Assembly (NCBI GenBank): GCA_021740645.1
Contig: JAIOZL010000017.1
Location: 1-64,000, forward strand
DNA length: 64,000 nucleotides
Reading direction: 5' to 3'
Origin: Bacteroidales bacterium
GTDB lineage: Bacteria; Bacteroidota; Bacteroidia; Bacteroidales; JAADJA01
Shown here: positions 1-64,000 of the stretch, piece after piece
Position numbering within the stretch: the stretch's first letter is position 1
Layout of the letters: each line of letters starts with the position of its first letter
The notes under the pieces: model-generated
What the model saw: the letters and a program-made list of their open reading frames with translations, nothing else
What the model was told of the DNA's origin: nothing
The model's database searches: none
Translations under genes and position numbers: made by a program

Positions 1-490
1 TCCAGTAATTAGGGATGAGTTTAAGAACCCTTAGAAACTCATACCCACACTCCCCACCAATTTCATTGTGGATTTGATAGTTTCCTGCTTTACCGCTTGT
101 ATCCACCTCAAAACTGATCCAAACCACTCCAATAATATCCCGATACCGGGCTTGCATAGGATAGTCTACATTTTCTTTCAAGATATTATAAAACTCTTTC
201 GAACTCCCAATATATCTTGGTGGAATGTCAAGTTTTGATTTAACCCATTCTCCGTTTTCAAATATTATATATTCAGATGTATCAGGTATAATGTATTTTA
301 AGGTAGATGAAGTATAGTCAATCTCCAGTTCAAGTATGCCGGTAGAATCATAATATTGCCATAACCCACTTTTGAATCCGTTTTTCACATAACCCTTCTC
401 GTAACCATTATTAACCAATTGTCCCTGCGCACAGACACTGGCAAAAGAGCCCAAAAAGATTAAAATAAAAATGAGTTTTTTATTTTCCAT
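1..490 (-). CDS. TonB C-terminal-like (energy transducer family) secreted protein, partial (runs off the window start)
   Basis: Minus-strand frame open from ATG at 488-490 to the window edge: MENKKLIFILIFLGSFASVCAQGQLVNNGYEKGYVKNGFKSGLWQYYDSTG...YPMQARYRDIIGVVWISFEVDTSGKAGNYQIHNEIGGECGYEFLRVLKLIPNYW; signal peptide, MORN-like GLWQYYDSTG segment and a TonB-C-like YP..AR...G.V...F.VD..G pattern. Not in the ORF track. TATCTTTG-type -7 element (CAAAGATA, 519-526) upstream. Confidence 0.7.
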   Translation of the reverse strand, partial: MENKKLIFILIFLGSFASVCAQGQLVNNGYEKGYVKNGFKSGLWQYYDSTGILELEIDYTSSTLKYIIPDTSEYIIFENGEWVKSKLDIPPRYIGSSKEFYNILKENVDYPMQARYRDIIGVVWISFEVDTSGKAGNYQIHNEIGGECGYEFLRVLKLIPNYW

Positions 491-702
491 AAATATTAAA
501 CAAGGTAGTGAATATTTTCAAAGATAGAGATTTTTTTGTGCGAAGCTTATACAGAATCTACTATAACCTTATTTCTGAGAACTTTTGGACAATTTGAGTT
601 ATTAATAAATCGCTTATTAACAATCTTCGTTTAGTAAACAAATATTCAATTTGTCAGGGAACGCTCAAATAAATATAATTTCGGATTTCAAACCATGCTC
701 AT

Positions 703-1938
703 ATGGCCCTGAATTATATTTGGATAGGATTTTTTATCATTGCCTTTGTTGTCGGATTAGTCCGGTTGATCTTTGTTGGAGATGTGGACATCTTTCCAAA
801 TATGGTTAACAGTACGTTCGATTCAGCCAAAACCGGTTTTGAGATTTCGCTCGGGTTAACAGGGGTGCTAACCCTTTGGCTCGGACTTATGAAAATTGGT
901 GAAAAGGGGGGTGTTGTGAAAATCTTTTCCCATTTGGTTGGCCCTTTTTTTAATAAATTATTCCCGGGTTTATCTAAAGATCATCCGGCATTTGGTCCCA
1001 TGATGATGAATATTTCTGCCAATATGCTTGGGCTGGATAATGCCGCAACCCCTATGGGGTTAAAAGCGATGGAAGAGATGCAAAAGACCAACAAAGAAAA
1101 AGACACAGCTTCCAATGCTATGATCATGTTTTTGGTTTTAAATACCTCCGGCCTTACTGTTATTCCAATTAGTGTAATGGTTTACAGAGCCCAGATGGGA
1201 GCAGCCAACCCGAGTGATATTTTTCTTCCTATATTGTTGGCCACATTCTTTTCTACCATAGCCGGGTTAATTGCGGTGTCAGTTTATCAGAAAATCAATC
1301 TGCTAAATAAAGTGGTGCTGGCCTACCTTGGCGGATTAACAGTGCTTGTTGCAGGGATCATTCTATACTTTTCAAGCCTTTCTAAAGATGAAATTACCCT
1401 GATCTCTAATGTAGCCAGTAATCTTATCCTATTCTCAGTAATTATTTCATTTTTTCTGCTTGCCTTACGCAAAAAAGTAAATATTTATGAGGCATTTATC
1501 GAAGGGGCCAAAGAAGGCTTTCAGATTGCTATAAAAATCATTCCTTTTTTAGTGGCCATATTAGTGGCAATAGGTGTATTTCGTTCGTCAGGTACCTTAG
1601 ATTACCTTGTAGAAGGAATCCGGGTAACATTAAATTCCCTGGGCATCGATACCGCTTTTGTTGAGGCTTTACCCACTGCACTAATGAAACCTTTAAGCGG
1701 TAGCGGTGCCCGGGGAATGATGGTGGATACCATGAGTACCTATGGTGCTGATTCCTTTGTTGGGAGGGTGGCTTCTACAGTGCAGGGAGCTACAGATACC
1801 ACATTTTATATCCTGGCTGTCTACTTTGGTTCTGTAGGAATTAAAAACACCCGTTATGCTCTTACTGCAGGCCTTATTGCTGACTTTGCAGGAATCGTAG
1901 CCTCAATATTACTAGCTTATTTGTTTTTTGCAGCCTGA
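703..1938 (+). CDS. Spore maturation protein A/B-like fused membrane protein (nucleoside recognition/GATE domain)
   Basis: 411 aa, multiple TM segments; NMLGLDNAATPMGLKAMEEMQ is SpmA-like and PLSGSGARGMMVDTMSTYGADSFVGRVASTVQGATDTTFYILAVYFGSVGIKNTRYAL is SpmB-like. Confidence 0.85.
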   Translation: MALNYIWIGFFIIAFVVGLVRLIFVGDVDIFPNMVNSTFDSAKTGFEISLGLTGVLTLWLGLMKIGEKGGVVKIFSHLVGPFFNKLFPGLSKDHPAFGPMMMNISANMLGLDNAATPMGLKAMEEMQKTNKEKDTASNAMIMFLVLNTSGLTVIPISVMVYRAQMGAANPSDIFLPILLATFFSTIAGLIAVSVYQKINLLNKVVLAYLGGLTVLVAGIILYFSSLSKDEITLISNVASNLILFSVIISFFLLALRKKVNIYEAFIEGAKEGFQIAIKIIPFLVAILVAIGVFRSSGTLDYLVEGIRVTLNSLGIDTAFVEALPTALMKPLSGSGARGMMVDTMSTYGADSFVGRVASTVQGATDTTFYILAVYFGSVGIKNTRYALTAGLIADFAGIVASILLAYLFFAA

Positions 1939-1978
1939 GTAGTAATAAAAATGTGAAAGGAGAGGGGAATGTTGCCCA

Positions 1979-2752
1979 TTACGAAAATTCAATTCGTATC
2001 ATATCTTTAGTGCCAAGTCCTAAAAGACCCGCTGCATTCCCCTGATTTATAGCTATTTCAAGGTAACCATTGGAATCGAAGAGGGCGAGGATTTCACCAG
2101 GGGCCACATCGGTATACGATCGGCTAATCTTATTTATCTCATAGGATCGAAAAATAATATTGAATTTTCGGTTTTGCCTTGCTTCTTTAAATATCGAAGC
2201 GGTAATATTGGTAATGATATTTTCGTAAGAATCAATATACATCACATGCCCTTTTATGGTTTCCTGGTCGATCACAGGTTGAAATAATATCTTTTGAACC
2301 AGATCTTTCTTGATATCTCCCAACTCTTCTATTTTATTCCCCTGGGCAAGGTGAATGGCAGCTTTAACAAAGCGGTCACGAGTCGAAAATGTAAAGAAGT
2401 CCGATTCCTGAAGAATGGTCAATTCAATAATCTTATCAGGGGTTTTATCAAATAACATAGAAAAAATACCATTATCTGTTCCGATAAAATACTGCTTTTG
2501 ATATTCCACAACAGTATGGGCAAACCTGTCTGATTCTTCCGTATTAATGCCTAAAATATGCACAGTCCCCTGCGGGAAGCTGGGAAAGGTATTTTTTAAA
2601 ACAAATGCAGCCTGCTCAATTTCAAAAGAAGGAATTTGATGAGAGATGTCCACAATAATGGCTTCCGGAAAACCTGAAAGTATTTTTCCCTTAACGGTAG
2701 CGGCATAATGATCTTTTAATCCCCAGTCAGTGGTTAAAGTAATGATTGCCAT
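1979..2752 (-). CDS. SAM hydrolase (SAM hydroxide adenosyltransferase), DUF62 family
   Basis: MAIITLTTDWGLKDHYAATVKGKIL...DISHQIPSFEIEQAAFVLKN motif. The ORF track starts at 2806, but a -7 element (CAAAATTA, 2804-2811) overlaps that start, so MAII at 2752 is preferred. Confidence 0.85.
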   Translation of the reverse strand: MAIITLTTDWGLKDHYAATVKGKILSGFPEAIIVDISHQIPSFEIEQAAFVLKNTFPSFPQGTVHILGINTEESDRFAHTVVEYQKQYFIGTDNGIFSMLFDKTPDKIIELTILQESDFFTFSTRDRFVKAAIHLAQGNKIEELGDIKKDLVQKILFQPVIDQETIKGHVMYIDSYENIITNITASIFKEARQNRKFNIIFRSYEINKISRSYTDVAPGEILALFDSNGYLEIAINQGNAAGLLGLGTKDMIRIEFS

Positions 2753-2897
2753 AAAATTTTGAACAGGTGTTGAATAAAGCCCTAATTGCCTTAATTTTGC
2801 AATCAAAATTACAAATTCTGCCGTAGCTTAGCGATGATAATAAAATCTTTTTCACGAAATGGTGGTTAATAAGTAAGCGGTATTTATAATAAAATGA

Positions 2898-3869
2898 GTG
2901 AGTAACGAAAATTCTATGAACGAAAGAATCATTTACCTTGCCTCAGTTAACCCAGTTGATATTTATGGTATTAATGATAAAAACCTGGATTTGATAAAAT
3001 CTTATTTCCCTCAAATTAAAATTATTGCCCGGGGTGATATTGTCAAAGCCATTGGAAATGAGAAAGACCTCAACGAATTTGAAGATAAATTTAACCTTCT
3101 CCTTGTTAACCTGGAACAGTTTGGAAAACTAGGAGGGCTCGAAATTGAACAGATACTAAAAGAAAGTGATTTTTCTGCCCATACCAATGAAAACGGAAAC
3201 GGAAAGGATATCCTGGTACATGGGCCCAATGGACATATTGTAAAAGCTTTAACAAAAAACCAGGTAAGGCTGGTAGAAAGCAGTAATACAAATGATCTGG
3301 TGTTTGCAGTTGGGCCAGCCGGAACAGGGAAGACCTACACGGCTGTGGCCCTTGCAGTTAGGGCGCTAAAAATGCGGGAGGTTAAGAGGATTATTTTAAC
3401 CCGGCCTGCTGTTGAAGCAGGTGAGAACCTTGGATTTCTACCCGGCGACCTTCGCGATAAATTAGATCCCTACTTGCAACCCCTGTATGATGCACTCAGA
3501 GACATGCTTCCTACTCAAAAATTATTAAAGTACCTGGATGATGGAACCATAGAAGTGGCACCTTTAGCCTTTATGCGGGGCCGAACCCTTGATCATGCTT
3601 TTGTTATTTTAGATGAAGCACAAAATGCCACTGAACCACAGCTTAAAATGTTTGTTACCAGAATGGGCCGGTCTGCGAAATTTATTGTAACAGGTGATAT
3701 TACTCAAATTGATTTACCCAGGAAGCAGGGAAGCGGACTTTTGCAGGCTGAACGTATTTTGAAAAATATCCCCGGAATTGATTTCATTTATTTGGATAGC
3801 AAGGATGTGGTCAGGCATGGATTGGTTACGAAGATCATTAAAGCTTATCAGCGAAAGACAGATGACTAA
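2898..3869 (+). CDS. PhoH-like ATPase
   Basis: [19 protein letters not shown] Walker [58 protein letters not shown] start at 2898; ATG at 2916 is an alternative. Confidence 0.92.
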
Positions 3870-3947
3870 GTGTAAGATTTTATAATTTTCAGCAAAGAAA
3901 TAATTACAAATAATATATAACTTAAAACAATAAACTTTTATTAAGAA

Positions 3948-4898
3948 ATGAACAACGCAGTTATCAAAACAGATTATAATTTTCCGAAACAAAAAAGTGT
4001 ATATAAAGGAAAAGTCAGAGACGTGTATAACATTGATGATAAATACCTGGTAATGGTCGCTTCCGACCGCATTTCAGCGTTTGATGTGGTTTTGCCAAAA
4101 GGTATTCCTTACAAAGGGCAGGTATTAAACCAGATTGCCTCAAAATTCCTGGATAGCACTAAGGATATTTGTCCTAATTGGAAATTAGCTTCACCTGATC
4201 CTATGGTTACTGTTGGTCATTACTGCGATCCTTTTCCTGTAGAAATGATCATCAGGGGTTATCTTACAGGAAGTTCATGGAGAACATATAAAAAAGGGGC
4301 AAGGGAAATATGTGGTGTCCCAATCCCGGATGGGATGAAGGAACATCAGGCGTTTCCGGAACCCATTGTTACTCCAACCACAAAAGCCCATGAAGGACAC
4401 GATGAAGATATTTCAAAGGAGGAAATTTTAAAACAGGGATTAGTTTCTGCCGAAGATTATGCTTTACTTGAAAAATACACCATTGCTCTTTTTAAAAGAG
4501 GATCAGAAATAGCCGCAGAGAAAGGCTTAATCCTGGTTGATACTAAATATGAATTTGGTAAAGTTGGAGATACCATCTACCTTATTGATGAAATTCATAC
4601 CCCAGATTCTTCAAGGTATTTTTACAGGGATGGTTACCAGGAGCGTTTTGATAAGGGTGAACCCCAAAAACAACTTTCCAAAGAATTTGTCAGGGAATGG
4701 TTAATGGAGAATGGTTTTCAGGGGCAGACAGGCCAAAAGGTACCTGAAATGACAGAGGAATACGTGAACAGCGTTTCGGAGCGCTATATTGAATTATACG
4801 AAAGCATTACTGGTGAAGGGTTTATTAAGTCAGATGTAAAGGATATTTTGATAAGGGTAGAGAAAAATATAAACGAATTCTTAAGTAAAAACCTGTAA
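3948..4898 (+). CDS. purC: Phosphoribosylaminoimidazole-succinocarboxamide synthase
   Basis: [41 protein letters not shown] and [19 protein letters not shown] are SAICAR synthetase signatures. Confidence 0.95.
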
Positions 4899-4955
4899 AA
4901 TTTTTTAAGATATCCCGGAACTCTAGACTCAAAACCCGAAACATAATTCAGACAA

Positions 4956-6161
4956 ATGATTCCATTTTCACCACCACGTATGGACCAGAAAATTATCGAT
5001 GAAGTGGTCGATACCTTAAAATCAGGGTGGATTACTACCGGCCCAAAAGTGAAGCGCTTTGAAGAAAAGCTTACTACCTACGGGGGGCAAAAAACTACAT
5101 TGTGTGTTAGCTCAGGTTCGGCAGGCCTGGAGCTTATGCTGAGGTGGTTTGGAATAACTGAAGGCGATGAAGTGATTGTCCCGGCATACACCTATGCTGC
5201 TACTGCCAATGTAGTCATTCATTGTGGGGCCAGAGTGGTTTTCGTTGATTGCAAAGAAGATTTTAATATTGACCCGGAAAAAGTTAAAGCAGCCATTACA
5301 AAAAACACCAAGGCGATTATTCCGGTTGATCTGGCTGGATTTCCTTGCGATTATGATGAATTGAATGCCCTGGTTAAAGATCCTGAAATCATAGCTCTTT
5401 TTGATGCGCAAACGGAAGAACAAAAAAAACTTGGCCGTATCCTTATTTTGTCGGATGCAGCTCATTCAGTTGGCGCTGAATACAAAGGAAAGAAAACAGG
5501 TAGCTTAACAGATATTACGGTTTATTCTTTCCACGCAGTGAAAAACCTTACCACTGCTGAAGGGGGTGCCATTTGTCTCAATCTTCCCGGACCCTTCAAC
5601 AACCAGGAAGTTTATCAATACCTCCGTATTAAATCTCTGCATGGGCAATCCAAGGATGCCTTTTCAAAAGTTCAAATCGGTGGTTGGAAATACGATGTGG
5701 TGGAACCGGGATATAAATTTAATATGACTGATATTGCTGCGGCCATGGGACTGGTGGAGCTGGAACGCTACGATGATGATAACCTGGTACGACGAAAACA
5801 GATTTTTGATGCTTATGCCAGGGCATTTTCAAAATTTAATTGGGCTGAAATTCCAACCTATGAAACGCAAGAAAAAAAATCCTCATATCATGTATTTTTG
5901 TTAAGAATAAAGAATATTGATGAAAGGCAACGCGATGCAATCATCCAGAAGATTTATGAAAAAGGGGTAGCGGTAAATGTTCATTTTATTCCTTTGCCCC
6001 TGATGACTTATTATAAAAATAATGGCTATAAAATTGATGATTACCCGGTTTCATTGTGTAATTATAGCAGAGTAATAAGTTTGCCGGTTTATTATGATTT
6101 GACAGATGAAAATGTAAGGACGGTTATCAAAGCTGTGGTCGAGTCAGTTGAGTCTAAATAA
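4956..6161 (+). CDS. DegT/DnrJ/EryC1/StrS family PLP aminotransferase
   Basis: IPFSPPRMDQKIIDEVVDTLKSGWITTGPKVKRFEE, TYAATANVVIHCGA, SDAAHSVGAEYKGKKTGSLTDITVYSFHAVKNLTTAEGGAI (PLP Lys). Confidence 0.92.
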   Translation: MIPFSPPRMDQKIIDEVVDTLKSGWITTGPKVKRFEEKLTTYGGQKTTLCVSSGSAGLELMLRWFGITEGDEVIVPAYTYAATANVVIHCGARVVFVDCKEDFNIDPEKVKAAITKNTKAIIPVDLAGFPCDYDELNALVKDPEIIALFDAQTEEQKKLGRILILSDAAHSVGAEYKGKKTGSLTDITVYSFHAVKNLTTAEGGAICLNLPGPFNNQEVYQYLRIKSLHGQSKDAFSKVQIGGWKYDVVEPGYKFNMTDIAAAMGLVELERYDDDNLVRRKQIFDAYARAFSKFNWAEIPTYETQEKKSSYHVFLLRIKNIDERQRDAIIQKIYEKGVAVNVHFIPLPLMTYYKNNGYKIDDYPVSLCNYSRVISLPVYYDLTDENVRTVIKAVVESVESK

Positions 6162-6201
6162 TCCTGTTTATTGATTAGCGAGGTATAATAAAAATATTAG
6201 T

Positions 6202-8550
6202 TTGAAGAAAAAACTTAACCATTCAAGCATTGCCTCAGTTCTCACCCTACTGATGAGCCTGGCCTTTGTGAGTTATTTTTACGGGGATATCCTTCTTTCT
6301 CCCAACGACTATCAGTTCAGTGCCCGTGGCGATGGGATGAAGAACTATTATACCTATGCCTATCATATTAAACATGATGCTTCAATTACTGCGTTTGGTG
6401 GAATGAACTATCCTTATGGTGAACATTTTTTATATACCGATTGCCACCCCTTCTTCACTATCATCTTGCAAGAGATTTCAACCGTTTATCCCGGAATATC
6501 AAATTATTCGATTGGGATCGTGAATTTGTTTATGCTTTTATCATTTATTCTAACCTCTCTTTTTTTATTTCTTCTTTTTAAAGAACTGAAGGTTCATCCG
6601 TATCTTGGGGCATTGGGGGCAATAGGAATAATGGCCCTGGCACCACAGGTTTTCAGGATGGGAGGACATCTATCTCTTTCCTACAGTTTTTTTATTCCGC
6701 TTACATTTCTGCTTACCCTAAAAACTTATACTAATCCCAAAAATTTGAGGTGGCCGGTTTTACAAACCCTGAATATTTTTTTCTGGTTTTTTATTCATGC
6801 CTATCTGGGTATGATGGCTGTATTTTTTGTTGCTTCCTTCACGGTAATTCATTTTTTTCTGCATTATAAGGAAGTGTCAAAAAAGCGGTCTACGTATATT
6901 CGGTTTCTTCTGTGGGTAATTTTGCCCTTATTGATTTTCAGGATTTTTATTCTTATCACCGATACCCATGAGTACAGGACGGATAATCCGTCGGGCTTCT
7001 TCCTGAATAATGCCGAACCTGACGATTTTTTGGTTCCTCAGTTTCCTCCATTACGACCCTTTATCAATTCCATTACGAAAGTAAATCAGAAATGGGAAGC
7101 ATGGTCGTACATCGGGCTTACCAGTGTATTAGTGCTGTTGTTTATTATCATCAATACAGTTAAAAACCTAATTAAGCATAAAAGATTTATTTTCTCGAAA
7201 AAGTCTATAGAACATCATGAATTTAAAATTGCTGTTTGGTCATCAGTCGTTTTATTGGTATTTGCCCTTGGGTTTCCTTTTAAGTCATTCCCTTTTTTAT
7301 TGGACTGGTTTCCGCCCGTCAAGCAATTCAGGGCTACTGCCCGTTTCGTGTGGGTGTTTTATTTTGCCATCACCACCATGAGTGTGGTGGTGTTAAGTAA
7401 TCTTTTGATAATATCAAAATATATAAGATGGAAGAGGTTTTTTTATGTCATTGCTTTTTCCGGGGTACTTTTTTATTTTTTTGAAGGCAAAAATTATCAT
7501 TCGTATAACGGGAAAATCTTAAGTGAAACCCCAAACTTATTTGTTTTGGAGAATAATGAACCACAATTTATTGAACTCTTCCAAAAAATAAATTTTAACG
7601 CTTACCAGGCTATCCTACCCATTCCGTATTATTATTTAGGCTCGGAAAACTTTTCGCTACCCCGGACAGATGCCATTTTAAAAAACTCTTTGTTATACTC
7701 CTACTATACAGGATTGCCTATTCTTAGTGCTTATTTGACGAGGACAGGAATTTGGGAAAGCCGGAACATTGTCCAGGTTATTTCGCCAGGCTACTATAAA
7801 AAGATGATAAAAAATGATATTCCGTCAAGTAAGCCTTTTTTAATCCTGGTAACCAATGATCAAGTGGGTATGTATGAAGAAATGCTGCTCGATAGAGCAA
7901 AATATCTTTATTCCAATGATCAGTTCGCCATCTATGAGATAAGCCCTGAACGACTTTTTGAAAATACTGCACCCAGCGAGATATCCCACTTCAATGCAGT
8001 TGCCGGAAAACTTATTTCAAGAGATAATTTCCTTGTCAGCGATTCTTCCTGGTTTTACTTTAATGATTTTGAACATTATTCCTCACCTGTCCTTTTTAAT
8101 GGTGAGGGTACTTTCCAGGGAAAAAAGAGGGAGGATACACCTTTAATTGAATTTGGCCCGGGGACATTCAATTTAAATCAGGAATATACCGTAAGTGCCT
8201 GGATGTATAACGGACAGCAAGATGCCCTGAATTTTTGGTTTCGTTTGTTTGTGGAAGAATATGACGAAACTGAAGATAAGTACTATTCCAATTTTGTTCT
8301 ACCTGAGCAAAGTTATGTAATTGATGGTGACTGGTCGCTTGTGGAGATAGATTTTAAAATCAAGAACCCGGAAAACAAAGTGTTTGTAAAACTTCTTGGC
8401 AAAAGCATTGATAAAAAAGACTTTTACCTGGATGATCTTTTGATCAGAAATAAAAAGACAGAGGTTTATAGAATAGATGCCACAAATACTAATGGAGAAA
8501 TTACGGAATTATTCAAAAACAATCAGCGGGTAAGGCTAAATCAACACTAA
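6202..8550 (+). CDS. Large membrane protein, GT-C-like N-terminus with C-terminal beta-rich (galactose-binding-like) domain
   Basis: 782 aa from a TTG start; about 10 hydrophobic helices in the first ~430 aa with an acidic RGDGMKNYYTYAYHIKHD loop, then a soluble C-terminus ending YVIDGDWSLVEIDFKIKNPENKVFVKLLGKSIDKKDFYLDDLLIRNK. Confidence 0.6.
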   Translation: MKKKLNHSSIASVLTLLMSLAFVSYFYGDILLSPNDYQFSARGDGMKNYYTYAYHIKHDASITAFGGMNYPYGEHFLYTDCHPFFTIILQEISTVYPGISNYSIGIVNLFMLLSFILTSLFLFLLFKELKVHPYLGALGAIGIMALAPQVFRMGGHLSLSYSFFIPLTFLLTLKTYTNPKNLRWPVLQTLNIFFWFFIHAYLGMMAVFFVASFTVIHFFLHYKEVSKKRSTYIRFLLWVILPLLIFRIFILITDTHEYRTDNPSGFFLNNAEPDDFLVPQFPPLRPFINSITKVNQKWEAWSYIGLTSVLVLLFIIINTVKNLIKHKRFIFSKKSIEHHEFKIAVWSSVVLLVFALGFPFKSFPFLLDWFPPVKQFRATARFVWVFYFAITTMSVVVLSNLLIISKYIRWKRFFYVIAFSGVLFYFFEGKNYHSYNGKILSETPNLFVLENNEPQFIELFQKINFNAYQAILPIPYYYLGSENFSLPRTDAILKNSLLYSYYTGLPILSAYLTRTGIWESRNIVQVISPGYYKKMIKNDIPSSKPFLILVTNDQVGMYEEMLLDRAKYLYSNDQFAIYEISPERLFENTAPSEISHFNAVAGKLISRDNFLVSDSSWFYFNDFEHYSSPVLFNGEGTFQGKKREDTPLIEFGPGTFNLNQEYTVSAWMYNGQQDALNFWFRLFVEEYDETEDKYYSNFVLPEQSYVIDGDWSLVEIDFKIKNPENKVFVKLLGKSIDKKDFYLDDLLIRNKKTEVYRIDATNTNGEITELFKNNQRVRLNQH

Positions 8551-8552
8551 AT

Positions 8553-10454
8553 TTATATTATCAGTTTTTCAACGGCATGGATAATCCCCTCTTTGTCAAA
8601 ACCACATTCTTTGTAAAGTTCTTCCGGACTACCATGCTGAACAAATTTATCCGGGATACCCTGCCTGACAACTTTCGACTGGTATCCAAACTCATTTTTA
8701 AATTCAATTACTGCACTACCAAGCCCTCCTATAATACTTGCGTCCTCAACAGTCAAAATAAAATCGACTTTTTTAAAAACTTCATGCAATAGTTCTTGAT
8801 CTAAAGGTTTTAAAAAACGCATATTATAAACGGCTGTTGAAATATTTTTTTTATCCAGTTCTTCAGCCGCCAGAAGTGCATTATTCCCCACGTGCCCGAT
8901 CGCTACAATGGCTGCTTTTTTGCCATCCTTGATTTTTTGTCCTTTTCCAATCTCCATCTTTTCAAAAGGAAGTTTCCATTCCGGTTTTACACCACGGCCT
9001 CGTGGATAACGGATAGAAAAGGTACCCATGCCAGGTAATTGGGCGGTATACATCATGTTTCTTAATTCCTGTTCATTAAGGGGCGCCGCTATTGTAATAC
9101 CAGGAATAGCTCTGAAGTAGGCAAAATCATATGCCCCATGGTGGGTTGCCCCATCTTCCCCGACCAGGCCGCCCCTGTCGAGGCAAAATATAACCTGAAG
9201 GTTTTGGATGGCCACGTCATGGATTACCTGATCATAGGCCCGTTGCATAAAGGAGGAGTATATATTGCAAAACGGGATCATCCCCTGGGATGCCAACCCG
9301 GCTGCAAAAGTAACTGCATGTTGCTCTGCTATTCCCACATCAAAAGCCCTGTCGGGCATTACCGACATCATCATATTGAGTGACGAACCGGTAGGCATAG
9401 CTGGTGTTATCCCCACTATTTTTTCGTTTTCCCGGGCAAGTTCTATGATCGTCTTACCAAATACATGCTGATATTTAGGTGGAAGTTTTTCTTTGCAATC
9501 AGATTTTTTCAGCTCCCCGGTTTTTTTATCGAAAATTCCAGGGGAGTGATAGGTTGTTGGTTCATTTTCTGCATTAAGCAGGCCTTTCCCTTTTTTTGTA
9601 ACTACATGGAGGATTTTAGGGCCATCGATTCGCTTGAGATCACGTAATAGTTTAACCAGGTGAATTACATCGTGGCCATCTGTTGGCCCGAAATACCTGA
9701 AATTAAAGGCTTCGAAAAGATTACTTTTTTTGGAGATGGTGGATTTAACTGCATTCCCTATTTGTTTTACAATCGACCGGGAGTTTGCCCCATAACGAGT
9801 ATCTCCTCCCATCAGTTTCCAGATCACATTTCTGAATTGGTTATATCGGCGCGAAGCAGTTATCACCGTCAGGTAATCTTTCAGCGCACCGACATTACGG
9901 TCGATGGCAATTTTGTTGTCATTTAAGATCACCAGCAAATTGGCATTGGTAACCCCGGCATTATTAAGTGCTTCCATCGCCATTCCACCGGTCATGGAAC
10001 CATCACCTATCACAGCGATGTGCTGTCTTCCATTATTTTCCTGAAGGGTTGAGGCAACAGCCATTCCGAGAGCTGCCGAAATAGAAGTAGATGAGTGACC
10101 GGTTCCAAAAGCATCATATTCGCTTTCCGACATTTTAGGAAATCCACTGATGCCATTATATTTTCTATTGGTATGAAATGCAGCTTTCCTTCCGGTTAGG
10201 ATTTTATGTGCATAGGCCTGGTGTCCAACATCCCAAATCAGTTTATCGTAGGGTGTATCGAAAACGTAATGTATGGCTACGGCCATTTCTACAGCTCCTA
10301 AACTTGCTGCAAGATGGCCGGGATTTGCTGAGATCACTTCAATAATATACTCCCTTATTTCCGTGCACAATTGCGGAAGCTCATTTTCTGATAACTTTTT
10401 TAAGTCAGCAGGATATTCAATTTTTTGAAGTAAAGGACCTGTCTCCGGAGCCAT
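8553..10454 (-). CDS. dxs: 1-deoxy-D-xylulose-5-phosphate synthase
   Basis: 633 aa; HLAASLGAVEMAVAIHYVFDTPYDKLIWDVGHQAYAHKILTGR, VIGDGSMTGGMAMEALNNAG, FCLDRGGLVGEDGATHHGAYDFAYFR. Confidence 0.96.
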   Translation of the reverse strand: MAPETGPLLQKIEYPADLKKLSENELPQLCTEIREYIIEVISANPGHLAASLGAVEMAVAIHYVFDTPYDKLIWDVGHQAYAHKILTGRKAAFHTNRKYNGISGFPKMSESEYDAFGTGHSSTSISAALGMAVASTLQENNGRQHIAVIGDGSMTGGMAMEALNNAGVTNANLLVILNDNKIAIDRNVGALKDYLTVITASRRYNQFRNVIWKLMGGDTRYGANSRSIVKQIGNAVKSTISKKSNLFEAFNFRYFGPTDGHDVIHLVKLLRDLKRIDGPKILHVVTKKGKGLLNAENEPTTYHSPGIFDKKTGELKKSDCKEKLPPKYQHVFGKTIIELARENEKIVGITPAMPTGSSLNMMMSVMPDRAFDVGIAEQHAVTFAAGLASQGMIPFCNIYSSFMQRAYDQVIHDVAIQNLQVIFCLDRGGLVGEDGATHHGAYDFAYFRAIPGITIAAPLNEQELRNMMYTAQLPGMGTFSIRYPRGRGVKPEWKLPFEKMEIGKGQKIKDGKKAAIVAIGHVGNNALLAAEELDKKNISTAVYNMRFLKPLDQELLHEVFKKVDFILTVEDASIIGGLGSAVIEFKNEFGYQSKVVRQGIPDKFVQHGSPEELYKECGFDKEGIIHAVEKLII

Positions 10455-10616
10455 TCAAGCCTATTTTTTGCAAAGTTATTATTTTTAAAACAAGTGATCT
10501 GTCTAAAACCTTAATTGCTATTCCTTATTGTTAATACTTACTTTCAATTGTGTTAAAAAATGTTAGTGAAAATTAAAGAAAAGGCCAACCGCATTTAGGG
10601 TACTCCATTTTGAATT

Positions 10617-10943
10617 TTAAATAAAACCAAGCTCAAGAAGCGCTTCTTCTGACATCATATCTTTGTCCCATGGTGGTTCAAATGTTAGCTCAACAGTAAC
10701 TTCTTTGATGCCATCGACTTCAGAAATGCGCTCTTTTACTTCTACAGGGAGTGATTCGGCTACAGGGCAATTGGGAGAGGTTAAGGTCATTAGAATTGTT
10801 ACATTAAGCTCATCATCCATTTTTACTTCATATATCAGCCCCAATTCATAAATATTAACCGGAATTTCAGGATCGAAGATAGTTTTTAAGGTTTCGATTA
10901 CTGCATCCCCCAGAATATTTTTAGTTATGTTTGCTTGTACCAT
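10617..10943 (-). CDS. DUF59/MIP18-type metal-sulfur cluster assembly factor (SufT-like)
   Basis: VIETLKTIFDPEIPVNIYELGLIYEV ... LTSPNCPVAESLPVEVKERI ... FEPPWDKDMMSEEALLELGF; last gene of the suf cluster. Confidence 0.9.
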   Translation of the reverse strand: MVQANITKNILGDAVIETLKTIFDPEIPVNIYELGLIYEVKMDDELNVTILMTLTSPNCPVAESLPVEVKERISEVDGIKEVTVELTFEPPWDKDMMSEEALLELGFI

Positions 10944-10977
10944 AATATGTAATTTAATAACAATCCATCCGCAAGGA

Positions 10978-11418
10978 TCAATTCAATTTATCATGCTTAG
11001 CGCCTTTCGCCTGGAATACAACCGCATAAAGTTTCATTTGTTTAATCATGCTTGTCAATCCATTTGAGCGTGTAGGGGACAAGTGTTCATGCAATTCGAT
11101 TTTGTCGATAAAATCAAGATCAGTTTGCAGGATATCTTCCGGGCTTTGGCCCGATAAAACCCTAATTAATAAGTTAGCGATGCCTTTGGTGATTACCGCA
11201 TCACTATCTGCTTTAAAAATTATTTTTCCATCCTGTAATTCAGCAAATACCCAAACTCGTGACTGACATCCGGAAATTAAATACTGATCGGTTTTGTGTT
11301 TTTCGTCGATAAGGGGCAAACTGCGGCCCATTTCGATCAGGTGGTTATATTTATCCATCCAGTCATCAAACATACTGAATTCTTCAATGATGGTATTTTC
11401 TATCTCCTTTATTGTCAT
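10978..11418 (-). CDS. sufE: SufE family cysteine desulfuration protein
   Basis: MFDDWMDKYNHLIEMGRSLP ... YLISGCQSRVWVFAEL ... LSPTRSNGLTSMI; directly downstream of sufS. Confidence 0.92.
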   Translation of the reverse strand: MTIKEIENTIIEEFSMFDDWMDKYNHLIEMGRSLPLIDEKHKTDQYLISGCQSRVWVFAELQDGKIIFKADSDAVITKGIANLLIRVLSGQSPEDILQTDLDFIDKIELHEHLSPTRSNGLTSMIKQMKLYAVVFQAKGAKHDKLN

Positions 11419-11448
11419 AATAAATCCGTTTATATTCTGTCAGGATTA

Positions 11449-12669
11449 CTAACCGAACATTTTTTGTACCGTAATGATTGCTTCTGCCAGTCTGTCTACT
11501 TCGTCTTTTGTGTTGTAAAAGGCAAATGATGCCCGGATTGTTCCGGGAATATTTAAGAGATCCATTACCGGTTGTGCACAATGATTGCCCGTTCTTACAG
11601 CTACCCCAAATTTATCAATGATAGTCCCTGCGTCATAAGGGTGGATGTTATCCAGGTTAAATGAAACAACGCCTGCCCTGGGTGCATTGGGAGCAATAAT
11701 GTGAACCCCGGATATGGCTGAAAGTTTTGAATTGGCATAAGCTAACAGATCCTCTTCATATTTGATAATTTGGCCCATTCCTATCGATTGAATGTATTGA
11801 ACAGCCTTATTAAATCCAATTACATCCGCTACATTAGGAGTCCCTGTTTCAAATTTATAGGGAAGGTCATTAAAGGTTGTTTTTTCAAAGCTTACTGACT
11901 TTATCATTTCTCCGCCCGTTTGGTATGGAGGCATTTGATTGAGCCATTTCTCTTTTCCATACAATATCCCAACCCCCATTGGGCCATAAAATTTGTGGCT
12001 TGAGAAACAGTAAAAGTCACAATCGAGTTCCTGTACATCGATAGTTGAGTGTACAATCCCCTGTGCTCCATCCAGCAGAACCGGGATAGCGTTTTCATGC
12101 GCTATTTTGATAATCTCATTTACTGGATTAACAATTCCAAGTGCGTTTGAAATATGGCTAATGGCAACAATTTTAGTTTTTTTGTTTAGCATTTTTTTAA
12201 ATGCATCAAGGCTAATTGTAAGGTCAGGATTTAATGGAATTACTTTCAATTCTGCCTTCAGGCTGGCACAGATCATTTGCCAGGGGACAATGTTCGCATG
12301 GTGTTCAAGAGCTGAAATGATCACCTCATCTCCCTCTTTTAAATACTGTTTTCCAAAAGAACTGGCCACCATGTTTATCGAGTCAGTGGCTCCTTTTGTA
12401 ATGATCACTTCATGTGAAAATGTTGCATTAATATAGGCTTGAATGTTCTTTCTGGCTTCCTCAAATTGATCCGTAGCCTTCTGACTTAAATAATGCACAC
12501 CACGATGCACATTACTGTTAATGGTAGAATAGTAATTCGATATGCTGTCAATTACTACCTGAGGTTTTTGGGAAGTAGCCGCATTATCCAGGTAAACCAA
12601 AGGCTTACCATACACCTCCTGATTTAATGCCGGAAAATCTTTCCTGATTTTATCGATATCAAAACTCAA
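11449..12669 (-). CDS. sufS: Cysteine desulfurase SufS
   Basis: IRKDFPALNQEVYGKPLVYLDNAATSQKP, FSSHKFYGPMGVGILYGK (PLP Lys), AVRTGNHCAQPVM (catalytic Cys). Confidence 0.95.
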   Translation of the reverse strand: MSFDIDKIRKDFPALNQEVYGKPLVYLDNAATSQKPQVVIDSISNYYSTINSNVHRGVHYLSQKATDQFEEARKNIQAYINATFSHEVIITKGATDSINMVASSFGKQYLKEGDEVIISALEHHANIVPWQMICASLKAELKVIPLNPDLTISLDAFKKMLNKKTKIVAISHISNALGIVNPVNEIIKIAHENAIPVLLDGAQGIVHSTIDVQELDCDFYCFSSHKFYGPMGVGILYGKEKWLNQMPPYQTGGEMIKSVSFEKTTFNDLPYKFETGTPNVADVIGFNKAVQYIQSIGMGQIIKYEEDLLAYANSKLSAISGVHIIAPNAPRAGVVSFNLDNIHPYDAGTIIDKFGVAVRTGNHCAQPVMDLLNIPGTIRASFAFYNTKDEVDRLAEAIITVQKMFG

Positions 12670-12681
12670 AGAATATATATT

Positions 12682-14073
12682 TTAGAGTTTACTCATGTCA
12701 ATTTCAAACTCAAAACCTTTTTCCTGGTTTTTGCAATGCAACACACATTGATCACATACTGCAAGTTCGCCCCTCAACCTCTTTTTTACCAGGTCGTCGA
12801 TACGCTCTTTCAATGGCCTCAAATCTATCGTATTGATTACTTCCGCAGCAAAGGCATACATTAGCAAGAGTTTGGCGTTAAAGGTACTTATTCCCCGGGA
12901 CTTAATATAAAACAGGGCATTTTCATCCATTTGGCCGACAGTAGCTCCATGACTGCATTTCACATCGTCAGCATAAATTTCGAGGAAGGGTTTGGTATTA
13001 ACAGTTGCTTTATCAGTAAGTAAAATATTCCTGTTTGTTTGAAAAGCATTTGTACGCTGCGCATCTTTTCTTACAAGAATATGCCCGTTAAATACTGCAC
13101 TGGCCTGGTCATCAAGGATGCCTTTAAATAGTTCATTGGATGTACAATCGGGTTGTGCATGATCGATAAAGACCTGGTTATCCACATGCTGGTTTTTATC
13201 CATCAGGTAGAGGCCCTGCACATCAGCATGACTACCCCGACCATTTAGTTTCACCCTTATATCATTTCTTATCATTCCCCCGTTTAAGGAAATGGCAAAG
13301 GTCGAAATTTTACTGTCTTTCTCCTGGTGGAAAAAAGTAGCATTTATCAGTGAAGTATCATTATTCAGGTTTTGTAATTTATAATGATTGATTTGGGCAC
13401 CTTCATCCAGAAAAATTTCACTTACCGTATTGGATAAGGAAGCCTGGTGGTTATGTGAATCATCGCAGTGCACCAGCGTAAGTTTGCTGTTTTTTCCTAA
13501 GATGACCAAATTCCGGTTCTGAACAAAAAGATTTTCTTCTTTATCCAAAACATTCACCATTTGAATGGTCTTGTAGGTCTCTACCCCATCAGGGACATAG
13601 ATGAATACCCCATCCTGAGCATAGGCTGTGTTTAATGCATTAAACCCATTCTCCTGGTTTTTTGCATATTGATTATAGTGTTTTAAAACAAGTTCAGGAT
13701 ATTCTTTTAAGGCCTGTGAAAAACTTCCTAAAATTGTTCCATTGGGTAAGGTTTGCAAAGGTTTATCACGGTAAATATACCAACCATTGTACAATGAAAT
13801 AATATGCGTGTCAAAATCCGGGACTTCACATTGAAATACCTTATCCATATCGATGGACTTATTCTCTGGTTCGAATTGGATATTATAATCAATTTCCAGG
13901 ATTTTTTTCAAATCAGTATTTTTCCATGCCTCAAGCCTGCTGTTTGGGAAATCCTGTTTTAGAAAACTCTGAAAGGAATTCTCCCGCATTAATTTAAGCT
14001 CCGGAGGATCATTCGCGAAGATTTTCTCCCTGTGCTTTTCGTATAGATCTGATATTTTATCTTTTAATGTCAT
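12682..14073 (-). CDS. sufD: Fe-S cluster assembly protein SufD
   Basis: SRLEAWKNTDL, FNGHILVRKDAQRTNAFQTNRNILLTDKATVNTKPFLEIYADDVKCSHGATVGQMDENALFYIKSRGI; position between sufC and sufS. Confidence 0.95.
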   Translation of the reverse strand: MTLKDKISDLYEKHREKIFANDPPELKLMRENSFQSFLKQDFPNSRLEAWKNTDLKKILEIDYNIQFEPENKSIDMDKVFQCEVPDFDTHIISLYNGWYIYRDKPLQTLPNGTILGSFSQALKEYPELVLKHYNQYAKNQENGFNALNTAYAQDGVFIYVPDGVETYKTIQMVNVLDKEENLFVQNRNLVILGKNSKLTLVHCDDSHNHQASLSNTVSEIFLDEGAQINHYKLQNLNNDTSLINATFFHQEKDSKISTFAISLNGGMIRNDIRVKLNGRGSHADVQGLYLMDKNQHVDNQVFIDHAQPDCTSNELFKGILDDQASAVFNGHILVRKDAQRTNAFQTNRNILLTDKATVNTKPFLEIYADDVKCSHGATVGQMDENALFYIKSRGISTFNAKLLLMYAFAAEVINTIDLRPLKERIDDLVKKRLRGELAVCDQCVLHCKNQEKGFEFEIDMSKL

Positions 14074-14124
14074 TTTTATTTTTTGTTCCTGGCAATTGAT
14101 TAATCGATTCTGCTGAATTTAAAA

Positions 14125-14865
14125 TTAACTTCTTAGCCATTCGTATCCCTTTTCCTCCAGTTCAAGAGCTAGATCTTTTCCTCCTGATTTTACGATCTTC
14201 CCTTCGAACAATACATGCACAAAGTCGGGAATAATGTAATCAAGCAATCTCTGGTAGTGTGTTATGACAATGGTTGCATTATCTTTGGTTCTTAGTGCAT
14301 TCACTCCTTTTGCCACTACTTTTAAAGCATCAATATCCAGACCTGAGTCGGTTTCATCAAGAATGGCAAGAATGGGCTCAAGCATCGCCATCTGAAAAAT
14401 TTCATTTCTCTTTTTTTCACCGCCTGAAAATCCTTCATTTACCGAACGGTTGGTTAATTTATCGTGGATTTCAACCAACTTTTTCCTCTCCGCCATTTTT
14501 GCCAGGAACTCCCCTGCAGGGATAGGATCAAGGCCTTTGTACTTCCTGTGTTCATTAATGGCTGTGCGCATAAAATTATTCATACTCACTCCGGGAATCT
14601 CCACAGGATATTGAAAACCAAGAAAAATTCCTTCTAGGGCCCTTTCTTCCGTGGTAAGCTCCAAAAGATCTTTATTTAAATATTCCACGGATCCTTTGGT
14701 AATTTCATACCCCTCTTTTCCGGCAATAATTGAAGCCAGCGTACTTTTTCCCGTTCCATTTGGTCCCATAATAGCATGTACTTCCCCTGCATTCACTTCA
14801 AGATCGAGGCCCTTAAGTATTTCTTTCCCCTCTATAGATACGTGTAAGTTTTTTATTGATAACAT
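14125..14865 (-). CDS. sufC: Fe-S cluster assembly ATPase SufC
   Basis: IMGPNGTGKSTLASIIAGK Walker A, NEGFSGGEKKRNEIFQMAMLEPILAILDETDSGLDIDALK. Confidence 0.96.
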   Translation of the reverse strand: MLSIKNLHVSIEGKEILKGLDLEVNAGEVHAIMGPNGTGKSTLASIIAGKEGYEITKGSVEYLNKDLLELTTEERALEGIFLGFQYPVEIPGVSMNNFMRTAINEHRKYKGLDPIPAGEFLAKMAERKKLVEIHDKLTNRSVNEGFSGGEKKRNEIFQMAMLEPILAILDETDSGLDIDALKVVAKGVNALRTKDNATIVITHYQRLLDYIIPDFVHVLFEGKIVKSGGKDLALELEEKGYEWLRS

Positions 14866-14880
14866 AGTTATATTAATTCA

Positions 14881-14924
14881 ATTTCGTTATTCGTTTTCGT
14901 CATTCGTTATTCGTTATTCTCAAT
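14881..14924. repeat. Degenerate short tandem repeat (ATTCGTT/CGTTATT units) in the sufB-sufC spacer
   Basis: TTCGTTATTCGTTTTCGTCATTCGTTATTCGTTATTC. Confidence 0.7.
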
Positions 14925-14930
14925 CAAATA

Positions 14931-16379
14931 TTACCCTACAGATCCTTCGAGACTAACAGCCAGTAATTTTTGAGCTTCCACGGCAAATTCCATCGGAAGC
15001 TGGTTTAAAACCTCTTTGGCATAGCCATTAACAATCAAGCCTATGGCCGTTTCGGTGCTTATGCCTCTTTGTTGGCAATAAAACAATTGATCATCGGAAA
15101 TTTTTGAGGTAGTGGCTTCATGTTCTACAATGGATGTGCTGTTTTGGGTATCGATATAGGGGAATGTGTGAGCCCCGCATTTATCTCCAAGAAGCAGTGA
15201 ATCGCACTGGCTGAAGTTCCTTGAGTTTTCAGCTCTCCTTGAAATCTTTACAAGGCCTCTGTAGCTGTTATTACTAAATCCGGCTGAGATACCTTTTGAT
15301 ATAATAGTGCTTTTTGTATTTTTGCCTATGTGTGTCATCTTTGAGCCGGTATCGGCTTGTTGATAATTATTTGTCACAGCCACCGAATAAAATTCCCCTA
15401 CACTATTGTCGCCTAAAAGAATACAACTGGGATATTTCCAGGTAATTGCCGACCCGGTTTCTACCTGGGTCCATGAAATTTTGGAATGGCTTCCTTTACA
15501 CATTCCTCTTTTGGTAACAAAATTATAGATTCCTCCTTTGCCATTCTTATCTCCCGGATACCAGTTTTGAACGGTTGAATATTTAACCTCAGCATCTTTC
15601 AGGGCAACAATTTCCACTACCGCGGCATGGAGTTGGTTTTCATCGCGTTGAGGTGCGGTACAGCCCTCTAAATAGCTCACATAGCTTCCTTCTTCACCTA
15701 CAATGAGTGTGCGTTCAAATTGTCCGGTCCCAGCTGAATTGATCCTGAAATAGGTACTTAATTCTACCGGGCATCGAACACCTTTGGGAATATAACAAAA
15801 TGAACCGTCGGTAAATACAGCGGAGTTAAGTGCTGCAAAATAATTATCACCTACAGGGACCACTGAGCCCATGTATTTTTTTATAAGTTCAGGGTGGTTT
15901 AAAACCGCTTCGCTGAACGAACAAAAAATTATCCCATGTTTCGAAAGGGTATCCTGAAAAGTTGTTTTTACCGATACACTGTCAAACACGGCGTCCACAG
16001 CCACACCTGTCAAACGCTTCTGTTCTTCTAATGAAATTCCAAGTTTATCAAATGTAGCAAGTAGTTCGGGATCTACTTCTTCCAAACTATCAAGCTCCAA
16101 TTTCTTTTTGGGTGCCGCATAATAAATTATATCCTGATAATCGATGGGAGGAATATTTAAATGTGCCCAATTAGGTTCAGGCATGGTTTTCCATTTCTCA
16201 AAAGCTTTTAACCTGAACTCCAGCATGAAAGCAGGTTCCTTTTTCTTTTCGGATATAAAACGGATAATATCTTCATTAAGCCCTTTGGGGGCAGTATCCA
16301 TTTCTATATCTGTTACAAAACCGTATTTATAGTCGTTTTGTGTTACTTCTTCAAGAATCTTATTTTGTTCTTTTTCCAT
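14931..16379 (-). CDS. sufB: Fe-S cluster assembly protein SufB
   Basis: [103 protein letters not shown] opens at 16394; MEKEQNK start at 16379 is likelier. Confidence 0.96.
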
Positions 16380-16427
16380 ATCTGATCTCCTCAATCAATC
16401 TATTTAGAAAAAATTTAAATAGCGGTG

Positions 16428-16435
16428 CAAATGTA
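16428..16435 (-). promoter_or_regulatory. Candidate Bacteroidetes -7 element upstream of the suf operon (TACATTTG on minus)
   Basis: CAAATGTA on plus is TACATTTG on minus, matching TAnnTTTG, about 50 nt upstream of sufB. No well-spaced -33 element. Confidence 0.4.
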
Positions 16436-16537
16436 AGAAATATAGGCTGAAAGCACCTCAATTATTTCCTTTTATGTTCAACAATTTAATCCTTGTTTTG
16501 TTGCTTACTTTAAATCCTTTAATTCAACGGATTCATC

Positions 16538-16566
16538 TTGCTGTTCCCCACGTTTTCATAATTTTG
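16538..16566 (+). promoter_or_regulatory. Candidate Bacteroidetes-type promoter for thiL (TTG-N18-TAATTTTG)
   Basis: TTG 16538-16540, TAATTTTG 16559-16566, ATG at 16587. Confidence 0.5.
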
Positions 16567-16586
16567 CAAAAAAATTAAAAAGAGGT

Positions 16587-17657
16587 ATGACTGAATTTGA
16601 AAATAATGACGAAAGGACAGAACTGAAACAATTGGGTGAATTTGGCTTGATTGATCTCCTTACAAAAAACATTAAACTGAAGAATAAAAGCAGTATTAAA
16701 GGGGTTGGTGATGATAGTGCTGTTATTCATCATGCCAATAAACAAACCCTTGTAACAAAAGATCTTTTAGTGGAGGGGGTCCATTTTGACATGACCTATA
16801 TGCCCCTTAAACATTTGGGTTATAAAGCAGCTGTTGTTAACATTTCTGACATTTTAGCAATGAATGGTACACCTACGCAATTGATTGTGGGTATTGCAGT
16901 TTCAAATCGTTTTTCGGGCGAAGCTTTAGAGGAAATATATGAGGGGATCAAGCTTGCATGTGAACATTATCATGTAGATTTAGTGGGAGGCGATACGGTA
17001 TCAAGTGTTTCAGGTTTGATCCTGTCAATCACTGCAATTGGTGAAGCAGACAAGGCAGATATTATTTATCGGGATGGAGCTAAAAATGGTGATTTGATTT
17101 TTGTAAGCGGTAATCTTGGTGCTGCCTATATGGGTTTATTAGTGCTTGAAAGAGAGAAAAAAGCGTTTGAAGTTGACCCTAATATGCAGCCTGACCTTGA
17201 TGGGAATGATTATATTTTAGAAAGGCAACTTAAACCCGAAGCCCGGACAGACGTCCTTGAATTATTGAAAAAAGCTGGGGTAAAACCTACTGCAATGATT
17301 GATATTTCGGATGGCCTGGCCTCTGAAATCCTTCATATTTGCCAGCAATCCGATTTGGGGTGTGTTTTGTATGAAGATAAAATACCCATAGATATTACCA
17401 CGGATGGTGTGGCCAAAGAATTTCAAATTGACCCGACGACCTGCGCATTAAATGGGGGTGAGGATTATGAATTACTTTTTACCATTAATCAATCGGATTA
17501 TGAAAAACTTAAAAGTATTGATGAGATTAGTGTGGTGGGTCATATGACGGAGAAAAGTGCAGGCTATCATTTGGTTAGCCGTTCAGGAACACAGGTTCCG
17601 CTGATTGCACAGGGATGGGATGCATTTCTGAATAAAGAAAAACGCAACAGGCAGTAA
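16587..17657 (+). CDS. thiL: Thiamine-monophosphate kinase
   Basis: GVGDDSAVI, TKDLLVEGVHFDMTYMPLKHLGYKAAVVNISDILAMNGTPTQL, GGDTVSS, DISDGLASEILHICQ, LNGGEDYELLFT. Confidence 0.95.
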   Translation: MTEFENNDERTELKQLGEFGLIDLLTKNIKLKNKSSIKGVGDDSAVIHHANKQTLVTKDLLVEGVHFDMTYMPLKHLGYKAAVVNISDILAMNGTPTQLIVGIAVSNRFSGEALEEIYEGIKLACEHYHVDLVGGDTVSSVSGLILSITAIGEADKADIIYRDGAKNGDLIFVSGNLGAAYMGLLVLEREKKAFEVDPNMQPDLDGNDYILERQLKPEARTDVLELLKKAGVKPTAMIDISDGLASEILHICQQSDLGCVLYEDKIPIDITTDGVAKEFQIDPTTCALNGGEDYELLFTINQSDYEKLKSIDEISVVGHMTEKSAGYHLVSRSGTQVPLIAQGWDAFLNKEKRNRQ

Positions 17658-17706
17658 TTTGAGAACTCCCATACTCAGGTTTTGATTTATCCAATAACAC
17701 ATTAAA

Positions 17707-19545
17707 TTGACTGCAAAAAATATATACTACGATCAGCTCGACCCCGTGATTAAAACCTTGCCGGGCAAGCCCGGGATTTACCAGTATTTTGATAAGAATG
17801 GGAAGATCTTATATATTGGGAAAGCAAAAAACCTCAAAAAGCGGGTTTCATCCTATTTTACTAAAGATTCACAATTAAGTGGGAAATTGAGGGTGTTGGT
17901 TGGGAAAATTGCAGAAATAAGGCATCTGGTTTTAGACACTGAACTGGATGCTCTATTGTTGGAAAATAACCTGATTAAAAAGTATCAGCCCCGATATAAT
18001 GTATTGCTAAAAGATGACAAAACCTTCCCATGGATCTGCATTAAAAACGAACCTTTTCCAAGGATCTTTTCCACCCGAAATGTTTACCGGGACGGATCCA
18101 TCTATTTTGGGCCCTATGCTTCGGTTAAAATGATGAATACCTTGCTTGACCTGGTCAGGCAATTGTATCCATTGCGAAGCTGTAATTTAAAACTTACCAA
18201 AGAAAATATTAAAAAGAAAAAGTTTAAGGTCTGCCTCGAGTATCATATTGGAAACTGTCTTGGCCCATGCGAAGGTTTGCAAAAAACTGAAGATTACGAA
18301 TCTACCATTAATGAAATAAGGGAAGTGATTAAAGGGAATATCAACACTGTAATTAACCAGTTGAAAAACCTGATGAATTCCTATGCCGAATCCATGGAAT
18401 TTGAAAAAGCCCAGGCAGTAAAAGAACGTCTCGAACTCTTACAAAAATACAGGAGTAAATCCACTGTGGTTAACCCCAAAATTGAACATGTGGATGTTTT
18501 TTCAATTCTGACTGATGACGAAGCAGGATATGTAAATTATCTTAAAGTGGTGGATGGGGCTATTGTACAGTCGCACACCATGGAACTGAAGAAAAAACTT
18601 GAAGAGAATGATGAGGAATTGCTTGTACATGCCATTATTGATACCCGTGAAAGATTTGAAAGTACTGCAAAAGAAATAATTATCCCGTTTAAAACAGGAA
18701 CCAAACTTCCTTATCCACAGGTTACCATCCCTTTAAGGGGTGATAAAAAACAACTACTTGACCTTTCCGCAAGAAATAGCAAGTTCTATAAGTTGGAAAA
18801 AGAGAAACAGAAAGAACTTATTGATCCCGATAGGCACGCAAACCGAATTATGGTCACGATGCAGAAAGACTTAAGGATGAAAGAGGAACCAAGGGTGATT
18901 GAATGTTTTGATAATTCCAACACCCAGGGAGATTATCCTGTGGCTGCTATGGTTTCCTTTAAAAATGGTAAACCCAATAAAAAAGAATACCGACATTTTA
19001 ATATTAAAACGGTGGAAGGCCCAAATGATTTTGCCTCCATGGAGGAAGTAATTTACCGGCGTTACAAACGGCTTTTGGATGAGAAAAAATCCCTGCCGCA
19101 ATTAATCGTGGTAGATGGGGGTAAAGGACAATTAAGTTCTGCGGTTAAAAGTTTGGATAAATTAAATCTGAGGGGAGAGATCAGCATAATTGGCATTGCA
19201 AAAAAACTTGAAGAGATTTATTATCCGGGCGACTCATTTCCTTTATACCTGGATAAAAAGTCGGAGACTTTAAAAATTATCCAACGCTTGCGTGATGAAG
19301 CCCATCGGTTTGGAATTACCCACCACCGTAAAAGGTTGGAGAAGGGAACGGTTAAATCTGTGTTAACCGAAATCGATGGAATTGGCTATAATTATGCCCA
19401 AAAATTACTGTGGAAATTCAAATCAGTAAAAAAAATTGAGAAAGCTTCTCTATCAGAATTGCAAGATGTTATAGGACTGGTCAAAGGAAAAATTGTATTT
19501 GATTTTTTTAAGGAGAGGCAGCAGGCTGCAAAAACTAAGGAGTAA
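17707..19545 (+). CDS. uvrC: Excinuclease ABC subunit C
   Basis: LPGKPGIYQYFDKNGKILYIGKAKNLKKRVSSYF (GIY-YIG), YRDGSIYFGPYAS, IECFDNSNTQGDYPVAAMVSF, VDGGKGQLSSA. TTG start. Confidence 0.95.
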   Translation: MTAKNIYYDQLDPVIKTLPGKPGIYQYFDKNGKILYIGKAKNLKKRVSSYFTKDSQLSGKLRVLVGKIAEIRHLVLDTELDALLLENNLIKKYQPRYNVLLKDDKTFPWICIKNEPFPRIFSTRNVYRDGSIYFGPYASVKMMNTLLDLVRQLYPLRSCNLKLTKENIKKKKFKVCLEYHIGNCLGPCEGLQKTEDYESTINEIREVIKGNINTVINQLKNLMNSYAESMEFEKAQAVKERLELLQKYRSKSTVVNPKIEHVDVFSILTDDEAGYVNYLKVVDGAIVQSHTMELKKKLEENDEELLVHAIIDTRERFESTAKEIIIPFKTGTKLPYPQVTIPLRGDKKQLLDLSARNSKFYKLEKEKQKELIDPDRHANRIMVTMQKDLRMKEEPRVIECFDNSNTQGDYPVAAMVSFKNGKPNKKEYRHFNIKTVEGPNDFASMEEVIYRRYKRLLDEKKSLPQLIVVDGGKGQLSSAVKSLDKLNLRGEISIIGIAKKLEEIYYPGDSFPLYLDKKSETLKIIQRLRDEAHRFGITHHRKRLEKGTVKSVLTEIDGIGYNYAQKLLWKFKSVKKIEKASLSELQDVIGLVKGKIVFDFFKERQQAAKTKE

Positions 19546-19574
19546 AATATTCTTTCTATTTTTACGAATCTAAA

Positions 19575-20180
19575 TTGCAAATGATGAAGTTTACAATATT
19601 ATCCATAATTTTTATATTAAGCTTTTCTACACTTATTGCTCAGGAATTTAAAGGTGGAGTTTTAGGAGGGCTTGCCACAACAGAAGTTTCTGGCGATAGA
19701 TTACAGGGGCCAAATAAGGCTGGAGTATATGCAGGTGTTTTTGTCAACCGCTACTTTACCCCCACATCATCCATTCAAATGGAACTTGATTTTATTCAAA
19801 AGGGCAGCCGTGAAAATCCTGATTCAACTAATAATTTTCATTCCTATCTGTTGCGTGTGAACTACGTGGAAATGCCTGTTCATTATCGTTATGATTTTCA
19901 TGAGAAAGCATGCTTCGAGGCAGGTTTATCTTTAGGAGTACTTATCCATGATTATGAGTTGGCTGACGGCTATGAATGGGTCTCAGGCCAGGAAATGGGG
20001 CAGTTTGATTTAAGTGCAAATATTGGCGTTTTTTATTCTTTGACGGAAAGGCTAAGGATAAATGTAAGATACTCCAATTCTGTTTTACCGATTAGGCCCC
20101 ACCCCGGAGGTGCTACCTGGAGGGCTGATAAAGGCCAATACAATGAAGTGCTGAGTTTTGTTCTCTTTTACGAATTGTAA
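19575..20180 (+). CDS. PorT/outer membrane beta-barrel family protein
   Basis: Signal peptide MKFTILSIIFILSFSTLIAQEFKGGVLGGLATTEVSGDRLQGPNKAGVYAGVFVNRYF, alternating strands, aromatic C-terminus FVLFYEL. Confidence 0.75.
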   Translation: MQMMKFTILSIIFILSFSTLIAQEFKGGVLGGLATTEVSGDRLQGPNKAGVYAGVFVNRYFTPTSSIQMELDFIQKGSRENPDSTNNFHSYLLRVNYVEMPVHYRYDFHEKACFEAGLSLGVLIHDYELADGYEWVSGQEMGQFDLSANIGVFYSLTERLRINVRYSNSVLPIRPHPGGATWRADKGQYNEVLSFVLFYEL

Positions 20181-20181
20181 T

Positions 20182-20790
20182 TTAGTCAATAGAGAAAAAT
20201 TTTATTCTGATCAAACCCCTGAAATCTCCATCACGATAGCCCACTGCTTTGTCATCCGGATAAAAATTTTTAATTTCTGAATAGTAATCTGGAGGGATAT
20301 TTTCCACAGCGCCATGGCATAAAAGGCAAGCCGGATTTACTTTCATTGGTTTGTAATAATAATAAAAATTTTCCCCTGAGATAGAAATATTTTGAATGTA
20401 AAATTCAGGCAGAGGTTCATTGTTCTTCGCAAAAGAATCAAAATGGGTCAATGCTAACTTTTCGTATTCATCAGGAGCATTGGATTTATTCCGGTATTTA
20501 AGGGTAGTGCGTTTAATATCAAGTTTAAGGTCGGTTGATTTTGCAACCAGATCGGTAAGCTCTATAGCTCTCATATTGCAAACTTCAATGGCTTCTGATA
20601 TTCCGCCTTTTTTTATGGCAGCCTGAAGTTCGGATTGCAAAGTTTCTATCAGATCTTTGGCAACCTGATCACCAATAGGTCTGATAATTGCAGTTTCTGC
20701 TTCATTCGCCTCGGTAATTTGATTCTTTTTTAAGGCACAGGAAGATATCAGAATAGTTAAAAAGACGAATAAAAACAAATACCGGATCAT
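20182..20790 (-). CDS. DUF3365 (Tll0287-like) lipoprotein with CXXCH heme-binding motif
   Basis: Lipobox LISSC at the N-terminus; single CLLCH motif (NPACLLCHGAVENIPPDYY); DUF3365-like C-terminal AVGYRDGDFRGLIRI. Confidence 0.75.
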   Translation of the reverse strand: MIRYLFLFVFLTILISSCALKKNQITEANEAETAIIRPIGDQVAKDLIETLQSELQAAIKKGGISEAIEVCNMRAIELTDLVAKSTDLKLDIKRTTLKYRNKSNAPDEYEKLALTHFDSFAKNNEPLPEFYIQNISISGENFYYYYKPMKVNPACLLCHGAVENIPPDYYSEIKNFYPDDKAVGYRDGDFRGLIRIKFFSID

Positions 20791-20813
20791 GGAAAAGAAA
20801 TTTATATTAATAT

Positions 20814-21212
20814 TTAAAATATGGTTGAAAGATTTATAAAATCAATATACTCAGCAGAATCATCACCAAAAATTTCCATGGTTTCACCTATAATCTTATA
20901 GGTGCTTTCTTCTCCTGCAATTCGTGAAAAAAGAACTACAAATTCATTGAGGTTTTCATCAATCATAATTATCCTTGCCAATCTTTTATGCACATCTGAG
21001 TCAAGTTCAGAATGGCAAATAGGGCAAAAGAATTCTAACTCCTGGCCTTCATCAAATTCAAAGCCCGGATGTTTTTTAATGGTATAGTTCCCAAGGTCAG
21101 GATGCAATGATATTAGTCCAACTTTAAATTCAGCAGTCCTGACTGAGAATATTACACAGTCATTTAATGAAAGGTAGCCATTGCAGTGCGGGCAAATATA
21201 ATTGATGTTCAT
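20814..21212 (-). CDS. Small zinc-ribbon-like hypothetical protein
   Basis: 132 aa with paired CPHC (N-terminus) and CPIC cysteine knuckles. Confidence 0.5.
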   Translation of the reverse strand: MNINYICPHCNGYLSLNDCVIFSVRTAEFKVGLISLHPDLGNYTIKKHPGFEFDEGQELEFFCPICHSELDSDVHKRLARIIMIDENLNEFVVLFSRIAGEESTYKIIGETMEIFGDDSAEYIDFINLSTIF

Positions 21213-21290
21213 AGCACTTGTTTTAGGGTTTGAAAAAGCACTTTAAATATACAAAATATTTTAATGAAATCAAGTTTTAGAAATAAAAAA

Positions 21291-21321
21291 AACCTTTATC
21301 AAAAAATAACTGATAAAGGTT
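21291..21321 (-). terminator. Rho-independent terminator downstream of the ferredoxin oxidoreductase operon
   Basis: AACCTTTATCA (21291-21301) pairs perfectly with TGATAAAGGTT (21311-21321); on minus it is followed by a T-run. Confidence 0.85.
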
Positions 21322-21340
21322 CTCTTTAATTATATAAATA

Positions 21341-21892
21341 TTACACCAGGCTCACCTCTTCCACTATTTCAAGGCCTCTGGTAATCGCTTTTTCATTATC
21401 AGGGATCATGTGGTGATACCTCGGTGGGAGTGATTTTTTAAGCCCTTTGATCACATTTTCAAGCTCAACTATAGGCCTGACTTTCAGGTATCCACCCAGT
21501 ACGATCATGTTAAATATCTTGGGTAGTCCAAGGTTTGCAGCTTCTTTACTGGCTTCAATTTTATAGATATTGATGTCTTTTCTTGCCGGATGCCGGGTAA
21601 TACCATTTGGATCATATAACAAAACTCCACCTGGTTTAACATGAGCTTCAAATTTGTCCATGGATTGCTGATTAAGAATAATTGCAGCGTCGTATTCGGT
21701 AAGGATGGGAGAAGATATCCTGTCATCACTTAGAATAACTGTTACGTTAGCGGTTCCACCCCGCATTTCAGGCCCATAAGAAGGCATCCAGCTAACTTCC
21801 TGATCCTGCATAATTCCTGAATATGCCAGTATTTTTCCCATAGAAAGGACTCCCTGTCCTCCAAATCCTGCAATTATAATTTCTTCAGTCAT
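21341..21892 (-). CDS. 2-oxoacid:ferredoxin oxidoreductase gamma subunit
   Basis: IIIAGFGGQGVLSMGKILAYSGIMQDQEVSWMPSYGPEMRGGTANVTVILSD. Confidence 0.92.
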   Translation of the reverse strand: MTEEIIIAGFGGQGVLSMGKILAYSGIMQDQEVSWMPSYGPEMRGGTANVTVILSDDRISSPILTEYDAAIILNQQSMDKFEAHVKPGGVLLYDPNGITRHPARKDINIYKIEASKEAANLGLPKIFNMIVLGGYLKVRPIVELENVIKGLKKSLPPRYHHMIPDNEKAITRGLEIVEEVSLV

Positions 21893-21990
21893 TTTGTATT
21901 CTTATATTTTTGATCAATTTGATTTACCTAAATTATCCGGTGTTAACCTTTAAATCTCATTTATTGGTTCCAGGTTCAAGATTCTCAATT

Positions 21991-22782
21991 CTACTTCTCC
22001 ACCAACTTGCCATCCACTTTAATATCTCCCAGTGGGTAGTATGGAAACATGTTATCAACCATCCACTGATTGGCTTGTACGGGAGCCATCTTCCAACCTG
22101 AATTACAATTCGATACAATTTCGATAAAGGTCAATCCCTTTTTCTCATGCTGTAATTCTATTGCTTTTTTGACTGCTTTTTTGGTTTTACGCACATTAGC
22201 AGGTGTGTGTACAGCTTGCCTGGTGACAAAATGTGTTCCGGGTAATTGAGCCAATAATTCAGTAATTTTCAATGGATGCCCCATCATTTCGAGGTCCCTG
22301 CCAAAAGGTGATGTTGAGGATTTCATTCCGGGCAGCGTAGTAGGCGCCATCTGGCCACCAGTCATACCGTATATACCATTATTAATAAAAAATATGGTAA
22401 AGTTTTCCCCTCTGTTAGCAGCATGTATGGTTTCTGCAGTACCAATTGCTGCAAGGTCGCCATCTCCCTGGTAGGTGAAAACTGTTTTTTCCGGCATCAG
22501 GCGTTTTATCGCAGTGGCAAGTGCAGGGGCACGTCCATGAGCTGCCTGCTGCATATCGATATTCATAAATTCATAAGCCAAAACTGAACATCCAACAGGA
22601 GCTACACCAATAGTTGTTTCAGCCAGTCCCATTTCCTCTATAACCTCCATGATGATCCGATGTGCTGTTCCGTGTCCACATCCCGGACAGTAACTTAGTA
22701 CTTTATCGGTCATCAGGTCGGTTTTTTTATAAACCAGATTTTCAGGTTTTATAATATCGGATTTTGTAATTGTTCCTTCCAT
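21991..22782 (-). CDS. 2-oxoacid:ferredoxin oxidoreductase beta subunit (TPP-binding)
   Basis: VLSYCPGCGHGTAHRIIMEV, GRAPALATAIKRLMPEKTVFTYQGDGDLAAIGTAETIHAANRGENFTIFFINNGIYGMTGGQMAPTT. Confidence 0.93.
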   Translation of the reverse strand: MEGTITKSDIIKPENLVYKKTDLMTDKVLSYCPGCGHGTAHRIIMEVIEEMGLAETTIGVAPVGCSVLAYEFMNIDMQQAAHGRAPALATAIKRLMPEKTVFTYQGDGDLAAIGTAETIHAANRGENFTIFFINNGIYGMTGGQMAPTTLPGMKSSTSPFGRDLEMMGHPLKITELLAQLPGTHFVTRQAVHTPANVRKTKKAVKKAIELQHEKKGLTFIEIVSNCNSGWKMAPVQANQWMVDNMFPYYPLGDIKVDGKLVEK

Positions 22783-22787
22783 CGCAA

Positions 22788-23873
22788 TTAGCCTTTAATA
22801 AATTTTTGTTTCAAAACTTCAGCAACCTCAGCCGGTGAAGGGATGATACCTCCCATTCTTCCATAATGTTCTACCGGAACTTTTCCTTCAACAAATAACT
22901 TGATATCTTCCACCATTTGACCCGCACTCATTTCAACCGATAATATACCTTTCACCTTTCCGGCTAGTTTAAGCAATTCTTTTTGTGGAAAGGGAAATAA
23001 GGTGATAGGTCGCAGTATGCCTACTTTGATTCCTTTTTTACGTAACAATTGCATTGATTTCTGGCAAATCCTTGAACTTGTTCCGTAGGCAACAAAAAGG
23101 TATTCCGCATCCTCGCAATTTATGGTTTCAAAACGTGCTTCAGTATCCGCTATCTTCTTGTATTTTTCCTGAAGTTTGATATTGTGCCGTTCATGACGTG
23201 AAGGGTCAAGATCCAGGGAAGTGATGATATTTCTCTCGCGGCCATTCAGTCGACCTGTGGTAGCCCATGGATATTTTTCAATAATTTCAGCTTCAGTTAA
23301 CCGGGGTACCTGTTCATCAATTTCAACTTTTTCCATCATTTGTCCGATGGCACCATCAGAAAGCACTAAAACCGGAGTCCTGTATTTAAAAGCCAGGTCA
23401 TAGCCTAGGGCAACAAAATCGTACATTTCCTGAACGGAGGAAGGAGCCAGTGTAATGAGTTTATAATCGCCATGTCCACCCCCTTTTGTCGATTGAAAAT
23501 AATCGGACTGAGCGGGCTGTATGGTTCCTAATCCGGGCCCGCCACGAACAACATTTAATAACAGGCATGGCAGTTCGGCACCAGCTAAATAGGAGATACC
23601 CTCCTGCATTAAACTTATACCAGGGCTGGATGAGGATGTCATTACTTTCTTGCCACAACCCGCGCCACCATATAACATATTGATGGAGGCCACTTCACTT
23701 TCCGCCTGTAAAACTACCATTCCGGTTCTTTCGTGTGGCTTTTCAGCCATTAAGTATTCCATTACTTCTGACTGGGGTGTGATAGGATAACCAAAATAGC
23801 CATCAGTGCCTGCCCTGATTGCGGCTTCACCAAAAGCTTCGTTCCCCTTCATTAATCTTAACTCTTTTGCCAT
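22788..23873 (-). CDS. 2-oxoacid:ferredoxin oxidoreductase alpha subunit (VorB-like)
   Basis: MKGNEAFGEAAIRAGTDGYFGYPITPQSEVMEYLM, TSSSSPGISLMQEGISYLAGAELPCLLLNVVRGGPGLGTIQPAQSDYFQ. Confidence 0.92.
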   Translation of the reverse strand: MAKELRLMKGNEAFGEAAIRAGTDGYFGYPITPQSEVMEYLMAEKPHERTGMVVLQAESEVASINMLYGGAGCGKKVMTSSSSPGISLMQEGISYLAGAELPCLLLNVVRGGPGLGTIQPAQSDYFQSTKGGGHGDYKLITLAPSSVQEMYDFVALGYDLAFKYRTPVLVLSDGAIGQMMEKVEIDEQVPRLTEAEIIEKYPWATTGRLNGRERNIITSLDLDPSRHERHNIKLQEKYKKIADTEARFETINCEDAEYLFVAYGTSSRICQKSMQLLRKKGIKVGILRPITLFPFPQKELLKLAGKVKGILSVEMSAGQMVEDIKLFVEGKVPVEHYGRMGGIIPSPAEVAEVLKQKFIKG

Positions 23874-23893
23874 ATTGAAATTTCTTTTCTGTA

Positions 23894-24115
23894 TTAAACT
23901 TTAACCCGATAGACTGTTATTACTCCGTCAGGGCATACAATTGCACAATTGGTGCAACCGGTACACTCATCTTTCACATTTTGCATATAATGATAGCCCT
24001 TGCCGTTTACCGCATCCACCATTGAGATGGTTTCTGTTGGGCAGGCATCCAAGCAAACTTCACAGCCTTTGCAGCGTTCAATATCAACGACGATATCTCC
24101 TTTAACTTTTGCCAT
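23894..24115 (-). CDS. 4Fe-4S ferredoxin subunit (delta) of 2-oxoacid oxidoreductase
   Basis: 73 aa with CKGCEVCLDACP and CTGCTNCAIVCPDG; first gene of the operon. Confidence 0.92.
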   Translation of the reverse strand: MAKVKGDIVVDIERCKGCEVCLDACPTETISMVDAVNGKGYHYMQNVKDECTGCTNCAIVCPDGVITVYRVKV

Positions 24116-24287
24116 ATCCTGTTACTGTTTTTAAAATAACAATGGCGAAAGTACAGAATTTTACTTGAAACAAATCAAGTTTGTACCTATATTTTCGCTA
24201 AAAAGAAATTAATTTAAATAGGGTTTAAATAAGAAAAGTAAATTGCATTTCCTGAAAAAATGAAAGATCGCTAAGTATTTCCGGAAT

Positions 24288-25604
24288 CTACACCGGATGA
24301 TCCTCATTAAACTGCTTTAAACGGTATTCGAGATCAGGAAATTGCTCACGCTTCACAAGTGATACACAAGCCCTTACCCCTTCGAGGCGAGTACTTCCGG
24401 TGATTGCAAGAGAAATAGCACTGATGCCATAATATACTAATTCATTAAGCAGTTCTTCCCCTGTAAATCCAGGATAGGAAAAAGTAAAATAAAAGCCATC
24501 GGCAATAGGTTCACCTTCATCTTTATCGTATACGATTTTAAATCCATTGTCGGTGAATATTTTTTTCATGATCTTCGCCTTCTCTCCATATTCTTTTACT
24601 ACTTCCACAAAATCATATTTGCCATCATTCACAGCTTTTAAAATTGCAGCAAGTGCGTACTGTGGTGTATGTGCTGTTCCCGAGCTAATGGAATAGATTG
24701 TCCCAAAGATCATCGCTTTTCCAACTTCTTCGAACTTGTAATATCGACGCAAGTCAGGTGCTTTGGTATGGAATAATTTGTCGGAGATCACCATCATACC
24801 AACTCTTTGTCCGGCATAGCTAAACGCTTTGGAGCTTGATATCAATAACACATAATTATCCGTATAATGGGCTACGGTAGGCTGGTAAGGTGGTTCCCCA
24901 GGTTTGGAATAGTCTTTTCTGAAATCCATTCCGAAATAGGCCAGGTCTTCAATGACTGTAACATTGTATTTCGTAGCTAATTCGCCAATAGTTTTCAGCT
25001 CCTTTTCTGTAAAACAAATCCAGGAAGGATTATTGGGATTACTATAAAGAATAGATGAAATTTTACCTGATTTTAGATAGGATTCTAGTTTGGGGCCCAA
25101 TTTATCTCCCCGGTAATCATATACGTCAAACGTTTTATAATCATGGCCAAGCACAGTACACTGCTGTTTTTGAACAGGAAATCCGGGGTCAATAAACAGT
25201 GTTCCCTCTCGGTTAGCATACATTCTGTTGATGGTAAGAAAACATGCAAAAGCACCCATCATTGAACCCACGGTTGGGATACAACCTTCTACATCTACAT
25301 TGACGTTTAGAAACAATTTTACAAACCTTGATATTTCTTTTTTAAGCTCGGAATAGCCAAAAATATCTGGATAGATTGAAGCAACCCCTTTTTTTAAAGC
25401 TTCAATTTCGGCCTCAATACCAATTTGGGTGGGAGGGAGGCCGGGTATCCCCATTTCCATGCGGATAAACTTTTCACCCGTGGCATTTTGAATATTGTCA
25501 ACTAACCTTTTTATCTCACGGATGGTTGCAATACCCACACTGGGTAATCCACTTTCCTTTATTTTTTGGGTGACGATGCTGTAATCTATAGGTGTGTTTT
25601 TCAT
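24288..25604 (-). CDS. Class I/II PLP aminotransferase
   Basis: RMEMGIPGLPPTQIGIEAEIEALKKGVASIYPDIFGYSELKKEISRF; SNPNNPSWICFTEKEL; SSSKAFSYAGQRVG (PLP Lys). Confidence 0.9.
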   Translation of the reverse strand: MKNTPIDYSIVTQKIKESGLPSVGIATIREIKRLVDNIQNATGEKFIRMEMGIPGLPPTQIGIEAEIEALKKGVASIYPDIFGYSELKKEISRFVKLFLNVNVDVEGCIPTVGSMMGAFACFLTINRMYANREGTLFIDPGFPVQKQQCTVLGHDYKTFDVYDYRGDKLGPKLESYLKSGKISSILYSNPNNPSWICFTEKELKTIGELATKYNVTVIEDLAYFGMDFRKDYSKPGEPPYQPTVAHYTDNYVLLISSSKAFSYAGQRVGMMVISDKLFHTKAPDLRRYYKFEEVGKAMIFGTIYSISSGTAHTPQYALAAILKAVNDGKYDFVEVVKEYGEKAKIMKKIFTDNGFKIVYDKDEGEPIADGFYFTFSYPGFTGEELLNELVYYGISAISLAITGSTRLEGVRACVSLVKREQFPDLEYRLKQFNEDHPV

Positions 25605-25775
25605 TGTGTATTAAGTATCGATTTGATTATTATATTCAATTACCAAAAATATAAAATAATTAAAGCTCCAATGGATTTTATAGATGATTTGTGCTTGTTT
25701 AAAATGGGTTTAAACTGTAGCAATTTTATATTTAATTTTACGAATACTATATTTTTGTAACTCAACGTCGAAATA

Positions 25776-26807
25776 ATGAAGTCAAAATTTATCCTCTTTC
25801 TTCTTTGTGTAGCATTTTCAGGAGTTTCTCAAAACACATCCCAGTTAGTAAATAAAGAAAGTTCAAGTTATGTCTTTGGCCAGATTTATACCGATTTCAG
25901 GTATTGTTTTCAAGATAATTACCAACCCCGCGCCGCTTTTAACTTTAATCAGGGAATAATCGGATACAGACACCAGCTATCCGATAAACTGAGCGGTATT
26001 ATTATGTATGATGTTACAAGGACAACCCACTTTTACGAAATTACCGATACTGCTGGAAATCCGATGAACTATGATTATTTTGAGGGGAGCAAATATACAG
26101 CATACCTAAAAATGGCGGAAATTAAGTGGAGCATTAACGACTACCTTGATTTACGGGTTGGGCAATTATTGAATACGCAATATTTAACCTTTCAGGATAA
26201 GTTTTGGGGCTACCGTTTTGTGGATGTAACTTACCAGGAAAAATACCGCCTGGGTATGCCGGCTGATTTCGGGGCCCAACTGGATTTAAAAATCAAGGAT
26301 AAATTTCTTAACCAATTTTCCATTGTAAATGGCGAGGGGCCTTTCCGTCATCAGGATGAAAATGGGAAATTTATTTTCTCCAACAACATGCAATATTATC
26401 CTACCAAGCAGATCACCCTAAAGTTATATGTGGATTATGGGGCTTCGCCTGATACAGCAGAAAACAGGAAAGATAAATCAGTGATATCTGGATTTGCTGG
26501 GTATAAAACGGATAAATTCAGAATTGGGGGTGAGTATACTTATGTTACTAATTTCGGGTATTATGATAAAACCAACTATTATGGGTACTCTGTTTATGGA
26601 GGAGTTATTTTGACTGAGAAGTTCCAGTTATTAGCCCGATACGATCATTTGGATATGAGCCTTCCTGAAGAAGATAATTTTTTGGATTATTATATTCTTG
26701 GGTTTCAATATGAACCTGAAAAGAAGTTTACCACCTCTGTGAACTTCCGCTATTTTTCCATTGATAAACTACCTTTTATTTATTTTAACTTTGGCCTGAA
26801 GTTTTAA
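25776..26807 (+). CDS. Porin-like outer membrane beta-barrel protein
   Basis: Signal peptide, then YVFGQIYTDFRYCF...FNFNQGIIGYRHQLSDKLSGIIMYDVTRT and many amphipathic strands; aromatic C-terminus YFNFGLKF. Confidence 0.75.
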   Translation: MKSKFILFLLCVAFSGVSQNTSQLVNKESSSYVFGQIYTDFRYCFQDNYQPRAAFNFNQGIIGYRHQLSDKLSGIIMYDVTRTTHFYEITDTAGNPMNYDYFEGSKYTAYLKMAEIKWSINDYLDLRVGQLLNTQYLTFQDKFWGYRFVDVTYQEKYRLGMPADFGAQLDLKIKDKFLNQFSIVNGEGPFRHQDENGKFIFSNNMQYYPTKQITLKLYVDYGASPDTAENRKDKSVISGFAGYKTDKFRIGGEYTYVTNFGYYDKTNYYGYSVYGGVILTEKFQLLARYDHLDMSLPEEDNFLDYYILGFQYEPEKKFTTSVNFRYFSIDKLPFIYFNFGLKF

Positions 26808-26908
26808 AATGAAACGGCTTATTGGATCAAAACCTCTGAGCCGAGCAAGCAGTGTTTCGATAGCATTATTATTGCATTATTTGTTTATAAAATATTATTA
26901 ATACGACT

Positions 26909-28549
26909 ATGAAAAATTTTATTTCCATTTTTATTTTTATCTCCTTGATGTCATTTTATTCAGTCAGTATTGCCTGTACGGTAATTGTTGCTGGGAAAAA
27001 AGCCACAGTGGATGGCTCTTTAATTGTGTCACATACTGATGCAGGACCTGATTGTCGGGTACACGTGATGCCCGGCCAGTTTTTTACAAAAGGTGCCCAA
27101 ACACCAATTTACTGGGGTATGACTGAGTTGGGCCGGCCGCTGGGTGATTATGGAGATACCCTTGGTTTTATGCCTCAGGTGGAACAAACTTTTAGCTATT
27201 TCCAGTCGGCGTATCCCCAAATGAATGAATATCAGCTGACAATAGGTGAAAGCACAACCAGTATGCGGGAAGAGTTGAAACTTGATTTGGAAACCTGTAA
27301 ACAAATTATGACAGTGGAGCAAGCCCAGGCATTCGCATTGCAGCGTTGTAAAACAGCTAAGGAAGCTTTGAAACTGATCACAGCCTTAATGGAAAAGTAT
27401 GGATTCAGGCCGTCCTGTGCTGGTGAATCAGAATCCCTTGTTTTGGCGGACACGAAAGAGGCCTGGGTGTTGGAGATTTTTGCTGTAGGAAATACATGGA
27501 ATCCTGAAAGTGGCAAACCGGGTGCTATATGGGCTGCACAGCGTGTTCCCGACGACCATGTATTAATTATCCCGAACTGGAGCATTATTAAACAAATCGA
27601 TTTGAAGGATACGGAAAATTTCAGGGCATCCGCAAACTATATGCTGGAAGCAATCGACCGGGGTTGGTACGACCCGGAAAGTGGACAGGACTTTGTTTGG
27701 CAGGATGTTTATGCCCCTGTAGCACGTGAATGGGCAACCAGCAGGTTTTGGTTGTTTTATGCTACGCAGGCGCCAAACCTGAAAGATTGGCCCGATCGTT
27801 TCACTACGGATCCTTTTAAAGGGGATGATCAATACACCCAATATGTCGAGCCTCTGTCCTTATATCCTTTCTCTGTAAAGCCGGAAAAAAAGATGAGTGT
27901 GCAGGATGTGATGGCTTTCCAGCGCTCCACTTTTACCGGAACTGAATACGATAAAGAAAATGCCCCCGGATGGTATTATCCGGATAAAGATGGAAAACTG
28001 GTGAAAAGTGAACATGCCACACCCTTTCCTACAGAGGGAATGAGAAAGATATTAAAGATTAACCGCAGAAGAAATGTAGCCCGGGCCAGGGGGGAATATG
28101 GTATGATTGCCCAGTTACGAGATTGGTTACCCAATGAGGTGGGAGGGATTTACTGGTTTTATGTGGATAATGCTTTTACCAGTCCTTATGTTCCAATGTA
28201 TGCCGGAATTACTGATGTGGCCGACTGCTATAAACATTATGATAAAGAGCAATTCAGCGAAAACTCTATGCGATGGGTAGTTGATTTTGTGGACAACCTG
28301 CTTTACTTAAGGTGGCAGGATGCTGTGAAAGATCTTCATGCGGCACGCGATCCAATGGAACAGCGTTTTTTTGATGAACAAAAAGACGTAGATGAAAAGT
28401 TCTCTGCACTTTATAAAAAGAATCCTAAGAAAGCGAAAGCCTATCTTACTGAATTAACTATTAAAAGGCAAAACGAGGCCTTAAAATTATTTCAGGATTT
28501 GAGGATAGAACTGATTACAAAGTATACGAATAATAAGCAGGGGATCTAG
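26909..28549 (+). CDS. C69 family peptidase (dipeptidase)
   Basis: Signal peptide then ACTVIVAGKKATVDGSLIVSHTDAG (N-terminal Cys nucleophile), GESTTSMREEL, W..R.PDDHV.I.PN.S.I. Confidence 0.92.
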   Translation: MKNFISIFIFISLMSFYSVSIACTVIVAGKKATVDGSLIVSHTDAGPDCRVHVMPGQFFTKGAQTPIYWGMTELGRPLGDYGDTLGFMPQVEQTFSYFQSAYPQMNEYQLTIGESTTSMREELKLDLETCKQIMTVEQAQAFALQRCKTAKEALKLITALMEKYGFRPSCAGESESLVLADTKEAWVLEIFAVGNTWNPESGKPGAIWAAQRVPDDHVLIIPNWSIIKQIDLKDTENFRASANYMLEAIDRGWYDPESGQDFVWQDVYAPVAREWATSRFWLFYATQAPNLKDWPDRFTTDPFKGDDQYTQYVEPLSLYPFSVKPEKKMSVQDVMAFQRSTFTGTEYDKENAPGWYYPDKDGKLVKSEHATPFPTEGMRKILKINRRRNVARARGEYGMIAQLRDWLPNEVGGIYWFYVDNAFTSPYVPMYAGITDVADCYKHYDKEQFSENSMRWVVDFVDNLLYLRWQDAVKDLHAARDPMEQRFFDEQKDVDEKFSALYKKNPKKAKAYLTELTIKRQNEALKLFQDLRIELITKYTNNKQGI

Positions 28550-28557
28550 CTTAAATT

Positions 28558-28590
28558 AATCATCCGATGACTTCGAGTCATCGGATGATT
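28558..28590. terminator. Bidirectional rho-independent terminator between convergent genes
   Basis: Perfect 15-bp inverted repeat AATCATCCGATGACT-TCG-AGTCATCGGATGATT, flanked by AT-rich sequence, between the C69 peptidase and the SSS symporter. Confidence 0.85.
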
Positions 28591-28596
28591 TGAATT

Positions 28597-30057
28597 TTAA
28601 TTTTGTACTACTGCCCTTGGATTGTTCCGGTTTAACCAACTTACAATCGGGTTTGTTATCAATGAAACACCCATTCCAATAGTACCTGCCTGTGGTGAAG
28701 GCATCCCATAAATGTATAACATCAAACAGGTAAACAAACCAAATATGCAGGAATAAAATGCCCCATATTTATTGGCTTTATCCCAAAATAAGCCCCAGAC
28801 AAATGGCCCAAGGAAAGCTGAACCGATAGCTCCCCATGAAATACCCAGAATGGCCACAATAGTATCGGGTTTTGCCAGGGCTATTATCATGGAAATAAAA
28901 ATAAAGATAGCACTGGTCCATCGCATAAATAGGGTCAGGTTTTTATCGGAAGTTTCTTTGTCTTTTTTCATCACACCAGCATAAAAATCCTTTATAACAG
29001 ATGAACTGGAAATTAAAACCAATGCGGCCAGCGTCGACATGGATGCTGATAGGATCAGTAATAAGATAATGATGGATAGGGACTCAGGGATCACAAAGTT
29101 GAGCAATTCTGGCATGAGGGCATCCACATTTGGGCTCCCATTTTCAAAAAATGCAGCCGGCGCAGATTCAGGAGTTAAAAATACCCTTGTGGTTGATCCC
29201 ATAAAATAAGCAATGCATCCTATCAACAACGCAAAGAATGTAGAGGCTACCATCCCTACGCGGACTGATTTCCTGTCTTTTATAGCATAAAACTTTTGGA
29301 TGAGCTGAGGCATAGCAAAAGGGGCCACACTTGTAAGTACCACTAAAGAAAACAGAGGCCACCATCCAGGAGGGCCAATGGCAGCAATAAGTTTTGGTTC
29401 GATCTCTTTTAACGAAATAGTTATTTGGGCAATTCCACCTCCTTCATTTATTGTATAGCCTGCCAATACGATTACGCCCGCTGTCATAATCATCCCAAAA
29501 ATCATATCGATTATGGCCATAGATTTGTACCCACCCATAACCAGGTAAATCGTTGTAAATACACCCATAAAAACTACGGCATGCCAGTACTCAATTCCTG
29601 GAAATGAAGAAGCAAATAAATAGGATAAACCAATAAATACTGCAGCAGAGTAGGGGAGCATAAACACAAAAATGATGATGGGCGTAATAACCTTCAACAT
29701 ATGGCAATCATAGCGTTTTTCGAAAAATTCGCTCATGGTGGAAATACCGTACCTGACTGACATTTTTTTTATTTTCCAACCCAGCAATGCCCAAACCCCA
29801 AGGACACCAATAAGGGCATTAAAAACGCCTATCCAGATTCCTGAATATCCAAAACCCCAACCAACTTTTCCTGCAAACCCAATAAATACTACAGCTGAAA
29901 AATAGGCCGTTCCATATGAGAAAGCACTCATCCAGGGCCCAATATTTCCTCCACCCAGAAAAAAATCATTAAAGGATTTGGTCTTTTTCATTCCCAGATA
30001 CCCCACGATAATGATCATTAGGGCATACAGCGAGATGACTAATATTTTTACCAGCAT
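28597..30057 (-). CDS. Sodium:solute symporter (SSS family)
   Basis: 486 aa, about 13 TM; KSFNDFFLGGGNIGPWMSAFSYGTAYFSAVVFIGFAGKVGWGFG, TIYLVMGGYKSMAIIDMIFGMIM, SASMSTLAALVLISSSSVIKDFY. Confidence 0.92.
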   Translation of the reverse strand: MLVKILVISLYALMIIIVGYLGMKKTKSFNDFFLGGGNIGPWMSAFSYGTAYFSAVVFIGFAGKVGWGFGYSGIWIGVFNALIGVLGVWALLGWKIKKMSVRYGISTMSEFFEKRYDCHMLKVITPIIIFVFMLPYSAAVFIGLSYLFASSFPGIEYWHAVVFMGVFTTIYLVMGGYKSMAIIDMIFGMIMTAGVIVLAGYTINEGGGIAQITISLKEIEPKLIAAIGPPGWWPLFSLVVLTSVAPFAMPQLIQKFYAIKDRKSVRVGMVASTFFALLIGCIAYFMGSTTRVFLTPESAPAAFFENGSPNVDALMPELLNFVIPESLSIIILLLILSASMSTLAALVLISSSSVIKDFYAGVMKKDKETSDKNLTLFMRWTSAIFIFISMIIALAKPDTIVAILGISWGAIGSAFLGPFVWGLFWDKANKYGAFYSCIFGLFTCLMLYIYGMPSPQAGTIGMGVSLITNPIVSWLNRNNPRAVVQN

Positions 30058-30106
30058 AATTGTATTGAAATTCTAAACTCTAAACTCTAAAATTCAAACT
30101 ATAGTT

Positions 30107-30874
30107 CTATTTCCTGTACAAGCCATCCGGGTCAACTTCTTCTCTGAGCAGTTTTAGCTCCTGGGCTGTTGGAGGATCATTTGATTCCAGCTCATCAGCA
30201 ATAAGTAATTCAAAGCCTGTATTATCAATGACCTGTTCCACCGTAACACCCGGATTAAGGCTAAGCAATTTCATTGTTTTCGTTTGCTCGTCATATCCCA
30301 TGGTACATAAATTCGTAACTACACGGTAAGGACCTGTATTGGCTGGAAGTCCAGCTTTTTCGCGGGAACCCGGGCCAGTCAGAAAACCAGGGGTGGTCAG
30401 GAAGTCGATTTTTTCAATAAACCTTCTTTTATCATGGATCATAATGGCAATGGTCCGCCAGCAGGCTGAGCCTACATCATTTCCTCCACCACTGCCCGGA
30501 AGCCGTACTTTTGGATTTTTGTGATCGCCAATTACTGTCGAATTTAAATTGCCGTATTTATCTATCTGTGCACCACCCAGGAAGCCAAATTCGATAAATC
30601 CTCTTTGTGATGTTTCCATGATATCGCAAATCCCTGAAGCAGCAATGCCTTTATTGTAAGTTCGCATATCTCCCACAGCCAATGGCAATTTTTCGAGGAT
30701 AGCTCCTGTACCTCCAAACTCAAAAACAGGTACGAGGTTAGGGGCATGCATGGCCTGGGCGAGGCTGGCAGCAAGCATAGGTATTCCGGTTCCGATAAAT
30801 GCAGTGGTTCCATCTTCCATTACCCTGGAAGCAAGGCATATCAATAATTCTGATGGTGAATATTCTTGTGTCAT
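30107..30874 (-). CDS. CoA-transferase subunit beta (glutaconate CoA-transferase B-like)
   Basis: EDGTTAFIGTGIPMLAASLAQAMHAPNLVPVFEFGGTG; GFLGGAQIDKYGNLNSTVIGDHKNPKVRLPGSGGGND. Confidence 0.88.
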   Translation of the reverse strand: MTQEYSPSELLICLASRVMEDGTTAFIGTGIPMLAASLAQAMHAPNLVPVFEFGGTGAILEKLPLAVGDMRTYNKGIAASGICDIMETSQRGFIEFGFLGGAQIDKYGNLNSTVIGDHKNPKVRLPGSGGGNDVGSACWRTIAIMIHDKRRFIEKIDFLTTPGFLTGPGSREKAGLPANTGPYRVVTNLCTMGYDEQTKTMKLLSLNPGVTVEQVIDNTGFELLIADELESNDPPTAQELKLLREEVDPDGLYRK

Positions 30875-30884
30875 GACGTACCTC

Positions 30885-31862
30885 CTATAATGTTAAATCT
30901 TGTAAACGTTTCGATCCGATTTTTTCAAGCAGCGCTTTATGATCCGGAAGATCGTATAACCATTCCTTCATATACTCATCCATACCCTCTTGTGTCTTTT
31001 GCTTGTCGACATACATTTTATAGTGATCTTCGTCACGTTCGTACATCCCGCTCATTTCACCCGGCCATGAAGCATAGGGTGCATGAACTACCGCATCTAC
31101 AAGGTAGTAAGGGATGATGGTGCGGTCAGGTTGTTTCCTGATTTCATCTGTATCAATTATTTCTTCGGCACTTATGATGAGGTTTTTACAGGCTCTTGAC
31201 ATTTCAAAGGCAAAACCGCTGATGCCATCGATTTGGCAGTTGCCATGAATATCTGCCCTATGCACATGAATAATCGCAGTATCAACAACAAGGGCAGGTA
31301 GCAACGCCACAGGCCTGCCTGTATATGGACATTCAACGGCAATAGAAGATGATTTATTAAAAGTATCCGTCCCAAGCATACTGCTGGTGGGGATAAATGG
31401 AATTCCCATAGAAGCCGCTTTAAACCGCCAGGTTAAGGCGGCATTCGACCATTCCACAATCTTTTTTACGGAGCCATCTTCAACCCGGCGGCGCATATTG
31501 CCGGAAATGCCATAAACTTCCAGACCGATGTAGGTAAAATCTATCTCTCGTACCATATCTGCTGCAAACAACAAATCCAGTTCATGAACACCCTGGCCAA
31601 CTATCCTGAAATCTTTTTTCCCTGACCGGACTAAAGCCCTGGTTAATGTTAACGGACAACGGACCGTTCCGTAAAGCTCGAAGCCGATATAATCGCCGCT
31701 ATTAACAAATTTTTCGATGGCCTCTTCATCCGTCATCGTTTTATCAATAAGCGCTTTCGATTTTTTCCTGTTGTGCGCCCGAAAACCTTCCATATCCACA
31801 TCCTGGATAAGGGAAGCTTCCCCTCTGGCAACAATAGGAATGCAATTCTTATGCTCTTTCAT
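30885..31862 (-). CDS. CoA-transferase subunit alpha (glutaconate CoA-transferase A-like)
   Basis: MTDEEAIEKFVNSGDYIGFELYGTVRCPLTLTRALVRSGKKDFRIVGQG; adjacent upstream of the beta subunit. Confidence 0.87.
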   Translation of the reverse strand: MKEHKNCIPIVARGEASLIQDVDMEGFRAHNRKKSKALIDKTMTDEEAIEKFVNSGDYIGFELYGTVRCPLTLTRALVRSGKKDFRIVGQGVHELDLLFAADMVREIDFTYIGLEVYGISGNMRRRVEDGSVKKIVEWSNAALTWRFKAASMGIPFIPTSSMLGTDTFNKSSSIAVECPYTGRPVALLPALVVDTAIIHVHRADIHGNCQIDGISGFAFEMSRACKNLIISAEEIIDTDEIRKQPDRTIIPYYLVDAVVHAPYASWPGEMSGMYERDEDHYKMYVDKQKTQEGMDEYMKEWLYDLPDHKALLEKIGSKRLQDLTL

Positions 31863-32073
31863 ATTTGAGTAAGTTTTATTATAATTGTCGGTAGAAAAAA
31901 AGAATCTGCTAGTAAATCAAGTATTTTTTAGTAGAAATGTAGTTGAAAATTATATCATCAAAACTAATTATTTTAAAAATTAGAAAAAATGAATTGCCAA
32001 GAAAAATACTAATTTATACTCAATATAAGGAAATTAAAGAGGCTAAAATTTGTAGTGATATCGTACAACCAGG

Positions 32074-33603
32074 CTAATAAGAGGGAGTAGCATCATAGTA
32101 TATTCCTGCTCCGGGGCCTAAAGGAATTCCAAGATACAACCATACGACCAACAATATAACCCAACCAATGAAAAATAATATGGAATAGGGAAGCATGGTG
32201 GCAACGAGGGTTCCGATGCCTGCATTTTTATCATACTTCTCAAAATAGACGATGATCAGTGCAAAGAAACTCATCATTGGGGAAATAATATTGGTCACGC
32301 TGTCGCCAATCCGATAAACTACCTGTGTCAACTCCGGACTATAGCCCAGGAACATAAACATCGGAACAAAAATAGGGGCAAGCAAAGCCCATTTTGCGGA
32401 GGCACTTCCCATAATTAAATTTATGGAACCAGAAAATATTACAAAAAGGATGATAAGCGGGATAAGACTTAATTCAAGGCTTTTAATAAAGGAGGCCCCG
32501 TTAATGGCCAGGATAATTCCCAGGTTACTCCAGTTAAAATATTCGACAAACTGGGCCGCAAAAAATACAAGTACCAGGTAAGCGGCCAGGGATTTCATCG
32601 ACTCTGCCATACCCTTCATTACATCCGTGTCATTTTTATATTTTTTGATAGCAATACCGTAAACTATCCCCATGATTCCGGCAACCAGGAATAATATGGC
32701 AACCACTCCTTTCAGAACAGGGGATTGCAGGAAGGTCCCGTCCGGCCCACGCAAAAGGCCATTGTCTGGTATAAAACCTATTAGTAAGATTATCAAAAAA
32801 CCGAGAAAAAAATAGGACACTCTTTTCAAGCCTTTCTTTTCATTAGGGGATAGCTTTTCTATTTTTTCCTGTTTAATCCCGTCGGTTTTATATTCTCCAA
32901 GCGAAGGGACTACAATTTTTTCAGTAACCCAGGTGCCGATAGTTGCAATCACAAAAGTAGAAGCCACCATAAAGTAATAATTAGCGGTAGGATTTACATG
33001 GTAACTTTTATCTACAAGATGTGCCGCCTCTTCTGAAAGGCCGGCCAAAAGGGGATCAATGGTGCCCAAAACAAGATTAGCTGAAAATCCACCTGATACT
33101 CCTGCGAAGGCAGCAGCCATTCCGGCAATGGGGTGACGGCCAATAGCGAGAAAAATAGTTCCTGCAAGAGGTACAAGTAAAACATATCCAACAGAAGATG
33201 CCAAATTAGAAACGATGCCTGCAATTACAATGATAAAGGTTAAAATTCGCTCTGGTGAATTTAAAACCAGGGCCCGGATTATTACTGAGATCAATCCTGA
33301 GTTTTCGGCTATCCCAATGCCCAGCATGGCCACTATAACAATTCCGAGTGGAGCGAAAGAGGTGAAATTATCCACCATCTTCGTTAAAATGTCGTAAAGC
33401 CCTTCCTTGGTAAGTAAATTAATTGCTTTAAAGGTTTCTCCTGTTATGGGATGGTCGGCACTTATTCCGATTGTTCCGAAAATAGCAGATAATACTAAGA
33501 TTATAAGTGCAAAGATTCCAAATAGGGTGGCAGGGTGAGGAAGTGCATTGCCCCCTTTTTCAACAACTTTTAAGAATGTATTTATATATCTTTTTTTACC
33601 CAT
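32074..33603 (-). CDS. AbgT family transporter
   Basis: FLKVVEKGGNALPHPATLFGIFALIIL, MLGIGIAENSGLISVIIRAL, MGSASAKWALLAPIFVPMFMFLGYSPELTQVVYRIGDSVTNIISPMM. Confidence 0.93.
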   Translation of the reverse strand: MGKKRYINTFLKVVEKGGNALPHPATLFGIFALIILVLSAIFGTIGISADHPITGETFKAINLLTKEGLYDILTKMVDNFTSFAPLGIVIVAMLGIGIAENSGLISVIIRALVLNSPERILTFIIVIAGIVSNLASSVGYVLLVPLAGTIFLAIGRHPIAGMAAAFAGVSGGFSANLVLGTIDPLLAGLSEEAAHLVDKSYHVNPTANYYFMVASTFVIATIGTWVTEKIVVPSLGEYKTDGIKQEKIEKLSPNEKKGLKRVSYFFLGFLIILLIGFIPDNGLLRGPDGTFLQSPVLKGVVAILFLVAGIMGIVYGIAIKKYKNDTDVMKGMAESMKSLAAYLVLVFFAAQFVEYFNWSNLGIILAINGASFIKSLELSLIPLIILFVIFSGSINLIMGSASAKWALLAPIFVPMFMFLGYSPELTQVVYRIGDSVTNIISPMMSFFALIIVYFEKYDKNAGIGTLVATMLPYSILFFIGWVILLVVWLYLGIPLGPGAGIYYDATPSY

Positions 33604-33715
33604 ATGTTTAGCATATCTAATATATTAGTATCAGATTGTTTTAACTCAGTGTAATTGAGTAAGGAAACTTATTCTGCAGTTAGATATAATATGCAGAATA
33701 CCTTGAGATTTACCC

Positions 33716-35356
33716 TCAGCCTTCCTGGTAACAGCGTACCCAATCTATTTCCATTGAAGCAGGTAATCCACTACCGTCGGTTTTACCGGTAATAGAGGAG
33801 CTGAAAACAAGGTACATTTCTTCATGCGGAATTCCATGGGTTTGTTCATTCACCACCACCTCATTGATTTTCCATATAAGCTTATCTTTGGTCCAGATGA
33901 GGGTATAGATAAAGAAATCCTGTGAAACATCCAGTCCTGAAAATTCTGCCATCTTTTTTTCCAGGCTGTCCTTTTTTGATATGTCTCCATAAACGTTGCC
34001 CACGTTAATTTTGGTCTTTTTCTTATCGAGTTTTAAAATATCAACATGGGGGAGGTTTTTTTCAGAAGCCATCCAAAAATTATAATTCACAGGTTTGGCG
34101 TAGTTCACTTTTATTTTAGCTTCCACTTTCCCATATTTTAGCCTGTAGGATTTTGCAGTGCTCACTAAGCCGGTGGTAAAGTCAAATTTTTGTGGAACAA
34201 ATCCAAAGGGAAGCTGCCATTTTTTTCCTTCGATGCTTTCCCTTTTGGTCATAATTTTTAATGTGCCCTGTGTTTCGATGTTGGCTCCATCAGTGGGAAA
34301 TGCCTTATCCTGGTCGAGGGCATAAGCACCGTTCATTAACTTATCGCCCCAATAATAGCGGGTCATCCATTTGTCGGTATCCAGTTTGCCACCTGTGAAA
34401 TCATCTTCAAAAACTACTTTCCACTTTTTAAGGCTGTTAAATTTACTGGAATCTTTAAGTTCGAGATACCATTTATATTTTTTGCTGCTTTTGAAATCTT
34501 CATGCTCCTTGATTTTAGCCTTTTCTGCCGCCTCACTTTCAGAAAGGCCAGCCAATAGTTCTTTGTGTTCAGAAGAGGCCAGGTATTTTTCAAGCTCAAT
34601 ATAATCAGCTAGTTCTTTTGAGTTTTTAAACGATACAAAATCTTTGTACTTTGTTGAATCTTTAAATTTGAAATAAAATTTAATGGGTTTTGATTTGCTA
34701 AGTAGTTTATATTCTTTCTCCTGTTTCTCAATTTCTGCCAGCTTGTTGTTTACAAAATCTTTACGCTCTTTGAATTGGCCCGACTCAATCTCTTTGGTGA
34801 GCTTTTCAAATTCAACGACTTCACTGGTTTTTTCAACCTTATCATTTTCTCCCGCACTTAAATATTTTTTAACTGCCTTATTTTTTTCCAGCTTCTCAAA
34901 TTGTTTTTCCTTGTTGTGTATCGATGTTTTTTCTTTGGTTAGTTTGTTTTTATCATTCGCGAAGTTGGCTGAATTTACGATCTCTTTAAGTTCCTCATAA
35001 CTCTCTAAATCTTCCGACTTACTTATTTTAGTAAAATCTGCTAATTTTTGCGAAGCTTTAAACTTAAAGAAGCTTTGGAATTTTTTAGATTTCTTTTGGT
35101 TTTCAAAGAGTTTTATTTTACCCTCTTCGGCTGTTTTTTCTTTTTCTATTTTGTTATATAGATTTTTATGCTCATTGGAATCGAGATATTTCCCTAAATC
35201 ATTAAAGGCTTTTAATTCATCAGCGTCACTGAATTCGTTAAAATCATTAAACTCTTTTATCAGATCAGCCCTGTCTTGCTCGATTTTAGAGGTTTTGGGG
35301 ATGGAACTGAATTTTGAGAAAATAAAATACTTACTTCCAAATGCGAAATTAGCCAT
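33716..35356 (-). CDS. Repeat-containing protein with C-terminal GH16/concanavalin-A-like domain, probably non-catalytic
   Basis: No signal peptide; residues ~20-310 are Lys/Glu/Phe-rich repeats; residues ~313-546 GH16-like (VVFEDDFTGGKLDTDKW ... YGKVEAKIKVNYAKPVNYNFWMAS ... ASMEIDWVRCYQEG). Confidence 0.75.
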   Translation of the reverse strand: MANFAFGSKYFIFSKFSSIPKTSKIEQDRADLIKEFNDFNEFSDADELKAFNDLGKYLDSNEHKNLYNKIEKEKTAEEGKIKLFENQKKSKKFQSFFKFKASQKLADFTKISKSEDLESYEELKEIVNSANFANDKNKLTKEKTSIHNKEKQFEKLEKNKAVKKYLSAGENDKVEKTSEVVEFEKLTKEIESGQFKERKDFVNNKLAEIEKQEKEYKLLSKSKPIKFYFKFKDSTKYKDFVSFKNSKELADYIELEKYLASSEHKELLAGLSESEAAEKAKIKEHEDFKSSKKYKWYLELKDSSKFNSLKKWKVVFEDDFTGGKLDTDKWMTRYYWGDKLMNGAYALDQDKAFPTDGANIETQGTLKIMTKRESIEGKKWQLPFGFVPQKFDFTTGLVSTAKSYRLKYGKVEAKIKVNYAKPVNYNFWMASEKNLPHVDILKLDKKKTKINVGNVYGDISKKDSLEKKMAEFSGLDVSQDFFIYTLIWTKDKLIWKINEVVVNEQTHGIPHEEMYLVFSSSITGKTDGSGLPASMEIDWVRCYQEG

Positions 35357-35510
35357 TGCGAATAGTTTACTTTAAAAAATGAAAGACAATATTACAAAAG
35401 TAATGGTTTCAGGCAAATAAATATTTTCGAAAATTTATTAATGCTTTTAGACAATTAATGGTATCTGCTTAAATTTATGATTATTAGGCAACACAGAATC
35501 TAATTCTAAG

Positions 35511-37568
35511 CTATCCTTTATCCACCCTGATCCTTGCATCAACGGCAATTATCCTGTCTTTACTTCCCAACAATGGATTAAGGTCCATTTCTTCAATGAT
35601 CGGTGTTTCAGATACTAATTGGGACACCCGAACAATAATCTCAGCGAACTTTTGTTTGTCAATGCCTTCCTGTCCACGAACCCCATCAATTATTTTAATT
35701 CCTCTGAGCCCGTTGATCATATTAAGGGCTTCGCTAAAAGAAAGAGGGGCAAGGCCGGTTTTGATATCTTTCAACACCTCAATAAATATACCACCCAGTC
35801 CACATAGGATCATATGGCCAAAATTGACTTCTTTTTTCGCCCCTACGAAAAGCTCCGTTCCTGATAACATTGGCTGCAATAGGATTCCAGTGGTTTCTTT
35901 AATTTGCATCATCCGTTCAAACTCCATCAACATCGCTTTTTCTGTCTCTACATTAAGTACTACACCACCTACGTCCGATTTATGCACCGGGCCAACAACT
36001 TTCATTACCAGCGGATAGCCTATTATTTCAGCTTCACGGATTGCTTTTTCTTTTTTATTGACGACGGCCTCATTTGCCCTTGGTATACCCACTGCATCAA
36101 GCAATCCCTGCACCTCTTCGGGCGAAAGGTATCCGCTTTTTGCATTGTCAGAGATCACCCTGATCTTTTCCCTGTCGATTTTATATTCTGTACGTTCATC
36201 ATCCTGAGGTTTAGGGCTTGTATAAACTTTTGCAAGTGCTTTCCCCAATATCACCTCATCCGGGAAGTTTATGCGGCCTTTTGCAATAAAGGCTTCCACT
36301 TCCTCTTTCGCTGTATAGGTAGAGGGTAAGACCGGGAATATGGGTTTCTTACAAGTTCTCATTTTTTCATGGAGTACCTCATAAACATCATGGATTTTGA
36401 ACAGGCCAGGTGTACCAAAAATCACGATCATGGCATCGATATGATCAAATTTCTGTTCCATTGTATTGATGATATCCGCAAGCTGGGCCGCAGTACCTGT
36501 TGCAAGAAAATCAATGGGGTTGGTAACGGATGAGCCCGGATGCAATCTTTCTTTGAGGGCATCTGCCTCAGGGCCATGAATTGCCGGAACAAACAAACCT
36601 CCATTGGAAAGTGCATCCGTTAGCATTACTGCTGGCCCACCGGCGTGGGTAATAATGGCAATATTTTTCCCAATAAGTTGGGGGTGCATGAATACAGAAG
36701 CAACTGCGATAAGCTCTTCGCGGTGGTCGCAACGTATGATCCCTGCTTTTCTGAAGATGGCATTTACGGCTTCGTCGGAGCTTGCCAATGCCCCTGTATG
36801 GGAAGATGCTGCCCGGCTTCCGGCTTCGGAGCTCCCGGCTTTGATGGCTGCAATCCTGCAGCCTTTCCGGATGAGGGAGGCCGCATGTTTCATCAGCATC
36901 TGGGGCTTTTTAACATTCTCGATATATAGCAGTTTAATGGTCGATTTGGTTTCATCGTGGTTCATATCCAAATGCCTCACGACTTCTTCAACCCCCATCT
37001 GGGCTGAATTACCCAAAGAAATTATTTCAGCAAAACTTAATCCTTTTTCGAGGCCAGACTCCATAATATAACATGCCGTAGCCCCGGAAGCAGAAATAAG
37101 GTCACAACCTTTGGGATCCAACTTTGGGATGGGTTCAGTAAAAATACCATGATAGGAGGGGGTACATATACCAATGCAATTGGGCCCGATAAGTGCCCCG
37201 CTAAATTTATTTATCTGGTAGAGGATATCTTTTTCAATTTGCTTTCCTTCTTCGCTAACTTCGCTAAAGCCAGCAGACAGAATAATAAATGCCCGGGTCT
37301 GTTTTTCTTCGGTCAGCACTTTCACCGCATCAAACGTATACCTTGCTGCAATGGCGATAATGGCCAGTTCTACATCAGGCAGGTCATGGATATTTTTATA
37401 GCTTTTTATTCCCTGAACTTCATCTTCTTTAATGTTCGTAACATAAAGTTTGCCTTTATAATTTCCATCCAAAAGGTTTTTTAAAACCTTTCCACCAGGT
37501 TTTTGTATGTCGTTCGAACCACCTACTACTACGATACTTTTGGGATCACTGAGTTGTGTATTGATCAT
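35511..37568 (-). CDS. Acyl/acetate-CoA ligase (ADP-forming), fused alpha/beta subunits
   Basis: 685 aa; PKSIVVVGGSNDIQKPGGKVLKNL, GPNCIGICTP, SHTGALASSDEAVNAIFRKAGIIR, ATP-grasp-like IREAEIIGYPLVMKVVGPVHKSDVGGVVLNV. Confidence 0.93.
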   Translation of the reverse strand: MINTQLSDPKSIVVVGGSNDIQKPGGKVLKNLLDGNYKGKLYVTNIKEDEVQGIKSYKNIHDLPDVELAIIAIAARYTFDAVKVLTEEKQTRAFIILSAGFSEVSEEGKQIEKDILYQINKFSGALIGPNCIGICTPSYHGIFTEPIPKLDPKGCDLISASGATACYIMESGLEKGLSFAEIISLGNSAQMGVEEVVRHLDMNHDETKSTIKLLYIENVKKPQMLMKHAASLIRKGCRIAAIKAGSSEAGSRAASSHTGALASSDEAVNAIFRKAGIIRCDHREELIAVASVFMHPQLIGKNIAIITHAGGPAVMLTDALSNGGLFVPAIHGPEADALKERLHPGSSVTNPIDFLATGTAAQLADIINTMEQKFDHIDAMIVIFGTPGLFKIHDVYEVLHEKMRTCKKPIFPVLPSTYTAKEEVEAFIAKGRINFPDEVILGKALAKVYTSPKPQDDERTEYKIDREKIRVISDNAKSGYLSPEEVQGLLDAVGIPRANEAVVNKKEKAIREAEIIGYPLVMKVVGPVHKSDVGGVVLNVETEKAMLMEFERMMQIKETTGILLQPMLSGTELFVGAKKEVNFGHMILCGLGGIFIEVLKDIKTGLAPLSFSEALNMINGLRGIKIIDGVRGQEGIDKQKFAEIIVRVSQLVSETPIIEEMDLNPLLGSKDRIIAVDARIRVDKG

Positions 37569-37703
37569 TAGATTCTGAATTTAATCTGTGAAAAATATGT
37601 GCGGCTAAAGTAGGAAAAGCCGGAATAATAGAAAAGAATTGATTTGTTTTTTAATTATTATCGACCTGGTGTTTCGTCCAATAGGTGAATGCAGGAAAAT
37701 ATC

Positions 37704-39512
37704 CTAGTCGAGAAGAATTCCCAGTCCGACCACACCTGGCCCTACATGGGTTCCTAATACAGGAGAAACGGAATTAACAAAGCGTGGTTTTAAACCTGTG
37801 ATCTGCTCCATTTCATTCACATACCAGTTGGCCCCTTCGGGATTATTTGCATGAGAAACGGAATATCCCCAGATTTTTTTACCATCCATTAATTTAGCCG
37901 CTTCTTCAATCACAAGTTTCATGGCTTGTTTTGTAGATGTTGGTTTTCCAAATAACTCAGCTTTGCCTTCCGCATTTACGACAACAATGGGTTGAACACC
38001 CATTAGTTTGCCGAGGAAGCCTTTTACCGTGCTCACCCTGCCGCTTTTTATCATATACTTCAACGACTGGGCGCTAACCATCAAATGGGCTTTGAGTTTC
38101 CAGTCCTCTATAGCTATTTTAAGGTCTTCATATGACAACCCGCTTTCTATCGCTTCAGCTGCACGCAGCACCATTAAACCCAACGCATTGGTAAGTTTAT
38201 TAGAACTAAAAACAGCAATATCAATATTATGACGCTCAGCTACTGCATGACCGGCTTTTTTGCTGTTGCTGAATGTGCCGCTCATTTTATCCGTAAGGTG
38301 GAGGCCGATAATGTTTTTGTAATGGCTTGCCAGGTAGCTGTATTTGTTGGTAAAATCCTTATAGGTTGGTTGGGACGTGGTGGGGTTATTTTTTGCCAAC
38401 TTTTGCAAGTGATAAAACTCATCCGGTGTGATGGTTACCGAATCGAGATAAAAATCCTTATCGAAATGAACGGTCAGGGGAACCACATGGATCTGGTATT
38501 TTTCGATAATATCCTGGGGTAAATCGCAGGTTGAATCTGTAATTAAAGCAGTATCGTATTTCCGGCGATGCACAATTTCACTCTGCATCAACATGTCGTC
38601 TACCTTTTTAAAGGTAATATTCCCCAAATCTTTAATCTCACTGAAAAGTTTAGCCGGCTCGTCGGTATGAATGTGCAGCCTGAGTTTTTTAGGTGAGCCT
38701 GCCACCACCACTGAATCCCCATAGGGCGCGATAACTTTGGAAAGTATCGACTTATTGTTCGGGCTTTCGTTTTCGAATGAGATCAAAGCCTCGGTGCAGT
38801 AACGGAAGCTTAATTCAACCTCATGGTCGTGAACCACTTCCTCAAATTCTTTTACCTTGGAAACATTCCGGGTCATGGCTAGTTTTTTCAGCTCTCCATG
38901 TTTAAAAAAGTCGATCATCCCTTCGAGGAATAAAACAAAACCTTTGGCACCGGCATCTACGACATGGGCTTTTCTGAGCACTTCAAGTTTTTTGGGTGTG
39001 TCCCTGAGTGAATCAGCTGCAGTCTGGTATGAATCAACGATCAATTCATTAAAATCCTGGAATTTATCTTTAATGGAATACACATATTCGGCCCATTCAC
39101 GCATTACCGATATCATGGTTCCTTCTACTGGGTTGGCGATGGCTTCGTAAGCATAGCGCACTGCCTTTTTGATGATCTCAGCAAAATCATTGATGGAAAG
39201 GTTATTGTTGTTGGGTATCTCATTGCTGAACCCATAAAGGAACTGGGCGAAAATAATACCTGAATTGCCGCGTGCACCTACGAGGGCCGCATCGGCCAGG
39301 GCATTGGCTGTAACTTTAATATTGTAAGTTGGAATTGCGGTATCGATGATCGACCGCATCGTTGAGGCAAGGTTGGTACCTGTATCCCCATCAGCTACGG
39401 GAAAAACGTTGATCTTGTTGATGACCTGGTAGTGCTCGAATATTTTCTGGGCACCCGCTATAAAGCTGTAATAAAAGCGCTTTCCGTCTAATTCGTTCCT
39501 GTTAAAATCCAA
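37704..39512 (-). CDS. DhaL (DAK2)-DegV fusion protein, FakA-like/FakB-like
   Basis: 602 aa; VFPVADGDTGTNLASTMRS (DhaL), GDSVVVAGSPKKLRLHIHTDEPAKLFSEIKDLGNI (FakA-middle-like), ALITDSTCDLPQDIIEKYQIHVVPLTVHFD (DegV). Confidence 0.92.
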   Translation of the reverse strand: MDFNRNELDGKRFYYSFIAGAQKIFEHYQVINKINVFPVADGDTGTNLASTMRSIIDTAIPTYNIKVTANALADAALVGARGNSGIIFAQFLYGFSNEIPNNNNLSINDFAEIIKKAVRYAYEAIANPVEGTMISVMREWAEYVYSIKDKFQDFNELIVDSYQTAADSLRDTPKKLEVLRKAHVVDAGAKGFVLFLEGMIDFFKHGELKKLAMTRNVSKVKEFEEVVHDHEVELSFRYCTEALISFENESPNNKSILSKVIAPYGDSVVVAGSPKKLRLHIHTDEPAKLFSEIKDLGNITFKKVDDMLMQSEIVHRRKYDTALITDSTCDLPQDIIEKYQIHVVPLTVHFDKDFYLDSVTITPDEFYHLQKLAKNNPTTSQPTYKDFTNKYSYLASHYKNIIGLHLTDKMSGTFSNSKKAGHAVAERHNIDIAVFSSNKLTNALGLMVLRAAEAIESGLSYEDLKIAIEDWKLKAHLMVSAQSLKYMIKSGRVSTVKGFLGKLMGVQPIVVVNAEGKAELFGKPTSTKQAMKLVIEEAAKLMDGKKIWGYSVSHANNPEGANWYVNEMEQITGLKPRFVNSVSPVLGTHVGPGVVGLGILLD

Positions 39513-39613
39513 GATGTGTTTTTTTATTTAGATTACTTCTAAATTTTTTGCAAAAATAGATATAATATTTTAAATATGATTTGCACCAATTATTTCTACT
39601 TAAGACAGGCTTT

Positions 39614-40348
39614 TTATTTTTCCTTGCCAAATTTTTTAAATACCAGGCTTTCTATTTTCCCGGAGTATTGCTTATCCAATGGAAATACTGTAATTTCAAT
39701 AAGGTAGTGATTGGCCGATTGTTCCCGGACAATTACTTCGGGCCCCTTTTTAACAGAGCCCCAGGGCATGGATAAAAGATAGGACTTTATCCTTTGAATG
39801 GTGTCTGCCTCGTTGTCTTCTTTTTTCATCTCCAACAAAAAAGAATAGGCACTGCTCTGGTCGGTACTTTCACTTTTAATGGCCGTTTGTTCGATCAGTT
39901 TATTATAAGGCAGATAAATTACTTTGTTGTCCTGCGATTCAATTTCAAGCGCATCCCACCTGAATTTTTTTATTTTCCCATTGGTTTTCCCAATTTTGAT
40001 CATATCACCCACACTAAATTTTCCGGATGCCCTGAATACAATTCCGGCAATCAGGTCCTTAAAGAAAAACCGGGATACCCAAACCAGGATAATAAAAATG
40101 GCGGCAAAAACGGCAATAGTGTAATAGGAGCGGATTTCGGCAAAACGAAATACATACCACGAAAAGAACAAAATCCACAGGACCAGTTCCACAACCGGGA
40201 ATATCCGGCCGGCCAGGGTATGTCGTTCCGGGTCTTTAAATATTACTGGCAAAAAATACCTTAGCCCGCGCATTAAGGCAAAAAGAACCATACCAAGGAT
40301 CAGAAAGCCTGTAAAAATGGTATTCCAGTTAGCCGCTTGTAACTCCAT
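39614..40348 (-). CDS. MscS-like mechanosensitive channel family protein
   Basis: 244 aa; N-terminal TM helices then FKDLIAGIVFRASGKFSVGDMIKIGKTNGKIKKFRWDALEIESQDNKVIYLPYNKLIEQTA, an MscS TM3/beta-domain pattern. Confidence 0.82.
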   Translation of the reverse strand: MELQAANWNTIFTGFLILGMVLFALMRGLRYFLPVIFKDPERHTLAGRIFPVVELVLWILFFSWYVFRFAEIRSYYTIAVFAAIFIILVWVSRFFFKDLIAGIVFRASGKFSVGDMIKIGKTNGKIKKFRWDALEIESQDNKVIYLPYNKLIEQTAIKSESTDQSSAYSFLLEMKKEDNEADTIQRIKSYLLSMPWGSVKKGPEVIVREQSANHYLIEITVFPLDKQYSGKIESLVFKKFGKEK

Positions 40349-40368
40349 GATCGTTTTATTAATTCTTT

Positions 40369-43300
40369 TTAGTTTCCTTTATCAAATTCGGTCATCAGGT
40401 ATTTTGCAATATGCACCTGTAAAAATTTATCAATGGCAAATATTCCCCCGGCCTTTTCATTTATTATCCCGGCCCGGCGAAGGTAATTAACCGTATAGTT
40501 TACTTTAATTTCTTCTTCGAGCAGAACATTACAAAGTTTTTGAACACTCAGCTGCTTATGCAACAAAAATTGCAAGAGGTAAATTTTTGTCTCTTTCGGG
40601 AGTTTTGTAAATACTGCCGTATCGGGTAAACGGGGACTTTGCAGAAGGATGGTATCATTCTTAAAATCGCTTATACCCGTTACCCAGGCAAGCAATGCAG
40701 CCCCGATATTCCCCCCTGAAAAATTAAACACCTGGTTGAATAGCCGTGCATATTGGGCCTGCGAAATATGGCCGGGTGTATTTTTTTCAATCTGTAATTT
40801 TAGTCCGCTGGTACGATGCCTGAACAATATGACCTCCTGGATTTCTTTTGATCCGAAAGGGCCAAGCTGAACCACCTGTAAGGCAAAATGCCCAAAAGGG
40901 TTGATCTGGTTAATTAATTTAAACACCCGCTTATTAAACACCAGGATAAAAAATACTTTATCACTGTAATGCCTTACCAGGTTAAAAACAGAATCGATTA
41001 CCACCAGTCCGTTTTCCGATCTTTCCCAAAAGAGTTCCAGGTCATCCAAAACCATCATGCTGTTTTCAGGAAGTTTGTCCATTATTTCGTGCACCGAACC
41101 ACCCATTCCGGTGGCCTCCTTTAAGTGTTCCAGGAAAGTATCCGGGTGAGCGGGCCCCGTGCCCGACGGATTGATGATATAGGTGGGATGATCCTTTTGA
41201 TTTTCGTTGACCAAGTAATTGGCAAAAAATGATTTACCACTTTTGGCATCGCCTGTAATTACAAGACAGCCCTTGATCCCTGCTTTGTAGCGGTTTATGG
41301 CTTTCCGGGCAAGTCCCAGTTCTTTTTGCCGGCCAAACCAGAACTCAGGCTGATAATTATACTGACTTAAAAATAGTTGTTGGTAATAAAAAGGTATCTT
41401 TTTAATGATTCCATTTTTAGGAGATACTTTCTCTTTGAAGTTAAGCATCTCATCAATCAGGTTAACATCTTTTGATTGGTCGTCGGTAACTTTTTTGGCC
41501 AACAGACGGGCTTCACTTTGAGAGTGCCAGAGATTGGCCTTTTGGTGCTGCACAAAATCCCTGATGATCCTCAGCCTGGTCTGAATAAACCTGTTTTCTT
41601 TATCGGCATCTTTTCGCACCAGGTATTTGTTGTTCTCAGATGCTTTCAACAAGCGGAATAAATGTAGCTCTGCACTTGTTTTGGTGTATAAAACCCGGAT
41701 GTTCTTTTTGTAAGTATCAAATTCGGTTTTAATGGCCTCAATGTTTACGTCTACTTTTTTGCGCTGATCGTTGGTAAATGCCTCAATATCTCCAAAATTT
41801 TCGTAATCTTCTTCCGGTACAAAAGTGCCCTTATCATTTTGGCGGCTTAAGTTGATAAGCCGGGCTGCGTCTTCAATGATTACCTGAAGTCCCTGGATGT
41901 TTTCGGCCATTTTGTTGGTATTGCTAACCAGGGGAGCAATCAATTCGTTTTGTATAAAATAATCCACTAACCGAAGTACGGGAATCTTTAAGGTTTCCTC
42001 GTCGGAGAATTGCCTGTTGGTTAATTCGTTAATTGTTTCTTCTGTAAAAACCTCAAGGTTGGCCGGTAACTGCCGAAGGATGGATTTGATATTACGAAAA
42101 GCTTTATCGGTAATTTTATTCAGGCTGAGTTGCAGACTTTGCGACTGGAGATTCGTCGCCGGAAGGCTTATTTTTTCTTCCTCCTGTTCTCCTTTTCCTT
42201 TTGGGGCAATTGATTGTTGTATCTGGTTTAGTCGCATAAACACCTGCTCATCGAGGATTTTATTAATCTCAAAAAGGCTTTGTTCGATGATTTTATACAG
42301 ACGGTATTCAACCAACAATAATTGCAATTCTGTATGGATGGATTTCGTCAATATCGATTGGTTGACCCCCCACTTCGAAGGAAGGGATTGAAGTTCTTTT
42401 CCGGCTTCCTTTATTTTTTTTCGGGCCTGGGCTTGGGCAAGAAGATTAGCCGGGTAATCCGATACAGCCTGACTGATATCATGTACACAACGGTTATCCT
42501 CTTTATTTAGCTGAAGTTCTATATCAACACTACTGCTTTCGATGATTGAAGTAAGTTGGTCAAGGTGGCTAAAAACATTCTGTTTTCCCAGAGTGATTAT
42601 TTCCTGCAGGTTGTCTTGTCCAATATTTTTTTCAATTACCTGGAAAGCATCGGTAACTGCATAGAGTAATTTTTGGAATTCAAAACTAAAGCTGATATTT
42701 AAGTTTCCGAACTGGAAAAAACTTTCCTTTGCCGATCCAAGCTTTCGCCCGGGTAAAATACCATTACAGATTTCCTTAAAATTAACAGCATATGGGATTC
42801 CCTGGCCCAATAGTTTTTGCTTATTGAATATACGCCTATTCATTTTAAGCAGTCGAACTTTCATGCCGTCGCCGGAATCGGGGTTTAAATCCTCTCGATT
42901 TAAAAAGATATTGACTTTCTCGGGGATGTCCTTCCTGATTTTATCTAATTCACTGTTCAAATAGGTGATCCCGGTTTCAAGGGTGTCCTGCGATTCGGAT
43001 AAAACGGTGGTTTGCATCTCCTCAAGTATCTTCCCAAGTTTGATTAGCAAGCCGGTTTTTAATTGAGACACGAGTTGAATTTGACTGCTACTATTGATCT
43101 TTCCGGATTTGTTTTCAAGCACGGCATAAGCTTTTTCAACTGACTGCCTTGCCAAATCTGTTTTATTGAGCCGGTAATCAAATATCTGTTTGAATGTGCG
43201 TTTATAATAATTTTTACTCAGGTTGTCCAGTTTTTCCAGCAAATGAGTACAAGCCTCGGCCAGTTCTGGTTTTTCGGGTAAAATGGTTTCTTTTAGTTTA

Positions 43301-45546
43301 ACAGGCCTTGTCTCCGATTCTTTAGTTTTGGTGGCTATGGGTTCTGTCACTTCACCTGACCCTACTTTTAGTTTTTTAAAAGACGAGGAGGCATCCAATA
43401 ACACCACGGTACCTATTCTTTCAAGCAATATATTGGTATTGGCAACAAACTTCGATTCTTCGTTTTCTTTAATGTCAGGTATTTCGAGAAAAACGAGGTC
43501 AGTAACGGCAGACTCAGCCTCAACGATTTCGTAAAAAGGTTTACGTTCAATCTGGTTATTGAGCACTTTAATTTCTGCATCTATTCGCATATTGTCAAGG
43601 ATATCATCCATTTTTTTATAGATGATCTCGCTACGCTCATTTAAATAATTTACAATGAGTACGCGTATTCTTGCCTGTCCCCAATCATCTGACATCACAA
43701 GCAATTTTGAGAGTGTTAAGGCCAGGTTGCCATGATTACTTTTGTCGCGAAACCAGATATCGATGGTTTTCTTTTTGCCAAACCCTACCCGTTTATCATA
43801 ACCCAGCATCACCACATTCAGGTCTAGTTCATACAGGTTATTAAGCATTTCCACAAAACGTACCGGGTCGTGTGTATGCCGGGCCCATCCCAGCATAACA
43901 GTATTGGGTTCAAGGCCTGAGAACCCATAGGTCCGCGATATCAAATCGATGCCTTCGTACACATCCTTCACTATTTGGCGGCGGGTAAAGACACCTTTTG
44001 CTGATTCTTCGCCAGGAACAGATTGATTTTTTTTGGGAAATAAGGCCCTGGCATCTTTATTTTCAATCAGGTCGAAATTAGAGAGAACCCCATGAAGGCC
44101 TACCAGGTCTTTACCCAGGTTTAAAAGATGTGGACGACGGTTGGTTCCACCACTAAAAAGCATGATATTGGGCCGCCAGTTTCGTTCTACTTCTTCGGCC
44201 TTGTCCATTTTGTCAAGGGCAGTCCGCATAAAAGTGGACCATACGCTTTGCCATACATCCCCATATTCAAGTTTAATTTGTTTCCGTTTTAAAATAAAAT
44301 ATATGGCCATCATAATGATGAGGGCTGCAAACATGGAAACCACATCCAATTGGAACATTACTCCAAAAGCAGCAATAAAACCGACCAACCCAATGTATCT
44401 GCTGATTTTGAATGAAGGCCTGAAATCAGTACTGGCCCAGCTTTCAAGGTAATAAGCGATATTGATAAACCCATAAGAAGCGAGGTAAAACATAGAAACG
44501 ACCCGTGCGATAACATTTAATTCACCGATCAGGATGCCTGCTTCGGCAATTATAAATATTACGATCAGGGCCACCCGTGGCTCATTATTGACTCCATAAA
44601 CCTTTGAAAAAAGCTTAGGCCCAATCTTGTCGGACGACATAGCCTGCAGGATGCGGGGCCCACCAAGAATACCTCCCAGGGCCGAAGAAAGGGTGGCACC
44701 CCAGATACCAGCCACAACCAGAGGGGTAAACCAGGCAAGTTTCATTAAAAAGTTGTAATCGTTGGTCAGAAGGTCGCGGTTAACAAAAAATGCTATGGCA
44801 ACGGCAAGCCCCACATAAATCACTAATCCTACCGTTATGGAAGCCATGGTTCCCAGAGGGATGGATTTTTTGGGGTCTTTTAAATCGCCAGACATGGCCA
44901 CTCCTGCGGTAAATCCTGTCACAGCCGGGAAAAATACCGCAAAGATCACAGCCAGGTCAATTTCTGAATTTATGGGATTTAATAATGGTGCATCAGGATG
45001 AAGGTCGGTATTCAACATAAATCCTACAAAAATTGAAACGAGGGAGAGGGCAATGGCCCCAAGAATATAAAATTGTGTTTTTATAGCCAATGAAGTGCTG
45101 ATAAAGGCGATGGCCACTAATACTAAAATAGCAGCTGTGCCAATGACCCTGTAGCCCATGAGGTTTTGTTCTAATCCAAGGAAATGAGCTACTGGTTCAA
45201 TACTTAAAAAGTTTTCAGCGAAACCTACCAGGTAAAGAGAAATACTCAGGGCAGTCCCCACAAAGAGAGTTATCCCAATTGCGCCACCCATTGGCAATCC
45301 TAAACTTCTGGATAATATATAGTAGATACCTCCGGCTTTAATTTTTTTATCTGTAGCTATGGAGGAAACACTTAATCCGGTGGATAGGGAGATCACATGG
45401 GCTAACAAGATAATAATTACAGTACTTACCAATCCTGCATTTCCGACTACCCATCCCAGGCGCATGTACATTATTACCCCCAGAATGGTTAAAAGAGAAG
45501 GAGTAAATACTCCAGCAAATGCCCCAAATTTTTTTGCTTTTGCCAT
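40369..45546 (-). CDS. SLC12/cation-chloride-cotransporter-like APC permease fused to a long helical region and C-terminal P-loop ATPase plus winged-helix-like segment
   Basis: 1725 aa. GVFTPSLLTILGVIMYMRLGWVVGNAG and AGGIYYILSRSLGLPMGGAIG (SLC12-type core); WRPNIMLFSGGTNRRPHLL and KKTIDIWFRDKSNHGNLALTLSKLLVMSDDWGQARIRVLIV (SLC12 C-domain); GDAKSGKS (Walker A, 41230-41253) and MMVLDDLELF (Walker B-like, ~41029-41058). Confidence 0.88.
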   Translation of the reverse strand: MAKAKKFGAFAGVFTPSLLTILGVIMYMRLGWVVGNAGLVSTVIIILLAHVISLSTGLSVSSIATDKKIKAGGIYYILSRSLGLPMGGAIGITLFVGTALSISLYLVGFAENFLSIEPVAHFLGLEQNLMGYRVIGTAAILVLVAIAFISTSLAIKTQFYILGAIALSLVSIFVGFMLNTDLHPDAPLLNPINSEIDLAVIFAVFFPAVTGFTAGVAMSGDLKDPKKSIPLGTMASITVGLVIYVGLAVAIAFFVNRDLLTNDYNFLMKLAWFTPLVVAGIWGATLSSALGGILGGPRILQAMSSDKIGPKLFSKVYGVNNEPRVALIVIFIIAEAGILIGELNVIARVVSMFYLASYGFINIAYYLESWASTDFRPSFKISRYIGLVGFIAAFGVMFQLDVVSMFAALIIMMAIYFILKRKQIKLEYGDVWQSVWSTFMRTALDKMDKAEEVERNWRPNIMLFSGGTNRRPHLLNLGKDLVGLHGVLSNFDLIENKDARALFPKKNQSVPGEESAKGVFTRRQIVKDVYEGIDLISRTYGFSGLEPNTVMLGWARHTHDPVRFVEMLNNLYELDLNVVMLGYDKRVGFGKKKTIDIWFRDKSNHGNLALTLSKLLVMSDDWGQARIRVLIVNYLNERSEIIYKKMDDILDNMRIDAEIKVLNNQIERKPFYEIVEAESAVTDLVFLEIPDIKENEESKFVANTNILLERIGTVVLLDASSSFKKLKVGSGEVTEPIATKTKESETRPVKLKETILPEKPELAEACTHLLEKLDNLSKNYYKRTFKQIFDYRLNKTDLARQSVEKAYAVLENKSGKINSSSQIQLVSQLKTGLLIKLGKILEEMQTTVLSESQDTLETGITYLNSELDKIRKDIPEKVNIFLNREDLNPDSGDGMKVRLLKMNRRIFNKQKLLGQGIPYAVNFKEICNGILPGRKLGSAKESFFQFGNLNISFSFEFQKLLYAVTDAFQVIEKNIGQDNLQEIITLGKQNVFSHLDQLTSIIESSSVDIELQLNKEDNRCVHDISQAVSDYPANLLAQAQARKKIKEAGKELQSLPSKWGVNQSILTKSIHTELQLLLVEYRLYKIIEQSLFEINKILDEQVFMRLNQIQQSIAPKGKGEQEEEKISLPATNLQSQSLQLSLNKITDKAFRNIKSILRQLPANLEVFTEETINELTNRQFSDEETLKIPVLRLVDYFIQNELIAPLVSNTNKMAENIQGLQVIIEDAARLINLSRQNDKGTFVPEEDYENFGDIEAFTNDQRKKVDVNIEAIKTEFDTYKKNIRVLYTKTSAELHLFRLLKASENNKYLVRKDADKENRFIQTRLRIIRDFVQHQKANLWHSQSEARLLAKKVTDDQSKDVNLIDEMLNFKEKVSPKNGIIKKIPFYYQQLFLSQYNYQPEFWFGRQKELGLARKAINRYKAGIKGCLVITGDAKSGKSFFANYLVNENQKDHPTYIINPSGTGPAHPDTFLEHLKEATGMGGSVHEIMDKLPENSMMVLDDLELFWERSENGLVVIDSVFNLVRHYSDKVFFILVFNKRVFKLINQINPFGHFALQVVQLGPFGSKEIQEVILFRHRTSGLKLQIEKNTPGHISQAQYARLFNQVFNFSGGNIGAALLAWVTGISDFKNDTILLQSPRLPDTAVFTKLPKETKIYLLQFLLHKQLSVQKLCNVLLEEEIKVNYTVNYLRRAGIINEKAGGIFAIDKFLQVHIAKYLMTEFDKGN

Positions 45547-45665
45547 GTAGATTGTTTTGCAGGATAAAAGTAGTAAATTTAATTAAGAGGAGAAAAAGAA
45601 CCTAAGAATGCCCTGTAGCTCCCTAAATTTAACTGCATGAGTGAAATAAAAATCCAAACCCAAAT

Positions 45666-46064
45666 CTATTGGGTTTTTATGTTACTTAATTTTTTTATGA
45701 TTAAGGTTGCCAAAAATGCCTCAAGAAAACTTAAGGGGATAGCAAAATATAAAATGCCTAAAGGCAAAACACCCATATTCCAGGTTACTACCCACATCAA
45801 AACAAAGCCTACAAACCAGGAGAGAAAAGTTGTTGGCCAAAGTGAAAATTTCCCGGAAATAATGTAAATGGCAATGGCAAATAATAGCGACCATAGCCCC
45901 CAAACAGATCCGTTTAGCGGTTCGGAGGGGAATATAAGCCCAAGCGAGTTGCAGTGTTCCGTCCAATACGACTTCAGGAGAAACTCATTTCTGACAAATT
46001 CAGAAATACTGATCCATATAGTGGCCAGAAGGATGGGTAAGATAGTTTTTTTAAGTACTATCAT
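45666..46064 (-). CDS. Small integral membrane protein of unknown function
   Basis: 132 aa with about 4 hydrophobic helices; start overlaps the upstream stop by 4 nt (ATGA). Confidence 0.65.
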   Translation of the reverse strand: MIVLKKTILPILLATIWISISEFVRNEFLLKSYWTEHCNSLGLIFPSEPLNGSVWGLWSLLFAIAIYIISGKFSLWPTTFLSWFVGFVLMWVVTWNMGVLPLGILYFAIPLSFLEAFLATLIIKKLSNIKTQ

Positions 46065-48559
46065 TTTTCAGATTCTTTAATTTTATTTTCAAGTTCTTTC
46101 AATTTGTCTCTCAATTCCTTAATCCTGAATTCCCTGCCTATAAAAAGTTTATTAAAACGCATTAATTCCTCGTTTTTCTTTTCGAGTTCAGTTGTTCTTT
46201 CAGCTACTAATTTCTCCAGGTTTTCATGGTGTTTTTTGATTTCCTCTGCGGCTTTCTTTTGCCGGGTAACATCCATTACCATTCCTATAATCATGTCGAT
46301 TTTACCCTGTGCGTTTTTCCGCGAAGTTAAGGCTAAATCGGCCCACATAATTTCTCCGTTTTTATGGATATATCTTTTCTCCAACCTAAAATCATTGATC
46401 TCTCCTGAAATTATTTTATTCACCATGTTTATTTCAAAGGGCATATCGTCAGGATGGGTAAACTGCCGAATATTCATTTTAATAATATCTTCACGACTAT
46501 GACCCAATAAAGCAAGAAATTCTTTATTCACTTCAAGGATGTTTCCCTCATTATCGCTAAGGACAATTCCTATATTTGAATGCTCAAAGATACCTTTGAA
46601 TTTTGCTTCACTTTCTTTAAGGGCAAGATCAGCCAGTTTCCTGTCTGTAATATCTTTTGAGATAATCTGAATACCCTTAACCTGTTTATTGTTTCCTAAA
46701 ATTCTGGTATAGGTTGACAGGAACCATTTTGTTCCTTCCTGCAATTGAACCTGATCTTCGTAATCTTTGCTTTTAGTTGAACCTGCTGCCAACTTTAACC
46801 TGTCCATATATTTTAAATAAACTGCATCTCCATATAACTCCCTAATGTTTTTCCCGACAAAATCTTCAGGTTTCCCTCCCATTAATTTTGCGGCCAGGTT
46901 ATTAAAGAGGATCAGTTTACCATTAAGATCCCAATATCCAATACCGGCACCAGCGCTTTCGAGTAATACCCGGTGTTTTTCTTCGCTTTCTTTTAATTTA
47001 ATTTCCGCTTGTTTTTGCTGAGTGATATCTTCAAATATTACACAAAATTTTTTATTGTTATCCCAGGGGCGGTATACCCTGCAATGATACAATTTGCCAG
47101 TGGGTTCATGAAATAATTCGAAGGTATCCGTTTTGCCTGTTAGCGCCACATTTCCATATCGCTTAATCCATTCTGGCTCCGTTTCCGGCCAAACCTCATG
47201 AACAGTTTTACCTTTTACTTCATTATTCTTTACTCCGGTTATATCTTCATAAGCCTTATTAATGTATTCGAAGCGATAGCTAATAAACTTACCGGATTTG
47301 TCAAATACCGATTCGAAGATTACAAAGGCATTGATCATACTGTTTAATAAATGACTTAATTCATTCCTGTTTTCAGAAAGGGCAAGTTCGGCAGTTTTGC
47401 GGACAGTAATATCTTTAACAAATCCTAAAAATCTGTCCGTAGATATTTTTACAGCATCAACTGTCCAAAAACGTATTTCACCTTTTTTTGTGACAAATCT
47501 TATTTCTGCACTTGCATATCCATCATTGGCTAATGACGAGAAATGTTGAATCCCTTTCTCAATATCTTCAGGGTGCAGCAGATCGGTAATACCCATGGAA
47601 AGTAATTCTTTTTTGGTGTATCCTGTAATTTTACAGGCAGCTTGATTAACTTCCTTATATTTTCCATTATCATCTGCAACAAAAACACCATCCGGTGCAT
47701 CTTCGATGTATGATCTGAATTTTTCTTCGCTTTCTCTCAGTTTACTTTCAATTTTCTTCTGGGGAGTAATGTCGGTGGCAATGCCACATACAGCGTAGAT
47801 AGTACCATCGTTGTTATAAAGTGGAATCTTTGAAGATAATACCGTATGCATGCCATCTGGATGAGGTACAAATTCCTCAAGTACCAATGGCTTTTTCTCA
47901 GCTATAACAGCCTTATCATGTTTTCGGAATTGGGTTGCCTGATCTTTTGAGAATATATCAAAATCAGTGAGACCCTGTATTTCAGCATTCGTTATTTGGT
48001 GTAGTTGCTCGAAAACTTTGTTGATGTATAAGTATTTTCCTTCAAGATCTTTGATAAAAACCGCCTGTGAGGTATTATCCAAAATACTACGGTATTTATT
48101 TTCACTTTCCCGCAGTGCTTCTTCAGCCTGCCTTGTTTCTGTAACATCAACTCCTGAACTTAATATCTCATAGAATGTACCGTTGTCATTCTTAAGAATT
48201 GAATTATGCCATGCAATTATACGTTCATTACCCTCTGCATTAATAACAGGGTTTTCGTAAAATTCCAGGGGCTCTAACTTTCCTGAACAAATATTATCAA
48301 AAACATTTTTAACTTTTTCCACCTGGTTTTTTGGCAGAAAATGTTCAAACCAATTCCTTCCCAGGATTTCGCTTTCAGGGTATCCCAGTACTTCAGTTGC
48401 TTTTTTATTTGCCAGTGTAACGACCCCATCCTTGTTAAGAACAATAAACATGTTCCCAGCTACACTTAGGTAATGTTGTGTTGGATTTTTCTCTAGTTCT
48501 GCGATCCTTTTTTTTAGGATTTTAATTTCCCTGATCAGATCTTCATATTTTTTTGCCAT
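46061..48559 (-). CDS. Multi-PAS domain sensory protein without a histidine kinase domain
   Basis: 832 aa; repeated PAS/PAC patterns (ESEEKFRSYIEDAPDGVFVADDNGKYKEVNQAACKITGYTKKELL; KGIFEHSNIGIVLSDNEGNILEVNKEFLALLGHSREDI); ends in coiled coil ERTTELEKKNEELMRFNKLFIGREFRIKELRDKLKELENKIKESEK. Confidence 0.9.
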   Translation of the reverse strand: MAKKYEDLIREIKILKKRIAELEKNPTQHYLSVAGNMFIVLNKDGVVTLANKKATEVLGYPESEILGRNWFEHFLPKNQVEKVKNVFDNICSGKLEPLEFYENPVINAEGNERIIAWHNSILKNDNGTFYEILSSGVDVTETRQAEEALRESENKYRSILDNTSQAVFIKDLEGKYLYINKVFEQLHQITNAEIQGLTDFDIFSKDQATQFRKHDKAVIAEKKPLVLEEFVPHPDGMHTVLSSKIPLYNNDGTIYAVCGIATDITPQKKIESKLRESEEKFRSYIEDAPDGVFVADDNGKYKEVNQAACKITGYTKKELLSMGITDLLHPEDIEKGIQHFSSLANDGYASAEIRFVTKKGEIRFWTVDAVKISTDRFLGFVKDITVRKTAELALSENRNELSHLLNSMINAFVIFESVFDKSGKFISYRFEYINKAYEDITGVKNNEVKGKTVHEVWPETEPEWIKRYGNVALTGKTDTFELFHEPTGKLYHCRVYRPWDNNKKFCVIFEDITQQKQAEIKLKESEEKHRVLLESAGAGIGYWDLNGKLILFNNLAAKLMGGKPEDFVGKNIRELYGDAVYLKYMDRLKLAAGSTKSKDYEDQVQLQEGTKWFLSTYTRILGNNKQVKGIQIISKDITDRKLADLALKESEAKFKGIFEHSNIGIVLSDNEGNILEVNKEFLALLGHSREDIIKMNIRQFTHPDDMPFEINMVNKIISGEINDFRLEKRYIHKNGEIMWADLALTSRKNAQGKIDMIIGMVMDVTRQKKAAEEIKKHHENLEKLVAERTTELEKKNEELMRFNKLFIGREFRIKELRDKLKELENKIKESEK

Positions 48560-48781
48560 GATAGACCGGTGATGTTAGATTTATAAAATTACTTTTTTTT
48601 TTAATAAGTAATCCTATGTTCGCTACAATCATTTGATCTATTCTTTTAATTGCATAAAATATAAGGTACATAATGCATAAGAGGTTCGGTGAAAATTTTC
48701 CTTTTAAGTAAATAATTAAATAGGTTTAGTTATTAATTCGGATAAAATTTCGTCGAATCAGATTGCAGTTGTTAGATTGTA

Positions 48782-49897
48782 CTATTTGTTTTCAATCCTC
48801 CCATCTGCATGTTTTGCAAAACGTCCCTGGTCAATGGGATGCACAGGGCCACTAACCGGCCAGGGCCAACCACCAAATTCAGTCCGTTGATAGTCATCAA
48901 AAGCCTGTTGAATTTCCTGTCTGGTATTCATTACAAAGGGACCATGCTGCACAACAGGTTCTGCTATGGGTTTGCCCTGAAGGATCAAAATATGGCTGTC
49001 TTCATCGCCACTTTCAATAATAATTTCCATGTCTGCAGGGATTTCAGCCGAATGGTAATTGTCAAGTTCGGCATCCCCAATTTTTAATTTATTACCTTTA
49101 TAAAAATAGATTGTCCGTATAATTCCTTCTGAAGCTTCAGGAAGTGTCCAGTGTGCCCAAGCTTCCATTTTTGCATTCCAGATTCCCACTTCATTCGTTG
49201 AATCAGCAGCCCAGGAATCTGGAGGGGGAGGTGGAGCAGAATACTGGCCCAAAGTTCCAGCTATTATTTCAACTTTGGTTTGTTTTCCATTTTCATCTGT
49301 AAGATCAAAAACCGGAATAGAATCAGCCCATAACATCTTAAAGTGAGGCTCCACAAATTTTTTGGCCTTGGGTAAATTAAGCCAAATTTGAAATAACTCA
49401 AGCGGATTTTCCTTGTCCTGATTGATCAGTGGGAACATTTCGGCGTGCTGTATGCCTTTACCTGCCGTCATCCACTGGGTATCGCCATGGCCATAACGGC
49501 CCGAAGCACCCAAAGAATCGGAATGATCGACCATCCCTTTTCGAACTACCGTAACGGTTTCAAACCCCCGATGCGGGTGGCTTGGAAAACCAGGAACTTT
49601 TTGTCCGTGATACATTCTCCAGCCATCTTTTATTAAAAAATCCTGGCCAATCTGTCTTCCTTTCAAATGTCCGGGATCAGGACCCATATTTGCATTCCCT
49701 TTTGGGAAAAAATCTTCATGGTGTACGCAAAAAAGAAAAGGATCAGAGGTTTCCCACTGAAAGCCTAATGGTTTGATGTTTTTTACTTCAGGTGTATTCA
49801 TTCCATTGATTTTTGTTGATGAAATTCCTTTAAGGCCTCCCAGGGCAGTGGAAGAGGATACCGCTATTATCTTCTTAATAAAACTTCTCCGGTTTTT
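48782..49897 (-). CDS. Pirin family protein with Tat-like signal peptide
   Basis: MKNRRSFIKKIIAVSSSTALGG (RRSFIK) then pirin cupin motifs FPSHPHRGFETVTVVRKGMVDHSDSLGASGRYGHGDTQWMTAGKGIQHAEMFP. ORF opens at 49927; start at 49897 preferred. Confidence 0.9.
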   Translation of the reverse strand, partial: KNRRSFIKKIIAVSSSTALGGLKGISSTKINGMNTPEVKNIKPLGFQWETSDPFLFCVHHEDFFPKGNANMGPDPGHLKGRQIGQDFLIKDGWRMYHGQKVPGFPSHPHRGFETVTVVRKGMVDHSDSLGASGRYGHGDTQWMTAGKGIQHAEMFPLINQDKENPLELFQIWLNLPKAKKFVEPHFKMLWADSIPVFDLTDENGKQTKVEIIAGTLGQYSAPPPPPDSWAADSTNEVGIWNAKMEAWAHWTLPEASEGIIRTIYFYKGNKLKIGDAELDNYHSAEIPADMEIIIESGDEDSHILILQGKPIAEPVVQHGPFVMNTRQEIQQAFDDYQRTEFGGWPWPVSGPVHPIDQGRFAKHADGRIENK

Positions 49898-50088
49898 CAT
49901 TGATTGTTTTTCTTGCTTAATTAACAAATTAATACCGGGGCTTGTTTAAGGGTTATTTTATTTACTATGGAAATATTATTGAATATTTTGTCAAGCTGAG
50001 GCTATTCGCATAAATCCTTATATGCAGTTTAAGACTTCTTAAATTAAGAATCTTCGTAAAATCTATAAAGATTAGAAATGAAATTAAA

Positions 50089-50117
50089 AACCCGCAAAAA
50101 TTTCTTATTTGCGGGTT
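50089..50117 (-). terminator. Rho-independent terminator downstream of the tricorn-like protease
   Basis: AACCCGCAAA (50089-50098) pairs perfectly with TTTGCGGGTT (50108-50117); minus strand continues TTTTTAATTT. Confidence 0.88.
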
Positions 50118-50136
50118 CTGTATATATTGTAGGTTT

Positions 50137-53100
50137 CTATTTACTCTTATCCGGGTATTCCGGTACACCCGGCAAATCTTCCGGCCATTCTTTCAGTTGA
50201 TCAAGGGCAACCTGAATAGCCTTATTCAATTGTTCGTCAATCCCTTCATATTCTTTGGCAGGATCATTTTCTAATTCTATATCCGGATCCACCCCATAAC
50301 CCTCAATTACAAACTTGCTTCCGTCGCGATGGTAACTTGAAAACTCCGGTTTACGAAGGTCGCCACCATCAATAAAGGGTAAAGATCCTCTTATACCCAC
50401 AACACCACCCCACGAACGAGTTCCGATGATGGTGCCCATATTAAGGGTTTTAAATTGGTACGGGAATAAATCGCCATCGGAAGCTGAGTATTTATCAATC
50501 AGCATAACTTTAGGGCCGTAATGCAAACCTGCAGGACTGGTATAGGGTGTTCCGTTGCGGCTGACACGCATAAGAGTCAACTCGCGGCGCAGACGCTCTA
50601 TGATCATAGGGCTTACATTCCCTCCTCCATTGCCGCGATCGTCAATAATAAGGGCTTTCTTTCTGAGCTGGGGATAATAATACTTAATAAATTCATTCAA
50701 CCCCTGGGCACTCATATCAGGTATGTGGATGTATCCCACCTGGCCATCAGTAGCTTCCGAAACTTTTTCGATATTGTTTTGTACCCAATTATAATAATAC
50801 AGTTTACTTTCATCTGAAATCGGCTCAATAATTATCTTTCTACCTCCTTCAGTTGCTTTAGCGTTAATTGTCAGTTCAACCTGAACTCTGGCTTTTCCTA
50901 CAAGCGATTCGTAGATATCTTTCATCTTATTAGTGGGTTTGCCATTAACTGCTGTAATAAAATCACCTTCTTTTACATCCACGCCAACTTCAGTCAATGG
51001 GGATTTTTTGGAAGAGGTCCAGTTTTCCCCTTTCAGAATTTTATCTATCCGGTAATATCCTGACGCATCGCGGCTAAGCCTGGCGCCAAGTAAGCCTGTT
51101 TTAATCCTTTCAGGTGAGGGTTTGTCGCCTCCGCTGATATAGGCATGACCCACACTCAGTTCACCTATCATTTCACCAATAATATAATTCAAGTCATTAC
51201 GATCGTTTATCCAGGGAACTAGGGGTTCATATTTGGTATGGATAGCTTTCCAATCCACCCCGTGCATACCCGGATCATAAAAGAAATCACGCATTTGTCT
51301 CCAGGCTTCATTGTAAATCTGGTTCCACTCTTCTTTCAGGTTTACCAGGGCTTTCATATTTGAAAGGTCAACAAAATCAGAAAGTTTTATATTTCCTTTG
51401 GGAAGATCGATAATACCGTACTTGTCTTTGTCATTAATTACCATCTTTTTATTATCGGCCGAAATAATATAACTGCCATACTCTCCAATTTCGGTTTCCT
51501 TCAGCTTCTTCAGGTCATAAAGCATTAATTTGGTGGATTCCTGTTTGCTGTTTCCCATACAATAATATACACTGTTATCAATGCAGCTAATGTTGTAATA
51601 GTAGCCGGCTTTTCCCGGTATGTCTAAAATGCGGTCGATTATCCCATTAAAATCAATGGTGATAGTTTCTTTATCGGCTTCCGGTTTTTTATCATCTTCC
51701 TTTTTAGGTTCTTCTTTTTTCTCCTCTTTTATTTCTACTTCATCGTTTACCGGTTGAAATGGATTTTCGACATCCTTTCGGAGGGTTACAAAATAGAGCT
51801 TTTGCATATCCTGATATGCATGGTTCCATTCGACCCATGAATAGATTGGGTTGAAATCACGGGAGGAGCTAAAAAATAAATAATCACCATTGGAGCTAAA
51901 AGAAGGATTTCCTGAGCTATACCAGCCATCCGTTACAGCATTTTTTTCTTTTGTATCCAGATTATACACCCATATCCGGGTCATTTCTTCTTTAGCAGGC
52001 AGCGGATAGGTAATCCATTTACTGTCTGGTGACCAGTTATAGCTTCCTAATTCTCCATCAGGTGAATGTTCAACGAGCGTAATTTCTTTCGTTTCTACAT
52101 TTACATACTGAAGGTTCTGATTCCTGTCTGACCATAAAAGCTTTTTACTATCAGGGGACCAAATAGGATTATACTTGTAGTTTGAGCTATTGCTTGTAAT
52201 TTTAATGGCTGCCTCAGTACCATCCTGGTTTTGGATATAAATTTCATCCTCACCCGTACGATCCGATATATAAGATATGTATTTTCCATCAGGTGACCAC
52301 TCTACATTCCGGTCGTGTATCCCCGAAGATTCCGTCAAGTTTCTCGTCATCCCATGTTCAGCGGGTACCGTCCAAACATCACCTCTTGCTCCAAAAGCGA
52401 GGCGTTTCCCATCAGGCGAAATAGCCCAGCTATCAATTGATTTAGAAGCATCTTTAAATACTTCACGGCTTCCATATAAATCCTCTGCAATTTGAATATT
52501 AATTTTATTTGCTTGCTGAGTTTCAATATTGAAATTATAAAGATATCCGCCATTTTCATAGATGATGGAGTTGTTTCCGGCCGAAGGAAATTTAATATCA
52601 TAATTGGTGTATTGAGTAACTTTTCTTGTTTCACCTGTTTCAAGATTGTAGGCAAATAAATTCATGGTACGATCGCGGTCGGAGAGAAAATAAATCTCGT
52701 TCCCAATCCACATTGGAATAATATCCTGAGCTTCGTTATTGGTTATATTAATAGTTTCTTTGGTTTTAAAATCATAAATCCACACATCATCGGCCATGCC
52801 TCCCTTATAATATTTCCAGGTACGGAATTCCCTGAAAACCCTGTTGTAAGCAAGTTTTTTCCCATCCGGTGAATAAGAACAAAAGCCTCCTGCCGGCAAG
52901 GGAAGTTCTTCAGAAAGGCCACCATTAATATTTGCTAGAAAAAGTTGTCCTTTAAACGAATTAAACGATTGTTTACGCGAGCGGTAAACAATATTTTCGT
53001 TGTCCTTCCATGACATTACAATATTATTCGGCCCCATTCTGTCGGAAATGTCATCCCTGCCCAATGTAGCTGTATAAGTTAAACGAACAGGTTTACTTCC

Positions 53101-53382
53101 ATTCGCATCCATAAGGTATACTTCCGTATTGCCATCATATTGGGCAGTAAATGCCACATGTTGGCCATTAGGTGAAAATCGTGCAAACATTTCATAACCA
53201 TCATCGTTTGTCAATTTTCGGGCAATGCCCCCATCTAAACCGCAGGTGTAAAGATCACCAGCATAAGAAAAAATTACCTGGTTATTATGAATAGTTGGAA
53301 ACCTTAAAAGACGGGCTTCATCTTGTGAATAACCCAATTGCAAACAAATGGATAATGCAATTAAAAATAATACTTGTTTCAT
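50137..53382 (-). CDS. Tricorn-like S41 family peptidase (beta-propeller, PDZ, protease)
   Basis: 1081 aa; signal peptide, many WSPDGK/SPDSK propeller repeats, PDZ-like EVGVDVKEGDFITAVNGKPTNKMKDIYESLVGKA, S41 core KALIIDDRGNGGGNVSPMIIERL and YSASDGDLFPYQFK. Confidence 0.95.
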   Translation of the reverse strand: MKQVLFLIALSICLQLGYSQDEARLLRFPTIHNNQVIFSYAGDLYTCGLDGGIARKLTNDDGYEMFARFSPNGQHVAFTAQYDGNTEVYLMDANGSKPVRLTYTATLGRDDISDRMGPNNIVMSWKDNENIVYRSRKQSFNSFKGQLFLANINGGLSEELPLPAGGFCSYSPDGKKLAYNRVFREFRTWKYYKGGMADDVWIYDFKTKETINITNNEAQDIIPMWIGNEIYFLSDRDRTMNLFAYNLETGETRKVTQYTNYDIKFPSAGNNSIIYENGGYLYNFNIETQQANKINIQIAEDLYGSREVFKDASKSIDSWAISPDGKRLAFGARGDVWTVPAEHGMTRNLTESSGIHDRNVEWSPDGKYISYISDRTGEDEIYIQNQDGTEAAIKITSNSSNYKYNPIWSPDSKKLLWSDRNQNLQYVNVETKEITLVEHSPDGELGSYNWSPDSKWITYPLPAKEEMTRIWVYNLDTKEKNAVTDGWYSSGNPSFSSNGDYLFFSSSRDFNPIYSWVEWNHAYQDMQKLYFVTLRKDVENPFQPVNDEVEIKEEKKEEPKKEDDKKPEADKETITIDFNGIIDRILDIPGKAGYYYNISCIDNSVYYCMGNSKQESTKLMLYDLKKLKETEIGEYGSYIISADNKKMVINDKDKYGIIDLPKGNIKLSDFVDLSNMKALVNLKEEWNQIYNEAWRQMRDFFYDPGMHGVDWKAIHTKYEPLVPWINDRNDLNYIIGEMIGELSVGHAYISGGDKPSPERIKTGLLGARLSRDASGYYRIDKILKGENWTSSKKSPLTEVGVDVKEGDFITAVNGKPTNKMKDIYESLVGKARVQVELTINAKATEGGRKIIIEPISDESKLYYYNWVQNNIEKVSEATDGQVGYIHIPDMSAQGLNEFIKYYYPQLRKKALIIDDRGNGGGNVSPMIIERLRRELTLMRVSRNGTPYTSPAGLHYGPKVMLIDKYSASDGDLFPYQFKTLNMGTIIGTRSWGGVVGIRGSLPFIDGGDLRKPEFSSYHRDGSKFVIEGYGVDPDIELENDPAKEYEGIDEQLNKAIQVALDQLKEWPEDLPGVPEYPDKSK

Positions 53383-53407
53383 GAGTTTAAAATTTTGTTT
53401 TGATAAA

Positions 53408-53432
53408 AAAAATTCTGCCGGAAAGCAGAATT
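53408..53432 (-). terminator. Hairpin plus T-tract (terminator-like) just upstream of the tricorn-like gene
   Basis: AATTCTGC (53411-53418) pairs perfectly with GCAGAATT (53425-53432); minus strand reads GAATTCTGCTTTCCGGCAGAATTTTTTTTATC. Confidence 0.7.
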
Positions 53433-53440
53433 CAAAGGTA
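53433..53440 (-). promoter_or_regulatory. Candidate -7 element TACCTTTG directly abutting the terminator-like hairpin
   Basis: CAAAGGTA on plus is TACCTTTG on minus, matching TAnnTTTG, about 50 nt upstream of the ATG at 53382. Confidence 0.4.
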
Positions 53441-53494
53441 TGAAAGAATATTCAATTAGTCTATCCTGTCTTACAGTTTAACAGTTTAAGCTTA

Positions 53495-54109
53495 CTAATC
53501 GCAGGCTTCTTTGTATTTTTCCAATGCTACCAGAAAGTAAGTAGTAATATTGTTACTTATATCCGGGTTCATTTCTTCCTTGCCGGTAAAATTTGAATAA
53601 TTTTTCCAGGCCTCACATTTATTCCCTTTATTAAGGTTATCCTGTGCAAGGGCAATAGTATAAATTAGATTTACCGTTTTACTCTGAGGATTTTTCATCA
53701 GCGCCATTTCAAGTATAGGCAATCCGTTAGTAGTTTTACCTGATTCATCTATGAGGGTAAGGTATCCAAGGCAAAATAATTCATCGCCATTGAGTAGATT
53801 TAAGTCCATACTGGAAAAATCTACGCCATATTTACGTGCTAAAAATTGCTGAAATGTAGAGGCATTCCTCTTCGGTTTTTCAGAAACAGCAAATGTATTA
53901 ATAACTGCTGCTTTCTGATCAATGGAGTTATTCTCATCCATAAGAAAAGGAATCACAAGCCCATTAAGTTCACCCGTTTGATCAGCAATACCAACCTCTT
54001 CTATACTAGAATAATCCTGGTAAAAGCTTATTAAGGAAACCGGAGGATCTGAAGCAAAAATTTGTGACAATGCAAAAAATAAAGTAAGGCTAAATAATGA
54101 CTTTTTCAT
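53495..54109 (-). CDS. Secreted hypothetical protein
   Basis: MKKSLFSLTLFFALSQIFASDPPVS signal peptide; no recognised family. ORF opens at 54130. Confidence 0.6.
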   Translation of the reverse strand: MKKSLFSLTLFFALSQIFASDPPVSLISFYQDYSSIEEVGIADQTGELNGLVIPFLMDENNSIDQKAAVINTFAVSEKPKRNASTFQQFLARKYGVDFSSMDLNLLNGDELFCLGYLTLIDESGKTTNGLPILEMALMKNPQSKTVNLIYTIALAQDNLNKGNKCEAWKNYSNFTGKEEMNPDISNNITTYFLVALEKYKEACD

Positions 54110-54218
54110 GATGTATTGTTTTGATAGCAAAGATACAATTAATTAGTATACAGACAATCATAGTGTGGTGGTTGGTTGCCTGATAATGATGTATAAATTT
54201 CGTTAAAAGTCAACTGAC

Positions 54219-57200
54219 CTAAATCCATCTCACAAGGCAAAAATCCTGCCGGTGCGGAAGGAGCTCATGTTCAGGGTAAATCCTGAATGCAAAATCAAAT
54301 ACCCCCGAATCTGCAATGTTTAATTTGCAGGAATAGATTGAATCTGCATCTTTTTTCCCGGTAAGGTTCAGTTTAATGACTTTATAAATTTTTGTTATTT
54401 TTTCAATTTCCTTTTGTCCGAGAACAATATCAACCCCAATATTTTCAGGTTTAACACCATTGGTGTCAATTCTTACTTCCACTTCAAAGTCTTCGCCAAG
54501 ATCAATAGGGTTGATAGAAGAATCAGGCAAACGAATGCCCTTGATGTCAATATCATTCCATTTGCTTTCAATGTCCTGCTTCCATTTTTTAATTTCACGG
54601 GCAAGCTTAAAATCATCTTTCCTCAGCAATTCGCGGCGTTCAAAAAGGGTAGAATAGAATTTTTCATAATAATCATTGAGCATTCTTTGCATGGTAAAAT
54701 GAGGAGCTATGCCTGCAATGTTGTTCTTTATGTACCCCACCCATCCATGTGAAAGGCCTTGTTTATCCCTATCGAAATATAAAGGCATGATCTCTTCTTC
54801 CAGAAAGCGGTATATGATCTCTGCATCCAGTTCGTCCTGGAAGGACTGGTTTCCATAAGTCTTTGACTCCTGTATTGCCCATCCGGCATTTTGTTTGTAG
54901 CCCTCGGCCCACCATCCATCCAATACACTGAAATTAAGGACCCCATTCATCACTGCTTTTTCACCACTTGTGCCAGAGGCTTCAAGAGGGCGTGTTGGGG
55001 TGTTCAACCAAATATCCACTCCCGAAACGAGTTTCCGGGCAACACCCATATCGTAATTCTCAAGGAAAATGATCTTGCCAATAAATTGGGGCAATTTTGA
55101 AATTTCATAAATCCGCTTGATCAAATCCTGGCCAGGACGATCATTTGGGTGGGCTTTGCCAGCAAAAAGAAAACGCACCGGCATTTTTTCACTATTGGTA
55201 ATCTCCTCCAGTTTTTCAAGGTTAGTAAAAAGTAGATGAGCTCTTTTATAAGTGGCAAACCTCCGTGCAAAGCCAATGTATAATGCATCTTCCAGAATAC
55301 CCTCCATGGTTTTATAGATAAATGAGGGAGTCTCCTGACGTGCCAGTAAATCTTTGATATGTTTCTTCCGTAAATACTGGATTAATTCACTTTTGGCTTT
55401 TTTTCGCTGATCCCATATATCGGTATCCGGAACATTGATAATCTTTTTCCAGGTCTCTGGATTTGATTGTGTATGGATATGGTTTTGACCGAAATGGTTC
55501 AAATAGAAATTTTGAATATTTCCATTTGCCCAGGTCGGATAATGCACCCCGTTAGTCACATGGCCAATATGAAGTTCTTCAGGAAAATATCCCTTATAAA
55601 GGTCAACAAACATTTCCCTTGAAACTCTTCCATGAATTTTACTTACGCCATTCATCTCCTGTGACAGGTTAGCGGCGAGTACGCTCATCGAAAACTTTTC
55701 ATGGGGATTCCCCGGGTGGAATTTACCGAGGTCCATAAACTGTTCCCAGCTTATATTCAAACGGTCGGCATAATGTGGGATATAGGCCCGCAGGATATCT
55801 TCTGTGAAGGTATCATGGCCGGCAGGAACAGGTGTATGGGTAGTAAAAAGTGAAGTTCCGCGGATATATTCCAGTGCTGTTTTGAAATTCATGGCATGGT
55901 CTTCTACCATTTGGCGCAGCCGCTCAAGTCCGGCAAAAGCAGCATGGCCTTCATTCAGGTGATATATATCGGGTTGTAATTTCTGCTGGAATAAAAACCT
56001 TACCCCACCTACGCCAAGTAAAAGTTCTTGCTTGAACCGGTTATGCCAGTCACCCCCATAAAGGTGGTGTGTAATGGAGCGGTCCTCCATGGAGTTTTCT
56101 TCAATGTCGGCATCCAGAAGATAAAGGTTAATCCGGCCAACTTTTACCTGCCAGACTTTTGCATAAAGTGTGCGGCCAGGCATAGCAATGCTTATCTTTA
56201 CCCAGGTGTCATCATCATTGCGCACAGGGTGAAGAGGTAGGTCGGTATATTTTTGAGCTTTACTATCTGCATTTTGATCACCAAAAATTGAAAGGCTTTG
56301 CGAAAAATATCCATAGCGGTACATTAACCCGATACCCACAAGATTTTTATTTGAATCGCTTGCTTCCTTTAAATAATCACCTGCTAAAATACCCAGGCCA
56401 CCTGAATAGGTCTTTAATGACTCATGCAAGCCAAATTCCATACTGAAATATCCGACCTTTTCTGAGGGTTTTTGACTTTCAAGCTCCATATAGGCCTTAA
56501 ATGAAGAATAGACCTGCTCAAGCATTTGCATAAAATCGAGATCCGATTTTAAAGTTTTTAACTTTTCAAATGAAAGGTTATTAAGCAAAGCCACAGGGTT
56601 GTGCCCTGTTTCTTCCCATTTTTGCGGATCGATGGACTCAAAAAGTTCGGCTGCTTTATAATTCCAGCACCACCATAAGTTCATAGATAATTCTTTCAAT
56701 GGTTCCAATTCTTCAGGAATCCGGCTTCGGATATAAAACCTCTTCCAGCCTGGTTTTTCTTTGATATCAGCTTCTGAAATATCAAAATCTACCGTGGTTT
56801 TCATTTGAAACTTGTGGGCTCGTCCTCTTACTGTTTCTTCCGCAATTTTATAGGCTTCAGTATAATGAGCTGCCAGGATATTCCAGTGAAGTTGGTCAGA
56901 AATTTTATAGGCTTCCTCTGAGGTCTTTTGGTAAGATTTCTCATTCAGTTGCGAATAGAAAAGGATTTTCTGTGTGATGTCCCTAACAAATTCGTCGTAA
57001 TTATTTTCGGTACGATTAAGCACACTTACAGATGACTCCGGTGTTTTATATTTTTGTGCTACCCATAAACCGAAGCCGGCCAATGTAGTGGTTATTGTAG
57101 GAATCCTGAATGCAATACTTTCGAGAGGAGTATATCCCCATGGTTCATAAACAGAGGGGAAAACGGTGAGGTCAAATCCATTTAAAAACTCGTAATAATG

Positions 57201-58469
57201 CTGGTTGAAAACACCATCCTTTCCGTCGAGGTAAACAGGGACAAATATTATTTTAACCTTACTTTCAGCTCCGTTGTTTAGGTTTTTCTCAAGAATTCGG
57301 TTGATGTTCGGGTCGTGGAACTTATCCCTCAGTAAATGCGATAGGTATTTATTTGTAAGGGGTTGTTTAAAATCAGGCTGATTATTGAGCCTTGAAACGA
57401 CATCCGGGTCAGGCCCTGCGTGATTACCCGGTACAGCAATTATTCCCACGATCTGTCTGTTAAGGCCGGCAGATGATTGGTTTAAATTTGCCAGAGCATC
57501 TATAAATGCATCCAGTCCTTTATTTCTGAATTCATACCTTCCGCTGGTCAGCACCAATAATGCATCTTCTTTTATTTTTTGATTTAAAATAGCCTCTGTT
57601 ACATGGATTATTTTGGCCCTGCTTTTTGCTTTTTGGATGTCAAATTCTTCATCCTTTGGGGCAAACGAACCTGAAAACCCATTAGGGGTTATAACATCTA
57701 CTTCCTTTTGCAGTAAATACTTGCATTCAATTGCAGTAATATCACTCACTGTAGTAAACACATCGGCCTGAGCTGCAGCATTAAGTTCTAATGACTGCTT
57801 GGATACCACTTGCAATCTTTTCGCCATTTCCGAAGGAATAATGGATTCCATTTCTTTATAGAAGGGGACATTATTGCTTGTCATTGACCTTCCGAGGGTA
57901 GTAGCATGGGTTGTGAAAATAGTACCTATCTGGGGAGCATTTTTCTTAAGGTAAAGAATTCCGGCACCTGTCATCCATTCATGAAAATGGGCCAAAACAA
58001 TATCATTTTGCCTCACATAAAAATTATAAAAACTATGAATTGTTTTCCCTGCCGCATAACCAAAAAGAGCAGGTTCAGTATAATCCCAGCCTCCTGTTAA
58101 CGAATCCAGTTTGTAGGTTTCCCATAAGGAAGCAAAAATTTTATCCTTCTCAGCAAAAAGAGGAGTAAAGTTTACCAATATTGCCAAGGGCTTACCGGGG
58201 ATATTCCAGTACCCAATGCGCAAACGTAATCCTTCTTTCTCCGCTTGATCAACCCAAGCCTTAAACACGGTTTTATCCTCAACAAAATCGGGATTTTCTC
58301 TGGTTTCTTTCCAAACGTCGGGGCCAATAAATATGTATTTATCACTGGAACTATCTTTAACCGAGAGATACTTTGATGCAAGAACAGTGTAAATTCCACC
58401 TACTTTATTACATACCTCCCAGCTTACTTCAAATAAAACATCGGGTTTTATATATTGTGTATTTTCCAT
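54219..58469 (-). CDS. Glycogen synthase (eukaryotic/GT3-like) fused to alpha-glucan phosphorylase (GT35)
   Basis: 1416 aa; N-terminus VLFEVSWEVCNKVGGIYTVLASK and PSVYEPWGYTPLESIAFRIPTITTTLAGFG; C-terminus GLGILAGDYLKEASDSNKNLVGIGLMYRYGYF, HLNEGHAAFAGLERLRQ, THTPVPAGHDTF, TRPLEASGTSGEKAVMNGVLNFSVLDGWW. Confidence 0.93.
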   Translation of the reverse strand: MENTQYIKPDVLFEVSWEVCNKVGGIYTVLASKYLSVKDSSSDKYIFIGPDVWKETRENPDFVEDKTVFKAWVDQAEKEGLRLRIGYWNIPGKPLAILVNFTPLFAEKDKIFASLWETYKLDSLTGGWDYTEPALFGYAAGKTIHSFYNFYVRQNDIVLAHFHEWMTGAGILYLKKNAPQIGTIFTTHATTLGRSMTSNNVPFYKEMESIIPSEMAKRLQVVSKQSLELNAAAQADVFTTVSDITAIECKYLLQKEVDVITPNGFSGSFAPKDEEFDIQKAKSRAKIIHVTEAILNQKIKEDALLVLTSGRYEFRNKGLDAFIDALANLNQSSAGLNRQIVGIIAVPGNHAGPDPDVVSRLNNQPDFKQPLTNKYLSHLLRDKFHDPNINRILEKNLNNGAESKVKIIFVPVYLDGKDGVFNQHYYEFLNGFDLTVFPSVYEPWGYTPLESIAFRIPTITTTLAGFGLWVAQKYKTPESSVSVLNRTENNYDEFVRDITQKILFYSQLNEKSYQKTSEEAYKISDQLHWNILAAHYTEAYKIAEETVRGRAHKFQMKTTVDFDISEADIKEKPGWKRFYIRSRIPEELEPLKELSMNLWWCWNYKAAELFESIDPQKWEETGHNPVALLNNLSFEKLKTLKSDLDFMQMLEQVYSSFKAYMELESQKPSEKVGYFSMEFGLHESLKTYSGGLGILAGDYLKEASDSNKNLVGIGLMYRYGYFSQSLSIFGDQNADSKAQKYTDLPLHPVRNDDDTWVKISIAMPGRTLYAKVWQVKVGRINLYLLDADIEENSMEDRSITHHLYGGDWHNRFKQELLLGVGGVRFLFQQKLQPDIYHLNEGHAAFAGLERLRQMVEDHAMNFKTALEYIRGTSLFTTHTPVPAGHDTFTEDILRAYIPHYADRLNISWEQFMDLGKFHPGNPHEKFSMSVLAANLSQEMNGVSKIHGRVSREMFVDLYKGYFPEELHIGHVTNGVHYPTWANGNIQNFYLNHFGQNHIHTQSNPETWKKIINVPDTDIWDQRKKAKSELIQYLRKKHIKDLLARQETPSFIYKTMEGILEDALYIGFARRFATYKRAHLLFTNLEKLEEITNSEKMPVRFLFAGKAHPNDRPGQDLIKRIYEISKLPQFIGKIIFLENYDMGVARKLVSGVDIWLNTPTRPLEASGTSGEKAVMNGVLNFSVLDGWWAEGYKQNAGWAIQESKTYGNQSFQDELDAEIIYRFLEEEIMPLYFDRDKQGLSHGWVGYIKNNIAGIAPHFTMQRMLNDYYEKFYSTLFERRELLRKDDFKLAREIKKWKQDIESKWNDIDIKGIRLPDSSINPIDLGEDFEVEVRIDTNGVKPENIGVDIVLGQKEIEKITKIYKVIKLNLTGKKDADSIYSCKLNIADSGVFDFAFRIYPEHELLPHRQDFCLVRWI

Positions 58470-58960
58470 TTTCTATTTTAATTGATATTTAAGTATTCCA
58501 CTACTTGAAAACAGGCAACAAAGATAGTTTGTTCTCTTTAACATTTATAGGAAAATCAATAACTTTTAATTAATTTTTTAATGAAAAAAAATTAAAGTAA
58601 ATAAAAGTGAATCAGGGTTTTAGATATTTCGTAAAATGAGCAATTGAACAACATATTTATGTAAAAAGGGATAACAATTTGTAAACCAATTTGATTGATA
58701 AATGTTTAATTTGAAATCTTTATCATAGTTTTTTGCGATACTTTTATCATTATATCGTACTGTCTTTCTGTCAACAAAAATTCATTCATCAACATCATTC
58801 CTGTAAAGAACCCCATAACAACAACCTTTGTTTTTACAGGACAGGGGAGGTTACCGAAGGTAAATTATTGCAGCCATTACCTTTGGATATGCAAGGTTTC
58901 GGAAATAAATGATGAAGAAAGAAAATTTATGAAAATGGCCCTTGATGCAGGGAGTTGAAC

Positions 58961-60751
58961 CTACATTTTATCAGGCACCTCAATGCCTAGTAACGACATC
59001 GCACTTTTAATTATTTTCCCGGTTTGCCAGCTTAATAAGATCCTGAAATTAGATATCTCCGGTTCAACCCTTTTAAGGATAGGTGTATCCTGGTAATAAT
59101 GATTGAAGGCTTTTACCAATTCAAAACAATAGTTGGCAATAACGGCCGGACTATAATTTTCTGCCGCAAGTTTTATTGTTTCAGGCCATTCATAAAATAA
59201 CCTGATGATTCCATATTCCTCCTCATTGATTGAAACTTTCGAGTAATCAACCTGTGTTAAATATTCTTCAGGAGTATTCCCTGCTTTTCTGAAAATAGAT
59301 TGTATCCTGGCATAGGTATATTGAATAAATGGCCCGGTATTCCCGTTAAAATCAATAGATTCTTCAGGATTGAAAAGCATATTTTTCTTTGGGTCCACTT
59401 TTAACATATAATACTTCAATGCACCCAGTCCAATGATGTTGTACAAGCTCGTAAGTTCCTCATCCGGAAAGTCTGCTGTTTTACCTAAGTCCTCTGTTGT
59501 TTTCTTTGCAGTTTTAAACATTTCATCCATTAGGTCATCCGCATCTACAACTGTACCTTCGCGGGATTTCATTCTGCCATCAGGTAATTCAACCATTCCG
59601 TATGATAAATGGTGAATGATGTCATACCATGGGAGATTGAGTTTCTGAATAATTTTTTTAAGCACCTCAAAATGATAAATCTGCTCATTGCCTACTACAT
59701 AAACAAGCTTCTGAGGATTATGGGCATCAAACCTTCGTATCGCTGTTCCTATGTCTTGTGTCATGTAAACAGAAGTGCCATCTTTCCTCAATAACAATTT
59801 TTCATCCAGGCCTTCATCTGTCAAGTCGATCCAGACAGAATTATCACTTTTGGCAAAAAATATTTCTTTTGTTAAACCCTCTAGAACAATTTCTTTGCCC
59901 TCAAGGTATATCTTCGATTCATAATTAATTTCATCGAAATCAACGCCAAGTCTTTTGTAGGTTGCATCAAAGCCTTCATAAGCCCATTGGTTCATGGTAC
60001 GCCAAACCAATAATATATCCTCGTCTGCCTTCTCCCATTTTTGTAGTAGCTTCTGAGCTTCTTTCATGAGAGGTGCTTCAGTAAAGGCATCTTTATCGGT
60101 AAATCCACGGTGAACCAGTTCCTGGATTTGGTCTTTATGTTTTTTATCAAAAAGAACATAATACTTACCCACAAGGTGGTCGCTTTTTATCCCTGATGAT
60201 TCAGGCGTTTCACCATCCCCCCATTTCATCCAGGCCAACATCGATTTGCAGATATGAATTCCCCTATCATTTACCAGGTTAACTTTAATCACTTTATTGC
60301 CGGCTGCTTTTAATATCTGGGATATGGAGAAGCCCAATAAATTATTCCTGACATGGCCCAGGTGCAAAGGTTTATTGGTATTGGGTGAAGAATATTCAAC
60401 AACCAGTGGTTTGCCTGATTTGTAAGGTGTAAAACCAAATTTATCATCCTTTAAAATGGACTGGAAAAAATTTAGCCAATATGCTCCGCTCACCTCCAGG
60501 TTTAAAAACCCTTTGATAACATTGAAGTTTTCAATTTCATCCATTGATTGGATAAGATAATTACCAATTTCATCAGCTGTTTCAGATGGGTTTTTCTTCG
60601 AAAACTTTAGAAGAGGAAATACAACTAAAGTGAAATCGCCGCTAAAGTCACGATTCGTCTTTTCTATCTGGATAAACCCGACCTCAACCACCTGTCCATA
60701 AAGTATTTTAAGCGCTTCAATCGTTTTCGCTTGAATTTTTAGCTGGAGCAT
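58961..60751 (-). CDS. argS: Arginyl-tRNA synthetase
   Basis: 596 aa; VEYSSPNTNKPLHLGHVRNNLLGFSISQILKAAG (HIGH-type), GMVELPDGRMKSREGTVVDADDL, GNTGPFIQYTYARIQSI. Confidence 0.95.
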   Translation of the reverse strand: MLQLKIQAKTIEALKILYGQVVEVGFIQIEKTNRDFSGDFTLVVFPLLKFSKKNPSETADEIGNYLIQSMDEIENFNVIKGFLNLEVSGAYWLNFFQSILKDDKFGFTPYKSGKPLVVEYSSPNTNKPLHLGHVRNNLLGFSISQILKAAGNKVIKVNLVNDRGIHICKSMLAWMKWGDGETPESSGIKSDHLVGKYYVLFDKKHKDQIQELVHRGFTDKDAFTEAPLMKEAQKLLQKWEKADEDILLVWRTMNQWAYEGFDATYKRLGVDFDEINYESKIYLEGKEIVLEGLTKEIFFAKSDNSVWIDLTDEGLDEKLLLRKDGTSVYMTQDIGTAIRRFDAHNPQKLVYVVGNEQIYHFEVLKKIIQKLNLPWYDIIHHLSYGMVELPDGRMKSREGTVVDADDLMDEMFKTAKKTTEDLGKTADFPDEELTSLYNIIGLGALKYYMLKVDPKKNMLFNPEESIDFNGNTGPFIQYTYARIQSIFRKAGNTPEEYLTQVDYSKVSINEEEYGIIRLFYEWPETIKLAAENYSPAVIANYCFELVKAFNHYYQDTPILKRVEPEISNFRILLSWQTGKIIKSAMSLLGIEVPDKM

Positions 60752-60904
60752 AATACTTGTTTTGCTGCAAAATTACACTAAAATTGGTCATATTACAGGC
60801 TAAATATTCTTAACTAACTATTATGTTTTTCACACCTTCCTATTTTGATAAAATATCGATAAAATGTTTTAACTAAATAAATTTCAACATTAAATAAAAA
60901 AATA

Positions 60905-60912
60905 TATCTTTG
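60905..60912 (+). promoter_or_regulatory. Candidate -7 element TATCTTTG upstream of the TPR protein
   Basis: TATCTTTG matches TAnnTTTG, 20 nt before the ATG at 60933; no clear -33. Confidence 0.4.
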
Positions 60913-60932
60913 CGCCCAAATTCAAATTTACA

Positions 60933-61625
60933 ATGGCAAAGAAGAAAGATACTGCTGAAGAACGCATAGTTGCAGTAGAAGAAGCGTTAAGTAAAACGGA
61001 ACAGTTTATCGAAAACAACCAGAAGGTCATCACCTGGGTTGTTGGCGCATTAATCGTTGTGGTCCTTATCTTTTTCGGGTACAGGAAATTTATCCAGCTT
61101 CCAAAAGAGAATGCTGCTCAAATGGCAATTTTCCCTGCACAAAATTATTTTGAACAGGATTCCATCGATCTTGCCTTATTTGGAGATGGTGAAAATTACG
61201 GTTTCGTTGATGTAGCTGATGAATACAGCTCAACAGATGCGGGAAATCTCGCGAAGTACTATGCAGGGATTTGTTATCTTCAAAAGAATGAATACGAAAC
61301 GGCCATTGATTACCTTAAAAAATTTAGCAGTAGTGACCTTCTTTTACCTTCTATGGCTTTAGGAGCAATTGGGGATGCATATATGCAGTTAGGTGAAATC
61401 AATAAAGCAATTGATTATTACTTAGATGCTGCATCAAAAAATGCAAATGATTTTACCGGCCCTACTTTTCTCGTAAAAGCAGGATGGGCATACGAAATCA
61501 ACCAGGATTATAAAGATGCCATTGAAGTGTATACAAAGATAAAAAAGGAATATCCTACTTCGAGGGAAGCCAGAGAGATTGAGAAGTATATCGACAGGGC
61601 AAAAGCCCATACAGGGGAATTATAA
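60933..61625 (+). CDS. Membrane-anchored tetratricopeptide repeat protein
   Basis: Single TM (VITWVVGALIVVVLIFFGYRKF), then TPR-like GNLAKYYAGICYLQKNEYETAIDYLKKF, ALGAIGDAYMQLGEINKAIDYYLDAA, KAGWAYEINQDYKDAIEVYTKIKKEYP. Confidence 0.88.
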   Translation: MAKKKDTAEERIVAVEEALSKTEQFIENNQKVITWVVGALIVVVLIFFGYRKFIQLPKENAAQMAIFPAQNYFEQDSIDLALFGDGENYGFVDVADEYSSTDAGNLAKYYAGICYLQKNEYETAIDYLKKFSSSDLLLPSMALGAIGDAYMQLGEINKAIDYYLDAASKNANDFTGPTFLVKAGWAYEINQDYKDAIEVYTKIKKEYPTSREAREIEKYIDRAKAHTGEL

Positions 61626-61646
61626 TTTTATACAAAGATATTTTGG

Positions 61647-61679
61647 AAACCTGTTCAACACTGAGCAGGTTTTTTTATT
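61647..61679 (+). terminator. Rho-independent terminator between the TPR gene and fmt
   Basis: AAACCTGTTCA (61647-61657) pairs with TGAGCAGGTTT (61662-61672), one G-T wobble, then TTTTTT. Confidence 0.8.
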
Positions 61680-61689
61680 TTTACAAACT

Positions 61690-62658
61690 ATGAATTTAAA
61701 AAAACCATCCATAATTTTTATGGGTACGGCATCTTTTGCAGTCCCCTCACTCGAAATTTTGATTAAGAATCAATATGAGATATTAGCTGTGGTTACAGCT
61801 CCTGATAAACCTTCCGGGAGGGGACAAAAACTCGGCATATCACCGATAAAAGAATTTGCACTAGGACATGGGATTGCTATTCTTCAACCAGAAAATCTTA
61901 AAGATGAAAGTTTTATATCAGGTTTAAAATCACTTAAACCTGACTTGCAAATTGTTGTCGCTTTCCGAATGTTACCAAAAAGTGTCTGGAATATACCAAG
62001 CTTAGGAACATTTAACCTTCATGCATCCTTATTGCCGCAATACCGGGGAGCTGCCCCTATTAATCATGTGCTGATCAATGGGGAAAGAGAAACAGGAGTG
62101 ACTACTTTTTTTATTGATGAAAAAATAGATACCGGGCAGATCATCCTTCAGGATAAGTTAACAATAGCTGAACACGAGAGCGCAGGAGAACTGCACGACC
62201 GTTTGATGAGCCTTGGTTCAAAATTGGTTCTTAAAACCGTGGAAATAATTAAAAAAGGTGAGTATACATTACAAAACCAGGCAAGTTTGGAAGCTATTTC
62301 TTTAAAAGTTGCCCCTAAAATTTTTAAAGAAGATTGTTTAATAAACTGGAACTCGGAGGTGCATAGAATTAAAAATCACATCCGGGGATTAAGTCCTTAT
62401 CCGGGGGCGTATACGCGTCTTGAGCTTAAATCAGGTAGTATTAAGTCGATAAAGGTTTTCGCCGCTGAAATTGATTTAAATAGCCCTTTAACTGGGAAAC
62501 ACGGATATTACTTAAGCGATGGTAAAAATAATATGAAAATTGAAGGAAAAGATGGTTGGGTTGCATTAACTCACCTTCAAATGGAAGGCAAAAAAGCCAT
62601 GCCGATAAAAGATTTTCTCCTGGGATTTGATCCTTCTGAAATTATAAAGGCTTTCTGA
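61690..62658 (+). CDS. fmt: Methionyl-tRNA formyltransferase
   Basis: IIFMGTASFAVPSLEILIKNQYEILAVVTAPDKPSGRGQKL, FNLHASLLPQYRGAAPINHVLINGERETGVTTFFIDEKIDTGQIILQ. ORF track opens at 61579 inside the TPR gene; ATG at 61690 is the likely start. Confidence 0.95.
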   Translation: MNLKKPSIIFMGTASFAVPSLEILIKNQYEILAVVTAPDKPSGRGQKLGISPIKEFALGHGIAILQPENLKDESFISGLKSLKPDLQIVVAFRMLPKSVWNIPSLGTFNLHASLLPQYRGAAPINHVLINGERETGVTTFFIDEKIDTGQIILQDKLTIAEHESAGELHDRLMSLGSKLVLKTVEIIKKGEYTLQNQASLEAISLKVAPKIFKEDCLINWNSEVHRIKNHIRGLSPYPGAYTRLELKSGSIKSIKVFAAEIDLNSPLTGKHGYYLSDGKNNMKIEGKDGWVALTHLQMEGKKAMPIKDFLLGFDPSEIIKAF

Positions 62659-62744
62659 AAAAACATCAAATTAAGTTGGAAATATTTATATCTACATTAA
62701 TTACATACTTTTAAATTCCTTGCTAATAAAGGGTTTTAGGGATT

Positions 62745-62780
62745 GAGTTATTAACAAAAACGCTGAATTATTAACAAAAT
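62745..62780 (+). repeat. Two direct copies of GARTTATTAACAAAA, 20-bp period, upstream of the HU promoter
   Basis: GAGTTATTAACAAAAA (62745-62760) and GAATTATTAACAAAAT (62765-62780), flanked by AAGGGTTTTAG at 62729-62739 and 62782-62792. Confidence 0.65.
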
Positions 62781-62802
62781 CAAGGGTTTTAGCGTTTCGA
62801 CC

Positions 62803-62832
62803 TTGACTTTTCCTAATAATAGCCTATATTTG
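62803..62832 (+). promoter_or_regulatory. Bacteroidetes-type promoter for the HU gene (TTG-N19-TATATTTG)
   Basis: TTG at 62803-62805, TATATTTG at 62825-62832, 29 nt before the HU ATG. Confidence 0.75.
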
Positions 62833-62861
62833 CAGCACATTAACCTTTAAAATTAATAACA

Positions 62862-63134
62862 ATGAACAAAGCAGAATTAATTGATGCAATTGCAGCTGAT
62901 GCTAACTTAACAAAAGCAGATGCCAAAAGAGCTTTAGATGCTTTTGTTGGCGCTACAGCTAAAGCCCTTAAAAAAGGTGACAGGGTTGCTCTCGTTGGAT
63001 TTGGATCATTCTCAGTAGCTAAAAGAGCTGCCAGAACTGGCCGTAATCCTCAAACTGGAAAAGAGATCAAAATTGCCGCTAAAAAAGTAGTTAAATTTAA
63101 GGCAGGTACCGAGTTATCAGATAACGTTAAGTAA
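62862..63134 (+). CDS. HU family DNA-binding protein
   Basis: [82 protein letters not shown]. Confidence 0.96.
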
Positions 63135-63152
63135 AGTATCGGTATTAAAGAT

Positions 63153-63767
63153 TTAAACCTCCCAAATTTTGGGGGGTTTTTTTATGCCTTTCAAATTCGT
63201 AAGTAAAAACCGATAGGGGAGTCGGGCATCTTCTCCTGCATAATCCACCCCTATGCGGGGCCCTATTAATAGGTCATTATCCTCAACGTTTAATCCGATA
63301 TCCTCTACATAGATTTTCCCCTTTATTAAATCTTCCCCGTTCAACCCCACATGCAATCCCAGGGCCTTTGATGCTTTTCCCGGGCCGTCGCCGAACCCCT
63401 TTTCGCGGAATACTTTTCCAGTTCGCTTCTCCATTACATCTAATCCTGTCATGGGGTAAATTCCTCTCAATAACACCGCATGGGGCAAGCCCGCTTCCCC
63501 GGTAACGAAGTTGAATAGGTGATGAATACCATAGCACAAATAAATATAAGCCATACCTCCATTCCCGAACATAATTTCAGTTCTTGCTGTCCGCCGGTTA
63601 TTCCATGCATGAGATGCCCTGTCTATTGCTCCTGCGTAAGCCTCCGTTTCGATAATAACAGCTGAGGTAGTAAATCCATTTATTTTAGATACTATTAACT
63701 TTCCTATCAAATCTCTTGCAATTTGCACCACATCTTCGCGGGTATAAAAAGTTCGATCCAGCTTCAT
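63153..63767 (-). CDS. 3-methyladenine DNA glycosylase (AAG/MPG family)
   Basis: YTREDVVQIARDLIGKLIV, IIETEAYAGAIDRASHAWNNRRTARTEIMFGNGGMAYIYLCYGIHHLFNFVTG, GDGPGKASKALGL. Confidence 0.95.
   Translation of the reverse strand: MKLDRTFYTREDVVQIARDLIGKLIVSKINGFTTSAVIIETEAYAGAIDRASHAWNNRRTARTEIMFGNGGMAYIYLCYGIHHLFNFVTGEAGLPHAVLLRGIYPMTGLDVMEKRTGKVFREKGFGDGPGKASKALGLHVGLNGEDLIKGKIYVEDIGLNVEDNDLLIGPRIGVDYAGEDARLPYRFLLTNLKGIKKPPKIWEV
63155..63183 (+). terminator. Rho-independent terminator of the HU gene (overlaps the 3' end of the convergent glycosylase ORF)
   Basis: AAACCTCCC (63155-63163), loop AAATTTT, GGGGGGTTT (63171-63179) with one wobble, then TTTT. Confidence 0.85.
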
Positions 63768-63816
63768 AAGTCAAAATCAATTGTTACTTTTGGAAAATCG
63801 TACAAATATAATTTTA

Positions 63817-64000
63817 ATGGTTAAAAAAATATTCATCCTTGGCCTTTATCTGTTCTTTCTTTTTGAGGCATCTCAGGCAAAGGAGGTGACTCAAAATATG
63901 GCAAATACCATTGCACTCAATTTTATTCTGGCTACTTTTCCTGAGCTCAATATTACTAGAACAGAACAAATAATTGAATTGGGCGAAGAAGGACTTCCTC
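63817..64000 (+). CDS. Secreted protein N-terminus, partial (possibly a peptidase propeptide)
   Basis: MVKKIFILGLYLFFLFEASQAKEVTQNMANTIALNFILATFPELNITRTEQIIELGEEGLP..., signal peptide then an A..IA.NFI pattern seen in C10/Spi-type propeptides. Open to window end; TACTTTTG at 63785-63792 upstream. Confidence 0.45.
   Translation, partial: MVKKIFILGLYLFFLFEASQAKEVTQNMANTIALNFILATFPELNITRTEQIIELGEEGLP

Follow-up and report, generated by a model that had tools for sequence, protein, structure and literature searches.

A 1725-aa open reading frame of the window (the whole 64,000-nt stretch of Bacteroidales DNA analysed here) joins a cation-chloride cotransporter (SLC12/CCC) to a soluble helical region and an AAA+ domain, and a gene 20 bp downstream on the same strand encodes an MscS-family protein. 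We propose, with a slight lean beyond even confidence, that the two genes form an ion-homeostasis unit in which an MscS-derived sensor acts through the AAA+ switch on CCC activity. The proposal is drawn because the helical+AAA+ module and an MscS-family protein are a constant pair that includes a transporter only in some lineages, and because the transporter-linked MscS proteins lack the pore pattern of the family. Sequence comparison establishes the domain composition, the operon linkage, the co-occurrence, two separate transporter fusions and the loss of the pore signature; the physical contact between the MscS protein and the module and the direction of signalling are what we infer.

Organization of the locus

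The fusion is encoded on the minus strand (45546→40369) in a single uninterrupted frame with an ATG start, and consists in order of the SLC12/CCC transporter, ~620 aa of soluble helical sequence and, at the end, an AAA+ domain of Cdc6/Orc type that carries a winged helix (Table 1). The first-pass annotation, which gave a 1725-aa product at 40369-45546 and no strand, had read its parts correctly: an SLC12-type APC permease in the first ~430 aa, ~330 aa of SLC12 C-terminal domain, a ~620-aa helical stretch of no recognised family (residues ~740-1370 here) and a C-terminal P-loop module with Walker A GDAKSGKS, a Walker B-like LDDLE(LFW), found at residues ~1500-1504, and a winged helix. Three doubts that it attached to this architecture do not hold. 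A frameshift or the artificial joining of two genes is ruled out by the open frame and dozens of full-length homologues; complete homologues of the same architecture, whose phylogenetic spread it had wanted checked, number 23 distinct proteins in the first sets and 34 in later sets and come from many GTDB families; and the AlphaFold2 model of the C-terminus matches Cdc6/Orc1, a P-loop fold. The annotation ended at the edge of the reading frame and thereby overlooked the MscS-family gene at 39614-40348 on the minus strand.

Table 1. Features of the fusion gene and its downstream neighbour in the window
Feature	Coordinates	Strand	Evidence
SLC12/CCC transmembrane domain, APC fold, residues 1-430	44257..45546	-	AA_permease, TIGR00930, NKCC1/KCC profile matches
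CCC cytosolic C-terminal domain, residues 431-740, homologous to NKCC1/KCC C-terminal domain	43327..44256	-	TIGR00930, PDB profiles
Soluble helical region, residues 741-1380	41407..43326	-	AlphaFold2 model; profile-profile matches; no known family
AAA+ P-loop domain, Cdc6/Orc1-like, residues 1381-1650	40597..41406	-	AAA_22, AlphaFold2, Foldseek
Walker A GDAKSGKS, residues 1432-1439	41230..41253	-	
Walker B-like VLDDLE, residues ~1498-1504	41035..41055	-	
C-terminal winged helix, residues ~1651-1725	40372..40596	-	Predicted secondary structure; profile matches to winged-helix/HTH regulators
244-aa short MscS-family protein	39614..40348	-	Pfam MS_channel_2nd; model and Foldseek; PDB profile

The surroundings of the locus hold several further features. 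DegV/FakA-like and tricorn-like protease genes flank the fusion at L048, at L051 and in the window (37704-53382). In two sister species the CCC fusion is immediately preceded by an additional, canonical MscS gene (L005:590-1444, L010:6077-6919); the DegV/FakA-like and tricorn protease flanks also occur in the window, which at this place has PAS and pirin genes. The former (46061-48559, minus strand) encodes an 832-aa protein with about six PAS domains, in which no kinase or output domain was found in Pfam, and the latter (48782-49927, minus strand) a pirin whose N-terminal extension looks like a signal for export; the usual site of pirins is the cytosol. Elsewhere in the window, a 546-aa protein (33716-35356, minus strand) combines a Lys/Glu-rich, repetitive N-terminal half of ~300 aa with a C-terminal glycoside hydrolase of family 16.

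The transporter part

Residues 1-430 match AA_permease at 6e-48, and residues 2-755 match the K-Cl cotransporter model TIGR00930 at 5e-121 with a score of 405.6 bits, which lies under the model's trusted cut-off of 953.4 bits. The best PDB relatives are NKCC1 and KCC structures, with profile-match E values down to 1e-118, and the APC-fold transmembrane domain and the CCC C-terminal domain that mark the SLC12/CCC family are both present.

In human NKCC1 the ions are bound by S613 and S614 with A610 (Na+), by Y383, P496 and T499 (K+) and by Y686 (Cl-2) (PMC7889885). Alignment to this protein places A284/S287/S288, Y105/P207/T210 and Y358 of the window protein at the equivalent Na, K and Cl2 sites, and the side-chain positions (A/S/S, Y/P/T, Y) are thus conserved, as they are in 21 of the 23 complete CCC fusions; positions that contribute backbone only vary (NKCC1 N298 is T20 and W300 is L22). 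The N-terminal 740 residues are therefore predicted to be an NKCC-like Na+/K+/Cl- symporter, and these are presumably the ions that the fusion moves. Two other CCC fusions, L039:66-5024 (+) and L040:8967-14006 (+), have an intact Walker A motif and an adjoining short MscS gene and have apparently lost most of the NKCC ion-site residues, which suggests transport-dead, sensor-like versions, a tentative reading given the divergent alignment.

The helical region and the AAA+ domain

No TM-like windows were found in residues ~741-1380, and AlphaFold2 (five sequences, mean pLDDT 67) models the region as long helices in antiparallel arrangement, into which two short beta elements are inserted; confidence in the structure models of this work is modest (pLDDT 67 for the tail, and 71). 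Matches of the region to apolipoproteins were rejected as an artefact of coiled-coil composition. A conserved (L/I)PFYYxQLF motif precedes the AAA+ domain, and the C-terminus scores 28.6 bits with AAA_22 against a Pfam cut-off of 27. The best Foldseek matches of the tail model are Cdc6/Orc1, ORC subunits, RuvB and TnsC (2qby, E 2e-8), the P-loop AAA+ fold is complete with lid and winged helix, and Walker A and Walker B are intact in the window protein.

A Cdc6/Orc1-like fold with a winged helix would also suit a membrane-tethered, DNA-binding regulator that reports the state of the transporter or the MscS protein to transcription. Winged helices are, however, common structural parts of AAA+ and STAND proteins, most members of the family are free soluble proteins, and their constant partner is a membrane protein rather than an operon of targets that varies in content, all of which make such a regulator very improbable.

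The MscS-family partner gene

The 244-aa product of the downstream gene matches Pfam MS_channel_2nd at 1.8e-10, and in a PDB profile comparison every one of its domains aligns with E. coli MscS. The model shows three TM helices, an MscS beta domain and a C-terminal alpha/beta domain, and yields Foldseek matches to MscS, YnaI and MscK. The beta domain and overall fold of the MscS family are thus present, but the pore-lining helix TM3a lacks the richness in Gly/Ala/Ser (0.22 small residues versus 0.50 in E. coli MscS), for which reason the product is called MscS-derived here and not an MscS channel.

Distribution and genomic adjacency

The module was sought by searching a profile of its AAA+ part (A2) against 395 genomes sampled from the Bacteroidota only, of which 370 are of good quality. 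It is present in 77 of these 370 genomes (about a fifth), mostly as a free protein of ~1000 aa. An MscS-family gene directly adjoins the module gene on the same strand at 69 of the 77 loci, representing 16 of 18 GTDB families, while roughly 800 other ORFs of these loci include 6 other MscS genes; neither these nor the co-occurrence counts below are phylogenetically independent. The eight loci with no adjacent MscS gene comprise three at contig ends, two (L155 and L158) with a short MscS-like membrane protein that apparently lacks the beta domain, and three true exceptions. Later searches yielded 60 further loci, 51 of them with an adjacent MscS gene (CPA2 fusions 10/10, free modules 15/16, CCC fusions 26/34). 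None of seven tail-less CCCs has an MscS neighbour, and set against both adjacency counts this rules out chance neighbours.

Co-occurrence was examined in 60 genomes, namely the window's own and those of its relatives. The short MscS, sought with its own profile (A3), is found in 20 of them, all of which have the CCC fusion, and 38 have neither (Fisher p 5.5e-14, a value that ignores relatedness). The fusion itself occurs in 22 genomes, in one as fragments only, and the two with no short MscS (G001, G007) are fragmented assemblies. Among CCC fusions, an adjacent MscS gene is absent for 4 of the 23 complete proteins of the first sets and for 8 of the 34 found later. When 12 genomes with non-adjacent cases, including one free-module exception, were checked, the short MscS was found elsewhere in 10 (G003, G032, G454, G936, G793, G976, G730, G831, G818 and G824) and was undetected in G751 and G854, both of which have a CCC fusion with no adjacent MscS gene. 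The window's genome additionally has a paralogue 34% identical to the fusion, with a short MscS gene behind it as well; a CCC that has neither the tail nor an MscS neighbour; and an unfused helical+AAA+ protein of 991 aa, whose gene overlaps that of a canonical MscS.

A group in family f68 (L098, L101, L104, L106, L107, L108, L110 and L126) has only an AAA+ ORF of 300-430 aa that lacks the long helical region, and these ORFs directly adjoin a canonical MscS gene.

Architectures of the module

The module occurs in the following layouts: (a) a free module of ~930-1050 aa, then a canonical MscS; (b) a CCC fusion of ~1630-1790 aa, then a short MscS; (c) a CPA2 Na+/H+ antiporter fusion of ~1500 aa (PF00999, 7e-19), then an MscS-like gene, with a second antiporter-like membrane protein encoded upstream; (d) an operon (L144, L155, L157, L158 and L202) that encodes a module of ~750-820 aa, a short MscS-like protein (185-243 aa) and an unfused CPA2 antiporter; (e) an MscS upstream of a module of ~1050-1140 aa in which the Walker A lysine is mostly lost; and (f) a module fused to an unassigned TM domain, with TrkH, TrkA-like and another antiporter-like gene (L139). 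In the MscS-upstream clade (L140, L141, L143, L145, L146, L148, L151, L152, L154 and L159) the Walker A lysine is replaced by R, M and other residues, and these modules are probable pseudo-ATPases still tied to a canonical MscS; large ORFs beside L141 and L147 were discarded as likely chance ORFs of GC-rich DNA. The operon at L139:6289-15499, with antiporter-like, TrkA-like, TrkH, TM-fused module and MscS-family genes, looks like a complete K+ homeostasis operon.

In a tree of 101 AAA+ domains the CCC fusions and the CPA2 fusions fall in different well-supported halves, so the transporters joined the module at least twice, independently. Profile-profile comparisons align the helical region over its full length between CCC-fused, CPA2-fused and free modules (E 2e-19, 6e-16 and 9e-22), although the profiles include some of the AAA+ start and helical composition can inflate these values. 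Of the proposal in the first-pass annotation that the NTPase may act as a cytosolic gate, energy sensor or STAND-like switch on ion or osmolyte transport, the architecture and the idea of a nucleotide-dependent switch on ion transport stand; the ATPase, however, is not peculiar to the CCC transporter, since it belongs to a Bacteroidota-wide helical+AAA+ family that has an MscS-family protein as its constant partner and was fused to transporters at least twice.

A STAND-like NTPase beside a membrane protein is a common layout of defence loci, and a single weak nSTAND1 Pfam match (TM-fused homologue L139) points the same way, toward an anti-phage system with a membrane effector. The CCC and antiporter domains nevertheless have intact ion sites, the chromosomal neighbourhood is conserved between species of the genus, and the module is broadly distributed inside families. 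PADLOC returned no defence-family match for the window proteins and a best value of 0.013 for a free homologue, and we consider an anti-phage role scarcely credible.

Conservation of the nucleotide site

The Walker A lysine is kept in 76 of 99 family modules and lost in about 23 (~1/4). Each of the 25 CCC fusions compared retains it, and so do nearly all CPA2 fusions. The Walker B Asp is frequently E or N across the family, and the lid region has an invariant Arg and a near-invariant Trp and Asn, even in Walker-degenerate members. ATP hydrolysis is thus not a universal requirement, given that about a quarter of the family (no CCC fusion compared among them) lacks the lysine, and the retention of the lid residues in Walker-degenerate members suggests conserved nucleotide-dependent conformations. 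For the tail of the fusion, use of ATP hydrolysis is presumed. An energy sensor, as the first-pass annotation also suggested, would by itself leave both the linkage to MscS and this loss of the lysine unexplained.

The loss in about 23 of 99 modules, like the very long predicted helices, would fit a scaffold or assembly factor that serves the localisation, oligomerisation or quality control of MscS proteins or transporters, with no part in fast regulation. Such a factor is unlikely in view of the Walker A motif kept in all CCC fusions and nearly all CPA2 fusions and of the lid Arg, Trp and Asn kept even where the Walker motifs have degenerated.

The pore-helix signature

The pore signature is defined as the share of Gly, Ala and Ser over the 18 positions aligned to residues 96-113 of E. 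coli MscS; over the pore segment the reference sequence used is identical to PDB 2vv5 except for the A106V of that entry. Among the first loci the share is 0.39-0.56 for partners of free modules, 0.11-0.39 for those of CCC fusions, 0.11-0.22 for CPA2 and 0.25 for layout (d). The 60 later loci give 0.11-0.33 for CCC (n=26), 0.06-0.28 for CPA2 (n=10) and 0.39-0.50 for free modules (n=14); one low value initially classed as solo, L202, belongs to layout (d) and has its own CPA2 gene. When pooled, transporter-linked partners span 0.06-0.39 (n=67, mean ~0.2) and free-module partners 0.39-0.56 (n=76, mean ~0.44), a difference whose p-values ignore relatedness and for which the meaningful count is two or three separate origins. 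In the transporter-linked partners, the Gly/Ala/Ser-rich pore helix of the MscS family has given way to bulky side chains together with an (R/K)D pair that is conserved. Long branches are too numerous in the MscS tree for the loss of the pore to be dated.

The short MscS is probably mainly a sensor of membrane tension, cytoplasmic crowding or both and not a high-conductance valve, and it may still conduct. Were it a real channel of altered conductance, the AAA+ module could drive channel and symporter oppositely, such that release and uptake never run together. All MscS domains are indeed present, including the three TM helices, and free modules pair with canonical MscS. Against this, the Gly/Ala/Ser pattern is lost in every transporter-linked partner compared except the borderline L085, in two ATPase clades, and the beta domain is apparently lost in L155 and L158, which leaves this two-effector reading rather unlikely.

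Proposed mechanism

MscS senses membrane tension. In the proposed sensor-switch-effector unit, the MscS-derived oligomer would contact the helical/AAA+ module, a cytosolic switch whose AAA+ domain is borne on long helical arms, and the AAA+ domain would change its nucleotide or assembly state with the conformation of the oligomer. This change would in turn alter the activity of the covalently attached transporter, and salt uptake would follow turgor. In the commoner systems with a free module, the target of regulation would be a canonical MscS channel and not a transporter. Where a transporter is tied in, the effector would shift from channel to transporter and the sensing part of MscS would be retained, and the missing pore pattern of the partner is what such a shift would lead one to expect. 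The cytosolic cage of MscS is reported to sense crowding (Rowe 2014, as cited in PMC6174206), and the MscS cytoplasmic domain has a non-channel interaction in its binding of FtsZ (PMC4440785).

More broadly, and at somewhat less than even confidence, MscS relatives may have given up channel function and become sensors that relay to a CCC or a CPA2 transporter via a dedicated AAA+ module. Ion transport controlled by mechanical force or crowding in this way would be a class not described before and a bacterial counterpart of WNK-NKCC control, reached at least twice, once per transporter family.

Relation to known systems

The window protein shares its transmembrane domain, C-terminal domain and Na/K/Cl site residues with the SLC12 CCCs (NKCC1/KCC; TIGR00930), and neither a helical+AAA+ tail nor an MscS-family partner gene was found on any known CCC. 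The short MscS has in common with the MscS family (E. coli MscS, YnaI, MscK) the three TM helices, the beta domain and the C-terminal alpha/beta domain. With Cdc6/Orc1-type AAA+ proteins and STAND-like NTPases (AAA_22, AAA_16) the module shares the P-loop core, lid and winged helix, but it differs in its fixed ~600-aa helical N-terminal region, its MscS-family partner and its partly degenerate Walker motifs. In KtrA/TrkA RCK proteins and KefC a cytosolic nucleotide-binding part sets K+ or osmoregulatory transport by cell state, and the same is expected of the module; these systems, however, use RCK/KTN Rossmann domains and have no AAA+ domain or MscS-family partner.

Eukaryotic CCCs are controlled by WNK-SPAK/OSR1 phosphorylation, a crowding-sensing kinase path in animals (PMC11472293). 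It likewise couples crowding or volume sensing to NKCC-type uptake, but it is a non-homologous kinase cascade and the likeness is a functional analogy only. Control of CCCs by nucleotides would by itself be no novelty, because CCC C-terminal domains are known to bind ATP/ADP with no P-loop domain (PMC8280820). As family models for the module, Pfam offers only weak AAA matches to the free form and NCBIfam and PHROGs none, and no description of a bacterial CCC or MscS with a link to ATPases was found in the open-licence literature. As far as could be checked, the parts are known families and the assembled system is undescribed.

If the proposal is true, the unit would be a direct bacterial link from membrane tension or crowding to Na-K-Cl uptake and a simple two-gene model for kinase-free volume regulation of CCCs, and it would give a first role to MscS relatives that have probably ceased to serve as valves. 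The constant partner also provides a lead to the function of an unnamed family of ~1000-aa proteins present in about a fifth of the sampled Bacteroidota genomes.
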